Of a stretch of DNA of 64,000 bases, positions 1-64,000 are shown piece by piece. Within the stretch, counting starts at the first letter, position 1. Each line of letters opens with the position of its first letter. The notes under the pieces were generated by a model, which did not search any database, had not been told where the DNA came from, and worked only from the letters and a program-made list of their open reading frames with translations. Source of the DNA: Pseudonocardia sediminis (lineage in GTDB: Bacteria > Actinomycetota > Actinomycetes > Mycobacteriales > Pseudonocardiaceae); the NCBI RefSeq assembly GCF_004217185.1, contig NZ_SHKL01000001.1:5268001-5332000 (forward strand). Reading direction: 5' to 3'. Both the position numbers and the translations under genes were made by a program.

Positions 1-27
1 CCGGAAGCTGACATCTCATTCAACCAC

Positions 28-59
28 CCGGCCCCGGCGGTTGTTCCCGCCGGGGCCGG
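28..59 (-). terminator. Hairpin terminator after rho
   Basis: A perfect 13-bp GC-only stem (arms 28-40 and 47-59) with a 6-nt loop (TTGTTC on the plus strand) lies 13 nt beyond the rho stop codon. No T tract follows, as is common in high-GC actinobacteria. It is the natural 3' end of the rho transcript. Confidence 0.75.
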
Positions 60-72
60 TGTGGAGAACGCT

Positions 73-2514
73 CTAGTCCTCGTCCTTGCCGGGGGTCGAC
101 TTCGCGACCTCCATCATGAACTCGATGTTGGTCTTCGACTTCTTGAGCCGGTTGAGCACCAGGTCGATGGCCTGCTGGTCGTCGAGCGCAGCGAGCACCC
201 GGCGCAGCTTGACCATCACCGCGTGCTCGTCGGCCGACATCAGCAGCTCTTCCTTGCGGGTGCCGCTGTCACCGACGTCGATCGCCGGGAAGACGCGCTT
301 GTCGGCGATCTTGCGGTCCAGCTTGAGCTCGGCGTTGCCGGTGCCCTTGAACTCCTCGAAGATCACCGTGTCCATCGTCGAACCGGTCTCGACCAGCGCG
401 GTGGCGAAGATGGTCAGCGAGCCGCCGTCCTCGATGTTGCGCGCGGCGCCGAGGAAGCGCTTCGGCGGGTAGAGCGCCGTGGAGTCGACACCACCGGAGA
501 GGATCCGGCCCGACGCGGGTGCGGCCAGGTTGTAGGCGCGGCCCAGGCGGGTGATGTTGTCCAGCAGCACGACCACGTCGTAGCCCATCTCGACCAGGCG
601 CTTGGCCCGCTCGATGGACAGCTCCGCGATCGTGGTGTGGTCCGACGGCGGCCGGTCGAAGGTCGACGCGATGACCTCGCCCTTCACCGACCGCTGCATG
701 TCGGTGACCTCTTCGGGCCGCTCGTCGACCAGCACCACCATGAGGTGGCACTCCGGGTTGTTCGTGGTGATCGCGTTCGCGATGTTCTGCATGATCGTGG
801 TCTTGCCTGCCTTGGGCGGCGACACGATCAGCGCGCGCTGCCCCTTGCCGACCGGCATCACCAGGTCGATCACCCGGGTGGTCAGGTTCGTCGGCTCGGT
901 CTCGAGGCGCAGGCGCTCGTTCGGGTAGAGCGGCGTCAGCTTCGTGAACTCGGGACGGGCCTTCGCGACCTCGGGGTCGCTGCCGTTGACGGTGTCGACG
1001 CGCACCAGCGGGTTGAACTTCGCCCGCTGCTGCTCGTTCTCCCGCGGCTGGCGGACCGCACCGGTGATCGCGTCACCGCGGCGCAGGCCGTTCTTGCGCA
1101 CCATCGACATCGAGACGTAGACGTCGGTCGGGCCGGACAGGTAGCCGGTGGTCCGGACGAACGCGTAGTTGTCCAGGATGTCGACGATCCCGGCGACGGG
1201 CAGCAGCACGTCGTCGTCGCGGATCTCGGTGTCGACGTTGCCGCCGCCACCGCTGCCGGTGCGCTCGCGGTCACGGCCCCGGCGACGGTCACGGAACCGG
1301 CGGCCGCGACGGCCGCGGCCGTCACCGTCGTCGTCCTCGACGTCGTTGCGGGTGTCGTTGCCGCCCCGGCCGTTGCCCCCGCGGGTGTCGTCGTTGCCCC
1401 GGTTGTCGTTGCGGTCGTTGCGGTTGCCGTTCCCGCCGCGGCCGTTGTCGTTGTTCCGGCCGTTGTCATTGCGGGAGTCGTTCCGCGAGTCGTTGCGGTC
1501 GTTGCGGGTGTCGTTGCCGCCCCGGCCGTTGTCGTTCCCGCGGCCGCTGTCACGCCCGTTGTCGCCGCCGCGGCCGTTGTCGTTGCCGCGTGCGGTGTCG
1601 TTGCCCCGGCCGTTGCCGTCCCGGTTGCCGCCGTTGCGGTCCCGGCTCTCGCCCCGGTTGTCCGAGCCACGGCCGTTGTCGCCCTGGTCGTTGCCGCCGC
1701 GGCTGCGGTTGCGCTCGCGGCGCTCCTGACGGGTGTCGCCGTCGGCGTTGCCGTTCTGGCGGCCGTCGTCGGTGCGCGGGGACTCGGTGGGCGTGCCGTT
1801 CGCGGAGCCGTTCTGCTCCTGCGCGTCGGCGCTCTCGGTGTCACCGCCGCGACGACGGGTCCGTCCACGACGGCCACCGCCCTCGGGCTGCGAATCCTGC
1901 GATCCGGCGTCCGTGGTCGCGGTGTCCTTCGACCCGGTGTCGTCCGACGCGCCGTCCTGCGACGAGGAGTCCTGCGACCCACGGGAGCCCGCGCCGTCGC
2001 CGACCTCCTGCACCGGAGCCGCGCTCGCGGGCGCCTCGACGGCGGGAGCGGCCTCGGCGACCGGAGTGGACGGTGCGGTCTCGGTGGTCACCGCGGCGGG
2101 CTTCGACTCGGTCGACGGGGCGCCGGCCGGACGGCTCGCGGCCCGGCGACGACGCGTCGGCGCAGCCGGAGCGGCGGGCGTCTCGGCAGCGTCGTCGCTG
2201 GTCACGGCACCGTTGGAGGCGCCGGTGTCACCGAGGGCCAGCTGCGGCGCCTCGGCGGGGCTGTCGTCCGAGGAGGTGGCGGCCCGGGGAGCGGGGCGCG
2301 ACGCACGCTTGGCGGCGGGAGCGGAGGCGGCGCCCTGGCGCTCCTTGATGGCGGCGATCAGGTCCCCCTTCCGCATGCCGGCGATGTCGGGGACGTTCAG
2401 CTCGGTGGCCAACTCACGCAGCTCGGCCAGCACCATGCCGGAGAGGCCGCCACGGCGACGCGGGGCCGCCTCGGTGTCTGCGGACTGGGAGCCGACGAGA
2501 TCGGTCTCGCTCAC
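73..2514 (-). CDS. rho: Transcription termination factor Rho with long Asn/Gly/Arg-rich insert
   Basis: Hexameric RNA-dependent ATPase that ends transcription; 813 aa against about 420 in E. coli. Residues about 25-60 are the Rho N-terminal helical domain. Residues about 62-430 are a disordered insert, first Ala/Ser/Glu-rich, then built from short units of Gly, Asn, Asp and Arg. The primary RNA-binding fold follows (about 432-510, from DVLLPVAGIVDILD), then the RecA-like motor with Walker A SPPKAGKTT at about 565-573 and the conserved VLLDNITRLGRAYN segment. The start is GTG at 2514, preceded by an AGGAAGGA ribosome site. Actinobacterial Rho proteins commonly carry such inserts, but Asn richness in so GC-rich a genome is notable. 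A leader of about 300 nt separates it from thrB, so it probably has its own promoter. Confidence 0.97.
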   Translation of the reverse strand: MSETDLVGSQSADTEAAPRRRGGLSGMVLAELRELATELNVPDIAGMRKGDLIAAIKERQGAASAPAAKRASRPAPRAATSSDDSPAEAPQLALGDTGASNGAVTSDDAAETPAAPAAPTRRRRAASRPAGAPSTESKPAAVTTETAPSTPVAEAAPAVEAPASAAPVQEVGDGAGSRGSQDSSSQDGASDDTGSKDTATTDAGSQDSQPEGGGRRGRTRRRGGDTESADAQEQNGSANGTPTESPRTDDGRQNGNADGDTRQERRERNRSRGGNDQGDNGRGSDNRGESRDRNGGNRDGNGRGNDTARGNDNGRGGDNGRDSGRGNDNGRGGNDTRNDRNDSRNDSRNDNGRNNDNGRGGNGNRNDRNDNRGNDDTRGGNGRGGNDTRNDVEDDDGDGRGRRGRRFRDRRRGRDRERTGSGGGGNVDTEIRDDDVLLPVAGIVDILDNYAFVRTTGYLSGPTDVYVSMSMVRKNGLRRGDAITGAVRQPRENEQQRAKFNPLVRVDTVNGSDPEVAKARPEFTKLTPLYPNERLRLETEPTNLTTRVIDLVMPVGKGQRALIVSPPKAGKTTIMQNIANAITTNNPECHLMVVLVDERPEEVTDMQRSVKGEVIASTFDRPPSDHTTIAELSIERAKRLVEMGYDVVVLLDNITRLGRAYNLAAPASGRILSGGVDSTALYPPKRFLGAARNIEDGGSLTIFATALVETGSTMDTVIFEEFKGTGNAELKLDRKIADKRVFPAIDVGDSGTRKEELLMSADEHAVMVKLRRVLAALDDQQAIDLVLNRLKKSKTNIEFMMEVAKSTPGKDED

Positions 2515-2817
2515 GAATTTCCTTCCTGACCGACCCGGTTGTCCTGTCCAGGTCAGGGGATTTCACACGCTCATCCGGCAGGTAGACCCGTGCCGACGGC
2601 AATTGGAAAAGATGATTCCCCCACGACGACGTCACGGGAGTCAGGCCGCCCGTTCGGGATTCCGAGTCCAGCCAGAGGGGGATCGGGCGAGCGGGCCCAG
2701 CCACAAGACTACGCGTTCGACGCGTGGATCGCCATGCAGGGCCGACACTAGACGTATCCGGCACGGGCGGCAACAACCCCCCACGCTCGCGCGTGTCGTG
2801 CCTGGTCAGCGACGGGG
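2515..2817. other. Intergenic leader between thrB and rho
   Basis: This 303-nt gap has no credible coding frame. Near rho it holds the AGGAAGGA ribosome site. Nearer thrB, on the minus strand, GGCACG and CGTGCC arms enclose a short CACGC/GCGTG hairpin, a weak terminator candidate for the threonine operon. The rho promoter must lie here, but no convincing -35/-10 pair was found. Confidence 0.5.
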
Positions 2818-3720
2818 TCAGGCGGTCTCGACGCGCACGCCGTCGGCGTCGACGGGCAGGGGCGCGACGGTGAATCCGTCGAGGTGCAGTCCGTCGGGGA
2901 CGGTCCCGTCGGCGGTCAGCGCGAGCACCGTCGGCCCCGCGCCGGAGATCGCCGCGGGCACGCCGTGCGCACGCAGCGACTCGACGAGCTCGAGCGACGA
3001 CGGGTACGCGGGACGCCGGTAGGGCTGGTGCAGCCGGTCCTCGGTGGCGTACATCAGCAGGTCCGGGCGCGCGGTCATGGCCAGCACGGCGAGCGCGGTG
3101 CGGCTGCCGGTGAACGCGGCGTCGTGCAGTGGGACCTGCTCGGGGAGCAGCCCGCGGGTGGTCTTCGTCGCCGACTCGGTGCCCGCGACGAACGCGACCG
3201 GGTGGATGTCCGGGTGCACGTCGAGCTTCTCGGCGTGGAACCGGCGCGCCTGCCCGGAGGTCTCCCAGGCGAGTACGAACCCGCCCATCAGGCTCGCCGC
3301 CGCGTTGTCCGCGTGGCCTTCCATCGCGGCGCTGAGCTGCAACAACGCCTCGTGCTCGTCCTCGACGTCGCGTCCGGTCAGGACGGCCGCGGCCGCCACA
3401 CCGGCCACCGCGGCGGCGGCGGAGCTGCCCAGCCCGCGCGAGTGCGGGACGGCGTTGGTGCACCGCAGCCGGATGCCGGCCGGGGCGTCGCCGAACAGCT
3501 CGAAGGCCTGGCGCATCGCGCGCACGACGAGGTGACGCCCGTTGCGCGGCACGTGCGCGGAGCCCTCCCCCGCGACGTCGACCCAGAGGCCGGGCTCGGA
3601 CGTCGCGCAGACGTGCAGCTCGTCGTGGATGCCGAGCGCGAGACCGAGCGAGTCGAAGCCCGGTCCCAGGTTCGCCGTCGAGCCGGGGACGCGGATCCGG
3701 ACCTCGGAGGGCCGCCCCAT
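2818..3720 (-). CDS. thrB: Homoserine kinase
   Basis: Phosphorylates L-homoserine with ATP, the penultimate step of threonine synthesis. The 300-aa protein is a GHMP kinase: the N-terminal strand VRIRVPGSTANLGPGFD is typical of ThrB, and the ATP-binding loop PHSRGLGSSAAAA sits at residues 92-104. ATG at 3720 was chosen because it starts right at the family N-terminus and overlaps the thrC stop by one base (TGATG). The frame stays open upstream, but those residues look non-coding. The overlap implies translational coupling to thrC in the hom-thrC-thrB operon. It is the last gene before rho. Confidence 0.96.
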   Translation of the reverse strand: MGRPSEVRIRVPGSTANLGPGFDSLGLALGIHDELHVCATSEPGLWVDVAGEGSAHVPRNGRHLVVRAMRQAFELFGDAPAGIRLRCTNAVPHSRGLGSSAAAAVAGVAAAAVLTGRDVEDEHEALLQLSAAMEGHADNAAASLMGGFVLAWETSGQARRFHAEKLDVHPDIHPVAFVAGTESATKTTRGLLPEQVPLHDAAFTGSRTALAVLAMTARPDLLMYATEDRLHQPYRRPAYPSSLELVESLRAHGVPAAISGAGPTVLALTADGTVPDGLHLDGFTVAPLPVDADGVRVETA

Positions 3721-4859
3721 CAGGCCAGCTCGAGGGCGGACGCCACCGCCCCCGGATCGATCGGGACGATCTCCGGTTCCGGCGCGGTGAGCAACGCGGT
3801 GTCGGGGTCCTTGAGGCCGTGCCCGGTGACGGTGCACACCACCAGCGACCCGCGCGGCAGCGTGCCGTCCGCCGAGGACTGCAGCAGCCCGGCGACGCTC
3901 GCGGCCGACGCCGGCTCGACGAACACGGCCTCCTCCGCCGAGAGCATCCGGTAGGCGGCGAGGATCTCGTCGTCGCTGACGGCGGCGATCTTGCCGTGGG
4001 ACTCGTCACGGGCGGCGACCGCACCGTTCCAGGAGGCCGGCGACCCGATCCGGATGGCCGTCGCGATCGTCTCCGGCGACGTCACCGGGGCACCGTGCAC
4101 CAGCGGCGCCGCACCCGCGGCCTGGAAACCGAACATCCGCGGGAGGTCGGAGATCAGGCCGTCGGCGTGGTAGCCGCGGTACCCCTTCCAGTACGCGGTG
4201 ATGTTGCCGGCGTTACCGACCGGCAGGCAGTGCACGTCCGGGGCCTGCCCGAGCTGGTCGCAGATCTCGTAGGCGGCACTGGCCTGCCCGGCGATCCGCG
4301 TCGGGTTCACCGAGTTGACCAGCGCGGCGACCGGGTAGTCGGCGGTGGTCTTGCGGGCGAGCTCCAGGCAGTCGTCGAAGTTGCCCTCGATCTGCAGGAT
4401 CCGCGCGCCGTGCGCGACGGCCTGGGCGAGCTTGCCGAGCGCGATCTTGCCCTGGGGCACGAGCACGACACAGGTCATCCCCGCACGGGCCGCGTAGGCC
4501 GCGGCCGAGGCCGACGTGTTGCCGGTGGACGCGCAGAGCACACCCTGCTTGCCCTCGGCCAGCGCCGCGGTCACGGCCATCGTCATGCCGCGGTCCTTGA
4601 ACGAGCCGGTCGGGTTGGCCCCGTCGACCTTGAGGTAGACCTGGCAGCCGGTGCGCTCGGACAGCCGCGGGGCGGGGAGCAGCGGCGTGCCGCCCTCGGC
4701 CAGGGTGACCACGCGCCAGCCCGGCTCGACCGGCATCCGGTCGCGGTAGGCCTCGATCACCCCGGGCCAGTGCCCGGGCGGGGGCGGTGCGACGGCGCCG
4801 GGCCGGATCTCCTGGCGCGGAACGCCGTGCTGCTCGGTCCTGGCAGCGCTACCGGTCAT
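3720..4859 (-). CDS. thrC: Threonine synthase
   Basis: PLP enzyme turning O-phosphohomoserine into threonine; 379 aa, the short bacterial type. The PLP lysine is K88 in GSFKDRGM. The glycine-rich phosphate loop [15 protein letters not shown] is present, as is [19 protein letters not shown]. The start is ATG at 4859; an in-frame GTG two codons upstream (4865) is an alternative, since an AGGAAGG ribosome site lies just before both. It sits 34 nt after hom and overlaps thrB, so the three genes form one unit. Confidence 0.96.
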
Positions 4860-4893
4860 CTCCACGGGCCTTCCTGGATCGCATGGTTCTCGG

Positions 4894-6264
4894 TCATCCG
4901 GGCATGCCCAGCGCGCTGACCGCGCGACCGAGCCCCTCCACCCGCAGCACGCTGGCCACCCCGAGCACGACGTCGAGGTCGGCCAGAGCGGCGACGGTGC
5001 CGGCCAGGGCGGCGTCCGGCGCCGAGTGCGTGACGACGGTGAGCCGGGCCTGCCCGGGGTCGCCGTCGCGGTCACCGGCCGCGCCGCCGGTCTGGCGGAC
5101 CGCGGCGATGCTGACGCCGGAGCGGGCGAACTCGCCGGCGATCGCGGCCAGCACACCCTCGCGGTCGGCCACCTCGAGATCGACGTGGTAGCGGGTGGGC
5201 ACGTCGCCGACCGGGCGGACCGGCAGCCCGGCGTAGGCGGACTCGCGGGGTCCGCGGCCACCCCCGACGTGGTTGCGCGCGACGGCGACCAGGTCGCCGA
5301 GCACCGCGCTCGCCGTCGGGGCCCCGCCCGCGCCCTGGCCGTAGAACATCAGCTGCCCGGCCGCCTCGGCCTCGACGAACACGGCGTTGAACGCGCCGTC
5401 GACGCTGGCCAGCGGGTGCGAGGTGGGGATCATCGCCGGGTAGACCCGGGCCGAGACGGCCTCGCCGCCGTTCGACTCGACCCGCTCGCAGATGGCGAGC
5501 AGCTTGATCGTGCAGCCGAGCAGGCGTGCGGCGGCGATGTCGGCGGCGCTGACCGATCGCATGCCCTCGCGGTGCACGTCGGAGGCGGTGACGCGGGTGT
5601 GGAACGACAGCGTGGCCAGGATCGCGGCCTTGGACGCGGCGTCGTAGCCGTCGACGTCGGCGCTCGGGTCGGCCTCGGCGTAGCCAAGCCGGGTCGCCTC
5701 CTCCAGCGCGTCGCCGTAGGAGGCGCCGGAGCTCGCCATCGCGGAGAGGATGAAGTTCGAGGTGCCGTTCACGATCCCGGCGACGCGGGTGATCCGGTCC
5801 CCCGCGAGCGACTCGCGCAGCGGGCGCAGCAGCGGGATCGCCCCGGCCACCGCGGCCTCGTAGTAGAGGTCGGCACCGGAGGCATCGGCCGCCTCGGCCA
5901 GCGCGGGGCCGTCCTCGGCCAGCAGCGCCTTGTTCGCGGTGACGACGGACTTGCCGGCCTTGAGCGCCTCGAGCAGCAGCGTGCGCACCGGCTCGATGCC
6001 GCCGATCACCTCGACGACGACGTCGACGTCGTCCCGCGCGACCAGCGCCGCGGCGTCGGTCGTGACCAGGTCCGGGAAGTTCTCGGTCAGCCACGGGTGC
6101 CGGTGCGGGCGCCGCACGGCGACCCCGACCAGCTCGACCGGCGTGCCGATCCGTGCGGTCAGGTCCGCGGCCTGGCCGGTGAGCAGCCGGACCACCTCGG
6201 TACCGACGGTGCCGCATCCCAGCAACGCGACCCGGACCGCTGCGCCCTCGCCCCTGCCCACCAC
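4894..6264 (-). CDS. hom: Homoserine dehydrogenase with C-terminal ACT domain
   Basis: Reduces aspartate semialdehyde to homoserine, the branch point for threonine and methionine. The 456-aa protein opens with the Rossmann motif GCGTVG (16-21). The catalytic domain follows with [10 protein letters not shown] and the [15 protein letters not shown] segment. A C-terminal ACT domain (about 375-456) probably gives threonine feedback. The start is one of two consecutive GTG codons; 6264 was taken, but 6261 has better spacing from the GAGGAGG ribosome site. Unlike enteric bacteria it is not fused to aspartate kinase. It lies 105 nt after lysA. Confidence 0.96.
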
Positions 6265-6369
6265 GCCTCCTCGTTCCGTGCTTGCCCACGCCCTGACGAC
6301 ACCGCCGACCGGGCGCCGATCATTCCTGGTCGCACCACGTCGCCGCGACGGCGGGTGGCCGACGACTCA

Positions 6370-7944
6370 TCACCGACCGGCGTACGCCCCGGTCTCGCGT
6401 GCGTGACCGTTCGAGGCCACCGGAGCGGCGGTCTCCCCGTTCCGCACCTCGGCGCTCTCCTCGGGGGAGACCTCGAAGCGGAACTGGTCCTCCAGTGTCT
6501 CCCGGCGCAACAGCACCCGGGACCGCCCCTCCCGCACGGCCACCACGGCCGGGCGCGGGAGGCGGTTGTAGGAGCTGGCCATCGCGTAGCAGTAGGCGCC
6601 GGTCGCGGCCACCGCCAGGAGGTCACCGGGAGCGAGGTCGGCGGGCAGCCAGCAGTCGCGGACGACGATGTCGCCGGACTCGCAGTGCTTGCCGACGACG
6701 CGTGAGAGCACCGGGGTGCCGCCGGGCAGGCCGCCGTCGGCCGCGCTGCCGTCGGTGGCCGGGGCGCTGTCGAGCGCGGACGCCCGCGACACGAGCCGGA
6801 CGTCGTAGGCGGCGTCGTAGAGCGCGGTGCGGATGTTGTCGCTCATCCCGCCGTCCACGCTGACGTAGCGCCGGGCGTACCCGCCGAGCGGGACGTCCTT
6901 GGTCGTACCCACCTCGTAGACGGTCACGGTGCCGGGCCCGGCGATCGCCCGGCCGGGCTCGACGGCGATCTCCGGCACGTCCAGCTCGGCGGCGTGGCAC
7001 TCGCGCTTGACGATGCCGCGCAGCTCCTCGGCCAGGTCCGGCACCGACAGCGGGGTCTCGTCCGGGCGGTAGGCGATCCCGACGCCGCCGCCGAGGTCGA
7101 GCGTGCGCAGCGCGCCCAGGTTCTCGGTGCCGTGCTCGGCGTGCAGCCGGGCCAGCAGCCGCACGACGCGGCGGGCGGCGACCTCGAAGCCCTCGGTGTC
7201 GAAGATCTGGCTGCCGATGTGGCTGTGCAGGCCCACCAGCTCCAGGTTCGAGGACTTGATCACCCGGCGGGCGGCCTCCACGGCGTCGGAGTCACCGTCG
7301 CCGTCGGAGATCGAGAAGCCGAACTTCTGGTCCTCGTGCGCGGTGGCGATGAACTCGTGCGTGTGCGCCTCCACGCCGACCGTCACCCGGATCATCACCG
7401 GCGAGACGACGCCGCGCTCGCGCGCGATCGCGTCCAGGCGGGCGATCTCGTGGAAGGAGTCCAGCACCACCCGTCCGACGCCGTTCTCGACCGCGGCGAC
7501 GAGCTCGTCGGTGGACTTGTTGTTGCCGTGCAACGCGATCCGGGCGGGCGGGAAGTTCGCGCGCAGGGCCACGGCCAGCTCGCCGCCGGAGCACACGTCG
7601 AGCGAGAGGCCCTCCTGCTCCACCCAGCGCGCGATCTCGGTGCACAGGAACGCCTTCGCCGCGTAGTGCACCGACGACGCCCCGAACGCCGCCGCGAACT
7701 CCGCGGCGCGGGAGCGGAAGTCGTCCTCGTCGAGGACGAACAACGGCGTGCCGTAGCGCTCCGCGAGGTCACGGACGTCGACGCCCGCGACACGCAGCGC
7801 ACCGTCGTCGCCGCGTCCGGCGTTGCGCGGCCACACCGCGGGCGCGAGGTGGTCGAGGTCCTCCGGCCCGGCCGGCAGCGGCCCGACCGACTCCGGCGGC
7901 TGCGAGATGCCGGCGTGCATCGGGCCGGCGGGGTGCGCCCTCAT
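6370..7944 (-). CDS. lysA: Diaminopimelate decarboxylase
   Basis: PLP-dependent decarboxylation of meso-diaminopimelate to lysine. The 524-aa protein is a fold-III alanine-racemase barrel with the PLP lysine in YAAKAF. It also shows the HSHIGSQI segment, GGGVGI, and the C-terminal CESGDIV and [12 protein letters not shown] motifs that shape the dimer active site. An N-terminal extension of about 60 aa and a C-terminal tail of about 45 aa make it longer than most LysA. The start is ATG at 7944, seven bases after GGAGGTG. It lies 34 nt downstream of argS, the usual actinobacterial argS-lysA pairing. Confidence 0.96.
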
Positions 7945-7978
7945 GACTGCACCTCCACGGGACCGATCATGTCGGTGC

Positions 7979-9628
7979 TCACATCCGCTCCGGCGCGCTG
8001 ACGCCCATCAGGGCGAGACCGTTGGCGAGCACCTGGCGTGCCGCGACGCAGAGCGCGAGGCGGGCCCGGTGCAGGTCGGAGATCTCCTCGTCGCCCATCG
8101 GCAGCACGCGGCAGGCGTCGTAGAACTTGTGGTACGCGCTGGCCAGCGTCTCCAGGTACCGCGCGACCCGGTGCGGTTCGCGGAGCTCGGCGGCCGAGCG
8201 GACCACGTCCGGGAACCCGCCGAGGGTGCGGATCAGGTCGCCCTCCCGCGGGTGCTCGAGCAGGCCGTAGGCGTCGCCCGGGGTGAGCCCGAGGTCGGCC
8301 GCGTTGCGGGCCAGCGAGGACAGGCGGGCGTGCGCGTACTGGACGTAGAACACCGGGTTGTCGCTGGTCTGACGACTGATCACGTCCAGGTCGACGTCCA
8401 GGCTCGAGTCCACCGACGAGCGCACCAGCGAGTACCGGGCGGCGTCCACGCCGACGGCCTCCACGAAGTCCTCGAGCGTGACGATCGTGCCCGCACGCTT
8501 GCTCATCCGGACCGGCTCGCCGCCGCGGACCAGGTTCACCATCTGCCCGATCAGCACCTCGACCACCGACGGGTCGTCGCCGAACGCGGCCGCGACGGCC
8601 TTGAGCCGCACGGTGTAGCCGTGGTGGTCGGCGCCGAGCATGTAGATGCAGCGGTCGAAGCCGCGGGCGCGCTTGTCGCGCAGGTAGGCGATGTCACCGG
8701 CGATGTAGGCCGGGGTGCCGTCGCTCTTGATGACGACGCGGTCCTTGTCGTCGCCCTGCTCGGTGGAGCGCAGCCACCACGCGCCGTCCTTCTCGTAGAG
8801 CGCGCCGCTGTCCTTGAGCTGCTGGACCGACTCCTCCACCGCGCCGGAGGCGTGCAGCGACAGCTCGCTGAACCACACGTCGAAGTCGGTGCCGAACTCG
8901 TGCAGCGAGCTGCGCATCTCCTCGAGCATCAGCGCCACGCCCCGGTCGCGGAACGCCTGGTGGCGCTGCGCCTCGGGCAGGTCGAGCACACCGGGGTCGG
9001 CGTCCACGAGACGCTGGGCGATCTCGCCGACGTAGGCGCCGCCGTAGCCGTTCTCCGGCGTCGGTGCGCCGGTCGCCGCGGCGATCAGCGACGACGCGAA
9101 GTGGTCGATCTGCGCCCCGGCGTCGTTGACGTAGTACTCGCGGGTGACGTCGGCTCCCCGCGCGGCGAGGACCCGGCCCAGCGCGTCGCCGACGGCGGCC
9201 CACCGGGTGCCGCCCAGGTGCACCGGCCCGGTCGGGTTGGCCGAGACGAACTCGAGGTTGAGCTTCGTGCCGGCGAGCTCGTCGCCGGTGCCGAAGGCGG
9301 TGCCCGCCGCGAGCACGTCGCCGACGACGGCGCCCTGCGCGTCCGCGGCCAGGCGCAGGTTGATGAAGCCGGGGCCGGCGATCTCGGCGGCGGCGATGCC
9401 GTCGCGGGCGGCGAGCGCCTCGGCCAGCCAGGTCGCGAGGTCACGCGGCGGCACGCCAGCCTTCTTCGCGGTGCGGAGCGCGACGTTGGTCGCGTAGTCG
9501 CCGTGCTCGGGGTTGCGAGGACGCTCGACGCCGACGTCGTCCGGCAGCGCCGAGAGGTCCAGCGCTCGCTCGGTCAGCACGTCCCGGGCGACGTCACGGA
9601 CCAGTTCTGCGAGCACGTCGGGATTCAC
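7979..9628 (-). CDS. argS: Arginyl-tRNA synthetase
   Basis: Charges tRNA-Arg. This class I synthetase of 549 aa has the HIGH-type motif in [20 protein letters not shown], the KMSKS equivalent RMSKRAG, and a C-terminal DALR anticodon-binding domain. GTG at 9628 begins at the family N-terminus. No ribosome site precedes it; instead a TAGAAT box lies 7 nt upstream, so the mRNA is probably leaderless. It heads the argS-lysA-hom-thrC-thrB run. A tRNA-Arg(CCG) gene lies nearby at 11.4 kb. Confidence 0.96.
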
Positions 9629-9635
9629 CGTGATG

Positions 9636-9641
9636 ATTCTA
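9636..9641 (-). promoter_or_regulatory. -10 box of a leaderless argS promoter
   Basis: On the minus strand TAGAAT ends 7 nt before the argS GTG. That is the spacing expected when transcription starts at the first base of the start codon. No Shine-Dalgarno sequence is present. Confidence 0.6.
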
Positions 9642-9759
9642 GGAGGTGGCGCTGAACGGCATGCGCCCCGGCGTTCGTAGACTCGGCCACACGTGACGCC
9701 CGCCCGCATCTCCCCCGGCGTCGTCCGCGACGGGGGCCGGCGCCGACCAGAGGGATCCG

Positions 9760-10539
9760 ATGGCCAGCGGCAAGACCAGCAAGAACAAGCGCAAGCCGAA
9801 CGTCAGCGCGGTCAACCAGCGCCAGACCCCCTGGCTGATGATCGGCGGCATCGCCCTGGTCGTCGTCCTGGCCGCGGTCTTCATCGGTTATCCGCTGCTC
9901 CAGCGCAACGAGAACCGCGCGTTCGTGCCCAGCGACGACAACCGCGACCCGTCGCTCGCGATCCCCGGTGTCGTCACCCAGCAGTACGAGGCCGGGCAGC
10001 ACATCCTGCCGAACCAGCAGGTCGCCTACACCAACAGCCCGCCCTTCGGCGGCACGCACGACGGCTACTGGGCCGCCTGCGGTGGCGTGGTCTACCCGAA
10101 CGCGGTGCGCAGCGAGAACCTCGTGCACTCGCTCGAGCACGGCGCGGTGTGGATCGCCTACGACCCGGCCCGGATCAACGGTGCGGCGCTGGACACCCTG
10201 ACGGCGAAGGTCGACGGGCAGCCCTACACGGTGATGTCGCCCTACCCCGGTCTGGACCAGCCGATCGCGCTGCAGTCCTGGGGCCACCAGCTCAAGCTGG
10301 CCTCGGCCGACGACGAGCGGATCGACCAGTTCATCCGCTCGCTGCGGCTCAACCGCTTCACCTACCCCGAGGTCGGTGCGAGCTGTGACGCCCTCGGGCC
10401 GGGCGCGTTCGACCAGGACAACCCGCCGCCGTTCGTGCCGGCCCCGCCGCAGTCCGCGGTGAACCGGCAGACCGTCTTCGGTGAGCGTGACGCCGGCGCC
10501 CAGGGTGCGCAGCAGGACGGCGCCGTCCCCGGGCAGTGA
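9760..10539 (+). CDS. DUF3105 membrane-anchored protein
   Basis: A 259-aa protein of unknown function. A basic Ser/Lys-rich N-terminus is followed by one membrane helix (about 26-47, [20 protein letters not shown]). An extracytoplasmic DUF3105 domain follows, with the family's [18 protein letters not shown] and [12 protein letters not shown] segments. The conserved His, Glu and Cys suggest metal handling, but this is not established. It is followed 79 nt later by a DUF305 protein, a frequent actinobacterial pairing. The ribosome site AGAGGG lies 5 nt before the ATG. Confidence 0.85.
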
Positions 10540-10618
10540 CCGTCCTCACGGGCGTGACTCTCGGCGCCTGCCCCGCGGGACGCCGCGGCGGAACCCCGCC
10601 GGAAGGCACAGTGGTGAC

Positions 10619-11314
10619 GTGAGCGAGCAGACCGACACACGCGAACCGGCGACGACCGCGACCCCGGGGCCACCGCGCCCGGGGCCGTCGGGGGCGCCGT
10701 GGTGGTCGGTGGTCGTGCTGCTCGCCGTCGTCGCCCTGCTGGGTGGGCTGCTCGTCGGGGCGACGGGTCCGGGTGCCGCGTCACCGGACGCCGAGTCGGT
10801 CGACGTCGGCTTCGCCCAGGACATGTCGGTGCACCACCGTCAGGCCGTCGAGATGGCGTCCTGGGAACGCGACCGCACCGCCGACCCGGCGCTGCGCCAG
10901 CTCGCGTTCGACATCGAGACGACGCAGAACCAGCAGGTCGGGCGGATGCAGGGCTGGCTCGGCCTCTGGGACCAGCCGGCGGTCGGCACCGGCGGGCACA
11001 TGGCCTGGATGGACGACGCCGCGCACGACGGACACGGCGCGGGTATGTCCGTGGCGACGATGCCCGGCATGGCCTCCAGCGCGGATCTGCGCCGGATGCG
11101 CCAGACCCCCGAGCCCGCACTCGACGTCGTGTTCCTGCAGCTCATGCTGCGTCACCACGAGGGCGGCGTGAGCATGTTGGAGTACGGCCGCGACCACGCC
11201 GAGACCGTCGAGGTGCGCAACCTCGCCACCCAGATCCTCAGCGCCCAGACCTCCGAGGCCGAGCTGATGAAGCAGCAGCTGGCCCGCCGCGGGGCCCGGC
11301 CGCTGCCGCTGTAG
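10619..11314 (+). CDS. DUF305 membrane-anchored protein
   Basis: A 231-aa protein with one N-terminal membrane helix (about 28-50) and an outward-facing four-helix DUF305 domain related to ferritin-like folds. The two diagnostic His pairs are present: MSVHHRQAVEMA and LMLRHHEGGVSMLEYG. A Met/His-rich stretch lies between them. Family members are often linked to copper. The start was set at GTG 10619, just before the charged N-terminus; the frame stays open upstream without domain similarity. It probably shares a transcript with the DUF3105 gene. Confidence 0.85.
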   Translation: MSEQTDTREPATTATPGPPRPGPSGAPWWSVVVLLAVVALLGGLLVGATGPGAASPDAESVDVGFAQDMSVHHRQAVEMASWERDRTADPALRQLAFDIETTQNQQVGRMQGWLGLWDQPAVGTGGHMAWMDDAAHDGHGAGMSVATMPGMASSADLRRMRQTPEPALDVVFLQLMLRHHEGGVSMLEYGRDHAETVEVRNLATQILSAQTSEAELMKQQLARRGARPLPL

Positions 11315-11395
11315 GCGGGCCCGGTCGCCGGGATGATCGTCGACGAGGCCCCACGCGGGCCCGTCGGCCCGGTGCGTTAGAGTTCACGGTGCACG

Positions 11396-11467
11396 GCCCC
11401 CGTAGCTCAGGGGATAGAGCGTCGCCCTCCGGAGGCGAAAGCGCAGGTTCGAATCCTGCCGGGGGCA
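11396..11467 (+). tRNA. tRNA-Arg (anticodon CCG)
   Basis: Full cloverleaf of 72 nt. The acceptor GCCCCCG pairs with CGGGGGC, the discriminator is A at 11467, and the anticodon stem TCGCC/GGCGA encloses the loop CTCCGGA (anticodon CCG, reading CGG). The T arm is GCAGG-TTCGAAT-CCTGC. CCA is not encoded. A TAGAGT box at 11378-11383 is a suitable -10 element. CGG is heavily used in this genome. Confidence 0.97.
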
Positions 11468-11493
11468 CCGATCCGGTGCCACGATCACGCAGT

Positions 11494-11527
11494 CGGCCCT
11501 TCACCTTCTCGACCTGGTGAAGGGCCG
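11494..11527 (+). terminator. Hairpin terminator after tRNA-Arg
   Basis: A perfect 12-bp stem, CGGCCCTTCACC with GGTGAAGGGCCG, around a 10-nt loop, followed by TTCTCGT. It lies 27 nt after the tRNA 3' end. Confidence 0.75.
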
Positions 11528-11662
11528 TTCTCGTGTCGCGTCGGGCATGAGAACGGCCCACCCGTTCACGTTCGAGCGATCCCGCCGGTGCGGTTCCCCC
11601 GGAACGCACCATCCGGCAGCAGGGGCCGTGTCACGATGGTCCGGACTTCCAGGAGGTGCGCG

Positions 11663-11860
11663 ATGAACTCACTCACCGACCAGCCCGAACCCGCTCCGAC
11701 GGACGACGACCTGTCGTTCGACGATCTCGCTCTCAGGCAGGGGGTGAAGCCGATCGACTCCCTGTCCGACCTGGCCGAACCGGGTCTATGGGAGTCGGAC
11801 GAGGAGTACCAGGACTTCCTGGACGACCTCTACGCCTCGCGGCGCGCCGGGCTGGAGTGA
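11663..11860 (+). CDS. Antitoxin-like protein upstream of a PIN toxin
   Basis: A 65-aa acidic protein. A disordered N-terminal half leads to the segment LAEPGLWESDEEYQDFLDDLYASRR, which resembles the toxin-binding tail of small actinobacterial antitoxins paired with PIN proteins. ATG at 11663 follows a strong AGGAGGTG ribosome site. The stop overlaps the GTG of the next gene (GTGA). No DNA-binding domain is evident, so autoregulation is uncertain. Its role is inferred mainly from context. Confidence 0.75.
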   Translation: MNSLTDQPEPAPTDDDLSFDDLALRQGVKPIDSLSDLAEPGLWESDEEYQDFLDDLYASRRAGLE

Positions 11861-12252
11861 CTCCGCTCGTCCTGGACACCGACGTCGCCTCAGCGGTGTT
11901 GAAGGGCCGCGTGCCCGCCTCGCTCGCCCGTTCGCTCACCGGACGCCGACTCGCCATCACGTTCGTGACCGTCGGCGAACTCACCCAGTGGACCTTCCTC
12001 CGGAACTGGGGACCGCAGCGCCGCGCCGGGCTGGACCGCTTCGTCTCGGGAGTCGTCGTCCTCCCCTACAGCACCAGGGTCGCCACGATCTGGGGCGAGG
12101 TCCAGGCGCACGCCCAGATCCGCGGGCGGCCACGTCCGATCAACGACAGTTGGATCGCCGCGTGCTGCCTCGCCCGTGATCTCCCGCTCGCGAAACTCAA
12201 CGGCAAGGATTTCGCCGACTTCGCCGAACACGAAGGCCTCGAACTCCTCTGA
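11857..12252 (+). CDS. VapC-like PIN-domain ribonuclease toxin
   Basis: A 131-aa PIN domain. The acidic metal-binding residues are in place: D7 and D9 in LVLDTDVAS, E41 in VTVGEL, D97 in INDSWIAACCL and D118 in LNGKDF. Such proteins cleave RNA, often tRNA, when released from the antitoxin. GTG at 11857 overlaps the upstream stop, so translation is coupled. The catalytic set is complete, so the toxin is probably functional. Confidence 0.88.
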   Translation: MTPLVLDTDVASAVLKGRVPASLARSLTGRRLAITFVTVGELTQWTFLRNWGPQRRAGLDRFVSGVVVLPYSTRVATIWGEVQAHAQIRGRPRPINDSWIAACCLARDLPLAKLNGKDFADFAEHEGLELL

Positions 12253-12331
12253 CCCATGCCCTCCGTCGTCGGACGGGGCGCGGGCCCTTCCAGGGCGCCG
12301 AACCGGGTGCGGTCGCTTCGATGCGTGTCGA

Positions 12332-12982
12332 TCACGCCGCGGGCCGCCGCGCCACCAGGTAGGCGTGCGACGTCCTCTCCCCGCGGTCCGCGGCGCGTTC
12401 GGTGCGGATCCGGACGTCGAGACCGGCCGTGGTCAGCAGCGCCGCGACGTCGTCGGGGCGGCGACGGTGGAAGTCCAGGGCGATGTCGTGGCCGAGGGCC
12501 TCGGACAGACGGCTCGGCTCGTCACCGACCTGGAACGTCAGCAGGAGGTACCCGCCGGGCGCCAGGGCACGGTGGAACCCGGTGAACACCCCGGGCAGGT
12601 CGTCGTCGGGGACGTGGATCGTCGAGTAGTAGGCGACGAGCCCGGCGAGCGAGAGGTCGGCGACGTCGAGGGCGGTCATCGAGCCGGCGGCGAAGGTGAC
12701 CTCCGGGTAGCGCACCGAGGCCGCGGCGACCATCCCCGGGGACAGGTCGACACCGGAGACGGCGAGGCCGAGCCGTCGCAGGTGCGCCGTCACGTGCCCG
12801 GCGCCGCTGCCGACGTCGAGCACCGGGCCGTCGCCGGTGGAGCGCACGAGCTCGGCGAACAGCCCCAGCACGGCCCGGTCCAGCGGCTTCCCAGCGAGCT
12901 CGTCGCGGAAGTGCTCGGCGTAGTCGTCGGCGAGGGCGTCGTAGGACTCCCGGGTCGCGCGCAGGAAACCGGGTTCGTCCAC
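12332..12982 (-). CDS. SAM-dependent class I methyltransferase
   Basis: A 216-aa Rossmann-fold methyltransferase. The SAM-binding motif VLDVGSGAGHVT is at 54-65, with acidic D78 in SGVDLSPGMV, a post-motif LAGLVAYYSTIHV and the strand GGYLLLTFQVG. The substrate cannot be read from sequence; the N-terminal SYDALADDYAEHF segment is common in small-molecule methyltransferases. The start is GTG at 12982, with no ribosome site but a TAGCGT box 7 nt upstream, so it is probably leaderless. It converges on the PIN toxin gene. Confidence 0.88.
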   Translation of the reverse strand: MDEPGFLRATRESYDALADDYAEHFRDELAGKPLDRAVLGLFAELVRSTGDGPVLDVGSGAGHVTAHLRRLGLAVSGVDLSPGMVAAASVRYPEVTFAAGSMTALDVADLSLAGLVAYYSTIHVPDDDLPGVFTGFHRALAPGGYLLLTFQVGDEPSRLSEALGHDIALDFHRRRPDDVAALLTTAGLDVRIRTERAADRGERTSHAYLVARRPAA

Positions 12983-12989
12983 GGCGAGG

Positions 12990-12995
12990 ACGCTA
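12990..12995 (-). promoter_or_regulatory. -10 box of a leaderless methyltransferase promoter
   Basis: TAGCGT on the minus strand ends 7 nt before the GTG at 12982, and no Shine-Dalgarno sequence lies between. Confidence 0.55.
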
Positions 12996-13167
12996 GCCCC
13001 GCGCCGTCACCCGAACAGAGGTGACTCGTCGTGACGCATACCACCACGACGGCGCGTTTGGCCCAGCGTCCGTGCAGCGCACGGACCGATTCAGCCTGCC
13101 CCCACCGCCGGTCAGGGGAGCCTCTGTTTGCTGGTGACGGCCGCGCGATCACGACAACCTGACGCGC

Positions 13168-13458
13168 ATGACCACCGCCCAGGACATGCCCCAGGTTCAG
13201 CAGTGCTCCGCCACCCAGTGCTCGTACAACGAAGACTCCAGCTGCGGCGCGGGGGCGATCACGATCTCCGGTGACCACGCACACTGCGGAACGTTCGTCG
13301 AGATCTCGTTCCGCGGCGGCTCGGGCGGCAACGCCCTGGTCGGCGCCTGCCACCGTTCCGAGTGCCGGTTCAACGAGAAGCTCGAGTGCACCGCGTCGTC
13401 GGTGAACATCGGCAAGGGCGCCGACGCCGCCGACTGCCTCACCTACGAGGCCAGGTAG
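13168..13458 (+). CDS. DUF1540 cysteine-rich protein (two repeats)
   Basis: A 96-aa protein with two DUF1540 units. The first is CSATQCSYNEDSSCGAGAITI, with a following conserved Cys at HAHCGTF. The second is CHRSECRFNEKLECTASSVNI, ending in DCLTY. The CxxxxC-x-[YF]N pattern suggests two small metal, probably zinc, sites. Function is unknown. The 3' end overlaps the convergent gene by 16 nt. The ATG has only a weak ribosome site, and a CAACCT box 7 nt upstream may mark a near-leaderless start. Confidence 0.85.
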   Translation: MTTAQDMPQVQQCSATQCSYNEDSSCGAGAITISGDHAHCGTFVEISFRGGSGGNALVGACHRSECRFNEKLECTASSVNIGKGADAADCLTYEAR

Positions 13459-13859
13459 AGCAGCTCCTCCCAGGCGACCTCGCCGTTCCGGTCGACCCGC
13501 AGCGCGCGGTCGGCGACGGCGAGGGCCGCCACCGGGTCGATGTCGTCCACCAGGACGGCGACCCCGCCGGTGGCGAGGTCGCGCAGAGCGGCCAGCACCG
13601 TGCCGCGGTCGTGCGCGTCGAGACCGTCGGTGAGGCGGTCGACGAGGACCATCGCGGTGTCCCCGCCCCGGGCCGCGGCGACGGCGGCGAGCCGGTCGCC
13701 CACCGGGTCGGCCTCCCGCGCGCGCAGCCGCACGACGGCGGCGTCGTGGCCGGACCCGCAGCGCCCGGTCGCGTCGTCGAGGCGATTCATCAGCCGGCGC
13801 CGTGGCACGGACGGGCCGAGCAGCACCGTGATGCTGTCGGTCGGCAGACGTAGCGACAT
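13443..13859 (-). CDS. ABC-type ATPase-like protein lacking a Walker A motif
   Basis: A 138-aa protein that follows the order of a short ABC ATPase. ITVLLGPSVPRRRLMNRL stands where a P-loop (GxxGxGKST) should be. AMVLVDRLTDGLDAHDR matches the Walker B/D-loop pattern LLLDEPTxGLD, and VAVLVDDIDPVAALADRAL resembles the switch region. The P-loop Lys, the signature LSGGQ and the catalytic Glu are absent, so ATP hydrolysis is unlikely. It could be a decayed ATPase or a retained pseudo-ATPase; coding character is intact. It lies 69 nt after the VOC gene, probably the third gene of the pirin operon. Confidence 0.7.
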   Translation of the reverse strand: MSLRLPTDSITVLLGPSVPRRRLMNRLDDATGRCGSGHDAAVVRLRAREADPVGDRLAAVAAARGGDTAMVLVDRLTDGLDAHDRGTVLAALRDLATGGVAVLVDDIDPVAALAVADRALRVDRNGEVAWEELLYLAS

Positions 13860-13928
13860 GAGCCCTCCCTCACCGTTACCCAGGCCAGCCTAACCGCCGG
13901 GAACGGTGCAGTGAAGGTGTTGTGACAC

Positions 13929-14447
13929 TCAGGTCGTCGGCTCGCCGTACATCTCGCCGAGCGGGTCGGAGATGAACTCGATCCGGGCGCCGTCGGGATC
14001 CTGGGTGTAGATCGAGGATCCGGAGTGCACGAAGTACTCGATGCCCCGCTCGTCGAGCCGGCCCTTGATCTCGTGCCACTGCTTCTCCGGCACCGAGATC
14101 GCGACGTGGTGCAGCCCGCCGAGGACCTCCGCGTACGGCGCGGGCTTCACGCCGGGCAGGTCGAAGAAGGCCAGGCAGTTGCCGTTGCCGACGTCGAAGA
14201 AGAAGTGCGTCGACCCCGCCAGGTCGCGGTTCTCGAACAGCACCGTCACCGGGAAGCCGGCCACGTTCTGGTACCACTCGACGGTCGTGGCGACGTCGGC
14301 GCAGATCAGAGCAGTGTGGTGGATGCCCCGCCCGGTGCTCGCCGGGCGGTGGTCGTGGGAGAACAGGAACTCGTCGCGGATCCGGTCCCGCGACTCGCTC
14401 AGGTCCTTGCGCTCGTCCTCGGTGATCAACGACGCCTTGTCGGACAT
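13929..14447 (-). CDS. VOC (glyoxalase/dioxygenase fold) metalloprotein
   Basis: A 172-aa vicinal-oxygen-chelate protein with paired beta-alpha-beta-beta-beta units. GIHHTALIC (H43/H44) starts the first, LGGLHHVAISV (H113/H114) the second, and E157 in GARIEFISDP is the likely third metal ligand. The N-terminal 40 aa are charged and helical. It could be a dioxygenase or an isomerase; the substrate is unknown. ATG at 14447 follows AAGGAGAG. It lies 47 nt after the pirin gene on the same strand, suggesting joint action on an aromatic or quinone-type compound (inference). Confidence 0.85.
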   Translation of the reverse strand: MSDKASLITEDERKDLSESRDRIRDEFLFSHDHRPASTGRGIHHTALICADVATTVEWYQNVAGFPVTVLFENRDLAGSTHFFFDVGNGNCLAFFDLPGVKPAPYAEVLGGLHHVAISVPEKQWHEIKGRLDERGIEYFVHSGSSIYTQDPDGARIEFISDPLGEMYGEPTT

Positions 14448-14494
14448 GGGTCTCTCCTTCGTTCGAGGGGCGTTCGGGAGGGGTGGGCGAGGCC

Positions 14495-15265
14495 TCAGCC
14501 GCCGATCGTCGCGTGCATCTCCCAGACCAGGATCTCGGAGGCCTGCGTCGCGGTCACCTTCTGCCCCCCGGTGGCGGTGAACCGGACGGCGTCGCCCGTG
14601 CCCAGCGGCCCGGCACCCTCCAGCACCACCTCACCCCGCGGGACGAACAGGTGCAGGAACGGCGCGTCCGGCAGCTCGACGTGCTGTCCCGGCTGCAGGC
14701 GCGCGGCGTGCAGCGCGGCGTGACGGTTGGCGATCCGGATCGCGGTGTCGCCGTCGTGGCGCTCCATCCCGGACGCGACCGGCACCAGCGCGCCGGAGAG
14801 CAGCTCGGCGTCGATCTCGCGCTGCTCGTAGCCGGGGGTGACACCGGCGGAGTCGGGCAGGACCCACATCTGCACGAAGTGCACGGGCTCGCTGTGGGCG
14901 TCACCGCCCTGCAGGCGCCAGGAGTCGTTCTTCTCCGAGTGCAGGATCCCCGTGCCGGCGCTCATCCTCTGGGCCAGCCCGGGGTAGATGACGCCGGAGT
15001 GACCGGTGGAGTCCTGGTGCACCAGTGAGCCCTGCAGCACCCAGGTGACGATCTCCATGTCGCGGTGCGGGTGGGTGTCGAAGCCCTGCCCGGCCGTCAC
15101 GACGTCGTCGTTGTTGACCATCAGCAGGCCGTGGTGGGTGTTGCCCGGGTCGTAGTGCCCGCCGAAGGAGAACGAGTGGTGCGAGTACAGCCAGGGGATC
15201 GCCGTCGCGAAACGGTCGGCGGCACGGCGGACGTCGACCCGGGGGGCGAGCGTCGTCTCGGTCAT
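14495..15265 (-). CDS. Pirin family protein (bicupin)
   Basis: A 256-aa iron-type cupin pair. The pirin metal set is visible as H65 and H67 in FDTHPHRDMEIVTW, then H109 and E111 in GILHSEKNDSW. Bacterial pirins act as quercetin 2,3-dioxygenases or regulatory redox proteins. The C-terminal cupin has LPDAPFLHLFVPRG. ATG at 15265 follows GGGAGG. A perfect GTTGCA-TC-TGCAAC palindrome lies just upstream, a likely MarR-type operator. It appears to lead the operon pirin, VOC, ABC-like. Confidence 0.92.
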   Translation of the reverse strand: MTETTLAPRVDVRRAADRFATAIPWLYSHHSFSFGGHYDPGNTHHGLLMVNNDDVVTAGQGFDTHPHRDMEIVTWVLQGSLVHQDSTGHSGVIYPGLAQRMSAGTGILHSEKNDSWRLQGGDAHSEPVHFVQMWVLPDSAGVTPGYEQREIDAELLSGALVPVASGMERHDGDTAIRIANRHAALHAARLQPGQHVELPDAPFLHLFVPRGEVVLEGAGPLGTGDAVRFTATGGQKVTATQASEILVWEMHATIGG

Positions 15266-15287
15266 GGGTGGATCCTCCCGGCGCGTA

Positions 15288-15301
15288 GTTGCAGATGCAA
15301 C
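15288..15301. promoter_or_regulatory. Palindromic operator upstream of the pirin gene
   Basis: A perfect 14-bp palindrome, GTTGCA-GA-TGCAAC on the plus strand, centred about 29 bp before the pirin start codon. Its size and TTGCA half sites fit MarR-family operators. Pirin genes in other bacteria are known targets of MarR-type redox or quinone sensors. No marR gene is in this window. Confidence 0.55.
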
Positions 15302-15355
15302 GACCTCGTGGCGCTCTCCACTATTCCCCGGACCGGGAGGGCCCGTACAGACGCC

Positions 15356-15388
15356 CGCCGCCGGGCACGCGATGCGTGCCCGGCGGCG
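15356..15388. terminator. Strong hairpin terminator after the PRC/DUF2382 gene
   Basis: A perfect 15-bp stem (CGCCGCCGGGCACGC with GCGTGCCCGGCGGCG) and a 3-nt loop, 37 nt past the stop of the minus-strand PRC/DUF2382 gene and before the pirin promoter region. Confidence 0.8.
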
Positions 15389-15425
15389 TGGGGGCCGGAG
15401 GTCCGGCCGGTGCGATCGAGGTCGA

Positions 15426-16223
15426 TCAGTGCTTGTCGCGGCCCGAGACCCGGTGGTTCGGGTCGTCGATCTCGACCTGCTCCTTGCGGACCTTGTCCGA
15501 GACGGTGTGGTCCTCGGTCACGGTGCGGGTGTCGAGGCGGACCTTCTCCACGGCCTCGGTGGTCTTGTCGACGACCGGGCGCTCGGCGTGCAGGGTCACC
15601 TCGTGGGTGTCCTCGCCGATCGTCGCGCCACGGGCCGGGGTGCCGTCGGCGACGGGCTCGCGCTCGAGCCGCACCTCCTCGTGGCTGACCGGCACGGTGA
15701 CCTGCTGGTCCTCGGTCACGACGTACTTGCGCAGGCGGACCTTGCCGGTCTCCTCGGTCTCGGTGCCGACGCGCAGGCGCTCCTCGTGACGGGTCATTGA
15801 GCCCTTGTCGTCACGGTCGGTGGCCCGGTCGGTGGCACGGTCCCGGTCGCGGACGTCGCCGGCGGCCGTCCGGCCGGTGGCGTCGCCGTGGCCGGTCGCG
15901 GCGTGGTCGCCGGAGACGTTGTAGTGGCGACGCAGCTCGTCCTCCTCGCGACCGGAGAGGTGCTCCGAGGTCTGGCCGACGTGCGGGGCGTCCTTCACGG
16001 CCGCCTTCTGTACGCCCAGCGCGACGTCGCCGCCCTTGACGTCGGCGCCGTCGAGCGGCACGAAGCTCTCCTTCATGCCGAACAGGCCGGTGTTCACCGT
16101 GGCCCACGTCGGGGTGCCGCTGCGCTCGTCGAGGTAGACCTGGCCGATCTTGCCGACCTTCTCGCCCTGGGCGTCGTACGCCTGACGGCCGATGATCTCG
16201 CGGGTCATCTTCTCGGTGATCAT
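15426..16223 (-). CDS. PRC-barrel and DUF2382 stress protein
   Basis: A 265-aa protein. A PRC-barrel (about 8-90; GRQAYDAQGEKVGKIGQVYLD) is joined by a charged Arg/Asp/Thr linker to a DUF2382 domain (about 150-260), which has repeated LRKYVVTEDQQVTVPVSHEEV-type strands and the RLDTRTVTEDHTV end. Such proteins are abundant in desiccation- and stress-responsive actinobacteria; the molecular role is unknown. ATG at 16223 was chosen for its GGAGG site and match to the barrel start. A stress-sigma-like promoter may lie about 90 nt upstream. Confidence 0.88.
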   Translation of the reverse strand: MITEKMTREIIGRQAYDAQGEKVGKIGQVYLDERSGTPTWATVNTGLFGMKESFVPLDGADVKGGDVALGVQKAAVKDAPHVGQTSEHLSGREEDELRRHYNVSGDHAATGHGDATGRTAAGDVRDRDRATDRATDRDDKGSMTRHEERLRVGTETEETGKVRLRKYVVTEDQQVTVPVSHEEVRLEREPVADGTPARGATIGEDTHEVTLHAERPVVDKTTEAVEKVRLDTRTVTEDHTVSDKVRKEQVEIDDPNHRVSGRDKH

Positions 16224-16586
16224 TTCGGTTTCAGCCTCCGTGCTGGTGCGGTGTGTGCGATCGCCGTGCTCGTGATCGCTGACACAACCAGGGTCGGCAG
16301 CGGCGCCGGTTGATACACCGAATCCTTGCCGCACAAGCCCATCGAGGGAGGTCAGTGCCTCTTACGGGACCCGAAGGGGTGCTTCCGGACAACCCGGGGT
16401 GACGACCGGACCGGACCGTGCGACCGCTCATCGTCGAGTTTGCGGGACCCCGTCCCCGGGCAGGTGTCCGCCCCTCCGGAACGGGGACGATCTTGGTCGA
16501 GACGGGCACGAGAGGGGCGTTCCACTGAAAGCGTGCCAATTCCGCCCGCGCTCGGTGGCCCCGCCGGGTCATGGCATCGTTGTCGC
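16224..16586. other. Divergent intergenic region (363 nt)
   Basis: Non-coding region between the PRC/DUF2382 gene (minus) and the pseudo-esterase gene (plus). It holds the stress-sigma-like promoter described separately. Otherwise it has GC-rich sequence with short GACCG repeats near 16399-16420 and no convincing hairpin or second promoter. Confidence 0.5.
16314..16339 (-). promoter_or_regulatory. Possible stress-sigma promoter of the PRC/DUF2382 gene
   Basis: On the minus strand GCTT, 15 nt, then GGTGTAT resembles the SigB/SigF-type actinobacterial pattern GTTT-N15-GGGTAT. The predicted start would give a leader of about 80 nt. The match is imperfect at -35, so this is a suggestion only. 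Confidence 0.35.
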
Positions 16587-17501
16587 GTGCTGGGCGTCGA
16601 TGCGGCCACGATCCCGTTGGAGTCGACGGTCGTCGTCGTCTGTGTCGTGGCCGTCGCGATGCTCGCGGTGGTGGTGCTGGCCGGGGGCTGGAACCGGTGG
16701 TCGCACCCGGGGCCCGCGCGCGCGGTGTCGCTGCTGGTGGCCGTCGCGGCCGTGGTCGCCACCGGCGGCGTGCTGGTGAACCGGGCCGGCGGCTTCTACC
16801 CGACGCTCGGCTCGCTGTCGGCGACCCCGCCGGGCGGGGTCGTGCCGGTGGCGCGGGTCCCGGTCCGGACCGGACGCGGACGGCTGACCACGCTGCACCC
16901 CGGACACGGGCTGGGTGACGTCGAGGCCTACCTGCCCGCCGCCTACTCCGACCCCACCCTGGCGCAGGCGCTGTTCCCCACCGTCGTGTGGACCGGCGGC
17001 CCGCTGTCGGCCTCACCGCTGCCGGACCGCCTCGACGCGGCGGTCGACGGGGACCGGATGCCGCCCGTCGTGGTGCTCGCGGCCCCGGGCGGCCGGGTCC
17101 GCGGACTGCGCGCCGTGGCCGGATCCCTGCTGCGCCTGCGACCGGACCGGGAGGCCTGGGCCGTCGTCGGCCCGGTGTCCGACGGTCGCTGCCCGGTCGA
17201 CGTGGCGCTGCGCGCACCCTCCGACTACGCGGCAGCGACCGGACGGGCGTGCCGGGAGCTCCCGCACGACCCCCGCCCGTCGCAGATCCTGGCGACAGCG
17301 CTCGCCGACCGCCCCGACGACGTGGGCGCCGCGCGGCGGATCGGCGGCGCGTCGACACCGTCGGCGCCGGTCGGCACCGAGATCGTCCCGGCCGGGACCG
17401 GCGCCGGTGCCGTGCTCGACGACCAACTGCAGTGGCTGGGCTCGCACCTCGCGGGCCCGGTCGTGACCGGCGAAGGAGGAGGCCGTCGTGAACCGGCCTG
17501 A
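16587..17501 (+). CDS. Membrane-anchored esterase paralogue lacking the catalytic serine
   Basis: A 304-aa protein with two N-terminal membrane helices (about 13-34 and 46-66), the linker GGFYPTLGSL (69-78), then an alpha/beta-hydrolase fold close in sequence to the esterase at 19308. Aligning the two places GPVSD (195-199) on the esterase's GWSSG, so the nucleophile Ser becomes V197. The acid/His region GDDE and GGGHN has no counterpart. It therefore looks like a pseudoenzyme, perhaps a partner or regulator. GTG at 16587 begins at the first membrane helix. The 3' end overlaps the next gene by 14 nt. Confidence 0.75.
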   Translation: MLGVDAATIPLESTVVVVCVVAVAMLAVVVLAGGWNRWSHPGPARAVSLLVAVAAVVATGGVLVNRAGGFYPTLGSLSATPPGGVVPVARVPVRTGRGRLTTLHPGHGLGDVEAYLPAAYSDPTLAQALFPTVVWTGGPLSASPLPDRLDAAVDGDRMPPVVVLAAPGGRVRGLRAVAGSLLRLRPDREAWAVVGPVSDGRCPVDVALRAPSDYAAATGRACRELPHDPRPSQILATALADRPDDVGAARRIGGASTPSAPVGTEIVPAGTGAGAVLDDQLQWLGSHLAGPVVTGEGGGRREPA

Positions 17502-19311
17502 GACGACGGGGACCGAGCCGGAGGAGCAGCCGCCCGCGCGGCGTGCCGCGACGGTCGTCCCGGATCCGGAGGCCCGCCGCCGGCGGCTGTCCGATGCGGC
17601 CACCGTGCGTGCCGTCGTCTGGTTCGCCCGGCTCGTCGCGCTGTTCACGATCGCCACGGCCGTCTTCCCGGCGCCGCGACGGATGTTCGGCGGGGAGCTG
17701 CGCAGCTCGCTCGGCCTGCCGCCCGCGGTCGGCCTGGCGGGCACGGTGCTCACGCTCGTCGCCGGCGTCGCGGTGCTGCTGCTGGCCACCGGGCTGCGCC
17801 GGCGCAAGCAGCGGGCGTGGTGGCTGGCTGTCGCGACGACCGTGGTGCTGACCGTGGTCAACGTGCTGCACATGGTCGACGAGCGGCGCGGGCTCGTCGC
17901 CACGATCGCCACCGTCGCACTGCTGGTGGCCCTGTACCTGACCCGGCGCTACTTCGTCGCCCGGCAGGACCCCGGCGGGCTCGGGCGGTCGGTGCGCTCG
18001 CTCCTGGAGTTCGCGCTGGCGGGGTTCGTGCTGGTCTGGGTGCTGCTGGCGCTCAACCACCGTCGTCTCGAGGGCCGGCCCGGGTGGGGGCAGGAGGCCG
18101 CGCAGGCCGCTCTGTCACTGGTCGGGGTGTCCGGCCCGATCGCGTTCCGCGCCGAGTGGCTCGACGACCTGACGGCCACGATCGGCCTGACGTTCGGTGT
18201 GGTCGCGATCGTCGTCGCCGGCTACCACCTCCTGCGCTCCCCCGAGCCGCGCCCCAGCCTCGCGGCCGAGGACGAGGAGCGGTTGCGCGCGCTGCTGGCG
18301 CGCCGCGAGGGCGACTCGCTGGGCTACTTCGCGCTGCGCCGTGACAAGGGCGCCGTCTTCTCCCCCGGCGGCAAGTCCGCGGTGTCCTACCGCGTCATGG
18401 CCGGGGTGGCGCTCGCCTCCGGCGACCCCGTCGGCGACGTCGGCGCCTGGCCCGGCGCGATCGAGGCGTTTCTCGAGGAGTGCGTGCAGAACGCCTGGTC
18501 CCCGGCCGTCCTCGGGTGCTCCGAACGCGGTGCGACGGCGTGGGCCAAGGCCGGGCTGGACGCGCTGGAGCTGGGCGACGAGGCGGTGCTCGACGCCGCC
18601 ACGTTCTCCCTGGACGGACGCCCGATGCGCGGCGTACGCCAGGCCGTCAACCGGATGCAGCGGGCCGGGCACACCGCCGTCGTGCGCCGCCTGTCCGACC
18701 TCGACGAGGCGGAGCGGTCCGAGGTCGCCGAGCGCGCACACCGCTGGCGAGGCACCGGCGACGGTGGGGATGCCCGGTCCGCCGAGGAGCCCATCGAGCG
18801 TGGCTACTCGATGGCCCTGTCGCGTGTCGCCGACCCCGCCGACCCGGAGGCCGTGCTGGTCACCGCCGAACGCGACGGCGAGCCGTGCGGGTTGCTGCAG
18901 CTCGTCCCGTGGGGCCCGGACGGGCTGTCACTGGACCTGATGGTGCGCCCCGCCGACGCCGACAACGGCGTCAACGAGCTGCTGATCGCCGAGCTGATGG
19001 CGGCCGCGCCGGGCCTGGGGGTGAAGCGGGTGTCGCTGAACTTCGCGGTGTTCCGTTCCGCGCTGGAGCGCGGCGAGCGGATCGGGGCCGGTCCGGTGGC
19101 CCGGTTCTGGGCGCGGCTGCTGCACTTCGCGTCGCGCTGGTGGCAGATCGACTCGCTGTACCGCTTCAACGCGAAGTTCCGGCCCGAGTGGTCGCCGCGT
19201 TACGTCATGTTCCCGGCGGTGCGCGACCTGCCGCGGATCCTGTTCGTGGTGCTGGAGGCCGAGGGCTTCGGGGGACGCCCGCCGCTGCTCCTGCGCTTCC
19301 TGCGCCGGTGA
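17488..19311 (+). CDS. DUF2156 (MprF/LPG-synthase-like) membrane aminoacyltransferase
   Basis: A 607-aa protein. Six or so membrane helices (about 40-240) are followed by a cytosolic double-GNAT DUF2156 domain (about 275-595) of the MprF family, seen in DKGAVFSPGGKSAVSYRVM, ASGDPVGD and RFNAKFRPEWSPRYV. MprF-type enzymes move amino acids from aminoacyl-tRNA onto phosphatidylglycerol or related lipids, changing envelope charge and resistance to cationic peptides. No lysyl-tRNA synthetase domain is fused, unlike mycobacterial LysX. The start GTG lies inside the upstream gene, and the stop overlaps the GTG of the next (GTGA). The donor amino acid cannot be predicted. Confidence 0.85.
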   Translation: MNRPETTGTEPEEQPPARRAATVVPDPEARRRRLSDAATVRAVVWFARLVALFTIATAVFPAPRRMFGGELRSSLGLPPAVGLAGTVLTLVAGVAVLLLATGLRRRKQRAWWLAVATTVVLTVVNVLHMVDERRGLVATIATVALLVALYLTRRYFVARQDPGGLGRSVRSLLEFALAGFVLVWVLLALNHRRLEGRPGWGQEAAQAALSLVGVSGPIAFRAEWLDDLTATIGLTFGVVAIVVAGYHLLRSPEPRPSLAAEDEERLRALLARREGDSLGYFALRRDKGAVFSPGGKSAVSYRVMAGVALASGDPVGDVGAWPGAIEAFLEECVQNAWSPAVLGCSERGATAWAKAGLDALELGDEAVLDAATFSLDGRPMRGVRQAVNRMQRAGHTAVVRRLSDLDEAERSEVAERAHRWRGTGDGGDARSAEEPIERGYSMALSRVADPADPEAVLVTAERDGEPCGLLQLVPWGPDGLSLDLMVRPADADNGVNELLIAELMAAAPGLGVKRVSLNFAVFRSALERGERIGAGPVARFWARLLHFASRWWQIDSLYRFNAKFRPEWSPRYVMFPAVRDLPRILFVVLEAEGFGGRPPLLLRFLRR

Positions 19312-20564
19312 CGCCGATCCCGTTCGTCGACCCGAACGGCGACGGCCTGCTCGGGTTCCACGCCTCGACGGTCCGGCTCGACAGCGGTGCGGTGGTCGCG
19401 GTGCTGGCCGGGGTCGCCGTCGTCGCGGTGCTGGTGCTCGGGTGGAGCTGGGGGTCCTGGCGCCGCCGTCCCGCCATCGGGCGGTCGGTGACCGCGCTGG
19501 TCGCGACGGCGGCGGTCGTCGCGGCGTGCGGGGCGGGCGCGAACCTGCTCGGCGGCTTCTACCCGACGCTGGGCTCGCTGCTCGGGTCCTCGCCCAACCC
19601 CGGCGAGGGCACCGTCGCCGACATCGGGCCGGACGGCACCGGGCTGGCGGCGGCGCTGCCGCTGATCGCCGCCCGCTCCGCGGACGGGCACGGCTCCACG
19701 GTGCACCTGCTCCTGCACGGCGGGCGGTCGGGGATCACCCGCGACGCCGACGTCTACCTGCCCGCCGGGTACACCGACCCGGACAACGCCGACCTGCACT
19801 ACCCCGTCGTCGAGTGGCTGTCCGGGTTCCCCGGCGAGCCGCGCGAGGTGGCGTCACTGTTCGGGGTGCCCGATCTGGTCGACGCCGCGATCGCGACGCA
19901 CCGGATGCCGCCGGCGGTCGTGGTGATCCCGGACATCAACGGCGAGCCCCGCTTCGGCCACGACGAGGAGTGCGTGGACGCCGAGCACGGCGTCGCCGAC
20001 GACACCTACCTGAGCACCGACGTCGCGGACTGGGTGCGCGCGACGCTGCGGGTCCGCACCGACCGCGACGCCTGGGCGCTGTCCGGGTGGTCCTCGGGCG
20101 GCTACTGCGCGATGAACCTGGCGCTGCGCCACCCCGACCTCTACGGCGTGGCCGTCAGCCAGAGTGGCTACGACCGGACCCCGTCCGACGTGGTGACCGG
20201 CAACCTGTTGGGCGGGCGGGCCGACCTCGCCGCGGCGAACGACGTCGTCGTCGCGCTGCGCGGGCACCCGGCCCCGCTGGCGATCCTGGTCACCGCCGGC
20301 GACGACGAGACCGACGAGCGCGCCGCCCTGGAGCGGGTCACGGCCGCGGCGACGGCACCGGTGACGGTCGAGCCGATGGTCTTCCCCGGCGGCGGGCACA
20401 ACCAGAACGCGGTCCGCGCGCAGCTGCCCGTGATCGTGGACTGGCTGGGCCGGCACCTGCCCCCGCCGCACGGAACGGACGCCCCGACGGCGGCCGGCGC
20501 CGAGGTCGTCCCCGCCCCGCCGGTGCCGGCCCGCGCGTTGCCGACCGCGGCACCGGGCCCCTGA
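19308..20564 (+). CDS. Membrane-anchored alpha/beta-hydrolase esterase
   Basis: A 418-aa protein with two N-terminal membrane helices (about 26-46 and 60-82), the linker LLGGFYPTLGSLLG, and an extracytoplasmic esterase-D/antigen-85-like hydrolase. The catalytic set is visible: S262 in GWSSGG, acid at D332-D333 in TAGDDETDE, and H364 in PGGGHNQ. GTG at 19308 overlaps the DUF2156 stop, so the genes are coupled. Next to an aminoacyl-lipid synthase, a plausible job is hydrolysis of the aminoacyl lipid, as PA0919 does beside PA0920 in Pseudomonas aeruginosa (inference). The C-terminal 30 aa are Pro/Ala-rich. Confidence 0.85.
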   Translation: MTPIPFVDPNGDGLLGFHASTVRLDSGAVVAVLAGVAVVAVLVLGWSWGSWRRRPAIGRSVTALVATAAVVAACGAGANLLGGFYPTLGSLLGSSPNPGEGTVADIGPDGTGLAAALPLIAARSADGHGSTVHLLLHGGRSGITRDADVYLPAGYTDPDNADLHYPVVEWLSGFPGEPREVASLFGVPDLVDAAIATHRMPPAVVVIPDINGEPRFGHDEECVDAEHGVADDTYLSTDVADWVRATLRVRTDRDAWALSGWSSGGYCAMNLALRHPDLYGVAVSQSGYDRTPSDVVTGNLLGGRADLAAANDVVVALRGHPAPLAILVTAGDDETDERAALERVTAAATAPVTVEPMVFPGGGHNQNAVRAQLPVIVDWLGRHLPPPHGTDAPTAAGAEVVPAPPVPARALPTAAPGP

Positions 20565-20567
20565 CGA

Positions 20568-20972
20568 TCAGCCGCCGGGGTGCTCGTCGAGGAAACGGCG
20601 CAGGGGCGCGAACAGGTCGTCGCGGGCGCGGAGCTCGCCGGGGGTGAGCCAGGCCAGGCCGGCGGCCTTGTCCGGCTCGAGGATCGTCGCCGTCCCGGCG
20701 GTGACGGTGCAGGCGAGGAACAGCGTCACGTAGTGGCGTCCGGCCTCGGGCATCGGGTCGTCGGTGAACCCCAGCCGGGCCGTTGCGGTGACCGTCAGCC
20801 CGGTCTCCTCGGCGGTCTCGCGCACCGCCGTCGTCTCCGGGGACTCGCCGAACTCCTGGTGCCCGCCGGGCAGGCCCCACGTCCCGGCGCCGTGCGCTCC
20901 GACACGGCGCAGCACCAGCCACCGCCCCGCATCCTCGACGACGGCCGCGACCCCGACCCGCACCTCCGGCAT
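20568..20972 (-). CDS. NUDIX hydrolase
   Basis: A 134-aa NUDIX protein. The Nudix box runs from [11 protein letters not shown] to RETAEETGL with all catalytic Glu/Arg residues. The GTWGLPGG lead-in and short length resemble NUDT15/MutT-like nucleotide-cleaning enzymes; the substrate is not determinable. ATG at 20972 has no ribosome site but a TACGAT box 8 nt upstream, so it is probably leaderless. It ends 3 nt from the convergent esterase stop. Confidence 0.9.
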
Positions 20973-20980
20973 GGGAGCAG

Positions 20981-20986
20981 ATCGTA
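20981..20986 (-). promoter_or_regulatory. -10 box of the NUDIX gene promoter
   Basis: TACGAT on the minus strand ends 8 nt before the NUDIX ATG. With no Shine-Dalgarno sequence, the transcript would have no leader or one of a base or two. Confidence 0.45.
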
Positions 20987-21011
20987 GGTGCGCACCCCGG
21001 CCGGACCGGCC

Positions 21012-21017
21012 TACTTT
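21012..21017 (+). promoter_or_regulatory. -10 box of the PPOX-like gene promoter
   Basis: TACTTT ends 6 nt before the ATG at 21024 and no Shine-Dalgarno sequence intervenes, again suggesting a leaderless start. It is divergent from the NUDIX promoter 25 bp away. Confidence 0.45.
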
Positions 21018-21023
21018 CGGGTC

Positions 21024-21638
21024 ATGAGCCGATTCGCCGAGGTCGCCTTCACCCCGTCGGTCCGCGAGGTCCAGCGTGAAGAGGGCAGCGACCGCGCCGT
21101 CGGCCGGATGCTCGACGGCGCGGGACCGGAGCGGCTGGGCCCCGACGAGGCCGCGTTCGTCACCGCCCGCGACGGCTTCTACCTGGCCAGCGTCGGCTCC
21201 TCGGGCTGGCCGTACGTGCAGTTCCGGGGCGGTCCGGCGGGCTTCGCACACGTCGTCGACGACGGCGCGACGATCGCGTTCGCCGACGTGCGCGGCAACC
21301 GGTAGTACGTCACGACCGGCAACCTGCGCGACGACGACCGGGTCGCGCTGTTCTTCATGGACTACGCCCGCACGACCCGGCTCAAGGTCCTCGGCCACGC
21401 CCGCGAGATCGACCCGGACGCGGCCCCGGACCTCGCGGCCGAGCTGTGGGAGCCGCGTACCGACGGGCGGGTGGAGCGGATCGTCGCGATCCGGGTCGAG
21501 GCCGCGACGTGGAACTGCCCGCAGCACATCGCCCCGCGCTACACCGTCGAGGAGTTCGCCCCGGCGGTCGCCCGGCTGCGCGACCGGATCGCCGTCCTGG
21601 AGAAGGAGAACGCCGACCTGCGGGCCGCGGGCACCTGA
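21024..21638 (+). pseudogene. Pyridoxamine-5-phosphate-oxidase-like gene split by an amber codon
   Basis: Two in-frame halves together give a 205-codon FMN-binding split-barrel protein. The first (93 aa) runs from [13 protein letters not shown] to ADVRGNR. A TAG at 21303-21305 follows, and the frame continues with [20 protein letters not shown] and [12 protein letters not shown] to the end. Homologues typically read GNRQY here, so a single C-to-T change (CAG to TAG) explains the stop. Nothing else is broken: no frameshift, and codon use stays normal. It is therefore a recent nonsense mutation, a sequencing error, or a readthrough case. An internal ATG at 21357 could give only a partial barrel. 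Confidence 0.85.
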
Positions 21639-21665
21639 CCCGGCCCGGCCGGGCGACCCGGCGGG

Positions 21666-22079
21666 TCAGGCGGCGGGGCTCCGGAGACCGGGGGCGGGCC
21701 GGGCGACGGGTCGCGCGACCGGAGCACCCGACGACGGGACGGCCGCGCGCACCGGGGACGGAAGGCGCGGGGGACGCTGCGCCACCGCCGGCGGCGAGGC
21801 GGCCGGACGGCTGTTCAGCACGCCCGCGAGCACCGCGACCAGGTCGGGCAGCGAGACGTAGGTACGGTCCGGGAGCCGGTCGAGCATCGACCGGGTCACC
21901 ATGTCGCAGCCGTACCACTCGGCCTCGGTGACGACCTGCCAGCGCGGCGCCGGGAACGTGAGCCCGGCGAGGACCCCCGCGAGACGCTGATGCAGCGCGA
22001 CCGCGAGCGGGTCGACGGCGGGGGACGGAGCGGGGCGCACATCGCTCGCACGGGGACCGGGTGCGGGACGGGTAGACAT
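21666..22079 (-). CDS. Hypothetical protein, Pro/Ala-rich tail
   Basis: A 137-aa protein of unknown function. A Pro/Ala/Arg-rich N-terminus leads to a compact, probably folded core (about 20-85) containing VALHQRLAGVLAGLTF, RWQVVTEAEWYGCDMV and RTYVSLPDLVAVLAG, then a disordered Pro/Ala/Arg tail. ATG at 22079 follows GAGAGGAAC. It is divergent from nadE. It looks like a lineage-specific actinobacterial protein, and no catalytic motif was recognised. Confidence 0.65.
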   Translation of the reverse strand: MSTRPAPGPRASDVRPAPSPAVDPLAVALHQRLAGVLAGLTFPAPRWQVVTEAEWYGCDMVTRSMLDRLPDRTYVSLPDLVAVLAGVLNSRPAASPPAVAQRPPRLPSPVRAAVPSSGAPVARPVARPAPGLRSPAA

Positions 22080-22267
22080 CGGGGGGTTCCTCTCGGCAGG
22101 GGCGGACGAGGTCCGCACGTCACCTTCTTTCCCATTTTCCCGGACGGGTAATCCTTGTCACACCCATCGATCGTGGCGACGGGGTGTCGCCTCGGCTCGC
22201 ACGTGGGCCTCGACGTTGTTGCGGCAGACTGCGGACCACCGCACCCGCCACACCGGAGAGCTCCCCG

Positions 22268-24310
22268 ATGACGTTCCGCTCCGCCTACCGGCACCACTTC
22301 CTGCGCGTCGCCGCCGCGACGATCCGCACCACGATGGCCGACCCGGCCGCGAACGCCGACGCGGTGCTGACGACGGCGCGGGAGTGCCACGACGACGGCG
22401 TCGGCCTGGTCGTGTTCCCCGAGCTGACGCTGTCCGGTTACTCCATCGAGGACGTCCTGATGCAGGACACGCTGCTCGACGTCGTCGAGCAGCACCTCGT
22501 CGCTCTGGCCGCCGCGACCGCGGACCTGCTGCCCGTCCTCGTCGTCGGCGCCCCGTTGCGGCACCGTCACCGGATCTACAACGGGGCCGTCGTGATCCAC
22601 CGTGGACGGATCCTCGGGGTCGCGCCGAAGTCGTACCTGCCGACGTACCGGGAGTTCTACGAGCGCCGCCAGGTCGCCCCGGGCGACGACCAGCGGGGCA
22701 CGATCCGGATCGGTGGCGACGATCACCCGTTCGGCCCCGACCTGTTGTTCAGTGCCACCGACCTGCCGGGGTTCGTGCTGCACGCCGAGGTCTGCGAGGA
22801 CTTCTGGGTGCCGGTCCCGCCGAGTGCGGAGGCCGCGCTGGCCGGGGCGACCGTGCTGGCCAACGTCTCCGGCAGCCCGATCACGGTCGGGCGGGCCGAC
22901 CAGCGACGGCTGCTGTGCCGCTCGGCGTCGTCGCGCTGCCTGGCCGCCTACGTCTACGCCGCGGCCGGCGAGGGCGAGTCGACGACCGACGTCGCCTGGG
23001 ACGGCCAGACGATGATCTACGAGAACGGCGAGCGCCTCGCCGAGTCCGACCGGTTCCCGAAGGGCGCGCAGCGGGCCGTCGCCGACGTCGACCTGGACCT
23101 GATCGCCGCCGAGCGCCGCCGGATGGGCACGTTCGACGACAACCGGCGCACCCACGCCGACCGCGTCGACGGGTTCCGGACGATCGCGTTCACGCTCGAC
23201 CCACCGGACCGCGACATCGGCCTGAAGCGGTCCGTCGAGCGCTTCCCGTTCGTGCCCGCGGACCCCGAGCGCCTGGAGCAGGACTGCTACGAGGCCTACT
23301 CGATCCAGGTGTCCGGGCTGGAGCAGCGGCTGCGCGCGATCGGGCAGCCGAAGGTCGTGATCGGGGTGTCCGGCGGCCTGGACTCCACGCACGCGCTGAT
23401 CGTCGCGGCCCGGGCGATGGACCGCGAGGACCGTCCGCGCAGCGACATCCTGGCGTTCACCCTGCCCGGGTTCGCGACCGGCGAGCACACGAAGAACAAC
23501 GCGATCGCGCTGTCCGAGGCCCTCGGCGTCACGATCGAGACGATCGACATCACGCCGACGGCGCGCACCATGCTGGCCGAGATGGACCACCCGTTCTCCC
23601 GCGGCGAGGCCGTCTACGACGTGACGTTCGAGAACGTGCAGGCCGGTCTGCGCACCGACTACCTGTTCCGGCTGGCCAACCAGCGGAACGGGATCGTGCT
23701 CGGCACCGGCGACCTCTCCGAGCTGGCGCTGGGGTGGTCCACCTACGGCGTCGGCGACCAGATGTCGCACTACAACGTCAACGGCGGGGTGCCGAAGACG
23801 CTGATCCAGCACCTGATCCGCTGGGTGATCAGCTCCGAGCAGTTCGACGACGACGTCAGCGCCGTCCTGCAGTCGGTGCTCGACACCGAGATCACCCCCG
23901 AGCTGGTGCCCACGGCCGAGGGTGAGGAGGTGCAGTCGAGCGAGGCCAAGGTCGGCCCGTACGCGCTGCAGGACTTCACGCTGCACCACGTGCTCCGCTA
24001 CGGCTTCCGGCCCTCGAAGATCGCGTTCCTGGCCGGGCACGCCTGGTCCGACGCCTCCGCCGGGCAGTGGCCGCCGGGGTTCCCGGACGACCGTCGCCCG
24101 GAGTACTCCCCCGCCGAGATCCGCCGATGGCTCGAGGTGTTCGCGCAGCGGTTCTTCTCGTTCAGCCAGTTCAAGCGCTCGGCCCTGCCGAACGGCCCGA
24201 AGGTCTCCCCGACGGGTGCCCTCTCGCCGCGCGGGGACTGGCGTGCGCCGTCGGACATGTCGGCCCGGATCTGGCTGGAGGAGATCCGTCGTGAGGTGCC
24301 GGAGGAGTGA
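22268..24310 (+). CDS. nadE: Glutamine-dependent NAD+ synthetase
   Basis: Makes NAD+ from deamido-NAD+ using glutamine nitrogen. The 680-aa length matches the actinobacterial enzyme. The N-terminal nitrilase-type glutaminase shows E52 ([10 protein letters not shown]), K121 (APKSYLP) and C176 (EVCEDFW), the same numbers as the triad in M. tuberculosis NadE. The C-terminal synthetase has the ATP-pyrophosphatase motif [12 protein letters not shown] and [19 protein letters not shown] at 22268 follows GGAGAG. A strong hairpin lies 15 nt after the stop. Confidence 0.97.
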
Positions 24311-24324
24311 TCAGTGTTTCGGTT

Positions 24325-24354
24325 GCGATACGCGACAGTGGTGTCGCGTATCGC
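24325..24354. terminator. Inverted repeat after nadE
   Basis: A perfect 13-bp repeat, GCGATACGCGACA with TGTCGCGTATCGC, and a 4-nt loop. It most likely terminates nadE. Its AT content and position 70 nt before the next leaderless promoter also allow an operator role. Confidence 0.65.
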
Positions 24355-24423
24355 CGCCGATCCGCCGATCATCTAATCCTTACCGACTCGGCCGAACCGC
24401 CACGGGCTGTCGCGAACCGCTCG

Positions 24424-24429
24424 TAGAAT
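24424..24429 (+). promoter_or_regulatory. -10 box of a leaderless promoter (type VII-like gene)
   Basis: TAGAAT ends 6 nt before the GTG at 24436. The same hexamer serves argS. No ribosome site is present. Confidence 0.55.
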
Positions 24430-24435
24430 CCCTGC

Positions 24436-24849
24436 GTGGCCGAGATCGTGAACCCGCATCTGCGCGGGGCGGTGGATCACCTGATGACGCAGGTGACACC
24501 GGAGAACGTGCTGGGCGTGCGGAAAGTGCTCCTCCAAGAGGTGAGACGGCTTCGCGACACGATCGACCGGTACGAAAACCCCAGCGACTTCGCCGGAGAG
24601 CCGGAGGCGCCGGGTCGGATGGGGACGCCGGCGAGCGGCTTCCGCATCGGGCGCTGCAGCGACGATCCGGTCTCCGGGCCGGCCCAGATCTCGTTCCAGC
24701 GGAAGATCGACGCCGTGGTCGGCGACTGCAAGCGGTATGTCGCCGATCTGAATACCGCAGCGGAAGGATTGAAGGATGTCGCCCGGCGATACAGCCTCAC
24801 CGAAGAGCAGATCGAGCAGTCCTTCGAATCGGTCAAACTGAGGTGGTGA
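24436..24849 (+). CDS. Small helical protein with a YxxxE C-terminal motif (type VII substrate-like)
   Basis: A 137-aa protein, not recognised with certainty. Two helical stretches (about 8-47 and 86-118) flank a Gly/Pro-rich middle. Near the C-terminus DVARRYSLTEEQ contains Y119-S-L-T-E123, matching the YxxxD/E signal that follows the helical hairpin in ESX (type VII) substrates. The size is somewhat above WXG100 proteins and there is no WXG. It is coupled (GTGA overlap) to a DUF3558 lipoprotein, a family often found beside such proteins in Pseudonocardiaceae. GC content drops relative to neighbours. No ESX secretion genes are in the window. Confidence 0.65.
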   Translation: MAEIVNPHLRGAVDHLMTQVTPENVLGVRKVLLQEVRRLRDTIDRYENPSDFAGEPEAPGRMGTPASGFRIGRCSDDPVSGPAQISFQRKIDAVVGDCKRYVADLNTAAEGLKDVARRYSLTEEQIEQSFESVKLRW

Positions 24850-25421
24850 GATTTCCGTACCTCGTGGCAGTAGGGGCAACTTGCCTCACCGCCCTTGTCG
24901 CCACCTCCTGCGGCGCCGCGGGATCCGCTTCGCCGCCCCGTGACGGTGTCTTTCCCGACCGTCCTCAGGCCGTCGACATCGAGTCGCTCGATCCCTGTCG
25001 CGCCATGACCACTGTTCAGGCGCAGGAGTGGCAGATCACCACGTCGTCGAGGGTCGACGTCAGGCCATCCCTGCCGAGTTGCGCCTTCCGCACGGCGGGT
25101 GATGTCAGCTATACGGCCCAACTGCTCAAGTACACGCCTGCGGCAAAGCTGCTGCCCGGTGCTCCCGGCCAGGAAGGTATCGAAGGACTGACGAATCCGA
25201 CCCAAACCGAAGTGGACGGGTTCGGCGCGGTCGAGGCGCGTCTCACGCGGGGATCCCCCGCCGACTGCGCGATCACTGTCGACACCGGCGACACGTCGAG
25301 CATGCAGTTCATCTACAAGACCCTCGACGTCGACGCCGCGTCCCCGGCCGACCTCCAGACCGGCTGCAACGAGGCACGTCGCTTCGCCCAGCTCGGCCTC
25401 GAGAACCTGGCTCCGGGGTGA
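24846..25421 (+). CDS. DUF3558 lipoprotein
   Basis: A 191-aa secreted lipoprotein. An n-region MRFPYL, a hydrophobic stretch and the lipobox LVATSC (Cys22) come first, then a DUF3558 domain with the paired-cysteine pattern LDPCRAMT, PSLPSCAFRT, SPADCAIT and LQTGCNEAR. Function is unknown; family members are surface proteins common in mycolic-acid and related actinobacteria. The GTG at 24846 lies on the upstream stop (GTGA), with 24843 as an alternative. Codon use is less GC-biased than in flanking housekeeping genes. Confidence 0.85.
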   Translation: MRFPYLVAVGATCLTALVATSCGAAGSASPPRDGVFPDRPQAVDIESLDPCRAMTTVQAQEWQITTSSRVDVRPSLPSCAFRTAGDVSYTAQLLKYTPAAKLLPGAPGQEGIEGLTNPTQTEVDGFGAVEARLTRGSPADCAITVDTGDTSSMQFIYKTLDVDAASPADLQTGCNEARRFAQLGLENLAPG

Positions 25422-25468
25422 CGGTGGTTCCGCACCCCGATACCGACGGCCCGGAACCGAACCGTGCG

Positions 25469-25530
25469 CGCCGAGATGCGGCTCATCGCGAATCGTCGAT
25501 CTCCGCCCAACGCTGAGACGCATCTCGGCG
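25469..25530. terminator. Inverted repeat in a convergent gap
   Basis: Arms CGCCGAGATGCG and CGCATCTCGGCG (12 bp, perfect) are separated by 38 nt, between the convergent DUF3558 and HxlR genes. This is probably a bidirectional terminator, although the loop is long. Confidence 0.45.
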
Positions 25531-25564
25531 GTTGTCGGGCCGCGTCCGCGGTTCGGCCGAACCG

Positions 25565-26098
25565 CTACGTGAGTGGTTCGAGCAGGCGTTGCGGGGACAG
25601 GAGTGCCCGGCCGACGGGCTCGGCGGGCTCCGGCTCGCCCGCCAGGCCCGGTCCGGGGTGCACCCGGATCTCACCCGCCTCCGGCGTCGCGCCACACGAG
25701 GGGCACCGGCCGGCGTCGTCGAGCTCGGCGTCGCCGGATCCGGTGTCGCAGGCGACGTGCCGGAAGATCCGTCGGCGGGGCACGGCCGCGGCGTGCCGCT
25801 CGCCCCAGCCGTAGAGCGCGTGCAGCGCCGGCCACAGCTCCTGCCCGCGCTCGGTGAGCAGGTACTCGACCCGGCCCGGACCGGCCTCCTCGCGGCGCAG
25901 CACACCGGCCTCGGTCAGCGACTCCAGACGCTCGGCCAGCACCGCCCGGGGCACTCCGAGATGACGGTGCAGATCGGTGAACCGGCGCACGCCGTAGAAG
26001 CAGTCCCGCAGGATCAGCAACGTCCAGCGCTCGCCGACGACCTCGAGCGCGCGGGCCAGCGAGCAGGCCTGCGAGGCGTAGTCGGATCCGAGCGGCAT
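25565..26098 (-). CDS. HxlR-family transcriptional regulator
   Basis: A 177-aa protein with an HxlR winged helix at about 12-105 (CSLARALEVVGERWTLLILRD, RFTDLHRHLGVPRAVLAERL). Its C-terminal extension of about 65 aa contains CDTGS and CPSCGATP, possibly a metal site, absent from minimal HxlR proteins. HxlR regulators usually repress a neighbouring gene and respond to electrophiles or drugs. It is divergent from an MFS exporter. The 88-bp gap holds two identical-architecture inverted repeats, so it very probably controls both genes. Confidence 0.9.
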   Translation of the reverse strand: MPLGSDYASQACSLARALEVVGERWTLLILRDCFYGVRRFTDLHRHLGVPRAVLAERLESLTEAGVLRREEAGPGRVEYLLTERGQELWPALHALYGWGERHAAAVPRRRIFRHVACDTGSGDAELDDAGRCPSCGATPEAGEIRVHPGPGLAGEPEPAEPVGRALLSPQRLLEPLT

Positions 26099-26117
26099 CC
26101 CGTCATCGTACGCGCAT

Positions 26118-26134
26118 GGTTCGATCACCGAACC
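26118..26134. promoter_or_regulatory. Operator 1: GGTTCG-N5-CGAACC
   Basis: A perfect inverted repeat with spacer ATCAC between the HxlR and MFS genes. It lies upstream of the TAGCGT -10 box (26144-26149) of the MFS promoter, where it would cover the -35 region. Confidence 0.7.
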
Positions 26135-26151
26135 GCATCGTGCTAGCGTCC

Positions 26152-26168
26152 GGTTCGGCCATCGAACC
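26152..26168. promoter_or_regulatory. Operator 2: GGTTCG-N5-CGAACC
   Basis: The same half sites as operator 1 with spacer GCCAT, exactly 34 bp downstream (about three helical turns). It overlaps the predicted transcription start of the MFS gene. Confidence 0.7.
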
Positions 26169-26186
26169 CTCGCCCGGGAGACGCCC

Positions 26187-27545
26187 ATGGAACGCCGCAC
26201 CGTCACCGTCTCCGCGCTCGGAACGCTGCTCGCACTGGTGTCCTACACCGCGCCGCTGACCACGCTGCGGTCCATCTCCGCCGATCTCGGGTCGGGACCG
26301 TCCGGGCAGTCGTGGATCCTCAGCTCGATGAGTCTGGGGCTCACCGCGGCACTGCTCACCGCCGGCACGCTGGCCGACGAGCACGGCCGTCGGCGGCTGT
26401 TCGTGCTGGGCGGGGTGGTGCTCGCGGTGGCCTCGGCGGCCGGTGCGGCGTCTCCGGGCACGGTGGTGTTCGTCCTCGGGCGGGTCGTGCAGGGCGTGGG
26501 CGCCGCCGCGATGATCGCCTGCAGCCTCGCCCTGATCAGTCACGCGATCCCGCCGGGACCGGCGCGGGCCCGCGCGACCGGTCTCTGGGGTGCCGCGCTG
26601 GCCGCGGGCATCGCCTCCGGACCGGTCCTGTCGGCGCTGATCCCGTGGCGGGTGTTCTACGTCCTGATCGCAATGGCGGCGCTGGGGATCGCCGTGGCCG
26701 CCCGGTCGCTGCTGACGGAGTCCACCTCGGGCGAACCGCGCCGGGTCGACCTGCCGGGCATGGTGCTGCTCGCGGCCGGCCTGTCGGCGTTGCTGGCCGG
26801 TCTCACCGAGGCACGCCGGCTGCCGATCGGGCCGGTCCCGATCCTGCTGCTCGTCGTCGGGGTGCTGCTGCTCGCCGGGTTCGTGGTGGTGCAGCGGCGC
26901 TCGTCGCACCCGATGGTCGCGCTCGGACTCTTCCGCAGTCCCGGGCTGGTCGCGGCCACGACCGCGAGCCTGGCGACCGGGCTCGGCGTGATCGCGGTGT
27001 CGTCGTTCCTGCCGGTCGTGCTGCAGCGCGGTCAGGGTCACGGAGCGTTGTTCGCGGCGCTGCTGCTCCTGGGCTGGTCCGGGACGAGCATCGTCACCGC
27101 CCTGCTGACCCGCCGGATCAGCGAGCGGATCACCGGAGCCGTCCGCCTGGGTGCCGGGCTCGTGGTGGTCGCGGTGGGGATGGTCCCGATGGTCTGGGTG
27201 CGTCCGGACTCCGGGGCATGGCTCGTGCTGACCGGGCTGATCGTCGCCGGGCTGGGCACCGGCGTCGTCAACGCGACACTGGGCCGTGAAGCCGTCGCCA
27301 GCGTTCCGGCGAACCGGGCCGGCATGGGCAGCGGGATCAACAACACCAGCCGCTACCTCGGCGCCGCGATCGGCGTGACGCTGGTGTCCGTCCTGAGTAC
27401 ACCCTCCGGCACCGAGTCGCCGGAGGTGTTGCTCGACGGCTGGGACGTCGCCGTCGTCGTCTGCATCGTGCTGACGGTGCTCTGCGCCGGGGTCGTCCTG
27501 GCCTGCACCCGCCGGGCCCCGGCGGCGAGCCCCGTCGCGAGCTGA
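26187..27545 (+). CDS. MFS drug exporter, DHA2-like
   Basis: A 452-aa membrane protein with 12-14 predicted helices. MFS motif A is visible in LADEHGRRRLFVLGG and motif C-like glycines in LWGAALAAGIASGPVLSAL. The closing half has GLGTGVVNATLGREAVASVP and GSGINNTSRYLGAAIG, typical of DHA2 multidrug exporters. It is divergently paired with HxlR and preceded by two operators, so expression is probably induced by its substrate. The ribosome site is GGGAG, 6 nt before the ATG. Confidence 0.9.
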   Translation: MERRTVTVSALGTLLALVSYTAPLTTLRSISADLGSGPSGQSWILSSMSLGLTAALLTAGTLADEHGRRRLFVLGGVVLAVASAAGAASPGTVVFVLGRVVQGVGAAAMIACSLALISHAIPPGPARARATGLWGAALAAGIASGPVLSALIPWRVFYVLIAMAALGIAVAARSLLTESTSGEPRRVDLPGMVLLAAGLSALLAGLTEARRLPIGPVPILLLVVGVLLLAGFVVVQRRSSHPMVALGLFRSPGLVAATTASLATGLGVIAVSSFLPVVLQRGQGHGALFAALLLLGWSGTSIVTALLTRRISERITGAVRLGAGLVVVAVGMVPMVWVRPDSGAWLVLTGLIVAGLGTGVVNATLGREAVASVPANRAGMGSGINNTSRYLGAAIGVTLVSVLSTPSGTESPEVLLDGWDVAVVVCIVLTVLCAGVVLACTRRAPAASPVAS

Positions 27546-28308
27546 ATCCACGGCGACCGTCCACACCCGAAACACCTCTCGCCGCGACCCCGACACCGTT
27601 CACCGAACCGCTCACGGCTTCGCTCGGCGAAGTCAGGCCGTTTCCGGGAATGGTCGCCGATTCGACACGTCCGCCGGTGCCGGGCGATTACGCGAACACC
27701 GACGCGATGACGACGATTCCACGGCCCGGCCGGAATGGTGTCCACCGAACGGAGCCGGGTGCGTTCGGCCGTCGGGCCGACGGGGAACGCCCGGTCCGCC
27801 GTCACCGACCGCATCGGGAGCGGGCACCTCGCGACCGGCGTGACGCGCCCACGGGCGAGCCCCGGACCGGTCGGCCGAACCGGCGACACCGCGCCGACAC
27901 GCCGTACGGACAGGACCGGGACGGCGACCGCTCGGCGCGCCGAGGTGACCCGACCGCTCCGGGACCGACCCGGCCGGTCGAACCGCCGATCTACGGAACG
28001 TAGCCGGACGTGCGCCGGGTGTAGGTGACCGTCCGTGGCCGCCTCGCACGACGACGGAGCCTCGCACCCGGCCCGGCGGCGCCGTGAATCGCGCCGGGAA
28101 CGGCACCGGGGAACGCACCGGAAAAGAAATCGGCGGCCGTCTCGGGAATCGTCGATCGGCGCCGTCGGAACGTGATCGAACACACCGCCGGAATCGTCGA
28201 CATCCCCGGGAACCGCCGTTCTCCGGCGAACCGGCGACGGGCCCGGCCCCCTGTCCCGGACAAGATCGTGAGTACTAGCGTGCCCCGCAATCGACCTGGA
28301 GGTGAGTC
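27546..28308. other. Long non-coding stretch (763 nt)
   Basis: No frame here has convincing coding bias or domain similarity; the open frames on both strands look like high-GC chance frames. The DNA is dominated by GACCGG, CCGAAC and GGAACG words. An 11-bp word GGAATCGTCGA occurs twice (28145-28155 and 28190-28200). The right end carries a TAGCGT -10 box (28276-28281) for the next gene. It may be decayed sequence or hold an unrecognised RNA. Confidence 0.5.
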
Positions 28309-28623
28309 TTGGCACTCGCATCGATCCTGTCCGAGATGCCCGATCTGCTGCGCCGGACGCTCGACGAGCACACGCCGGACGCGAACGGGTACTGCCGTGA
28401 GTGCCGTGACGCCACCGGCGTCAGCGCGGCGTGGCCGTGCGTGACGCGCGAGCTGGCCGAGGAGGCCCGGCACATCAACTCGGGCGGCCTGCCGGGCACC
28501 CGCGACGCCGGCCACGCGCCGGCGGCCCGTGAGGAGCTGCAGCCCTCCGTCGCCGGACGCCGGCGGGCCCGCGACCTCTCCGGTGCCACCGACTCCGGAC
28601 GGCATCGCTCCGCCCTGCTCTGA
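28309..28623 (+). CDS. Small CxxC/WPC-motif protein
   Basis: A 104-aa protein with an N-terminal helix (SILSEMPDLLRRTLDEH) and a compact Cys motif, YCRECRDATGVSAAWPC, likely a metal knuckle. A disordered Arg/Ser-rich tail follows. Function is unknown; similar short Cys proteins are common in actinobacteria. The start is TTG at 28309, chosen because it sits 6 nt after GGAGGTG and a TAGCGT box lies about 28 nt upstream; an ATG at codon 10 lacks both. Confidence 0.7.
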   Translation: MALASILSEMPDLLRRTLDEHTPDANGYCRECRDATGVSAAWPCVTRELAEEARHINSGGLPGTRDAGHAPAAREELQPSVAGRRRARDLSGATDSGRHRSALL

Positions 28624-28695
28624 GCCGCGCCCCAGGAAGCCGCCCCGGGAAACTGCCCCGGGAGAGCGCCCCGGGAGAGCGCGGGGCCGCGGACG

Positions 28696-30018
28696 TCAGC
28701 CCGCCGCCACCCGCGCCGGCCGGTGCGTCTCGCGGATCAGCACGACCGCCACGAGGCTGATCACCGCGACCAGCACCATGTAGCCGGAGACGGCCAGCGA
28801 CGTGCCGGTCCGGGCCTGCAGCGCGGCGGCGATCAGGGGGGCGAACCCGCCGCCGAGCACCGCGCCCACGGCATAGGAGAACGAGGCCCCGCTGTAGCGG
28901 AACCGGGGCTCGAACATCTCCGAGAACAACGCCGACTGCGGCCCGTAGGACAGCCCGAGGCCGATCGTCAGCACGATCACCGAGACGATCATCAGGACCG
29001 TGCTGCGGGTGTCGAGCAGCAGGAAGAACGGCACCGGCCACACCACCAGCAGGACCGAACCGGCCAGGTAGACGGGCTTGCGGCCGACGCGGTCCGACCA
29101 GATGGCCGCCGCCACGATGCTGACCAGCCAGCTCACGCTGCCGATGATCACGATCGCGATCATCAGGTTCCGGTTCACCTTCAACACCGACGTCCCGTAG
29201 GACAGCAGGTAGGCCAGGAAGACGTAGCCGATCGCGGTGTTGGCGATGAAGCTGACCGACGCCAGCACCAGCTCGCGCGGGCGCTCCCGGAACACTTCGG
29301 CGATCGGGCTGCCGCTGCGCGCCGCCTCCGTGCGCAGCGCCGTGAACACCGGGCTCTCCTCGATCCGCAACCGGATCAGCAGCCCGACCACGACCAGGAC
29401 GATCGAGAGCAGGAACGGGATCCGCCAGCCCCACGCCTGGAACTGCTCGGAGGTGGTCAGGTTGCTGACCGCGAAGAACACGATCTGGGCCAGGATTAGC
29501 CCGGCCGGCACGCCGATCTGGGCGAACGAGCCGTAGCGCCCGCGCTTGCCGGGCGGGGCGTGCTCGACGGCCATCAGCGCCGCGCCGCCCCACTCACCAC
29601 CGGCGCTGACGCCCTGCAGCAGCCGCATGAGCACCAGCAGGATCGGCGCCAGCACCCCGACCTGGGCGAACGTCGGGAGCAGGCCGACCCCGACCGTCGC
29701 GACACCCATCAGCATCAGCGACGTCACCAGCATCGCCTTGCGGCCGATCCGGTCCCCGAAGTAGCCCCAGACCACCCCGCCGACCGGCCGGGCCACGAAC
29801 CCGACGCCGAGGGTGGCGAACGCGGCGAGCGTCCCGGACGCCGGCGACAACGACGAGAAGAACTGGCTGTTGAACACGAGCGCGGCCGCGGTCGAGAAGA
29901 TGAAGTAGTCGTACCACTCGATCGTCGTGCCGATCGCGCTCGCGATCGAGACCCGGCGCAGCTGGCGCGGGTCGGAGACGTGCTCGGCCTGTTCGACCGC
30001 ACCGGCTTCTGGCGACAT
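28696..30018 (-). CDS. MFS metabolite:H+ symporter (MHS family)
   Basis: A 440-aa, 12-helix MFS transporter of the MHS group (shikimate, proline/betaine, alpha-ketoglutarate type). Typical marks are ASAIGTTIEWYDYFIF, ARPVGGVVWGYFGDRIGRKAML (motif A), RLLQGVSAGGEWGGAALMAVEHAP and GSFAQIGVPAGLIL. The substrate is not readable. ATG at 30018 follows GGGGGGAGC. It is monocistronic and divergent from the M15-like secreted protein gene. Confidence 0.9.
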   Translation of the reverse strand: MSPEAGAVEQAEHVSDPRQLRRVSIASAIGTTIEWYDYFIFSTAAALVFNSQFFSSLSPASGTLAAFATLGVGFVARPVGGVVWGYFGDRIGRKAMLVTSLMLMGVATVGVGLLPTFAQVGVLAPILLVLMRLLQGVSAGGEWGGAALMAVEHAPPGKRGRYGSFAQIGVPAGLILAQIVFFAVSNLTTSEQFQAWGWRIPFLLSIVLVVVGLLIRLRIEESPVFTALRTEAARSGSPIAEVFRERPRELVLASVSFIANTAIGYVFLAYLLSYGTSVLKVNRNLMIAIVIIGSVSWLVSIVAAAIWSDRVGRKPVYLAGSVLLVVWPVPFFLLLDTRSTVLMIVSVIVLTIGLGLSYGPQSALFSEMFEPRFRYSGASFSYAVGAVLGGGFAPLIAAALQARTGTSLAVSGYMVLVAVISLVAVVLIRETHRPARVAAG

Positions 30019-30290
30019 CAGTGAGCTCCCCCCGGCCGGACGCCCTCGGCCGGCCGGCGTCAGCGTCGCACCGCGGGGCCCGTTTCCGGAAGAATCGGAA
30101 CGACCGGCGCCACTCGTCGCAGATAACGATCCGATCACCTCGCAGGCGTGCCTCCATCCGGACATCTCGGCACGATCCGCTACCGTCGAGTACGAATCGC
30201 ACGGCTCGGCTCCCCCCGACGGGCACGGATTCCCCAGATCCACGCTCCCCAGCACGCCCGCCCGAGCCGCGTGGTGGAGGAGATACGCCC

Positions 30291-31097
30291 GTGTCCCGAC
30301 ATCGACGCACCGCACGGCTGCGCGCCGACGGTCTGCGCAACGTCGCCACCGCGGCCGCCGTGGCCAGTGGCGCCCTCGCCGTCGTCACCCCGGCCGTCGG
30401 ACTCGACGACCTCGGCGACGCCGCAGGCGAGTCCACCGGCGCGTTCCTGCTCGCCGCCGAGAACTCGTCCACCGCCGCGGCCGCCACCGCGAGCTCGGGC
30501 CCGCGCACGGAGCCGGTGCTCGCCGGCGCGGACGAGCTCGTGAAGGCGTCCGGGCTGCTGGAGGCGGCCGGTGGCGCCGGCCAGGCCGTCGTCGCCGAGC
30601 GCGGCCGGATCGAGCAGGCGGCGCGCGCCGCCGCCGCCCGTCCCGCCGGTGGCGGCGGTGGCGGCGGTGACGACGGGGAAAGCGAGGCCCCGGCCGGCGG
30701 CGGTCCGAGCAGTGCCTCCTGCGACATCGACACCAGCGGCCTGGGCGACGTGAAGAGCTGGGTCAGCGACGCAGCACAGTTCCTGGGCTGTGCCTACGAC
30801 CAGCCCGAGCTGCTCGGCGTCGGCAACCGCGGCAACGCCTCCGACCATCCGACGGGGCACGCCCTGGACCTGATGGTCCGCGGCGAGAAGGGCGACCGGA
30901 TCGCCGAGTGCGCCCTGGCCAACGCCGACGAGCTCGGCGTGAAGTACGTGATCTGGGAACAGCGGATGAACTCCGGCGACGGCTGGGAGTCCATGGAGGA
31001 CCGCGGCGGCGACACCGCCAACCACAACGACCACGTGCACATCTCGTTCGACAAGAGCGCCGGCAGCGGCAACCCGGACCTCGGCCGCTGCGCCTGA
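30291..31097 (+). CDS. Secreted protein with M15-like (ARB_07466-type) C-terminal domain
   Basis: A 268-aa exported protein. A basic N-terminus plus hydrophobic segment (about 18-36) acts as signal or anchor. A helical region (about 50-115) follows, then a Gly-rich linker (118-140) and a C-terminal domain with SDHPTGHALDLMV (H186, D193) and HNDHVHISF (H248, H250). These residues match the zinc-site order of M15-type peptidoglycan peptidases, so cell-wall hydrolysis is plausible. The start is GTG at 30291, eight bases after GGAGGAG. A perfect palindrome terminator follows. Confidence 0.8.
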   Translation: MSRHRRTARLRADGLRNVATAAAVASGALAVVTPAVGLDDLGDAAGESTGAFLLAAENSSTAAAATASSGPRTEPVLAGADELVKASGLLEAAGGAGQAVVAERGRIEQAARAAAARPAGGGGGGGDDGESEAPAGGGPSSASCDIDTSGLGDVKSWVSDAAQFLGCAYDQPELLGVGNRGNASDHPTGHALDLMVRGEKGDRIAECALANADELGVKYVIWEQRMNSGDGWESMEDRGGDTANHNDHVHISFDKSAGSGNPDLGRCA

Positions 31098-31104
31098 GAC
31101 AGCC

Positions 31105-31144
31105 GTGCGCGGATATCGCTGCCCGGGCAGCGATATCCGCGCAC
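31105..31144. terminator. Perfect 40-bp palindrome, bidirectional terminator
   Basis: Left arm GTGCGCGGATATCGCTGCCC and its exact complement (20 bp each, no spacer) sit in the 52-nt gap between convergent genes. It can fold identically on both strands, as expected for a shared terminator. Confidence 0.8.
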
Positions 31145-31149
31145 GAGGG

Positions 31150-33303
31150 TCAGGCGCCGATCTTGCCCGGGCGTCCGCCCTCGCCGACGCGCCGGATCGC
31201 GACCACCGACGGCCGGGGCTGGGTGCCCGGGCCGTCCGGCCAGGTCGAGGCCGGCTTCTCCGGGGACGCGTCGTCGAGGTCGCCGGGGTGCTGCACCGAG
31301 ATCAGCACGAAGTCGTCGCGCACGATCGGGCCGCAGCACTCGCCCCCGCGCGGAACGGAGGCGAACAGCGTCGTGCGTCCGCGGGTCGGGCCCTCCAGGG
31401 AGACGCCGTACAGCCCGTCGTTGATCTTCAGTGCCTCGCCGGAGTCGGTGGCGATCCACATGTTGCCCTGCTCGTCGAACGCCAGGTTGTCCGGTGAGGT
31501 GATCGGGCTGACCTGCGACTTGTCGTAGCCGCCGAAGTAGGTGCCCGGGTCCTTCGGGTCGCCGCAGACGAGCAGGATCGACCAGCCGAACGTCGTCGCG
31601 GCCGGGTCCGAGCCCTTCTCCACCAGCTCGATGACGTGCCCGTGCTTGTTCTCCTTGCGCGGGTTCGCCTCGTCGGGGCCCGCCTTGGCGCCGGCCTTGC
31701 CGCGGTCGGAGTTGTTCGTGCACGCGATGTAGACGGCGCCGGTGCGCGGGTGCGCCTCGACGTCCTCGGGACGGTCCATCTTGGTCGCGCCGACCTTGTC
31801 CGCGGCCAGGCGCGTGAAGACGTAGACCTCCTCCGCGCTCATCCCGGGCACGAACGAGCGCTTCCCCGACGCCAGCGGCGTCCACTTCCCGGCGCCGTCG
31901 AACTTCCCGTCCGCGGGCAGCTTCCCGGTGCCGACGATCTCCGCGGCCGGGCTGTCGCCGGTGAACGTCGCGACGTAGAGCGTCCCCGACGACAGCAGCG
32001 TCGCGTTGTGCTCACGGGCGGCGCGGCTCTGCCCGCGGCGCATCGCCTTGTCCGAGACGAACTTGTAGACGTAGTCGAAGCGCTCGTCGTCGCCCATGTA
32101 GGCGACCGCGCGGCCGTCGCGGGTCAGGCGGATCGTCGCGCCCTCGTGCTTGAACCGGCCGAGCGCGGTGTGCTTGACCGGGCGGGCGGTCGGGTTCAGC
32201 GGATCGGTCTCGACGACGTAGCCGAAACGGTTCGCCTCGTTCGGCTCCTTGGCGAGGTCGAAGCGCGGGTCGACGGTCTCCCAGCGGCGCTCGGACGGAC
32301 CCTCCTCGAAGCCGTAGCGCTGCAGCCGCGGATCGGTGACCGCGGGCGAGGCGAAGTAGCCGTTGAAGTTCTCCTCGCCGGAGAGGAACGTGCCCCACGG
32401 CGTCACGCCGCCGGCGCAGTTGCCCAGCGTCCCGAGGACGACGGTGCCGGTCGGGTCGGCCTTCGTACGCAGCAGCGGCGACCCGGCGGCCGGGCCGTCG
32501 ACGGCGAACTCGGTGCTGCCGGTGATCCGCCGGTTGAGCGTGCCGTTCCGGTCCGCGGTCAGCTTCCCGGTCGCGCGCTCGCGGACGAGCTCGACCAGCC
32601 CGTGCCCGTGCGCGGCGATCCCGATCCGGACCTGCTCGGGCGTCGGGTTCTCCTCGTCGTAGCCGCGGAACATCAGCGGCTCGAGCGTGTACTCGTGGTT
32701 GGAGAACATGATGAAGCGCTGGCCCCGGCCCTCGATCGGCAGGATCCCGCAGAAGTCGTTGTTGTAGCCGAACTGGCGCTCCTGGGCCGCGGCGGTCTGG
32801 GCCTCGAAGTCGAACGGCGGCGAGTCCGGGAACATCGGGTCGCCCCAGCGGATGACGACGTCGCTCGCGTAGCCCCTCGGCACGGTGACGGCGTCGACGC
32901 TGCTCGGCGCGACCGTCTCGTAGCGCAGGCCGCGGGGCGGCTGCCCGCCCGGCTTCGGCGCGGCGGGGGCCCCGAGCGGGGTGACGGCCGGGGTGGCCGC
33001 GGCGGCGGGGGTCGCTCCCACGGCGAGCCCGGCGCCGGCCGCGAGGCCGAGGACCGCTCCGGCGCGCAGCATCCCGCGCCGGTCGAGCACACGCGCCATC
33101 ACGTCGCCGAAGTACGTGTTCGACGTCGGGTTCGGCGCCTCCTTCGAGCACGCGTCACCGCAGCGGTAGCGGCAGGTCAGGCCCTGGCGCTCGCCGCGGG
33201 CGGGACGCCGGTCGAACAGGGGTCCGCTCGAACTCAGAAGGGGCAGGGAGCGGCGGGCCGGGGCGTCGTGCGCCTCGTGGGCGCCGGGGCAGGGCTGGGC
33301 CAC
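31150..33303 (-). CDS. PhoX-family alkaline phosphatase (DUF839), Tat-exported
   Basis: A 717-aa protein of the PhoX family, Ca/Fe-dependent phosphomonoesterases exported folded by the Tat system. An N-terminal segment of about 70 aa with RSLPLLSS, LTCRYRCGDAC and NTYFGDV precedes the Tat signal DRRGMLRAGAVLGLAAGAG (74-92). The beta-propeller domain follows with GYNNDFCGILP, SNHEYTLEPLMF, GGVTPWGTFLSGEENFNGYF, RPEDVEAHPRTGAVYIACTN and SPDNLAFDEQGNMWI. GTG at 33303 follows AGGAGG. Phosphate-starvation control is likely, but no Pho box was identified. Confidence 0.9.
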   Translation of the reverse strand: MAQPCPGAHEAHDAPARRSLPLLSSSGPLFDRRPARGERQGLTCRYRCGDACSKEAPNPTSNTYFGDVMARVLDRRGMLRAGAVLGLAAGAGLAVGATPAAAATPAVTPLGAPAAPKPGGQPPRGLRYETVAPSSVDAVTVPRGYASDVVIRWGDPMFPDSPPFDFEAQTAAAQERQFGYNNDFCGILPIEGRGQRFIMFSNHEYTLEPLMFRGYDEENPTPEQVRIGIAAHGHGLVELVRERATGKLTADRNGTLNRRITGSTEFAVDGPAAGSPLLRTKADPTGTVVLGTLGNCAGGVTPWGTFLSGEENFNGYFASPAVTDPRLQRYGFEEGPSERRWETVDPRFDLAKEPNEANRFGYVVETDPLNPTARPVKHTALGRFKHEGATIRLTRDGRAVAYMGDDERFDYVYKFVSDKAMRRGQSRAAREHNATLLSSGTLYVATFTGDSPAAEIVGTGKLPADGKFDGAGKWTPLASGKRSFVPGMSAEEVYVFTRLAADKVGATKMDRPEDVEAHPRTGAVYIACTNNSDRGKAGAKAGPDEANPRKENKHGHVIELVEKGSDPAATTFGWSILLVCGDPKDPGTYFGGYDKSQVSPITSPDNLAFDEQGNMWIATDSGEALKINDGLYGVSLEGPTRGRTTLFASVPRGGECCGPIVRDDFVLISVQHPGDLDDASPEKPASTWPDGPGTQPRPSVVAIRRVGEGGRPGKIGA

Positions 33304-33556
33304 GGTCGTCCTCCTGGGGGTGGTGGGCGGCGCACGGATCACGCCGTCGGTGGTGGTCACGGCCACGCTAGGTAGCGCCCGCGCCCGCAGGATGGCCCGC
33401 GCATGGACGGCGGGTGAACGAATCGTCCGGTTCACGAGGTCTGCGACACAGCGGCCGGATCACCCGGCCCGAACGGCCGGGAGGGCGGCGGCCCGGGGCC
33501 CCACCGGAGCACTAGCGTGTGCGCCGCCACTGGACCGAGTGAGAGCAGGGCGCACC

Positions 33557-34582
33557 ATGCGCGTCGGAGTACTGACCGGAGGCGGCGACTGCCCCGGGCT
33601 CAACGCCGTCATCCGGGCGATCGTCCGCAAGGGCGTCCCGGAGTACGGGTACTCCTTCGTCGGCTTCCGCGACGGCTGGCGCGGACCGCTCGAGGGTCTG
33701 ACGATGACGCTCGACATCCCGGCCGTGCGCGGCCTGCTCCCGCGCGGCGGCACGATCCTGGGCTCGTCGCGGACCAACCCGCTCGCGCTCGAGGACGGCG
33801 TCGACCGGATCCGCACGACGCTCACCGACCAGGGCATCGATGCGCTGATCGCGATCGGCGGCGAGGACACGCTCGGCGTCGCGGCGAAGCTGCACGAGGC
33901 CGGGGTACACGTCGTCGGCGTGCCGAAGACGATCGACAACGACCTGTCCGGCACCGACTACACGTTCGGCTTCGACACCGCGGTGCAGATCGCGACCGAG
34001 GCCATCGACCGGCTGCACACCACCGCCGAGTCGCACCACCGTGCGCTGGTCGTCGAGGTGATGGGCCGTCACGCCGGCTGGATCGCGCTGCACTCGGGCA
34101 TGGCCGGGGGCGCGAACGCGATCCTGATCCCCGAGGTCGAGTTCGACGTCGACCAGGTCTGCCGCTGGGTGGAGAGCCGCTTCCGCAGCGAGTACGCCCC
34201 GATCGTCGTCGTCTCCGAGGGCGCGAAGCCCCGGGGTGGCGACGAGGCGCTGCACACCGGCGAGACCGACGCGTTCGGCCACGCCCGTCTCGGCGGCGTC
34301 GGCGACTGGCTGGGCCGCGAGGTCGAGACCCGCACCGGCAGGGAGACCCGGACGACCGTCCTCGGGCACGTCCAGCGCGGCGGGACGCCCACCGCGCGCG
34401 ACCGCTGGCTGGCCACCCGGTTCGGGCTGCACGCGATCGACGCCGTGCACGACGGCGAGTGGGGCAGCATGGTCGCCCTGCGCGGCACCGACATCGTCAC
34501 CTGCCCGCTGACCGAGGCCACGACGACGCTCAAGACCGTCGACCCGGCGCTCTACGCCGAGGCCGAGGTCTTCTTCGGCTGA
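33557..34582 (+). CDS. pfkA: 6-phosphofructokinase, predicted PPi-dependent
   Basis: Phosphorylates fructose 6-phosphate. The 341-aa protein has the PFK signatures GGGDCPGLNAVIR (8-20), PKTIDNDL (123-130) and MGRHAGWIAL. The phosphoryl-donor loop reads GGEDTLG with D104, and K124 is in the PKTIDND motif. In actinobacterial PFKs, D104 with K124 marks PPi enzymes, while ATP enzymes have G104, so pyrophosphate use is predicted. ATG at 33557 is preceded by a TAGCGT box at 33513-33518. It is monocistronic and divergent from the PhoX gene. Confidence 0.93.
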   Translation: MRVGVLTGGGDCPGLNAVIRAIVRKGVPEYGYSFVGFRDGWRGPLEGLTMTLDIPAVRGLLPRGGTILGSSRTNPLALEDGVDRIRTTLTDQGIDALIAIGGEDTLGVAAKLHEAGVHVVGVPKTIDNDLSGTDYTFGFDTAVQIATEAIDRLHTTAESHHRALVVEVMGRHAGWIALHSGMAGGANAILIPEVEFDVDQVCRWVESRFRSEYAPIVVVSEGAKPRGGDEALHTGETDAFGHARLGGVGDWLGREVETRTGRETRTTVLGHVQRGGTPTARDRWLATRFGLHAIDAVHDGEWGSMVALRGTDIVTCPLTEATTTLKTVDPALYAEAEVFFG

Positions 34583-34672
34583 CGACACGGCCCTGATCGG
34601 GCTGCACAGGCCGGGCTGCACCGATCGGGCTGCACAGGCCGGGGCGGGAGGTTCCTCACCGCCCCGGCCCGG

Positions 34673-35398
34673 CTAGACGATGCCCTGGCGGGCGGCGGTG
34701 TAGACGATCTCGGTGCGGCGGCGGACCTCGAGCTTGTCCCGCAGGTTGCGCACGTGGAACTTCACGGTCGCCTCGGAGATCACCAGCCGGGTGCCGATCT
34801 CCCGGTTGCTCATGCCCACCGCGAGCAGCTTGAGCACCTGGTTCTCCCGGTCGGTGAGCGACGCGGTGCGGCACATGTCCGGGACGTCGTCACCGGCCGG
34901 ATCGCGCAGCACCTGCAGCGGCGCCCCGTTCGTGCCGGGGTCGAACACGCCCTCGCCGCGCAGTACCGACCGGACGGCCCGCACGACGTCGGCGGTCTCG
35001 GCGCCCTTGCGCAGGTAGCCGTGCACGCCCAGGCGCACGGTCCGCATCATCGCCTCGCGGTCGCGGCACCCGGTCAGCACGAGCACGCGCGCGCCCTTGC
35101 ACCGTTCGAGAAGGGCACGGACCAGGTCCAGCCCGGGGCGCTCGTCGCGGGCGAACTCGATGTCGACGACGATCACGTCCGGGCGGGTCCGCTCGGCGGC
35201 CATCAGCGCGTCCCGCGGGGAGGCGGCCTCCCCGGCGTGGACGAGGTCCGGCTCGGCGGCGATCAGGGCGCGCAGGCCGTGACGCACGATCGGCTCCGCG
35301 TCCACGACCAGCACCCGGGCCGTCCGCCGTACGACCTCGCCGGCGTCGCGACCCCGTCGCGTCACGTCGGTGGCCTCGCGAACGGCTTCCAGCGTCAT
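34673..35398 (-). CDS. NarL/LuxR-family response regulator
   Basis: A 241-aa two-component regulator. The receiver domain (about 27-150) has acidic D33/E35, phospho-acceptor D79 (VIVVDIEFA), T109 and K131. A C-terminal LuxR-type helix-turn-helix (about 180-237) shows LTDRENQVLKLLAVGMSNREIG and ISEATVKFHVRNL. ATG at 35398 is eight bases after GGGAGGA; an in-frame ATG two codons earlier is too close to that site. No histidine kinase is adjacent. It is divergent from the GAF regulator across a 247-bp gap, suggesting linked control. Confidence 0.9.
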   Translation of the reverse strand: MTLEAVREATDVTRRGRDAGEVVRRTARVLVVDAEPIVRHGLRALIAAEPDLVHAGEAASPRDALMAAERTRPDVIVVDIEFARDERPGLDLVRALLERCKGARVLVLTGCRDREAMMRTVRLGVHGYLRKGAETADVVRAVRSVLRGEGVFDPGTNGAPLQVLRDPAGDDVPDMCRTASLTDRENQVLKLLAVGMSNREIGTRLVISEATVKFHVRNLRDKLEVRRRTEIVYTAARQGIV

Positions 35399-35645
35399 CG
35401 CCATGTCCTCCCGGACGTGCAGGTCCCACCGCCGATGGCGGGTACTTGAGGACGCACGGTAGGTACTGCCACGTTGCCTCGACGTTGCAGCCGTCTGCAC
35501 ATGCAGTTGTGACGTGCGTAACATGGTGACCGGGTCATACGAGGTCCGAATAACGGTCGTGCGCGACCGGTTGCGGCGATCGGCCTACGCTGGGGACCCT
35601 GGGACGTTCCGGCGCCCGGCGGTGCCGGATTCTGCGGAGGTGACG

Positions 35646-37139
35646 ATGGGCCACGGTGATGCCGCGTCGTCCGCCGACGAACTCGTCGCGGACGCGATGC
35701 GGCTGCGCCGGATCTATGACGACGACCTCGGATCCGGCGGCAGCGCCGGGAGCCCGCGGTCGATCGTGTCCGACTCCTGGCAGCGCAGCCTGGCCGCGGC
35801 GATCGACCCGGAGAACCGGACGCCACCCGTCGTCTACGCGCCGGAGGACGTGGCGGACCTGCGCGAGGGCCACCCGCTGCACGAGGTCATGCCGCTGCTG
35901 CGCACGACGCTGGTGAGCATCGCCGACGAGGCCATGCACGTCATGCTCGTGACCGACGCCGACGGCCACATCCTCTGGCGCGACGGCGCGCACGGGCTGC
36001 TGCGCTCGGCCGACGACGTCGGGTTATTCGAGGGCACCCGCTGGTCCGAGGACGCGATCGGCACCAACGCGATGGGCACCGCGCTCGCGGTGGACGCCCC
36101 GGTCCGCATCCACTCCGCCGAACACCTCGTCCGCGCCTACCACGACTGGACGTGCGTGGCCGCGCCCGTGCACGATCCGGACACCGGGTCGATCGTCGGC
36201 GCGATCGACATCAGCGGGCCGTTGCACACCCTTCATCCGGCGCTGGTCCAGCTCGTGTCGGCGACGGCGCAGCTGGCCGAGAACCAGCTCCGGGTCCGTC
36301 TCGCCATCGCCGACGAGCGGTTGCGTGTGCGCAACATGCCGCATCTGACCCGCCTCGACGGCACGGAGGGCGCGCTGCTCTCGAAGTCCGGCCGGGTCAT
36401 CGCCAGCGCGCCGTACGGCCAGTTCCCGGAACGGGTCCGCGTGCCCGAGGGCACCGACCGGGTCCTGCTGCAGGACGGCCGGGAGATGGTCGTCGAGTCG
36501 CTGTCCGAGGGCTATCTGCTCCACCCCGGGACCGGACGGCGGCGGGTGCGCACCGCGGAGCGTGCGCCCGGGGTCGCGCTGCGGTTCACCGGCACCGGCA
36601 CCCCGCTGATCACCATGGGCGAGCGTGAGGTCCCGGCCTCGCTGCGTCCCGCCGAGATCCTCACCGCGCTGGCGCTACACCCCGACGGCCTCACCGGAGA
36701 GCAGCTCACGCTGATGCTCTACGGCGACGACGGCAACCCCACGACACTGCGCGGCGAGATCCACCGGCTGCGCGCGCTGCTCGGCAACGACCTGCTGCTC
36801 ACCCGCCCCTACCGGCTCGCCGCCGTGCCGGACGCGGACTTCCTCCGGGTCCGCGCGGCCCTGCGCGCCGGACGGGTCGGCGAGGCGCTCGACGCCTGCC
36901 ACGGCCCGCTGCTGCCGCGCTCGGACGCCCCCGCCGTGCGCGACCTGCGCGACGAGCTGACCGCCGGTCTGCGCCACGCGGTCCTGGCCTCCGACGACGT
37001 CGAGCTCACCCACCGCTTCGCCGAGCACCCGTTGGCCGAGGAGGACCTGGAGGCGCACGAGCGGCTGCTCGAGCTCCTCGGCCCCGACGACCCGCGCCGC
37101 GCCGCCGTCGCGGCCCGGGCGCAGCGCCTGCTCGACTAG
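35646..37139 (+). CDS. GAF-domain transcriptional regulator
   Basis: A 497-aa cytosolic regulator. An N-terminal helix region (SIVSDSWQRSLAAAIDP) typical of acetoin/aldehyde-type activators is followed by a GAF domain (about 90-215; VMLVTDADGHILWRDG, WSEDAIGTNAMGTAL). The C-terminal half has a winged-helix-like stretch, ILTALALHPDGLTGEQLTLML plus LRGEIHRLRALLG (about 335-385), in place of the AAA+ module of NtrC-type proteins. It therefore probably works with ordinary sigma factors. ATG at 35646 follows GGAGG. Its ligand is unknown. Confidence 0.85.
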   Translation: MGHGDAASSADELVADAMRLRRIYDDDLGSGGSAGSPRSIVSDSWQRSLAAAIDPENRTPPVVYAPEDVADLREGHPLHEVMPLLRTTLVSIADEAMHVMLVTDADGHILWRDGAHGLLRSADDVGLFEGTRWSEDAIGTNAMGTALAVDAPVRIHSAEHLVRAYHDWTCVAAPVHDPDTGSIVGAIDISGPLHTLHPALVQLVSATAQLAENQLRVRLAIADERLRVRNMPHLTRLDGTEGALLSKSGRVIASAPYGQFPERVRVPEGTDRVLLQDGREMVVESLSEGYLLHPGTGRRRVRTAERAPGVALRFTGTGTPLITMGEREVPASLRPAEILTALALHPDGLTGEQLTLMLYGDDGNPTTLRGEIHRLRALLGNDLLLTRPYRLAAVPDADFLRVRAALRAGRVGEALDACHGPLLPRSDAPAVRDLRDELTAGLRHAVLASDDVELTHRFAEHPLAEEDLEAHERLLELLGPDDPRRAAVAARAQRLLD

Positions 37140-37388
37140 GGCTCCTCCGCCGGGCGCACCGCGGCGACCAGCTTCCGCATCGCGGACGCGGCGCTGTCGC
37201 CGACGGTCGGGCCGAGCACCGCGAGACCGGAGATCGGCGCGGCCGCCTCCGGCAGCGTGTGGGCCGACGTCAGGTGGACCTACGGCGGGGTGGCGCGGGA
37301 ACGCTTCTGCTACCAACTGGTCTCCGACAACGACGACGACGGGTACCGGATCGCCGTCCTCATCCCGATGGACCTCACTCCACGGTGA
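37136..37388. other. Two short protein-like remnants between the GAF regulator and glmS
   Basis: On the minus strand, codons at 37261-37136 read HTLPEAAAPISGLAVLG and end MRKLVAAVRPAEEP before TAG; this frame is closed upstream by a TAG after about 47 codons. On the plus strand, 37257-37388 reads DVRWTYGGVARERF, then CYQLVSDNDDDGYRIAVLIP, then a stop inside glmS. Both look like real protein tails with normal codon bias but lack starts and partners. They are probably leftovers of deleted genes. No family was recognised. Confidence 0.4.
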
Positions 37389-39219
37389 CGCTCTTGGCCA
37401 GGTTGCGCGGCCGGTCCACGTCGCGGTCCAGCGCGACCGCGGCGTGGTAGGCCAGCAGCTGCAGCGGGATCGAGAGCAGCACCGGGTCCAGCTCCGGCTC
37501 GCTGCGCGGGACGACGAGCGTGCGCCCGGCGCCCGGGATCTCCCGGTGCCCGACCGCGACCACCGGCCCGCGCCGGGCCCGGATCTCGGCCAGCGTGGAC
37601 GTGTTCTTCTCGGCCAGGTCGTCGTCGGGCACCACCGCGACGGTCGGCAGCTCCGGACCGACGAGTGCCAGCGGACCGTGCTTGAGCTCGGCCGCGGCGT
37701 AGGCCTCGGCGTGGCAGTAGGAGATCTCCTTGAGCTTCTGCGCGCCCTCCTTCGCCACCGCCCAGCCGTGGCGGCGTCCGATGTAGAGCACGCTCTCGCT
37801 CGGGGCCAGCTCGGCCGCGGCGGCGGCGATCACGCCGGTGCGCTTCTCGTCGTCGAGGATCTGCTCGATCTGCCCGGGCAGCGCCGCGAGGCCGGCGACG
37901 ATCCGTCCGCCGTCGCTCGGCGACAGGTCCCGCATCCGGCCCAGGTGCAGGGCCAGCAGCGCGAACGCGACGACGGTCGAGGTGAACGACTTCGTCGAGG
38001 CCACCGACATCTCCGGCCCGGCGTGCAGATAGATCCCGCCGTCGACCTGGCGGGCGATGGTGGACCCGACGACGTTGACGATCCCGATCACCCGGGCGCC
38101 CTTGCGCTGCAGCTCCTGCACCGCGGCCAGGGTGTCGACGGTCTCGCCGGACTGGCTGACCGCGACGTAGAGCGTGTCCGGCTCGACGACCGGGTTGCGA
38201 TACCGGAACTCCGACGCCGGTTCGGCGTGCGCGGGCATCCGAGCCAGGTCCTCGATCAGCTGCGCGCCCAGCTCGCCGGCGAACCACGCGCTGCCGCAGC
38301 CCAGGATCGTGACCCGCCTGAACGCGCGCGCCTCCCGCACGTCCATGTTGAGCCCGCCGAGGTGCGCGGTGGAGAAGCGCTCCTCGAGCCGGCCGGACAG
38401 GGTGCGCTCGATCGCCCGCGGCTGCTCGGCGATCTCCTTGGCCAGGAAGTGGTCGTGGTCGCCACGCTCGGCTCCGGCGACGTCCCAGTCCACCGTGGAC
38501 GGCGTCTTGGCCGTGGCGCGGTCGTCGAGGGTGAACGTGCGGTACCCGCCGGCGGTCAGCGTGGCCAGCTCGCCGTCGTCGAGGTAGACGACCTGGCGGG
38601 TGAAGCCGGCGATCGCGGCGACGTCGGAGGCCACGAACATCTCCCGGTCCCCGACCCCGAGCAGCACCGGCGAGCCGTTGCGGGCGACGACCACCCGGTC
38701 CGGGTGCTCGGCGTCGAGGACGGCGATCCCGTAGGCCCCGACGACCCGGTGCAGCGCCCGCCGGACGGCCTCCTCCAGGTCCTTCGCACCGTCGGCGAAC
38801 GCGGCCGCGACGAGGTGCGCGACGGTCTCGGTGTCGGTCTCCGAGGCGAACACGACGCCGTCCGCGGTGAGCTGGGCGCGCAGCGCGTCCGCGTTCTCGA
38901 TGATCCCGTTGTGGACGACGGCGATCCGCCCGGACGCGTCGGTGTGCGGGTGCGCGTTGGCCGCGGTCGGCTCGCCGTGCGTGGCCCAGCGGGTGTGCCC
39001 GATGCCGGGGCTGCCGCGGAACCGGGCGGGCAGGTCCGCGGCGAGGTCGTCGACGCGTCCGGGGGTCTTGCGGACCCGCAGCTCGGCCGGGCCCTTCGAC
39101 GGCTTGTGCACCACGGCCAGCCCGGCCGAGTCGTAGCCGCGGTACTCCAGGCGTCCGAGGCCCTCCAGCAGGACCGGGACGGCGTCCCGCGGCCCGACGT
39201 ATCCCACGATTCCGCACAT
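37375..39219 (-). CDS. glmS: Glucosamine-fructose-6-phosphate aminotransferase
   Basis: Makes glucosamine 6-phosphate from fructose 6-phosphate and glutamine, the first step towards peptidoglycan sugars. The 614-aa protein has an N-terminal Ntn glutaminase with catalytic Cys2 (MCGIVGYVG) and LEYRGYDSAG. Two SIS sugar-isomerase domains (about 290-425 and 460-600) follow, with GCGSAWFAGELG and SQSGETVDT, and the protein ends in AKSVTVE as the family does. ATG at 39219 has AAGGA upstream. No glmS ribozyme is present, as expected in actinobacteria. Confidence 0.97.
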   Translation of the reverse strand: MCGIVGYVGPRDAVPVLLEGLGRLEYRGYDSAGLAVVHKPSKGPAELRVRKTPGRVDDLAADLPARFRGSPGIGHTRWATHGEPTAANAHPHTDASGRIAVVHNGIIENADALRAQLTADGVVFASETDTETVAHLVAAAFADGAKDLEEAVRRALHRVVGAYGIAVLDAEHPDRVVVARNGSPVLLGVGDREMFVASDVAAIAGFTRQVVYLDDGELATLTAGGYRTFTLDDRATAKTPSTVDWDVAGAERGDHDHFLAKEIAEQPRAIERTLSGRLEERFSTAHLGGLNMDVREARAFRRVTILGCGSAWFAGELGAQLIEDLARMPAHAEPASEFRYRNPVVEPDTLYVAVSQSGETVDTLAAVQELQRKGARVIGIVNVVGSTIARQVDGGIYLHAGPEMSVASTKSFTSTVVAFALLALHLGRMRDLSPSDGGRIVAGLAALPGQIEQILDDEKRTGVIAAAAAELAPSESVLYIGRRHGWAVAKEGAQKLKEISYCHAEAYAAAELKHGPLALVGPELPTVAVVPDDDLAEKNTSTLAEIRARRGPVVAVGHREIPGAGRTLVVPRSEPELDPVLLSIPLQLLAYHAAVALDRDVDRPRNLAKSVTVE

Positions 39220-39249
39220 GCGTGTGTCCTTAAGGTCGGTGGTGGCGGT

Positions 39250-39513
39250 TCAGCCGTAGACGAGGCGACGCAGCTGACGCGCCGAGTACGCCGGAGCCGG
39301 CACCCGGCGCTGCCCCAGCTCGGCCGCGACCCGGTCGAAGATCTCGTCGTTGCGCAGGCCCCGCGCCTGCAGCTCGGAGTGCCGGCGGCGCACGAAGTCC
39401 TCGGCCGGCTCGGCGAAGTACCCGAGCACGTCGGCCACGACCCGCGTCGCCTCACCGGGGCTCAACGGCGTGCTGCGCACCAGATGGGCGATGAGGTCGT
39501 CGTGGGCCGGCAC
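39250..39513 (-). CDS. Small conserved actinobacterial protein
   Basis: An 87-aa, all-helical protein upstream of glmS on the same strand (30-nt gap). It has LSPGEATRVVADVLGYFAEPAEDFVRRRH and LQARGLRNDEIFDRVAAEL. The second part resembles the short helical modules in which a helix pair ends in a conserved RQLRRLVYG tail. Function is unknown. The start is GTG at 39513. Probably co-transcribed with glmS. Confidence 0.75.
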   Translation of the reverse strand: MPAHDDLIAHLVRSTPLSPGEATRVVADVLGYFAEPAEDFVRRRHSELQARGLRNDEIFDRVAAELGQRRVPAPAYSARQLRRLVYG

Positions 39514-39644
39514 GCCACCACCATGCGCCCGGAACGCCGTCGATGTCGAGAATCCTGCCCGCTATCGGGCAGAAACCAGCACCTTCGCCACCCCCAACCG
39601 CTTCCGGCCTCCTGCTATCAGCGCCGTAGCCACGCCCACCGGTC

Positions 39645-39706
39645 CAGCGAGCGGCACTCTCGTCGCAACCTTTCCGACGAGCGTGCCGGTCGCTGAACGC
39701 CCGGCC
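39645..39706. repeat. Direct repeat with internal hairpin, copy 1
   Basis: A 62-bp unit beginning CAGCGAGCGGCACTCTCGTC and ending CTGAACGCCCGGCC. Inside it GGCACTCTCGTCG pairs with CGACGAGCGTGCC (12 of 13 bp) around a 9-nt loop. It differs from copy 2 at three positions. Confidence 0.8.
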
Positions 39707-39782
39707 CCGCAGCGAGCGGACCGGCCCACCTCCCGGACAACCAGCGAGGCCCCGCAGCGGGCGGGCACGCCTCGCCGCGGAT

Positions 39783-39844
39783 CAGCGAGAGGCACTCTCG
39801 TCGCAACCTTTCCGACGAACGTGCCGGTCGCTGGACGCCCGGCC
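39783..39844. repeat. Direct repeat with internal hairpin, copy 2
   Basis: Second copy, offset 138 bp from copy 1, with 59 of 62 bases identical. The changes are C to A near the start, G to A in the right hairpin arm (adding a mismatch) and A to G near the end. This looks like a REP/MITE-like dispersed element. Confidence 0.8.
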
Positions 39845-39867
39845 CTCGGCGGGCGGCGGCGGTCCGG

Positions 39868-42800
39868 TCAGCGGGTCGCGAGTGGGGAGTCGGGCTCGGG
39901 TTCGAGCTCGCCGGCCTTCCAGAGCGAGGCGTACCAGCCGCCGGAGGCGACGAGCTCGGCGTGCGGGCCCTCCTCGACGATCCGGCCGCCGGCGAGGACC
40001 ACGATCCGGTCCGAGCGGGCCGCGGTGGCCAGACGGTGCGCGACGACGAACGAGGTGCGTCGACGGGTCAGCTCCTCACCGGCCGAGAGCACGGTCTCCT
40101 CGGTGGCCGGGTCGAGGGCCGCGGTGGCCTCGTCGAAGATCAGCAGGTCCGGCTGGACCAGCTCGGCCCGGGCCAGCGCGACGAGCTGGCGCTGCCCCGC
40201 GGACAAGCCCTGGCCACGCTCGCCGACCGGCGTCCGGAAGCCGTCCGGCAGCGACCGCACCAGGTCCATCGCCCCGACGGCGCGGGCCGCGGACTCGATC
40301 GCCGCCGGGTCGGAGTCCGGGCGGCCGTAGGCGATGTTCGAGGCGACGTCGCCGGTGAACAGGTGCGCCTCCTGCGGCACCACGCCGAGACGGTGCCGGT
40401 AGTCGGCCAGCGGGAACCTGCGCACGTCGACGCCGTCGACCAGCACCGCACCCTCGCCCGTGTCGTAGAACCGGGCCAGCAGCTTGATCAACGTGGACTT
40501 GCCGGCGCCGGTTGCCCCGACCAGCGCGACGGTCTCCCCCGGTGCGACCCGCAGCGACACGTCGTCCAGCGCGGGCTCCTCGACACCGGGGTAGCGGAAC
40601 GTGACGTCGCGCAGCTCCACCCCGCCGCGCAGCCGCTCCGGCACGGCGACCTGCTCGCCCTCCGGCGTCTCGGGCACCGAGGTCGGGGTGCGGAGGAGCC
40701 CGGAGATCCGGTTCAGGCCCACCCGGGCCTGCTGGTAGCCGTCGAAGACCTGCGACAGCTGCTGCACCGGCCCGAAGAACATCGCCAGGTAGAGCAGGAA
40801 CGCGGTCAGCACGCCCGGGGTGAGGTCGCCTCCGGCGATCCGGGTCGCGCCGACCCCGAGCACGACGGCCTGCGACACGTCGGCGATCAGCGCCGCGAAC
40901 GGGAAGTAGGTGGCGATGTAGCGCTGGGCGCGCAGCCGGGAGCGGCGGTAGTCGGCGCTGCGCTCGCTGAAGCGCCGGGCGCTGATCTCCTCGCGGACGT
41001 AGGCCTGCGCGACCCGGACGCCGGAGACGTTCTCCTGCATGTCGGCGTTGACCAGGCTGACCCGTTCCCGGGCCTCCTCGTAGGCCTGCGAGGAGTACCG
41101 CCGGAAGATCACCGTGGCGACGACGAGGATCGGCAGCCCGGCCAGTGCGACGATCGCGAGCGAGGCGTCGGTGAGCACGAGCGCGACCGCGACGCCGACG
41201 ATCGTCAGCAGGCTGACGAACGCCTGGGCGAGCCCGGTCTGCAGGAACGTCGACAGCGCGTCGACGTCCGTCGTCATCCGGGTCATGATCCGGCCGGAGA
41301 GCTCGCGCTCGAAGAAGTCCAGCCCGAGCCGCTGCAGGTGGGCGTAGCTGCGCACGCGCAGCAGGTAGAGCAGGCTCTCGCCGGCCCGCGCGGTGACGAC
41401 GGTCTGCGCGCCGACGACGGCCGCGTCCAGCGCCACCACGAGGACCCCGGCCAGCGCGGCGAGCAGCAGGACCCGCTGCACACCGGGGGTGATCCCGCCG
41501 TCGACGGCGTAGCGGGCGATCGTCGGCAGCGCGAGGGTGGCCAGGGCGTCCGCCGCGATCAGGGCGACGGCCAGCACGAGCAGCCCGCGCACGGGACGCA
41601 GCAGGCTCGCGAGGCGGAACGACGGGTCCGGTGCCGTCGGGTCGGACTCGCCGCGCAGGCGGGGCAGCTCGGTGGCGGGCGGCAACGCGTCGACGGAGGC
41701 GAGCAGCTCGGGGGTGGCCGGCATCCCGCCGGCGACCCCGGCCGCGCCGGGCGGACCGGACGTGGCGGCGGAGGACCCCGCGGTCGCCGGCTGACGACCG
41801 GCCGCGGTCTGCTCGGGCCACAGCGCCGGGGTGAAGCCCGCGGGCGCGGCCACGTCCCCGCCCGTCGGCACCGCCCCTGCAGGCACCGTCTCCGCCGACA
41901 CCGTCTCCGCCGACACCGTCCCGGCTGGGACCGGCTTCGGTGCGGCCGGCGACGTCGACCCGTTGCCCCCGGCGTTCCCGTTCCCGGCGGCGGTCCCGCT
42001 CCCGGGGGTGGTCCCGTTCGCGGCAGTGGTGGTCCCGTCCGGGGCGGGGACGGGGTTGTCCGGGGCGAACCGGGGCCCGGTGGCGAGCAGCTCGCGGAAC
42101 AGCGCGCAGCGTCCGCGCAGCTCGTCCTCGGTACCCATGTCCACCACGCGGCCGTGGTCGAGCACCGCGATCCGGTCGGCCAGCGCGAGGGTGGAACGGC
42201 GGTGCGCGACGAGCAGGGTGGTGCGGTCGCTGGTGAGCTCGCGCAGGGTGTCGTGGATGGCCGCCTCGGTGGCGGTGTCGACCGCGGACGTCGCGTCGTC
42301 GAGCACCAGCACCCGCGGACGGGTGAGCATCGCCCGGGCCAGCGCGATCCGCTGGCGTTGCCCGCCGGACAGCGTGAGGCCGCGCTCGCCGACCTCGGTG
42401 TCGTAGCCCTCGGGCAGCTCCTCGACGAACCCGGCGACCTGAGCGGCGGCCGCGGCGGCGCGGATCTCGTCCTCGCCCGCGTCCGGGCGGCCGTAGGCGA
42501 TGTTGGCCCGGATCGTGTCGGAGAACAGGAACGCCTCCTCGAACACCACCCCGAGCTCGGCGCGCAGGTCGTGCAGGCGCAGCTCGCGCAGGTCCACCCC
42601 GCCGATCCGCAGCGCCCCGGCCTGCGGGTCGTAGAACCGCGGCAGCAGCAGCGCGACCGTCGACTTGCCCGAGCCCGGTGGCCCGACGAGCGCGACCGTC
42701 TCCCCCGGCTCGACGCGGAACGACAGCCCGTCGAGCACCGGCTCGCTGCGGGCCTCGGTGTCGGTGTAGCCGAAGGCGACGTCGTCGAGCTCGACGGCCA

Positions 42801-43842
42801 GCGCGCCGTCGGGAAGATCGCGTGGGTGCGGCGGGTCGGTGACGTCGGGCTCGGAGTCCACCAGGTCGTAGACGCGCTCGGCGCCGGCGCGGGTGAGCTG
42901 CGCGGCGACGATCAGCGCGCCGATCAGCCGGGCCGGGCCGATCAGCTGACCGACGTAGGTGGTGAAGGCCAGGAACGTGCCGAGCGTGATCGAGCCGGTC
43001 ATGGCCAGGTAGCCGCCGAGGCCGATCACGGCGACCTGCCCGAGCCCGGGCAGCGCCAGCAGGACGGGGTTGAGCCGCGCGGTCAGCCGTGCCGCGCGCA
43101 GCCGCTCGCCGTACAGCGTCCGCGCGCGGCCCTCCAGCCCGGAGACCTCGCGGGCCTCCTGTCCGAAGCCCTTCACGACCCGGACGCCGGTGACCGTCTC
43201 CTCGACCTGCTGGGCGATCTCGGCCGCCCGCTGCTGGGCCGACCACGTGGCCGGGAACAGCGTCTTGCGGGTGCGGTTGGTGATGTAAGCCGCCACCGGC
43301 AGCATCACCAGCGCGACGACGGTGAGCAGCGGCGAGAGCCACAGCATCGCCGCGATCGACGTCACGACCAGGACGACGGTGCCCGCGCTGAGCGGCACGA
43401 TCGAGAGCAGGCCCTGCACCAGCTGCAGGTCCGAGATCGCCCGGGACGCGACCTGCCCGGTGCGCAGCCGGTCCTGGCGCACGCCGTCCATCCGCTGCAC
43501 CGCGGCGAACACCTGACGTCGCAGGTCGTGCTGCACGTCGAGGGCCATCCGGCCTCCGAGGTAGCGGCGCAGGAACGCCGACCCGAAACGGACCAGCGCC
43601 AGGCCGAGGATCGCGAACACGACCGGCATCAGCACGGCCGTCTCGCCGACGACGGCGCCGTCCACCGCGACCTTGGTCAGCAGCGGGCCGATCGCCTCCA
43701 GCCCGACCCCGAGCATCGACGCCACGATCGCGCCGATCGTCACCGCCCGGTGCTTCAGGCACGCGCGGGTGAGACGGCGGATCCAACCGGCGGGGGGTGC
43801 GGACGATCCCCCGGCGGGAGCGGAGGCAGAGGGCGACGGCAC
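39868..43842 (-). CDS. Fused heterodimer-type ABC exporter (TMD-NBD-TMD-NBD)
   Basis: A single 1324-aa chain holding two type IV ABC exporter halves, as in mycobacterial Rv0194. Half 1: membrane helices about 33-320 and an NBD with Walker A GPPGSGKST (387-395) and LSGGQ (491-495). Its Q-loop position is E435 and its Walker B ends VLVLDD (D516 in place of catalytic Glu). A Pro/Ala/Gly/Thr linker of about 150 aa joins half 2, whose NBD has GATGAGKST, LSAGQ and canonical LLIFDEATAALD. Thus one ATP site is degenerate. Drug or lipid export is plausible. GTG at 43842 has a TAGCCT box 6 nt upstream, suggesting a leaderless transcript. Confidence 0.92.
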   Translation of the reverse strand: MPSPSASAPAGGSSAPPAGWIRRLTRACLKHRAVTIGAIVASMLGVGLEAIGPLLTKVAVDGAVVGETAVLMPVVFAILGLALVRFGSAFLRRYLGGRMALDVQHDLRRQVFAAVQRMDGVRQDRLRTGQVASRAISDLQLVQGLLSIVPLSAGTVVLVVTSIAAMLWLSPLLTVVALVMLPVAAYITNRTRKTLFPATWSAQQRAAEIAQQVEETVTGVRVVKGFGQEAREVSGLEGRARTLYGERLRAARLTARLNPVLLALPGLGQVAVIGLGGYLAMTGSITLGTFLAFTTYVGQLIGPARLIGALIVAAQLTRAGAERVYDLVDSEPDVTDPPHPRDLPDGALAVELDDVAFGYTDTEARSEPVLDGLSFRVEPGETVALVGPPGSGKSTVALLLPRFYDPQAGALRIGGVDLRELRLHDLRAELGVVFEEAFLFSDTIRANIAYGRPDAGEDEIRAAAAAAQVAGFVEELPEGYDTEVGERGLTLSGGQRQRIALARAMLTRPRVLVLDDATSAVDTATEAAIHDTLRELTSDRTTLLVAHRRSTLALADRIAVLDHGRVVDMGTEDELRGRCALFRELLATGPRFAPDNPVPAPDGTTTAANGTTPGSGTAAGNGNAGGNGSTSPAAPKPVPAGTVSAETVSAETVPAGAVPTGGDVAAPAGFTPALWPEQTAAGRQPATAGSSAATSGPPGAAGVAGGMPATPELLASVDALPPATELPRLRGESDPTAPDPSFRLASLLRPVRGLLVLAVALIAADALATLALPTIARYAVDGGITPGVQRVLLLAALAGVLVVALDAAVVGAQTVVTARAGESLLYLLRVRSYAHLQRLGLDFFERELSGRIMTRMTTDVDALSTFLQTGLAQAFVSLLTIVGVAVALVLTDASLAIVALAGLPILVVATVIFRRYSSQAYEEARERVSLVNADMQENVSGVRVAQAYVREEISARRFSERSADYRRSRLRAQRYIATYFPFAALIADVSQAVVLGVGATRIAGGDLTPGVLTAFLLYLAMFFGPVQQLSQVFDGYQQARVGLNRISGLLRTPTSVPETPEGEQVAVPERLRGGVELRDVTFRYPGVEEPALDDVSLRVAPGETVALVGATGAGKSTLIKLLARFYDTGEGAVLVDGVDVRRFPLADYRHRLGVVPQEAHLFTGDVASNIAYGRPDSDPAAIESAARAVGAMDLVRSLPDGFRTPVGERGQGLSAGQRQLVALARAELVQPDLLIFDEATAALDPATEETVLSAGEELTRRRTSFVVAHRLATAARSDRIVVLAGGRIVEEGPHAELVASGGWYASLWKAGELEPEPDSPLATR

Positions 43843-43848
43843 CGGATC

Positions 43849-43854
43849 AGGCTA
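43849..43854 (-). promoter_or_regulatory. -10 box of the leaderless fused ABC exporter promoter
   Basis: TAGCCT on the minus strand ends 6 nt before the GTG at 43842, and no ribosome site is visible. Confidence 0.5.
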
Positions 43855-43937
43855 TGCCCGGCCCCCGACAGTTCGCCCGCCGATCGGGCGTGACCCGCGA
43901 GACCTCCGGCGGGCCGCCTGCATCGGGGGACGCGGGA

Positions 43938-44822
43938 TCAGGTGATGTCGCGACGCCCGCCGACGACGGCGGCCAGCGCCACCGCGGCGGCGGTCCAGGC
44001 CAGCAGCACCAGCAGCGCGACCCATCCCGGCGGCGGGGAGCTGACCCCGGCCAGGAACTCCAGGATCTGCGTGCCGTCGCCGCCCTGGTTCGCCGCGGTC
44101 ACCGGGCTCTCGTAGAGCGCGATGTCGCCGGCGTTGCCGGGCAGGAACGAGGTCAGCCGCGCGAACACCGAGTCGCTGTCGTCGCCCGCCCGCATGACGC
44201 CGGCGAGGACGTTCTCCCCGATCAGCGAGTAGCCGACGACCAGCGCGACCGCGCCCGCCTGGTTCGGCACCAGCGTGCCGATCGCGACCCCGATCACGCC
44301 CCAGAGCGCGCAGACCAGCATGCCGACCAGGCCCAGCGAGATCAGCGCCCCCGCGGTGGGCAATGTCTGCCCACCCAGCACCGCACCGCCGAGCAGTGGC
44401 CCGAGCAGGGCCATGAGCAGCCCGTAGACCGCCGCGACGACGGCCGCGACCACGACCTTGGAGCCGAGCACCTGGCCCCGGGACCCGGTCAGGAAGGCCT
44501 GGGTGACGGTCCGGTGCCGGTACTCCCCGCTGGCGGTCAGCGCGCCGAACGCCCCGCCGACGATCGACACCGCGCTCAGCGTCGAGGCCAGCCCGGCCAG
44601 CAGCAGCACCGGCGAGGTGTCGCTCGCGGCCGGCACCAGCAGCGTGATCAGCGAGCCGAACAGGCTCATCGCCAGCGCCAGCACGACGATCGGGATCAGC
44701 AGCAGCCAGTACATCCGCACCGACGTCGTCTTGCGGACCTCGGAGCGCAGCACCGCCCGCCACCGGCTCGCCGGACCGATCGTCGCCAGGAGTCCGGCCC
44801 TCGGGACGTCAGAGGTCGTCAT
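43938..44822 (-). CDS. ABC-2 type permease
   Basis: A 294-aa membrane protein with six helices, the first after LRSEVRKTTSVRMYWLLLIP, an N-terminal pattern typical of ABC-2 permeases. LASTLSAVSIVGGAFGALTASGEYRHRTVTQAF is the family's conserved elbow/helix region. It pairs with the ATPase just upstream, its ATG overlapping that gene's stop (ATGA). The substrate is unknown; such pairs often export antibiotics or lipids. The fused exporter follows 95 nt later. Confidence 0.88.
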   Translation of the reverse strand: MTTSDVPRAGLLATIGPASRWRAVLRSEVRKTTSVRMYWLLLIPIVVLALAMSLFGSLITLLVPAASDTSPVLLLAGLASTLSAVSIVGGAFGALTASGEYRHRTVTQAFLTGSRGQVLGSKVVVAAVVAAVYGLLMALLGPLLGGAVLGGQTLPTAGALISLGLVGMLVCALWGVIGVAIGTLVPNQAGAVALVVGYSLIGENVLAGVMRAGDDSDSVFARLTSFLPGNAGDIALYESPVTAANQGGDGTQILEFLAGVSSPPPGWVALLVLLAWTAAAVALAAVVGGRRDIT

Positions 44823-45745
44823 GCGTTCTCCCCCGCCAGCAGTCGCAGGAACATCTGTTCCAGCCCGACCCGTTCCTCGGCCATGCCGTAGATCGCGATC
44901 CCGGCGGCCAGTGCCACGTCGCCGACCCGCACCGCGTCCGCGCCGGAGACGGCCAGCCAGCCGCCGTCGACGGCGTCGACCTCGGTGAGTCCCTCGCCGA
45001 CCAGCGCCTCGGCCAGCTTCGCCGGGTCGGCCGGGCGGACCATCACCCGTCCGCTCTGGGTCTGGCGCAATGCGTCGATCGGACCGTCGAAGCGGCAGCG
45101 CCCGTGGTCGATCACCACCAGGCGCTGCGCGGTCAGCTCAATCTCGGCGAGCTGGTGCGACGAGACCAGGACACTGCGACCGGACGCGGCGAAGGACTGC
45201 AGGAACGAGCGCAGCCACGCGATGCCGTCGGGGTCCAGGCCGTTGCCGGGCTCGTCGAGCACCAGGATCCGGGGGTCGCCGAGCAGCGCCGCGGCCAGGG
45301 CCAGGCGCTGGTTCATCCCGAGCGAGTAGCCGCCGACCGCGCGGTCCGCGGCGTCGGTCAGCCCGACCAGTGCCAGGACCTCCTCGACACGGGAGTCCGG
45401 CACGTCGATCGCGGCGGCGGCGGCCCGCAGGTGCGCCCGCGCGGTCCGCTTCGGGTGCCCGCCCTGCACCTCGAGCACGGCTCCGATGACCCGGCCCGGC
45501 GAGGAGTGCGCGGCGAACGGGATCCCCTCGACGAGCGCGGTCCCCGTCGTCGGGCCGACGAGGCCGAGGATCATCCGCAGCGTCGTGGTCTTGCCCGAGC
45601 CGTTGGGCCCGAGGAAGCCGGTCACCGACCCCGGCTCGACCGAGAACGACAGGTCACGGACGGCCTCGACGGGCCCGAAGCGCTTGCCGAGGCCCTCGAC
45701 GGTGATCCGTCCCGCGTGGCCGTCCGGTGTGTGCGTGCTCTGCAC
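44819..45745 (-). CDS. ABC transporter ATPase (DrrA/CcmA type)
   Basis: A 308-aa nucleotide-binding protein. Walker A is GPNGSGKTTT, the signature is YSLGMNQRL (in place of LSGGQ, common in this group), Walker B is ILVLDEPGNGLDPDG and the switch His is in VSSHQLAEIE. The C-terminal 80 aa are a regulatory tail. The GTG at 45745 was chosen for its GGGGGA ribosome site seven bases upstream. Coupled to the ABC-2 permease, and divergent from the acyl-CoA synthetase. Confidence 0.9.
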   Translation of the reverse strand: MQSTHTPDGHAGRITVEGLGKRFGPVEAVRDLSFSVEPGSVTGFLGPNGSGKTTTLRMILGLVGPTTGTALVEGIPFAAHSSPGRVIGAVLEVQGGHPKRTARAHLRAAAAAIDVPDSRVEEVLALVGLTDAADRAVGGYSLGMNQRLALAAALLGDPRILVLDEPGNGLDPDGIAWLRSFLQSFAASGRSVLVSSHQLAEIELTAQRLVVIDHGRCRFDGPIDALRQTQSGRVMVRPADPAKLAEALVGEGLTEVDAVDGGWLAVSGADAVRVGDVALAAGIAIYGMAEERVGLEQMFLRLLAGENA

Positions 45746-45925
45746 GGCCGGTTCCCCCGATCGTCTCTGACATGCGCGACCCATCCTCCCTGCTCCACCA
45801 CACGGGTGAGGACAGGGGTCGTCCGGAGAGGGGACGAAACGGACAGGCGGTCCGGAACGACTCTGGTGTTGCCCGCCACCGGAGGTCACGATGGCGGCGT
45901 TCGATTCGAGGTTCGAAGGAGCACC

Positions 45926-47485
<1,560 letters not shown>

Positions 47486-47598
47486 GCCACCACTCCCACC
47501 GGCCACCGAGCGGTACGTCACGGCTGTCGTCACATGATCGAAGAACCGTGGTGTACCGCTCGGCGGCGGTCGGGCGGACACCGGAGCCGGGAGCGGGC

Positions 47599-48216
47599 AT
47601 GACCGACAAGGTCGACTTCAAGCGGACCCTCGACTGCTACCGGGCGAAGCGCGACACGCCCGCCCTCGTCGAGGTGCCGGACCTGCGCTATCTCATGCTC
47701 GACGGCCACGGCGACCCCAACACCGCGGCCTTCGCCGAGGCGGTGTCGACGCTCTACCCCGTCGCCTACGCGCTGAAGTTCGCGAGCAGGAAGGAGCTGG
47801 GCCGCGACCACGTCGTGATGCCGCTCGAAGGCCTGTGGTGGGCCGAGGACATGGACACCTACACCGACGCCCGGGACAAGACGCGGTGGGACTGGACGCT
47901 GATGATCATGGTGCCGGACTGGACGAGCGAGGAGATGCTCGCCGCGGCCCGGGCGAAGGTCGCCGCGAAGGACCGTCCCGCCCGTCTCGGCGACGTACGC
48001 ATGGAGACCCTGTCCGAGGGTCTGTGCGTCCAGGCGCTGCACATCGGGTCCTACGACGACGAGGCCGGGCTGCTCCGCCGGATGCATCACGAGTTCGTCC
48101 CCGCCCACGGCCTGACCATGACCGGGCGGCACCACGAGATCTACCTCAGCGACTCCCGCCGCGTGGAGCCGTCGAAGCTCCGGACGATCCTGCGCCAGCC
48201 CGTCGCCCCGCGTTGA
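47599..48216 (+). CDS. GyrI-like small-molecule-binding protein
   Basis: A 205-aa protein with the GyrI-like (SOUL/AraC effector-type) fold. It opens with VDFKRTLDCYRAKRDTPALVEVPDLRYLMLDG-type strands, then PVAYALKFASRKELG, GLWWAEDM and the repeat-unit end LHIGSYDDEAGLLRRMHHEF. Members bind hydrophobic small molecules, and some hydrolyse cyclopropanoids. No DNA-binding domain is present. ATG at 47599. The 113-nt gap from fadD contains an 11-bp inverted repeat (CCGAGCGGTAC at 47506, complement at 47553) that may end the fadD transcript. Confidence 0.8.
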   Translation: MTDKVDFKRTLDCYRAKRDTPALVEVPDLRYLMLDGHGDPNTAAFAEAVSTLYPVAYALKFASRKELGRDHVVMPLEGLWWAEDMDTYTDARDKTRWDWTLMIMVPDWTSEEMLAAARAKVAAKDRPARLGDVRMETLSEGLCVQALHIGSYDDEAGLLRRMHHEFVPAHGLTMTGRHHEIYLSDSRRVEPSKLRTILRQPVAPR

Positions 48217-48225
48217 CGCGGCGGG

Positions 48226-49128
48226 CTACAGCCCCAGCAGGCGGATCGTCTCCGCGTGCCGTGACAGGCCGGCCTCGACCCATTGCGGATGCGTCGCGTA
48301 CCAGCGGATCTGCTCCCGCTGCACCTGCTCCTCGCTGATCCGGCGGTCCCCGACCGTCCAGGAAAGCCGGGGTTCGGCGTCCAGCGACCGCGCCTCGATC
48401 ACCGGCGCCGTCAGCGGGGAACGGATGCCGCCGAGCAGCTCCCGCCCCGGGTCGGAGGCGTCGGCCGGGGCGCCGGCCGCGGACTGGATCCGGCGGGCCA
48501 GTGCGATCAGCACGGGGTTGCCGGGGTGGTTGAGCGTGTGCGCCGCGGCGGCACCGAGGCCGTCGAGCAGGTCCGACACCCCGACGTCGGTGTCCCGGCC
48601 CTCGCGCCGGGCCAGCTCGGCGATCCCGCGGTCCCCCACCTCACGCAGGTCCCCGGGCGACGGTGCCGGGCCGGGCACACGTCCCGCGGCGGAGGCCAGT
48701 GCGCGCAGGTCGTGGTAGGGCACCCCGGGCGGGACGGCGGACGGGTCGTCCGGGTGACGCACGATCGCCGACCAGGGGTGCAGGGCCGGGTGCCGGATCA
48801 CCGGCCAGCGGACGACGGAGGCTCCGGCCGGGAGGTGCGCGGCGAGGTCGCCGGTGCCGGTCGGGAGGTCGCGGTAGCCGTCGCGGACGGGCTGGCTGGC
48901 GAGCAGACGGGTGCGGGCGAGCAGCGCGTGCAGGTGTGGCAGGTCGTCGGCGGTGAGCTCGTGCACCGGCGGGATCCGGACGGCCGTCAGCGGGAACGTC
49001 GGCGACCCCGCGAGGAGCACCCGCAGCGACTCGGCCTGGCAGTTCCCGTGCACCAGCGCCACCGGCCCGTCCGGCAGGGGCGTCAGCCCGTAGAACCGCC
49101 CGAAGTGCCGCCGCCGTCCGTCGTCCAT
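48226..49128 (-). CDS. WcbI-like putative acetyltransferase
   Basis: A 300-aa protein. GPVALVHGNCQAESLRVLL (21-39) is the hallmark segment of the WcbI family, linked to capsule and polysaccharide decoration and able to bind CoA in studied members. The rest contains WPVIRHPALHPWSAIV and a C-terminal helical tail (EEQVQREQIRWYATHPQWVEA). Here it is not in a sugar locus, so the role is uncertain. It converges on the GyrI-like gene with a 9-nt gap. Confidence 0.75.
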   Translation of the reverse strand: MDDGRRRHFGRFYGLTPLPDGPVALVHGNCQAESLRVLLAGSPTFPLTAVRIPPVHELTADDLPHLHALLARTRLLASQPVRDGYRDLPTGTGDLAAHLPAGASVVRWPVIRHPALHPWSAIVRHPDDPSAVPPGVPYHDLRALASAAGRVPGPAPSPGDLREVGDRGIAELARREGRDTDVGVSDLLDGLGAAAAHTLNHPGNPVLIALARRIQSAAGAPADASDPGRELLGGIRSPLTAPVIEARSLDAEPRLSWTVGDRRISEEQVQREQIRWYATHPQWVEAGLSRHAETIRLLGL

Positions 49129-49155
49129 CCGCCCATGGTGACCCCGGAACGCGGA

Positions 49156-49192
49156 ACGGGCCGCACACCCCGGGTGGGGGTGTACGGCCCGT
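49156..49192. terminator. Hairpin terminator after the desaturase gene
   Basis: A 16-bp stem with one mismatch (ACGGGCCGCACACCCC with GGGGTGTACGGCCCGT), 21 nt beyond the minus-strand desaturase stop. Confidence 0.7.
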
Positions 49193-49212
49193 ATGTCCCT
49201 ACGAGGTCGCGG

Positions 49213-50193
49213 TCAGGCTGCGGCAGCCTCGACCTTCGGCTTGCTCAGCTTCTCCAGCCGGCGGGTGGTGGGCCAGCGGACGTTGCTCGCCCAGCCCAGC
49301 TTCTCGAAGCCGCGGATGACGGCGGCCGAGATGTCGACCTGGCCCTTCTTCACGCCGTGGCGGGCGCAGGTCGGGTCGGCGTGGTGCAGGTTGTGCCACG
49401 ACTCGCCGAACGACAGCACCGCGAGCCACCAGACGTTGGCCGACCGGTCACGGGCGGCGAAGGGGCGCTCGCCCCAGATGTGGCAGATCGAGTTGATCGA
49501 CCAGGTCACGTGGTGCAGCAGCGAGACTCGGACCAGACCGGCCCAGAAGAACGCGGTGAAGGCGCCCCAGAAGGACATGGTCACCAGGCCACCGATGGCG
49601 GCGGGGAGCAGCAGGCTCACCACGACGATCGCCGGGAACAGCTTCTGCACGAGCGCGATGTCGCGGTCCTCGAGCAGGTCCGGGGTGTAGCGCTTCTGGT
49701 TGGTCACCTCCTTGGTGAACAGCCAGCCGGTGTGCGCGTGCCAGAAGCCCTTCGCCAGCCCGGCCACGTTCTCGCCGTGCAGCCACGGGCTGTGCGGGTC
49801 GCCCTCCTTGTCGGAGAACGCGTGGTGACGGCGGTGGTCGGCCGTCCAGTCGATGACGCCGCCCTGCAGCGCGAGGCTGCCGGCGACGGCGAGCGCGATC
49901 CGCAGCGGGCGCTTGGCCTTGAACGAGCCGTGCGTGAAGTAGCGGTGGAACCCGACCGTGATGCCGAGGCCGGAGGCGACGTAGAAGACGAAGGCGAGGC
50001 CGACGTCGAGCCAGCTCAGCCCCCAGCCCCAGGCGAACGGGACGGCGGCGATCAGAGCCAGCATCGGGACGGCGACGAAGATGCCGACCAGGAGGGTCTC
50101 GGCGGCGGGGGTCCTGCCGAGCGTGGTCGGTGCCTTGCCGGGGGCCGGCGCGGTGCCGGTCTGAGTGCGGGGAGGTGCGGCCTCGAGGGTCAT
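49213..50193 (-). CDS. Acyl-CoA (delta-9 type) fatty-acid desaturase
   Basis: A 326-aa membrane di-iron desaturase. The three histidine boxes are HRYFTH (83-88), HRRHH (120-124) and HNLHH (about 266-270). Four membrane helices are arranged as two hairpins. ALQGGVIDWTADHRRHHAFSDKEGD-type context is that of stearoyl-CoA desaturases such as mycobacterial DesA3. It makes monounsaturated acyl chains for membrane lipids. ATG at 50193. Divergent from the LLM gene. Confidence 0.93.
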   Translation of the reverse strand: MTLEAAPPRTQTGTAPAPGKAPTTLGRTPAAETLLVGIFVAVPMLALIAAVPFAWGWGLSWLDVGLAFVFYVASGLGITVGFHRYFTHGSFKAKRPLRIALAVAGSLALQGGVIDWTADHRRHHAFSDKEGDPHSPWLHGENVAGLAKGFWHAHTGWLFTKEVTNQKRYTPDLLEDRDIALVQKLFPAIVVVSLLLPAAIGGLVTMSFWGAFTAFFWAGLVRVSLLHHVTWSINSICHIWGERPFAARDRSANVWWLAVLSFGESWHNLHHADPTCARHGVKKGQVDISAAVIRGFEKLGWASNVRWPTTRRLEKLSKPKVEAAAA

Positions 50194-50361
50194 GATTCAA
50201 GGACACCCGACTCCGGACGGGGAGACAGTGCGGTAATCCCCCCTATCCGGCCTCGGGTTGCGGCAGAAGGCGTGATGTGCGTAACCCGAACCGCTCCGGG
50301 GTGTGAGCGGCGCAACTCGACCGGCACAACTTGACCGGCGAGTAACCACTGGGCTAGTCAC

Positions 50362-51399
50362 ATGCGCGTGAAGCTCTCCACGATCCTCCCGTACGGGGAC
50401 GACCCCATCCGCAACGCCGACGCCGTGACCGGGCTGGAGAAGGCGGGTCTCGACGCCATCTGGGCCGCCGAGGCCTACAGCTTCGACGCCGTCTCGCTGC
50501 TGGGCTACCTGGCCGCGCGCACCGAGCGGGTCGAGATCGGCGCCGCGATCCTGCCGATCTACAGCCGCACCCCGACCCTGACCGCGATGACGGCGGCCGG
50601 CCTGGACGCGCTGTCCGGCGGCCGGTTCAACCTGGGCCTGGGCGCGTCCGGCCCACAGGTGATCGAGGGCTTCCACGGCGTCCCCTACGACAAGCCGATC
50701 GGGCGCACCCGGGAGATCATCGAGATCTGCCGCCAGACCTGGCGCCGGGAGAAGGTGCACAGCGACGGCATCTACAAGATCCCGCTGCCGGCCGGGGAGG
50801 GCACCGGCCTCGGCAAGCCGCTGAAGCTGATCAACCACCCGAAGCGGGACTCGATCCCGATCTGGGTCGCCGCGCTCGGCGAGAAGAACCTGACGATGAC
50901 CGCGGAGCTCGCCCAGGGCTGGCTGCCGCACGTCGTGCTCCCGGAGAAGATCCGCGACGTCTTCGGCGACGCCCTCGACGCCGGTTTCGCGAAGCGCGAC
51001 CCGGAGCTCGGTCCGCTGCAGATCGCCGGCGGCGGCGTCTGCGCGATCGAGGAGGAGATGTTCGAGCCGGCGCGTCAGGCCGCCCGCGGCATGTACGCCC
51101 TCTACATCGGCGGCATGGGCGCGCGCGGGAAGAACTTCTACAACACGGTGTTCGCCAAGCAGGGCTACGAGGCCGAGGCGAAGCTCGTGCAGGACCTCTA
51201 CCTGGACGGGAAGAAGGAGGAGGCCATGGCGGCGCTCCCCGACGACTTCATCGACAAGGTCACCCTGATCGGACCGGAGGGCCACGTCCGCGAGCGCATC
51301 GCAGCGCTGCGCGAGGCCGGCATCACCTACCTGCACGTCAACCCGATGACCCAGGACTCGCCGAAGCTGCTCTCGCGGCTGAAAGAGTGGATCTCCTAG
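50362..51399 (+). CDS. LLM-class F420-dependent oxidoreductase
   Basis: A 345-aa luciferase-like TIM-barrel enzyme using F420 or FMN. Family features are GLEKAGLDAIWAAEAYSFDAVSLLGYLAARTERV-type opening strands, GLDALSGGRFNLGLGASGPQVIEGFHG, IPIWVAALGEKNLTMTAELAQGWLP and a C-terminal KVTLIGPEGHVRERI segment. ATG at 50362. It lies 71 nt before two Baeyer-Villiger monooxygenase genes and may share their pathway. No clear ribosome site was seen. Confidence 0.9.
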   Translation: MRVKLSTILPYGDDPIRNADAVTGLEKAGLDAIWAAEAYSFDAVSLLGYLAARTERVEIGAAILPIYSRTPTLTAMTAAGLDALSGGRFNLGLGASGPQVIEGFHGVPYDKPIGRTREIIEICRQTWRREKVHSDGIYKIPLPAGEGTGLGKPLKLINHPKRDSIPIWVAALGEKNLTMTAELAQGWLPHVVLPEKIRDVFGDALDAGFAKRDPELGPLQIAGGGVCAIEEEMFEPARQAARGMYALYIGGMGARGKNFYNTVFAKQGYEAEAKLVQDLYLDGKKEEAMAALPDDFIDKVTLIGPEGHVRERIAALREAGITYLHVNPMTQDSPKLLSRLKEWIS

Positions 51400-51470
51400 G
51401 CGGTTCCGTGTTCCCGTACCCGTGTTGCCCGCGTACGGGTCCTGTGATGGATTGACCTGCGGGAGGAACA

Positions 51471-53090
51471 ATGACCGTTCCGCAGGGCACCCGGGGACCG
51501 GCCCTCGACGCGATCGTCGTCGGGGCCGGTTTCTCCGGTCTGTACATGCTCCACCGGCTGCGCGGCCTCGGCCTGGACGCCGTCGTGTTGGAGTCCGGCG
51601 ACGGGGTCGGCGGCACCTGGTACTGGAACCGGTACCCGGGCGCGCGCTGCGACTCCGAGAGCTGGTCCTACTCCTACTCGTTCTCCCCCGAGCTCGAGCA
51701 GGAGTGGACGTGGGCCGAGCGCTACCCGAGCCAGCCGGAGATGCTGCGCTACCTCGACCACGTCGCCGACCGGTTCGACCTGCGCCGCGACATCCGTTTC
51801 GGCACCACGGTCACCGCGGCGTCGTTCCGTGACGCCCACGGCGACTGGGAGGTCCGCACCGACACCGGTGACGTGCTCACCGCCCGGTTCCTGATCACCG
51901 CCGTGGGCTGCCTGTCCTCGGCGAACGTCCCCGACATCGACGGCCGCGCGTCGTTCGCCGGGGAGCAGCACCACACCGGGCGCTGGCCGCACGACGGCGT
52001 CGACGTCACCGGCAAGCGGGTCGGTGTGATCGGCACCGGGTCCACCGGCATCCAGGTCATCCCGAAGCTGGCCGAGCCGGCGTCGCACCTGACGGTGTTC
52101 CAGCGGACCCCGAACTTCTCCATCCCCGCGCGCAACCGTCCGCTGACCGAGGCCGACAACGCGAGCTTCAAGGCCCACTACGGCGCGATCCGGCGGCTGC
52201 AGCGCTCCTCGACCAACGGGCACCCGTACCTGATCGCCGACCGCGCGACCCTGTCGGTCCCCGACGAGGAGCGCACCCGCATCTACGAGGACGGCTGGGC
52301 CCGCGGGGGTCTGCAGTTCCGGGCCGCGTTCTCGGACATGATGGTGGACAAGGCCGCCAACGACGCGGCGTCGGACTTCCTGCGCTCGAAGATCCGCGAG
52401 GTCGTGACGGACCCGGCGACGGCGGAGAAGCTCCTCCCGTTCGACCACCCGTTCGCGGCCAAGCGCCCGCCGATCGACACCGAATACTTCGAGACCTACA
52501 ACCGCGACGACGTGACGCTCGTCGACGTCCGGTCGGACCCGATCGTCGAGATCACCCCGGCCGGGATCCGCACGGAGTCGGCCGAGCACCCGCTCGACAC
52601 CATCGTGTTCGCGACCGGGTTCGACGCCATGACCGGGCCGCTGCTGCGGATGGGCATCCACGGCCGCGACGGCCTGGCGCTGTCGGAGAAGTGGGCGGCC
52701 GGGCCGCGCACCTACCTCGGGCTGCAGACCGCCGGGTTCCCGAACCTGTTCACGATCACCGGGCCGGGCAGCCCGTCGGTGCTGGCGAACGTGCCGACGT
52801 GCATCGAGCAGCACGTCGACTGGATCGCCGAGGCCCTGGTGCACCTCGACGAGCGCGGCGCCACCCTCATCGAGGCCGAGCCCGACGCCGAGGACCGGTG
52901 GGTCGACCACGTCAATGCGGCCGCGGACAGGACGTTGCTGCCGCTCGCCGGGTCGTCCTGGTACCTGGGGGCGAACGTCCCCGGCAAGCCGCGGGTGTTC
53001 ATGCCCTACGCCGGGGGCCTGGGCGCCTACACCCGCCTCTGCGACGACGTCGCCGCACGCGGCTACCCCGGGTTCGCCCTCAGCACCTGA
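51471..53090 (+). CDS. Baeyer-Villiger monooxygenase 1
   Basis: A 539-aa flavin monooxygenase converting ketones to esters or lactones with NADPH and O2. The FAD motif GAGFSG (18-23), the BVMO fingerprint FAGEQHHTGRWP (162-173) and the NADPH motif GTGSTG (188-193) are all present, with GGTWYWNRYPGARCD typical of cyclohexanone-type enzymes. ATG at 51471 follows GGGAGGAAC. The next gene is a close paralogue 27 nt downstream. The substrate is unknown. Confidence 0.94.
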   Translation: MTVPQGTRGPALDAIVVGAGFSGLYMLHRLRGLGLDAVVLESGDGVGGTWYWNRYPGARCDSESWSYSYSFSPELEQEWTWAERYPSQPEMLRYLDHVADRFDLRRDIRFGTTVTAASFRDAHGDWEVRTDTGDVLTARFLITAVGCLSSANVPDIDGRASFAGEQHHTGRWPHDGVDVTGKRVGVIGTGSTGIQVIPKLAEPASHLTVFQRTPNFSIPARNRPLTEADNASFKAHYGAIRRLQRSSTNGHPYLIADRATLSVPDEERTRIYEDGWARGGLQFRAAFSDMMVDKAANDAASDFLRSKIREVVTDPATAEKLLPFDHPFAAKRPPIDTEYFETYNRDDVTLVDVRSDPIVEITPAGIRTESAEHPLDTIVFATGFDAMTGPLLRMGIHGRDGLALSEKWAAGPRTYLGLQTAGFPNLFTITGPGSPSVLANVPTCIEQHVDWIAEALVHLDERGATLIEAEPDAEDRWVDHVNAAADRTLLPLAGSSWYLGANVPGKPRVFMPYAGGLGAYTRLCDDVAARGYPGFALST

Positions 53091-53117
53091 CCCGTCCGTC
53101 CCCGCAGGAGGAGCACC

Positions 53118-54743
53118 GTGTCGTCCGAGAAGAAGACCACCACGGACCTGGACGCCGTCGTCGTCGGAGCCGGGTTCGCCGGGCTCTACATGCTGCACCG
53201 GCTGCGCGGGCTGGGGATGGGCGCGCTCGTCCTCGAACGCGCGTCCGGCGTCGGCGGGACCTGGTACTGGAACCGGTACCCGGGCGCGCGCTGCGACTCC
53301 GAGAGCTACTACTACTGCTACGCCTTCTCGAAAGAGCTGGAACAGGAGTGGGAGTGGACCGAGCGCTACCCCCGCCAGCCGGAGATCAAGCGCTACCTCG
53401 ACCACGTCACCGACCGCTTCGACCTGCGCCGTGACATCCGGTTCGACACGGCCGTCACGGCGGCGCGCTACGACGAGGACTCCCGGTCCTGGGCGGTGAC
53501 CACGGACGCCGGCGACACCCTGACCTGCCGGTACCTGATCACCGCGGTGGGCTGCCTGTCCGCGGCGAACGTGCCCGACATCCCCGGCCTGGAGACCTTC
53601 GCCGGGCGGTGGAACCACACCGGGCGGTGGCCGCACGAGGGCGTGGACGTCACCGGCAAGCGGGTGGGCATCGTCGGCACCGGGTCCACCGGCATCCAGG
53701 CCATCCCGGTGCTCGCGGAGGACGCAGCCCACCTGACGGTGTTCCAGCGGACCGCGAACTACTCCATCCCGGCCCGCAACGGGCCGCTGAGCGCCGAGGA
53801 GTCCGCGGCCTACAAGGCGTCCTACGACGACATCCGGGCCGTGCAGGCGGCGTCGACCAACGGGCACCCGTTCGTCGTCAGCGACCGGTCCGCACTCGAC
53901 GCCACCCCCGAGGAGCGGGACCGCATCTACGCAGAGGCGTGGGACCGCGGCGGGCTGCGCTTCCGGGCGTCCTTCCGCGACCTGCTCGCCGACCCCGACG
54001 CGAACGAGACCGCCTCGGAGTTCCTGCGGGACCGGATCCGCGACGTCGTCGACGACCCGGAGACCGCCGAGAAGCTGGTGCCGCGCGACCACGGTTTCGC
54101 CACCAAGCGCCCGCCGATCGACACGCACTACTTCGAGACCTACAACCGCGACGACGTGAGCCTGGTCGACGTGAAGGCGACGCCGATCGAGGAGATCGTG
54201 CCCGCCGGCGTCCGGACGTCGGAGGGCGTGATCGAGCTCGACCACCTGGTGTTCGCCACCGGGTTCGACGCGATGACCGGGCCGCTGCTCTCGTTCGAGA
54301 TCACCGGCACCGGCGGCACCACGCTGCGCGAGGCCTGGGCGGCCGGGCCGCGCGGCTACCTGGGGCTGCAGGTGAGCGGGTTCCCGAACCTGTTCACCAT
54401 CACCGGCCCGGGCAGCCCGTCGGTGCTGACGAACATGCCCACCACGATCGAGCAGCACGTCGACTGGATCACCGGCTGCCTGGCGCACCTGCGCGAGCAC
54501 GGGGTGGACCGGATCGAGGCCGACCCCGAGGCCGAGCGGGCGTGGGGCGAGCACGTACAGGAGGCCGCGGAGGCGACGCTGCTACCGCGCGCGGCGAGCT
54601 CCTGGTACCTCGGTGCCAACGTGCCCGGCAAGCCCCGGGTGTTCATGCCCTACGCCGGCGGCTTCGCCCGCTACACCCGCACCTGCACCGACGTCGCCGA
54701 GGACGGGTACCGCGGTTTCGTGCTGGAACCGGCGCGGGCCTGA
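53118..54743 (+). CDS. Baeyer-Villiger monooxygenase 2
   Basis: A 541-aa paralogue of the preceding enzyme, collinear over its whole length. GAGFAG is at 17-22, the fingerprint FAGRWNHTGRWP at 161-172 and GTGSTG near 187-192. Differences cluster in the N-terminal third (SESYYYCYAFSKELEQEW against SESWSYSYSFSPELEQEW) and around residues 225-310, regions that shape substrate choice in this family. GTG at 53118 follows CAGGAGGAG. The pair arose by tandem duplication, and both keep all motifs, so they probably have different substrates. Confidence 0.94.
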   Translation: MSSEKKTTTDLDAVVVGAGFAGLYMLHRLRGLGMGALVLERASGVGGTWYWNRYPGARCDSESYYYCYAFSKELEQEWEWTERYPRQPEIKRYLDHVTDRFDLRRDIRFDTAVTAARYDEDSRSWAVTTDAGDTLTCRYLITAVGCLSAANVPDIPGLETFAGRWNHTGRWPHEGVDVTGKRVGIVGTGSTGIQAIPVLAEDAAHLTVFQRTANYSIPARNGPLSAEESAAYKASYDDIRAVQAASTNGHPFVVSDRSALDATPEERDRIYAEAWDRGGLRFRASFRDLLADPDANETASEFLRDRIRDVVDDPETAEKLVPRDHGFATKRPPIDTHYFETYNRDDVSLVDVKATPIEEIVPAGVRTSEGVIELDHLVFATGFDAMTGPLLSFEITGTGGTTLREAWAAGPRGYLGLQVSGFPNLFTITGPGSPSVLTNMPTTIEQHVDWITGCLAHLREHGVDRIEADPEAERAWGEHVQEAAEATLLPRAASSWYLGANVPGKPRVFMPYAGGFARYTRTCTDVAEDGYRGFVLEPARA

Positions 54744-54933
54744 GTGCACGGCGTGCCCTGCCGGGCTGGCCCCTTCGGCCGTGTCACCCTTGCGCCGGAC
54801 GGCGCAATTGGCGGGGCCGGGTCACCACGCGTATCCGGCTCGTTCCACAATGTGTGACGTCGTCCACGTGTTCCACGCCCGAGGCCGCGATCTCCGGCCG
54901 TCGGCAGGGAACCGGGTAGAGGAGGAGCGCACG

Positions 54934-55713
54934 TTGCTCGAGCTGGCCATCCGGACCTCCGACGAACCGATCGCACCGGGCCAGTACCGGCACACCGCGA
55001 CGCACGCCTGGTGGATGGGGACGTTCTTCGCCGCCGACGACCTGCACGTCCACTACTCGGAGCACCTGCACCAGCAGTGGACCCCGGCCGACCCGGCCCA
55101 GGACTGGCTGCTCGACCGCGAGCTGACCGGCCGGATGTTCTGGCTCTCGGGCGACGGCGCGGCCGCCGTCGACGCCGGGTTCTCCCTCGCCGACCAGTTC
55201 CCGACCGGCCGCTTCCGCGCCCCCTACGGCGACTTCTACGCCGAGCTGCACGGGCACACCCCGGCCGCGCGGCCGGGGTGCTGGGTCGCGCCCACCCCGG
55301 CGTTCCTGGCCGCTCTCCCGCGCGACCCCGACGCGCTGCTGCGCCGCCTGGTCGACGACAGCCCGCCCGGACGCGGCTACACCGGCCCGTTCCAGAGCGC
55401 CGTCGACGCGCTGCGCACCTGCGCCGTCCCGGCCGAGCTGCGCTCGGTCCTCTACGCGGCGCTGCGCGAGCTGCCCGCCGTCTCGGTCGGTGAGGCCGCG
55501 AACCTCGACGGCGAGGTCCACACGGCGCTGATCCACGACGAGGGCCCGGTCCGCAGCGAGCTGCTGATCTCCCCCGTCGACGGCCAGTACGCCGGCGAGC
55601 GGGACACCGTGCGGCGCCCGGCCCGGGTCGGTCCGCCGGTCGGCACCGTCATCGCCGAGACGGCCGTGTCGACGTCGGTCGTCGACGGTCTGGGCTCGCT
55701 GCCGGGCTTCTGA
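54934..55713 (+). CDS. CU044_5270-family protein, N-terminally short
   Basis: A 259-aa protein matching the extracytoplasmic part of the CU044_5270 family (RTSDEPIAPGQYRHTATHAWW, WLSGDGAA, FRAPYGDFYAEL, PTPAFLAALPRDPDALLRRL, ETAVSTSVVDGLG). Family members normally begin with a cytosolic segment and a membrane helix, both missing here. TTG at 54934 was chosen because GGAGGAG lies six bases upstream; an in-frame ATG at 54850 would add 28 residues without a membrane helix. It is either truncated or a soluble form. Function is unknown. Confidence 0.65.
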   Translation: MLELAIRTSDEPIAPGQYRHTATHAWWMGTFFAADDLHVHYSEHLHQQWTPADPAQDWLLDRELTGRMFWLSGDGAAAVDAGFSLADQFPTGRFRAPYGDFYAELHGHTPAARPGCWVAPTPAFLAALPRDPDALLRRLVDDSPPGRGYTGPFQSAVDALRTCAVPAELRSVLYAALRELPAVSVGEAANLDGEVHTALIHDEGPVRSELLISPVDGQYAGERDTVRRPARVGPPVGTVIAETAVSTSVVDGLGSLPGF

Positions 55714-55860
55714 GAGGGTCCGTGCCGGCGCTGAATCGTCTCCGTATCGATCCGGTGACGAGGTAGGCACGTCCTCCGTCCCTGTGTCCGTTCACGGAGG
55801 ACTAACCTGGACGCCGGTCGCGACAACTTTCGAGCAGCTGATCAAGGCGGTTGACGTAGC

Positions 55861-58800
55861 GTGTCATCGAGCAGTACTTCCCATCAGGCGAGCGGGTTCG
55901 GCCCCAACGAGTGGCTCGTCGAGGAGATGTACCAGCGATTCCAGGACGATCCGGACGCGGTCGACCCGGCCTGGCACGAGTTCTTCGCCGACTACAGCCC
56001 TGGTGGTACCGACACCGGCAACGGCTCCTCCCCCGCGACATCCGGCACGAAGACCGCGGAGACCACCGGGACGAACAGCGGCAACGGCGTCTCCGGCGGC
56101 GTCACCAGCGGCACCGCCACCGAGGACGACAGCACCGGCGCGGACACCCCCACCGGCGACACGACCTCGGCCCCGTCGCAGCGGGCGGTGGACGACGGCA
56201 AGCGGACCACCGGCGCGTCCTCGGGCTCCGCCGCCGACGTCCCGCCCGCCCCCGTCAAGAAGGCCGAGCCCCCGGAGGGGGACGAGAAGCTGCGGCAGGC
56301 GGCACGTCCGGCTCCCGCCGCCGGCGGCAACGGCAGCGCGCCCGCCCCCAAGGGCACCGACGCCAAGCCGGCCGCGGGCAGCACCTCGAAGGCCGCCAAG
56401 CAGGCGAACGACGGCGGCGGGGTCACCACGACGCCGCTGCGCGGCGCGGCGAACGCGGTCGTCAAGAACATGACCGCGTCGCTGGAGCTGCCGACCGCGA
56501 CGAGCGTGCGCGCCGTCCCGGCCAAGCTCCTGGCCGACAACCGGATCGTCATCAACAACCAGCTCAAGCGCACGCGCGGCGGGAAGCTGTCGTTCACCCA
56601 CCTCATCGGCTACGCCGTGGTGCGGGCGCTGCGCGACTTCCCGACGATGAACCGGCACTTCGCCGAGACCGACGGCAAGCCGACGGTCGTCGCGCCGGAG
56701 CACGTCAACCTGGGCCTGGCGATCGACCTGCCGGGCAAGGACGGGCAGCGCTCGCTCGTCGTCGTGTCGATCAAGGGCTGCGAGAACCTGACGTTCGCGC
56801 AGTTCTGGGCCGCCTACGAGGGCATCGTCGCCAAGGCGCGCAACGGCAAGCTCGCCGCCGAGGACTTCCAGGGCACCACCCTGAGCCTGACCAACCCGGG
56901 AACGCTGGGCACGAACCACTCGGTGCCACGCCTGATGCCCGGCCAGGGCACGATCGTCGGCGTCGGGGCGATGGAGTACCCGGCCGAGTTCCAGGGCGCC
57001 AGCGAGGAGCGACTCGCGCAGCTCGGCATCAGCAAGATCATCACGCTGACCTCGACGTACGACCACCGGATCATCCAGGGCGCCGAGTCCGGCGACTTCC
57101 TGCGCCGGGTGCACCGCCTGCTCCTCGGCGACGACGGCTTCTACGACGAGATCTTCACGTCGCTGCGGGTGCCGTACGAGCCGGTCCGCTGGGTGCAGGA
57201 CATCCCCGAGGGCGAGGTCGACAAGACCGCCCGGGTGCTCGAGCTGATCGAGTCCTACCGCACCCGCGGGCACCTGATGGCCGACACCGACCCGCTGAAC
57301 TACCGCCAGCGCCGGCACCCCGACCTCGACGTGCTCAGCCACGGCCTGACCCTGTGGGACCTCGACCGCGAGTTCGCCGTCGGCGGCTTCGGCGGCCAGA
57401 GCCACATGAAGCTGCGCGACGTCCTGGGCCTGCTGCGCGACTCGTACTGCCGCACGATCGGCACCGAGTACATGCACATCGCCGACCCGGAGCAGCGGGC
57501 CTGGCTCGAGGAGCGGATCGAGGTCCCGCACCAGAAGCCGACCGGCAACGAGCAGAAGTACATCCTGTCCAAGCTCAACGCGGCCGAGGCGTTCGAGACG
57601 TTCCTGCAGACCAAGTACGTCGGGCAGAAGCGGTTCTCCCTCGAGGGCGGCGAGACCGTCATCCCGCTGATGGACGCCGTCCTGGACAAGGCGGCCGAGC
57701 AGGAGATGGACGAGGTCGTGGTCGGCATGCCGCACCGCGGCCGGCTCAACGTCCTGGCCAACATCGTCGGCAAGCCGATCAGCCAGATCTTCCGCGAGTT
57801 CGAGGGCAACCTCGACCCCGGCCAGGCGCACGGCTCCGGCGACGTGAAATACCACCTCGGCGCCGAGGGCAAGTACTTCCGGATGTTCGGCGACGGCGAG
57901 ACGCGCGTGTCGCTGACCGCGAACCCGTCGCACCTCGAGGCCGTGGACCCGGTGCTCGAGGGCATCGTCCGGGCCAAGCAGGACATCCTCGACAAGGGCG
58001 ACGGCGGCTTCACCGTCCTGCCGCTGCTGATGCACGGCGACGCCGCGTTCGCCGGCCAGGGCGTGGTCGCCGAGACGCTGAACCTGGCGCTGCTGCGCGG
58101 CTACCGCACCGGCGGCACCGTGCACGTCGTGGTGAACAACCAGGTCGGCTTCACCACCGCGCCGGAGCACGCCCGCAGCTCGCAGTACTGCACCGACGTC
58201 GCGAAGATGATCGGCGCGCCGGTCTTCCACGTGAACGGCGACGACCCCGAGGCCTGCGTGTGGGTCGCCAAGCTCGCGGTCGAGTACCGCGAGAAGTGGC
58301 ACAACGACGTGGTCATCGACATGATCTGCTACCGCCGCCGCGGTCACAACGAGGGCGACGACCCCTCGATGACCCAGCCGTCGATGTACGACATCATCGA
58401 CGCCAAGCGCAGCGTCCGGAAGATCTATACCGAGTCGCTGATCGGCCGTGGTGACATCACCATGGAGGAGGCAGAGCACGCGCTCAAGGACTTCTCCAAC
58501 CAGCTCGAGCACGTGTTCAACGAGGTCCGCGAGCTGGAGAGGACCCCGCCGGTCGTCTCCCCCTCGGTCGAGGAGGAGCAGCGCGTCCCGGCCGACCTGG
58601 ACACCTCGATCCCGCTGGAGATCATCCACCGGATCGGCGACGCGCACGGCACACTGCCCGAGGGCTTCACCGTCCACAAGCGCGTCGAGCCCGTGCTGAC
58701 CAAGCGGGCGAAGATGGCCCGCGAGGGCGACGTCGACTGGGCGTTCGCCGAGCTGCTGGCGATGGGCTCGCTGGCCGTCGACGGGCGCCTGGTGCGGCTG

Positions 58801-59796
58801 TCCGGGCAGGACTCGCGGCGCGGCACGTTCGTGCAGCGGCACTCGGTCCTGATCGACCGGCACACCGGCGAGGAGTACTACCCGCTGCGCAACCTGGCCG
58901 AGGGCCAGGGCCGGTTCCTGCCCTACGACTCGGCGCTGTCCGAGTTCGCCGCCGTCGGCTTCGAGTACGGCTACTCGGTGGCCAACTCCGACGCGCTGGT
59001 GATGTGGGAGGGGCAGTTCGGCGACTTCGTCAACGGCGCCCAGTCGATCATCGACGAGTTCATCTCCTCCGGTGAGGCGAAGTGGGGGCAGATGTCCGAC
59101 GTCGCCCTGCTGCTCCCGCACGGTCTGGAGGGCCAGGGCCCGGACCACAGCTCCGGCCGCATCGAGCGGTTCCTGCAGCTGTGCGCCGAGGGCTCGATGA
59201 CGGTCGCGCTGCCGTCCGAGCCGGCGAACTACTTCCACCTGCTGCGCCAGCACACCCTCGACGGGGTGCGCCGGCCGCTGGTGGTCTTCACGCCGAAGTG
59301 GATGCTGCGCGCCAAGCAGGTCGTCAGCCCGCTGTCGGACTTCACCGGCGGCCGGTTCCGCCCGGTGATCGACGACCCGGAGTACCGCACCCAGGACGGC
59401 CCGAACGCCTCGGTCGACCGCGTGCTGTTCTGCAGCGGCAAGATCTACTGGGAGCTGGCCGCGGCGCGCGACAAGCGTCGCAAGGACGGCGACACGGCCA
59501 TCGAGAACACGGCCATCGTGCGGATCGAGCAGCTCTACCCGATGCCGCTGCGCCAGATCGAGGCCGTGATGGACCGCTACCCGAACGCCTCCGACGTCCG
59601 CTGGGTCCAGGAGGAGCCGGCGAACCAGGGGTCGTGGCCCTACTACGGCCTGGAGCTGCCGCAGAAGCTGCCCGAGCGCCTGTCGGTGATCACCCGGGTC
59701 TCGCGCCGCCGGATGGCGGCCCCGGCACCCGGCTCGTCGAAGGTGCACGAGGTCGAGCAGGCCGAGCTGATCGACAAGGCCTTCTCGCGCGACTGA
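55861..59796 (+). CDS. kgd: Multifunctional 2-oxoglutarate decarboxylase/dehydrogenase (E1-E2 fusion)
   Basis: A 1311-aa TCA-cycle enzyme of the actinobacterial Kgd/OdhA type. An N-terminal helix ([15 protein letters not shown]) is followed by a Thr/Gly/Pro-rich linker (about 42-190), a dihydrolipoyl succinyltransferase-like domain (about 195-425; TYDHRIIQG near 398-406, no lipoyl domain) and a ThDP-dependent E1 (about 440-1311; GMPHRGRLN near 621, [13 protein letters not shown]). GTG at 55861. A TAACCT box at 55803-55808 is a possible -10. A 17-bp terminator follows. GarA-type control is known for relatives, but no garA is in this window. Confidence 0.97.
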
Positions 59797-59809
59797 CCCG
59801 TCTCGTCGT

Positions 59810-59846
59810 CGAAGCCGGTCGCGGGCACCGCCCGCGACCGGCTTCG
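59810..59846 (+). terminator. Strong hairpin terminator after kgd
   Basis: A perfect 17-bp stem (CGAAGCCGGTCGCGGGC with its complement) and a 3-nt loop, 13 nt after the kgd stop. Its last base is one nucleotide from the -10 box of the next gene. Confidence 0.85.
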
Positions 59847-59847
59847 C

Positions 59848-59853
59848 TACGTT
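59848..59853 (+). promoter_or_regulatory. -10 box of the leaderless DUF6104 promoter
   Basis: TACGTT ends 7 nt before the GTG at 59861. The GGAGGG between them is too close to the GTG to act as a normal ribosome site. Confidence 0.5.
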
Positions 59854-59860
59854 GGAGGGC

Positions 59861-60043
59861 GTGTACTTCACCGACCGCGGTATCGAGGAGCTCGTCGACC
59901 GGCGTGGCGAGGAGCAGGTCAGCATCGAGTGGCTGGCGCTGCGCCTGCGCACGTTCGTCGACCTGAACCCGGAGTTCGAGACGGCGGTCGAGCGCCTGTC
60001 CAGCTTCCTGGCCCGCGACGACTCCGACGACCTCGAGGACTGA
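59861..60043 (+). CDS. DUF6104 small protein
   Basis: A 60-aa acidic protein, helical throughout, matching the actinobacterial DUF6104 pattern (YFTDRGIEELVDRRGEEQVSIEWLALRLRTFVDLNPEFE-type). Function is unknown. GTG at 59861 was chosen because homologues begin with MYFTDRG; a TTG three codons earlier is possible. It sits directly after the kgd terminator, with its own promoter. Confidence 0.8.
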   Translation: MYFTDRGIEELVDRRGEEQVSIEWLALRLRTFVDLNPEFETAVERLSSFLARDDSDDLED

Positions 60044-60064
60044 GGTCCTCCGCGCGGCGCCGCC

Positions 60065-60427
60065 TCACCCGTCCTTGGGGCGGCGGCGGAACAGGCGGCG
60101 GTCCCCCGACGCGCGGAGCGTCTCGAGGGCCTCGTCGGCGTTGTTCTCCAGCTCGTGGTGAGCGGTCGGGTCGGCCCGGAGGTCCGGTCGTGGCCGCGGC
60201 TTGCCGGGTTCGCTCGTCGACCACATCAGCGCCAGCGCGTCCTCCCAGCGCAGCTCGAACATGCCCCGGGCGAGGACGAGCGCGTCACCGGCGGCGTGCA
60301 GCTCGCGCTCGGCCGACCGCAGCTCGCCGCGCAGCTCCTCGGCCCGTGCGGCGTCGACCTCGCGGAGCTCGACGACGGCTCCGGCCAGCCGGGCGACGAC
60401 GTCGCGGTACTGCTCGACGGCGCTCAT
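60065..60427 (-). CDS. Helical partner protein of the FtsK-like ATPase (C-terminal gene)
   Basis: A 120-aa protein, not recognised. The first 65 residues form a long coiled coil (YRDVVARLAGAVVELREVDAARAEELRGELRSAERELH-type heptads). A Pro-rich hinge with WSTSEPGKPRPRPD follows, then a basic end (RRLFRRRPKDG). ATG at 60427 overlaps the stop of the FtsK-like gene (ATGA), so the two are translated together and probably act together. Confidence 0.7.
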   Translation of the reverse strand: MSAVEQYRDVVARLAGAVVELREVDAARAEELRGELRSAERELHAAGDALVLARGMFELRWEDALALMWSTSEPGKPRPRPDLRADPTAHHELENNADEALETLRASGDRRLFRRRPKDG

Positions 60428-63204
60428 CGCTGCCCACCACCCCGATCGGTCAGGATCACCAGCTGGGGACGTCCGTGGCGGGCACGGTCGAGCAGCAGGC
60501 CCCGTCCCGGCGACGCCGGCCAGTCCACCGGCGCACCACCCAGCAGCGGCGTCAGGTCGGCCCCCTGCACGCCGGTCGCCACCCACGCCCCGAGGTCGTC
60601 GATCGCCGCACCGGGTGGCGCGAGGAGGCTCTTGAGCCGCTGGGCGCCCTGCCACCACCCCAGTACGTGCACCCCGACACCGGGGCCGTGCCGCAGCACC
60701 GAGCGCAGGTCCTCCATACCGGTCCGGTCGAGCATCGTCTCCGCGACGTCGGCCCCGAAGACCACGACCGCGAGCGTCGGGTGTGCGCCGCCGGTGCTGC
60801 CCGAGGCCGCCCGGTCCCGGACGACCCCGGCGAGCTCGCCCACGCGGGCGACGAACCCGTCGGCGAACACCTTGTCGACGTCGACGGGAAGACGGGCCGC
60901 GAGGTCCTCCGCCGCCGCGACCGCCTCCGCGGCCAGCGGCACCAGCACCATGCGGGTGCCCTCCTCGGGCAGGGTCGCGGCGTAGGACTCGGCGGCGGCG
61001 CACAGCAGGGGGACGGCGACGCGCGGATCCGGGCCGATCACGCCGAGGTTGCGGCCCGGTGAGTCGCCGAGCTCGGGCGCCGCCGGGCTGCCCGCCACGT
61101 CGACGAACTGGCCGATCAGGGCGCGTGGCACACCGTCGGACGGCAGGCGTGCGGCGAGAGCGTCGTGGCCCGGGGCGCGCGCCCCGTCGAACACGACCGG
61201 CTCGGGCGTGTCCGGGAACGCCGCGAACGCGTCCGGCTGCACCTTGCGGACCTGGGGCCCGCCGACCTCCGGCACCGTGACGACCTGGTTGCCGTGCTCG
61301 ACGCCGGAGTCGTGGTTGACGATCGCGTGCCAGCGCGGCAGCGTCAGCGCCGCCTCGTTCTCCTGGGCCAGGATCCGCCGCGCGCGGGGCAGGGCGACCC
61401 GCAGCACGAACTGCTCGAAGATCGCCGACCGGCCCCAGAGCGCGTCGATGCCGGAGATGTCCTGGCTGGCCAGCACGAGGTGGACGCCCTGGGAACGGCC
61501 GCGCCGGGCGACGTCCTCGAGCAGGGCGGTGGCCTCGGCGCTGACCGCGTCGCGGCCGGTGAACAGGAACTGGAACTCGTCGATGACGGCGACGATGCGC
61601 GGCAACCGGGCGCGCTCGTCGTCGATGTCGCGGTCGGCCAGCTCGGCGCGCAGCTCGGCGAGCTTGGTGGCGCCGAAGCGGCGCGCGGTCTCGGCCCGGG
61701 AGCGCATGACGGCGGCGAGGTGGCGCAGCAGCGCGAGCCCGAACTCCCGGTCGGTGTTGATGTTGACGCCGATCAGCCGGGCCTGCGGCAGCCGGTCCGT
61801 GCGGCGCCCGTCCGGATCGGGCGCGAACTGGGCGAACGAGACGCCCTCCTTGAAGTCGAGCAGGTACAGCTCGACCTCGTCCGGCCCGTAGCGCGCGGCG
61901 AGCCCGGTGATCCAGCCCAGCAGCAGGTTCGTCTTGCCCGAGCCGCTGGGCCCGCCGACGAGCGCGTGCGGCGAGTGGTCGTCGAGGCGCAGCTCGGCGT
62001 CGATGCCGTCCGCGACCCCGATCGGGGTCACCAGGCCGTCGTGCGAGCGCTCGGTCCACCGGTCGCCGTCGGCGGGCAGCAGGTCGCGGAACGCGCCGAG
62101 GCGGCCACGCCACTCCTCGTGCGCCGCGACGATCTGCTCGCAGATCCGCGTGACGGCGTCCGGGGACTGCGGGACGTCCGGCCCGACGAGCACGTGCGGC
62201 CCGGTCAGCGACGTCCGCACCGGCGCCGGGACGCCCTCGGGGTCGACTCCCGGGGGGTCGCCGAACGTCACCGTCTCGACCGGCCGGGGCAACGCCGCCG
62301 GGACGTCGAGCAGCACCAGCACGACGCCGGCCGCGATCCCGCCGCGTGCGACGCGCTGCAGCTGGCGCAGCTCCGCCTCCGGCAGCTCGCGGCCGCCGCC
62401 GACGAGCACGGCCACCATCCAGGACTCCGGACGCCGCCCGGTCCGCTGCGCCAGCTCCTTCAGCGACGAGCTGCCCTCGGCGAGCACGCGGGTCTGGACC
62501 CGGCGGATCCGGTCGGCGAGCTGGGAGAGCAGCGCCTCCAGGCGCGTCGGGTCGTGCACGGTCAGCAGGCCCGTCCGGGTCAGCGGGTAGAGCCCCGGCA
62601 GCGCGCCGGCCAGCTGCCCGACGTCCCACACGTGCACGTTCACCACGCCGGGCCGGAAGTGGCGCAGCATCCGCAACACCAGCGCCTCGACCATCGCCTC
62701 GGCCCGCTCACGCGTGGCCGGGGTCGAGACGACCTGCAGGTGCGCGCCGTCCAGCAGCGGGACGGCGACGCGGAACGGCGCGCCGCCCTCCACCGAGCCG
62801 GTGCCCAGGGCCCACATCTCGGGGACAGGCCCGACCGCCTCGACGACGCCGGCGTCCGGCGACCAGTCGCGGGGGTGGTCCCCGGCGGCACCCGGCGCGG
62901 CGGCGGAGACGATGTCGTTCAGCTCGGCCGGCGAGTCGCCCTGCCAGCGGTCGAACGCGTGCGCGCGGTCGTCGGCGACCCGGGCGAAGACGTCGGCGAA
63001 CCGGGGGTTGGCCAGCACCCGGGCGAGTCCCGGATCCTGCTGTGCCGCGTCGTGCCCGGTCTCGCGCAGCCACAGCTCGGCGAGCACCTCGGCGTGCCGC
63101 CGCGCGGCCGCGTCCCGGCGCGCCTCGGCGGACCCGAGCGCGGCGGAGGCGGCCGCGTGGAACGCCGCGAACGCGCTGCGGATCCGATCGCTGCGACGGC
63201 CCAT
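60424..63204 (-). CDS. Soluble FtsK/SpoIIIE-like ATPase with three tandem ATPase-type domains
   Basis: A 926-aa protein without membrane helices. The N-terminal 100 aa are helical. Residues about 145-312 look like a degenerate FtsK domain (HLQVVSTPATRERAE for the P-loop; SWMVAVLVGGGRELP for Walker B). Residues about 380-650 are a canonical one: Walker A GGPSGSGKT (417-425), LLDFKEGVSF, Walker B IVAVIDEFQF (537-546) and HLVLASQDISGIDALWG. Residues about 700-915 look like a third with the P-loop lost (NLGVIGPDPRVAVPLL). Tandem FtsK domains recall EccC of type VII secretion, but membrane anchors are missing. It lies between two small helical-protein genes. ATG at 63204; GTG at 63207 is possible. 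Confidence 0.82.
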   Translation of the reverse strand: MGRRSDRIRSAFAAFHAAASAALGSAEARRDAAARRHAEVLAELWLRETGHDAAQQDPGLARVLANPRFADVFARVADDRAHAFDRWQGDSPAELNDIVSAAAPGAAGDHPRDWSPDAGVVEAVGPVPEMWALGTGSVEGGAPFRVAVPLLDGAHLQVVSTPATRERAEAMVEALVLRMLRHFRPGVVNVHVWDVGQLAGALPGLYPLTRTGLLTVHDPTRLEALLSQLADRIRRVQTRVLAEGSSSLKELAQRTGRRPESWMVAVLVGGGRELPEAELRQLQRVARGGIAAGVVLVLLDVPAALPRPVETVTFGDPPGVDPEGVPAPVRTSLTGPHVLVGPDVPQSPDAVTRICEQIVAAHEEWRGRLGAFRDLLPADGDRWTERSHDGLVTPIGVADGIDAELRLDDHSPHALVGGPSGSGKTNLLLGWITGLAARYGPDEVELYLLDFKEGVSFAQFAPDPDGRRTDRLPQARLIGVNINTDREFGLALLRHLAAVMRSRAETARRFGATKLAELRAELADRDIDDERARLPRIVAVIDEFQFLFTGRDAVSAEATALLEDVARRGRSQGVHLVLASQDISGIDALWGRSAIFEQFVLRVALPRARRILAQENEAALTLPRWHAIVNHDSGVEHGNQVVTVPEVGGPQVRKVQPDAFAAFPDTPEPVVFDGARAPGHDALAARLPSDGVPRALIGQFVDVAGSPAAPELGDSPGRNLGVIGPDPRVAVPLLCAAAESYAATLPEEGTRMVLVPLAAEAVAAAEDLAARLPVDVDKVFADGFVARVGELAGVVRDRAASGSTGGAHPTLAVVVFGADVAETMLDRTGMEDLRSVLRHGPGVGVHVLGWWQGAQRLKSLLAPPGAAIDDLGAWVATGVQGADLTPLLGGAPVDWPASPGRGLLLDRARHGRPQLVILTDRGGGQR

Positions 63205-63226
63205 CACACGAGGTGGTCGACGGCTC

Positions 63227-63487
63227 TCACAGCCGGCCGGCGACGTCGTCGGCGGACTGCATCGCGATCTGGAGGGCCTGTTCGACCTCGTCGATCTTCT
63301 CCGACGCGGCGGCGAAACGGGCGCGGGCGTCGTCGGCGTCGTTCTGGGCCGTGCCGTAGATGTTCTGGGCGAAGGCGGCGCCGGCCTCCTGGATGGCCTG
63401 ACGGGCGTGCCGCAGCGCGCCGAGGCTCTCGGTGGCCTGCTGGTTGGCCCGTCCGATCCCTGCGCGGATCTCGTCGATGTTCGCCAT
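63227..63487 (-). CDS. Small helical-hairpin protein (WXG100-like size) leading the FtsK-like cluster
   Basis: An 86-aa protein predicted as two helices (about 3-37 and 48-85) with a turn around QNIYGTAQND. Its size and antiparallel hairpin resemble WXG100/ESAT-6 proteins, but the WXG is missing and there is no YxxxD/E tail (it ends DDVAGRL). ATG at 63487 follows GGAGGG. It is 22 nt upstream of the FtsK-like gene. A TAGGTT box at 63539-63544 (minus strand) is a candidate -10 for the three-gene cluster. Confidence 0.75.
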   Translation of the reverse strand: MANIDEIRAGIGRANQQATESLGALRHARQAIQEAGAAFAQNIYGTAQNDADDARARFAAASEKIDEVEQALQIAMQSADDVAGRL

Positions 63488-63709
63488 GAGGCCCTCCGTG
63501 CGAGTGCGTGCGACCTTCTCCGTCCGGCCGCCGTGTGCAACCTAGGGCGCAACCGCCGTCATCATGGTGAGCCGCGCCGTCACCGGGCGCAACGTAGCCG
63601 AGCGTGACGCGCGACGCCGTGAACGGGAGTCGTGACCGGTTCGTTCCCCGGCAGGGCCGTTCGGCCGCTTACCGTGAGGTTCCGACGACCCCGACCTGGG
63701 AGTGTGACG

Positions 63710-64000
63710 ATGGCGTCCCCCGCCGCGCAGCCCGACACCCTCGAGCCGCCGACAGGGTCGGCGAAGATCCGGGCGATCGGGCCCGGACTGCTCGCCGCCG
63801 CGACCGGGGTCGGGGCGGGTGACCTCGTCGCGACGATGGTGGCCGGGGCCAGCTTCGGCACCGTCCTGCTGTGGGCCGCGCTCGTCGGCACGGCCGTGAA
63901 GCTCGCGCTCGGCGAGGGCGTCGGACGCTGGCACCTGGCCTCGGGCGCCACGATGCTCGACGGCTGGCGGCGGCTGGGCTACTGGGCGACGGTCTTCTTC
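63710..64000 (+). CDS. NRAMP-family metal transporter (start only)
   Basis: The first 97 residues of a membrane transporter that runs off the window. After a 20-aa cytosolic tail come KIRAIGPGLLAAATGVGAGDLVATM and ASFGTVLLWAALVGTAVKLALGEGVGRWHLASG. They match the first two helices of NRAMP-type divalent metal transporters, with GAGD in place of the canonical DPGN metal motif. That swap is seen in divergent NRAMP-related proteins, so the substrate may not be Mn or Fe. ATG at 63710. A TACCGT box at 63670-63675 may be its -10. Confidence 0.8.
   Translation, partial: MASPAAQPDTLEPPTGSAKIRAIGPGLLAAATGVGAGDLVATMVAGASFGTVLLWAALVGTAVKLALGEGVGRWHLASGATMLDGWRRLGYWATVFF

Follow-up and report, generated by a model that had tools for sequence, protein, structure and literature searches.

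A probable, undescribed type VII secretion relative in Pseudonocardia sediminis: an operon encoding a soluble EccC-like triple ATPase and small helical proteins

The window, a stretch of 64,000 nucleotides from Pseudonocardia sediminis (contig NZ_SHKL01000001.1, positions 5,268,001 to 5,332,000), carries three minus-strand genes, designated here gene A, the ATPase gene and gene C. A sequence-only reading had described them as encoding proteins of 86, 926 and 120 aa, the last two coupled by an ATGA overlap. All three open reading frames (the 926-aa one with an ATG start) and the overlap of the gene C start with the ATPase stop were confirmed. The features are as follows.

63492..63497, minus strand: Shine-Dalgarno-like GGAGGG, 4 nt 5' of gene A, read from the sequence
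63227..63487, minus strand: gene A, encoding a helical hairpin of 86 aa (first helix 4-41, second 48-85) that ends in GRL, putative small WXG100-like cargo or adaptor (ORF, AF2 model, orthologues, homology to toxin N-termini)
60424..63204, minus strand: 926-aa EccC-like ATPase (ORF, Pfam, structure model, fold and profile comparison)
62899..63201, minus strand: ATPase N-terminal helical region, residues 2-102, with a long helix (2-49) and shorter helices (AF2 secondary structure)
62170..62815, minus strand: degenerate FtsK-like domain 1, residues ~130-345, without the Walker A lysine (AF2 model, hhalign)
61270..62067, minus strand: active FtsK/SpoIIIE domain 2, residues ~380-645, Walker A GGPSGSGKTN (417-426), Walker B VAVIDEF (Pfam, hhalign)
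60445..61137, minus strand: degenerate FtsK-like domain 3, residues ~690-920 (VIA-align fold match, weak by sequence)
60065..60427, minus strand: gene C, 120-aa putative helical adaptor with the basic C-terminus LFRRRPKDG (ORF, gene neighbourhood, distant homologues)

The three genes are not chance open reading frames, since close ATPase orthologues were found in almost every genome within the genus, the ATPase in 29 of 29 sampled Pseudonocardiaceae genomes, and the gene order was kept across 79 named loci despite flanking genes that differ between genera. In the neighbourhood survey the ATPase homologues usually lay beside the small genes, gene C adjoining 75 and gene A at least 61 of the 79 ATPases. 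In most relatives another small hairpin gene, B, separates gene A from the ATPase gene; it is absent from the window lineage, which appears to have lost it. The trio proposed from the sequence is thus conserved together, but the natural unit has four genes, and the ancestral Pseudonocardiaceae operon is A-B-ATPase-C. These four were the only genes common to the 79 loci. Neither EccB, EccD, EccE nor mycosin was among them, in agreement with the earlier reading of the locus, and no channel-forming partner is encoded there.

The ATPase had been proposed, from alignment by eye, to combine one intact and two degenerate FtsK domains. Pfam, the AF2 model, superposition on EccC and profile comparison all agree with this architecture. 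The predicted structure (pLDDT 86.6) places three FtsK/RecA-like domains behind the N-terminal helical region, with the FtsK fold at both outer regions according to the model and VIA-align. Only the middle domain retains Walker A and Walker B, and it alone was detected by Pfam (FtsK_SpoIIIE, residues 408-584, 1.7e-20); its catalytic residues show little or no variation across 55 relatives. By profile it lies nearest to EccC D1 (hhalign 99.9%, E 2e-34), and VIA-align also fits it to the FtsK motor (Z 29). Domain 1 was detectable through EccC D2 (hhalign 88.7%, E 2.6e-6) and matched the ATPase's own domain 2. Its identification as the EccC DUF domain was rejected because, despite a Z of 15.7 to the EccC5 DUF in VIA-align, the profile match to the EccC DUF was non-significant, while those to EccC D2 and the ATPase's own domain 2 were recovered. 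The sequence match of domain 3 is weak and its fold clear (VIA-align Z 19.6 to EssC D3, 6tv1, and ~20-21 to further EccC-type ATPase structures); as modelled, its fold makes it the counterpart of ATPase 3 of EccC/EssC, the one that binds substrate.

The closest solved structures to the whole protein are EccC/EssC, the motors of type VII secretion. The best Foldseek matches were EccC 4nh0 (E 1.4e-32), 4n1a (EccC ATPases 2 and 3 with a signal peptide), EssC 4lya and 5fv0, and in VIA-align residues 109-922 superposed on 4nh0 over 745 residues. The N-terminal helical region gave no profile match to EccC and is soluble in the AF2 model, which has no N-terminal membrane helices; the sole hydrophobic 19-mer of the protein (288-306) falls within domain 1. 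The claim of an ATPase free of membrane helices stands for the window copy. FtsK_gamma was absent in a Pfam scan to E 10, the protein has no membrane N-terminus of the FtsK/SpoIIIE kind, and in PHROGs only FtsK-like and terminase entries were matched. A defence system was considered with PADLOC and discarded, the matches to SspH, mad8 and HerA covering the ATPase core only and the small proteins giving none.

The gene A product was modelled with high confidence (pLDDT 92.5), and the hairpins of A and B are homologous (hhalign 96%, E ~1e-9). An RL C-terminus is shared by 27 of 28 A orthologues and 19 of 27 B proteins. The hairpin is absent from Pfam and NCBIfam. Sequence did not support A as a WXG100 protein, with no PF06013 match up to E 10 in the Pfam scan and a non-significant hhalign comparison (1-10%) with a profile of 49 WXG100 proteins. 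By fold, WXG100 entries headed the Foldseek list, but with E above 0.4, and VIA-align retrieved generic hairpins with Z of about 10, the range expected for helical pairs. For one relative of A (family f15, locus L119) the top Pfam match was WXG100, at an E of 0.012 that falls below the cut-off. The A-domain profile matched DUF6244 (PF19757; E 2e-5), which resembles A as an 87-aa hairpin adjoining a paralogous ATPase (L129) and differs in forming a Pfam family of its own, whose function is unknown; no DUF6244 paper was found in a literature search covering few subscription journals.

Outside the window, small polymorphic toxins (DddA-like deaminase, CdiA_C, EndoU) also carry the A/B hairpin, as their N-terminal domain. 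N-termini of DddA-like toxins, gathered via the C-terminal domain alone, matched A over 86 columns (hhalign 98.0%, E 1.8e-13), the score being about 70 vs at most 14 for column-permuted control profiles. The same N-termini compared with WXG100 gave 3-8%, which is non-significant. Among 26 toxins typed, 17 were DddA-like, three carried CdiA_C and one EndoU. None of 34 A-domain toxins had a signal peptide or transmembrane helix, 10 of the 34 had a small A/B-like gene directly upstream, and Imm1 immunity genes adjoin such toxins. In one genome (G139) a toxin and its partner lie ~3.5 kb from the operon. The toxin genes were found by searching every frame with a profile, motif and codon-model searches having missed most of them. 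No A-domain toxin was recognised in the window genome, and nearly all of the 60 Pseudonocardia genomes likewise lacked one; A may thus be the only cargo of the trio itself.

The A domain tracks the ATPase. Across 200 genomes of the order, 57 of the 58 A-positive ones carried the ATPase, nine had the ATPase without A and 133 had neither (Fisher 4e-39, phylogeny ignored). The pattern mostly follows family lines (the Pseudonocardiaceae and one Micromonosporaceae-like family), and the correlation therefore contains few independent events. The lone genome with A and no ATPase (G229) owes its match to a coiled-coil repeat and was dismissed as a false positive. Among 292 phylum-wide genomes, convincing A matches occurred in only two, both ATPase-bearing; two weak matches inside long frames (538 and 1120 aa) were treated as false positives. 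In G069 and the f11 and f13 families the ATPase is present and the A domain was undetected by the A profile.

The Pseudonocardiaceae C protein has no transmembrane helix, whereas C proteins of more distant relatives carry C-terminal membrane helices. The description of the system as soluble fits the window copy. Further afield, plasmid-borne ATPase relatives were found in Caballeronia and Helicobacter, the Helicobacter one clustered with genes for a WXG-like protein, a WHH nuclease and an SMI1/KNR4 protein. In five distant loci (L033, L034, L035, L124 and L203) the ATPase is flanked by Hsp70, J-domain/TPR and GrpE genes, the J-TPR proteins carrying transmembrane helices. No paper on Hsp70-FtsK-WXG clusters was found in a literature search covering few subscription journals.

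Altogether, the gene set probably represents a system akin to type VII secretion that has not been described before; in related bacteria its small helical module fronts antibacterial-type toxins. We infer export, physical interaction of the components and membrane coupling by C, and put at roughly 0.68 the probability that the trio is the central part of a T7SS-like, EccC-driven system for exporting proteins. A, together with B in lineages that have it, would form a small four-helix homodimer or heterodimer, whose conserved RL C-terminus might dock in a peptide pocket of ATPase domain 3, the dead third domain, just as the EsxB signal docks in EccC. Docking would lead to formation of an ATPase hexamer, and ATP hydrolysis by the single active middle domain would move A/B-domain proteins across the membrane. 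C may couple the motor to the membrane; many distant relatives would use its C-terminal helices for this, and Pseudonocardiaceae probably its basic tail or a further protein. In other genera polymorphic toxins bear the hairpin as their N-terminal targeting domain, so that antibacterial effectors would be what the system exports there; Pseudonocardia would have kept the core with almost no recognised effectors.

The Pseudonocardiaceae copy, soluble and without a channel partner, could instead act in cytoplasmic remodelling, the ATPase loading, disassembling or storing A/B-domain proteins such as complexes of a toxin and its partner, and C serving as an adaptor in the cytoplasm. The Hsp70, J-TPR and GrpE genes of distant relatives would suit co-chaperones of such a machine, but the membrane helices in distant C and J-TPR proteins place it at the membrane, and toxins that lack any other export signal and are accompanied by immunity genes are what is expected of exported effectors. 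We regard this explanation as unlikely. Slightly less likely still is an accessory role for ESX, in which A/B proteins leave through the host channel (EccB/D/E) and the ATPase serves as an alternative or specificity motor. The window genome does possess an ESX locus of its own, separate from the operon, which encodes two WXG100 proteins besides EccC, EccD-like and mycosin-like ones, and WXG100 loci occurred in 29 of 31 relatives tested. That locus, however, is about 240 kb away, the ATPase operon is conserved separately, and the ATPase lacks the N-terminal membrane region of EccC. Moreover, among the families of the order that lack the ATPase, most have ESX-type WXG100 loci; ESX by itself is thus no predictor of the ATPase.

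The earlier reading had also allowed for a motor acting on DNA with helical adaptors, for instance in segregation or defence. The fit of the middle domain to FtsK and the weak matches to defence ATPases speak for it, but the latter are limited to the generic ATPase core, Pfam found neither FtsK gamma nor another DNA-binding domain, and the nearest full-length relatives are protein-secretion motors. As the relatives of the small protein are toxin N-terminal domains, which points to protein cargo, we consider a DNA translocase very improbable.

Whether the export system proposed here also constitutes a distinct, undescribed type VII-like class of Pseudonocardiaceae and the Micromonosporaceae-like family, with a soluble middle-active motor, an A/B targeting domain, a membrane-coupling C and delivery of DddA-like toxins independently of canonical ESX, is in our judgement an evenly balanced matter. 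If the proposed export system is correct, it would provide the motor and targeting signal for many small actinobacterial polymorphic toxins without a known export signal; most of these are DddA-like deaminases, whose family has found use in base editing. It would also mean that an EccC-type motor does not need EccB/D/E or mycosin in order to work, and offer a minimal setting for asking what EccC itself does.

The suggested resemblance to EccC plus WXG100-like proteins is supported. Like EccC/EssC (T. curvata EccC, 4nh0, 4n1a), the ATPase has three tandem FtsK-like domains, shares the fold across nearly the whole soluble part and is encoded alongside small paired helical proteins. EccC, however, is anchored by N-terminal transmembrane helices where the window ATPase has a soluble helical region, and its first domain, not the middle one, is intact; against the NCBIfam EccC model the window protein scored 84 vs a cut-off of 509 bits. 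Type VII (ESX, T7SSa) loci include EccB/D/E and mycosin, all missing here, and encode a WXG100 (PF06013) substrate next to the motor, a family that A does not match by sequence. No paper on a soluble or orphan EccC was found in a literature search covering few subscription journals. A and B recall EsxA/EsxB and the LXG/WXG toxins in their ~86-90-aa hairpin and tandem paralogous pairing, in the use of the hairpin as a toxin N-terminal domain, and in the adjacent immunity genes and small partner proteins; they differ in having a conserved RL C-terminus and a G[ST]-containing loop instead of the WXG motif. One sentence in Zhang 2012 (PMC3482391, Table 1, footnote 6) mentions a triple FtsK ATPase active in its middle domain only, with a solo WXG protein, in proteobacteria, planctomycetes, cyanobacteria and others, and calls it mobile. 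The window-type ATPase is chromosomal and family-wide (with distant relatives on plasmids) and is accompanied by A/B hairpins unrecognisable as WXG100, whereas its catalytic layout is exactly that of the footnote, which the Caballeronia and Helicobacter plasmid relatives also fit.

The sequence-only reading had described three minus-strand genes encoding proteins of 86, 926 and 120 aa with an ATGA overlap, and all were found in the sequence of the window (G000:C1:5268001-5332000 of the 6.6 Mb genome):

63227-63487, minus strand: gene A, open reading frame for the 86-aa small hairpin protein
60424-63204, minus strand: ATPase gene, open reading frame for the 926-aa EccC-like motor
60065-60427, minus strand: gene C, 120-aa helical adaptor, overlapping the ATPase gene at ATGA

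Pfam detected FtsK_SpoIIIE in the middle part of the ATPase only (residues 408-584, E 1.7e-20) and gave no match passing the cut-off for A or C. The best NCBIfam model for the ATPase, T7SS EccCa, scored 84 bits, far short of its 509-bit cut-off. Convergent with the trio, a 61-63-aa ORF (YFTDRGIEELVDRRGEEQVSIEWLA...; 59852-60043, plus strand) adjoins the 2-oxoglutarate dehydrogenase gene and is kept within the genus, which named relatives identify as Pseudonocardia.

Comparison of 79 named Pseudonocardiaceae loci showed the conservation of exactly four genes, A, B, the ATPase and C, with B, which encodes a hairpin of 83 aa, lying between A and the ATPase. C was called in at least 75 loci, A in at least 61 and B in at least 41, all minimum figures since short genes escape the simple gene caller. 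As the flanking genes vary among genera, the linkage reflects more than mere chromosomal inertia. A and the ATPase gene are 22 bp apart in the window and similarly close in its close sisters, in which gene calling revealed no B. By hhalign, A and B are homologues of each other (96%, E about 1e-9), and neither is related to C. The C-terminal RL was present in 27/28 A and 19/27 B proteins, and A was modeled as a two-helix hairpin (helices 4-41 and 48-85, pLDDT 92.5). Pseudonocardiaceae C proteins have a basic tail, those of more distant relatives C-terminal membrane helices.

The AlphaFold2 model of the ATPase, built from 55 orthologues (pLDDT 86.6, pTM 0.73), showed an N-terminal helical region (residues 2-102) followed by three RecA-like domains (~130-345, ~380-645 and ~690-920). 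Only the middle one has intact Walker A and B motifs, retained in Pseudonocardiaceae orthologues, hence the eye alignment with one intact and two degenerate FtsK domains was right. The top Foldseek match was the cytoplasmic EccC of Thermomonospora curvata (4nh0, E 1.4e-32), followed by 4n1a (EccC ATPases 2+3 with signal peptide) and EssC (4lya, 5fv0). VIA-align superimposed residues 109-922 on EccC (745 aligned, Z 25.3), residues 362-921 on EccC ATPases 2+3 (498 aligned, Z 25.5), and domain 3 by itself on EssC D3 (6tv1, Z 19.6). Among EccC domain profiles drawn from related genomes, D1 was the nearest to the middle domain (99.9%, E 2e-34), domain 1 matched D2 (88.7%, E 2.6e-6) rather than the EccC DUF, a candidate that was rejected, and domain 3 gave weak matches.

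A 19-sequence profile detected the ATPase in 29/29 sampled Pseudonocardiaceae genomes, in 28 genomes of one high-GC family, which we infer from DUF6244, GC content and genome size to be Micromonosporaceae, and in a few others; in the phylum-wide sample it occurred in 4/296 genomes. The combined A-domain profile, run on 200 genomes of the order (ATPase threshold E below 1e-60), was positive in 58: both were present in 57, A only in one, the ATPase only in nine and neither in 133. The A-only match (G229) was discarded as a coiled-coil repeat. The ATPase-only genomes include G098, whose sole copy lacks Walker A, and Hsp70-type families with an A too divergent for the combined profile. The association owes part to shared ancestry inside families.

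A-profile searches of genomes turned up the operon gene and, in a Pseudonocardiaceae genome, the N-termini of larger proteins. Two of these ended in DddA-like deaminases (E 4e-29 and 8e-22), each with an Imm1 immunity gene downstream (E 1.5e-24 and 7e-14), and another in a CdiA_C-like nuclease. PF14428 (DddA-like), searched by itself to avoid circularity, was found in 11/121 genomes of the order, all within the two main ATPase-bearing families. The profile of the first 90 residues of 13 toxins, excluding the two found via A, showed the homology of the putative cargo domain to A (98.0%, E 1.8e-13, 86 columns) and B (96.9%), versus 3% for WXG100 and 2.7% for C. For the 15-member set including the A-found toxins, column permutation scored at most 14 versus the observed 71, and reversal gave 0.9%. 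The 26 full toxins contained DddA-like (17), CdiA_C (3) and EndoU (1) domains; their N-terminal domain falls outside every Pfam and NCBIfam model. Hydropathy indicated a signal peptide or TM helix in 0/34 toxins, and a small A/B-like gene lay immediately upstream in 10/34. Genome G139 encodes a toxin and its small partner at a distance of about 3.5 kb from the operon. Across 60 Pseudonocardia genomes nearly all A-profile matches were the single operon A, thus the lineage of the window has the core without a recognised effector.

Other A-like proteins were also noted. At L183:1009-1710 an A-like domain at the N-terminus is joined to Imm1 (1.4e-17) in place of a toxin. The DUF6244 protein (Pfam 2e-27) at L129:10868-11131, just downstream of an ATPase paralogue, matched the A-domain profile (E 2e-5); DUF6244 is a possible member of the A/B family. 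A free-standing protein ending in AGRL (L332:1250-1513, G532) is encoded upstream of membrane proteins in an apparent actinomycete integrative element.

Distant ATPase copies adjoin Hsp70, J-domain/TPR and GrpE genes. At six loci (L033, L034, L035, L124, L131, L203) the neighbors are Hsp70 and a TM-helix-bearing J-domain/TPR protein, with GrpE as a further neighbor on a Rhodococcus plasmid; the Hsp70-flanked loci are a chaperone-coupled version of the system. In the hpt-ftsH-folE loci (family f15; L032, L122, L130, L133) the middle domain of the paralogue lacks Walker A (GRSDADRSAF and similar), and it looks catalytically dead in all three domains; TM, lytic-enzyme-like and C-like proteins are its neighbors. 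Helical proteins of 308-338 aa beside WXG100-type ATPase relatives (L126:5883-6899, L128:9451-10377, L206:9667-10611) have a C-terminal NG[YF]HR motif resembling the ParB/sulfiredoxin fold, a region with no Pfam match.

The EsxB C-terminal signal in the work behind 4n1a reportedly binds EccC ATPase 3 and promotes EccC multimerisation. On the same pattern, domain 3 would be the docking site for the RL-COOH tails of A and B, movement would be driven by the middle domain, and C would tether the motor to the membrane; we infer docking, and export coupled to the membrane, in this manner. A cytoplasmic remodelling machine competes with such an export system, as does an accessory motor serving the canonical ESX. 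A separate, canonical ESX locus is present in the window's genome, about 240 kb off (L185, G000:C1:5565000-5575000):

two WXG100 proteins
EccC, 1299 aa
EccD-like protein, 450 aa
mycosin-like protein, 403 aa

FtsK ranked after the EccC and EssC structures in Foldseek, and a DNA translocase is the least likely reading.

Plasmids of Caballeronia and Helicobacter encode a middle-active triple ATPase with WXG100-like and helical-nuclease proteins:

L204:3835-16660, Caballeronia sp. SBC2 plasmid: middle-active triple FtsK ATPase, WXG100, helical-nuclease-like protein; in the same gene run CARF (DUF1887), two VWA, PP2C and Ser/Thr kinase genes
L205:5218-9620, Helicobacter sp. NHP19-012 plasmid: ATPase and 89-aa WXG-like protein, neighbored by a 340-aa helical + WHH nuclease protein (1.1e-11), then an SMI1/KNR4 protein

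These loci agree with the one-sentence footnote of Zhang et al. 2012 (PMC3482391), the closest published description found. The most novel part of the system is the trafficking-domain family of A/B hairpins, which is new here. Since WXG100 (by sequence), EccB/D/E, mycosin and a membrane anchor in the ATPase are absent, the system is by its defining parts outside T7SS, whereas in its way of working it is probably T7SS-like.
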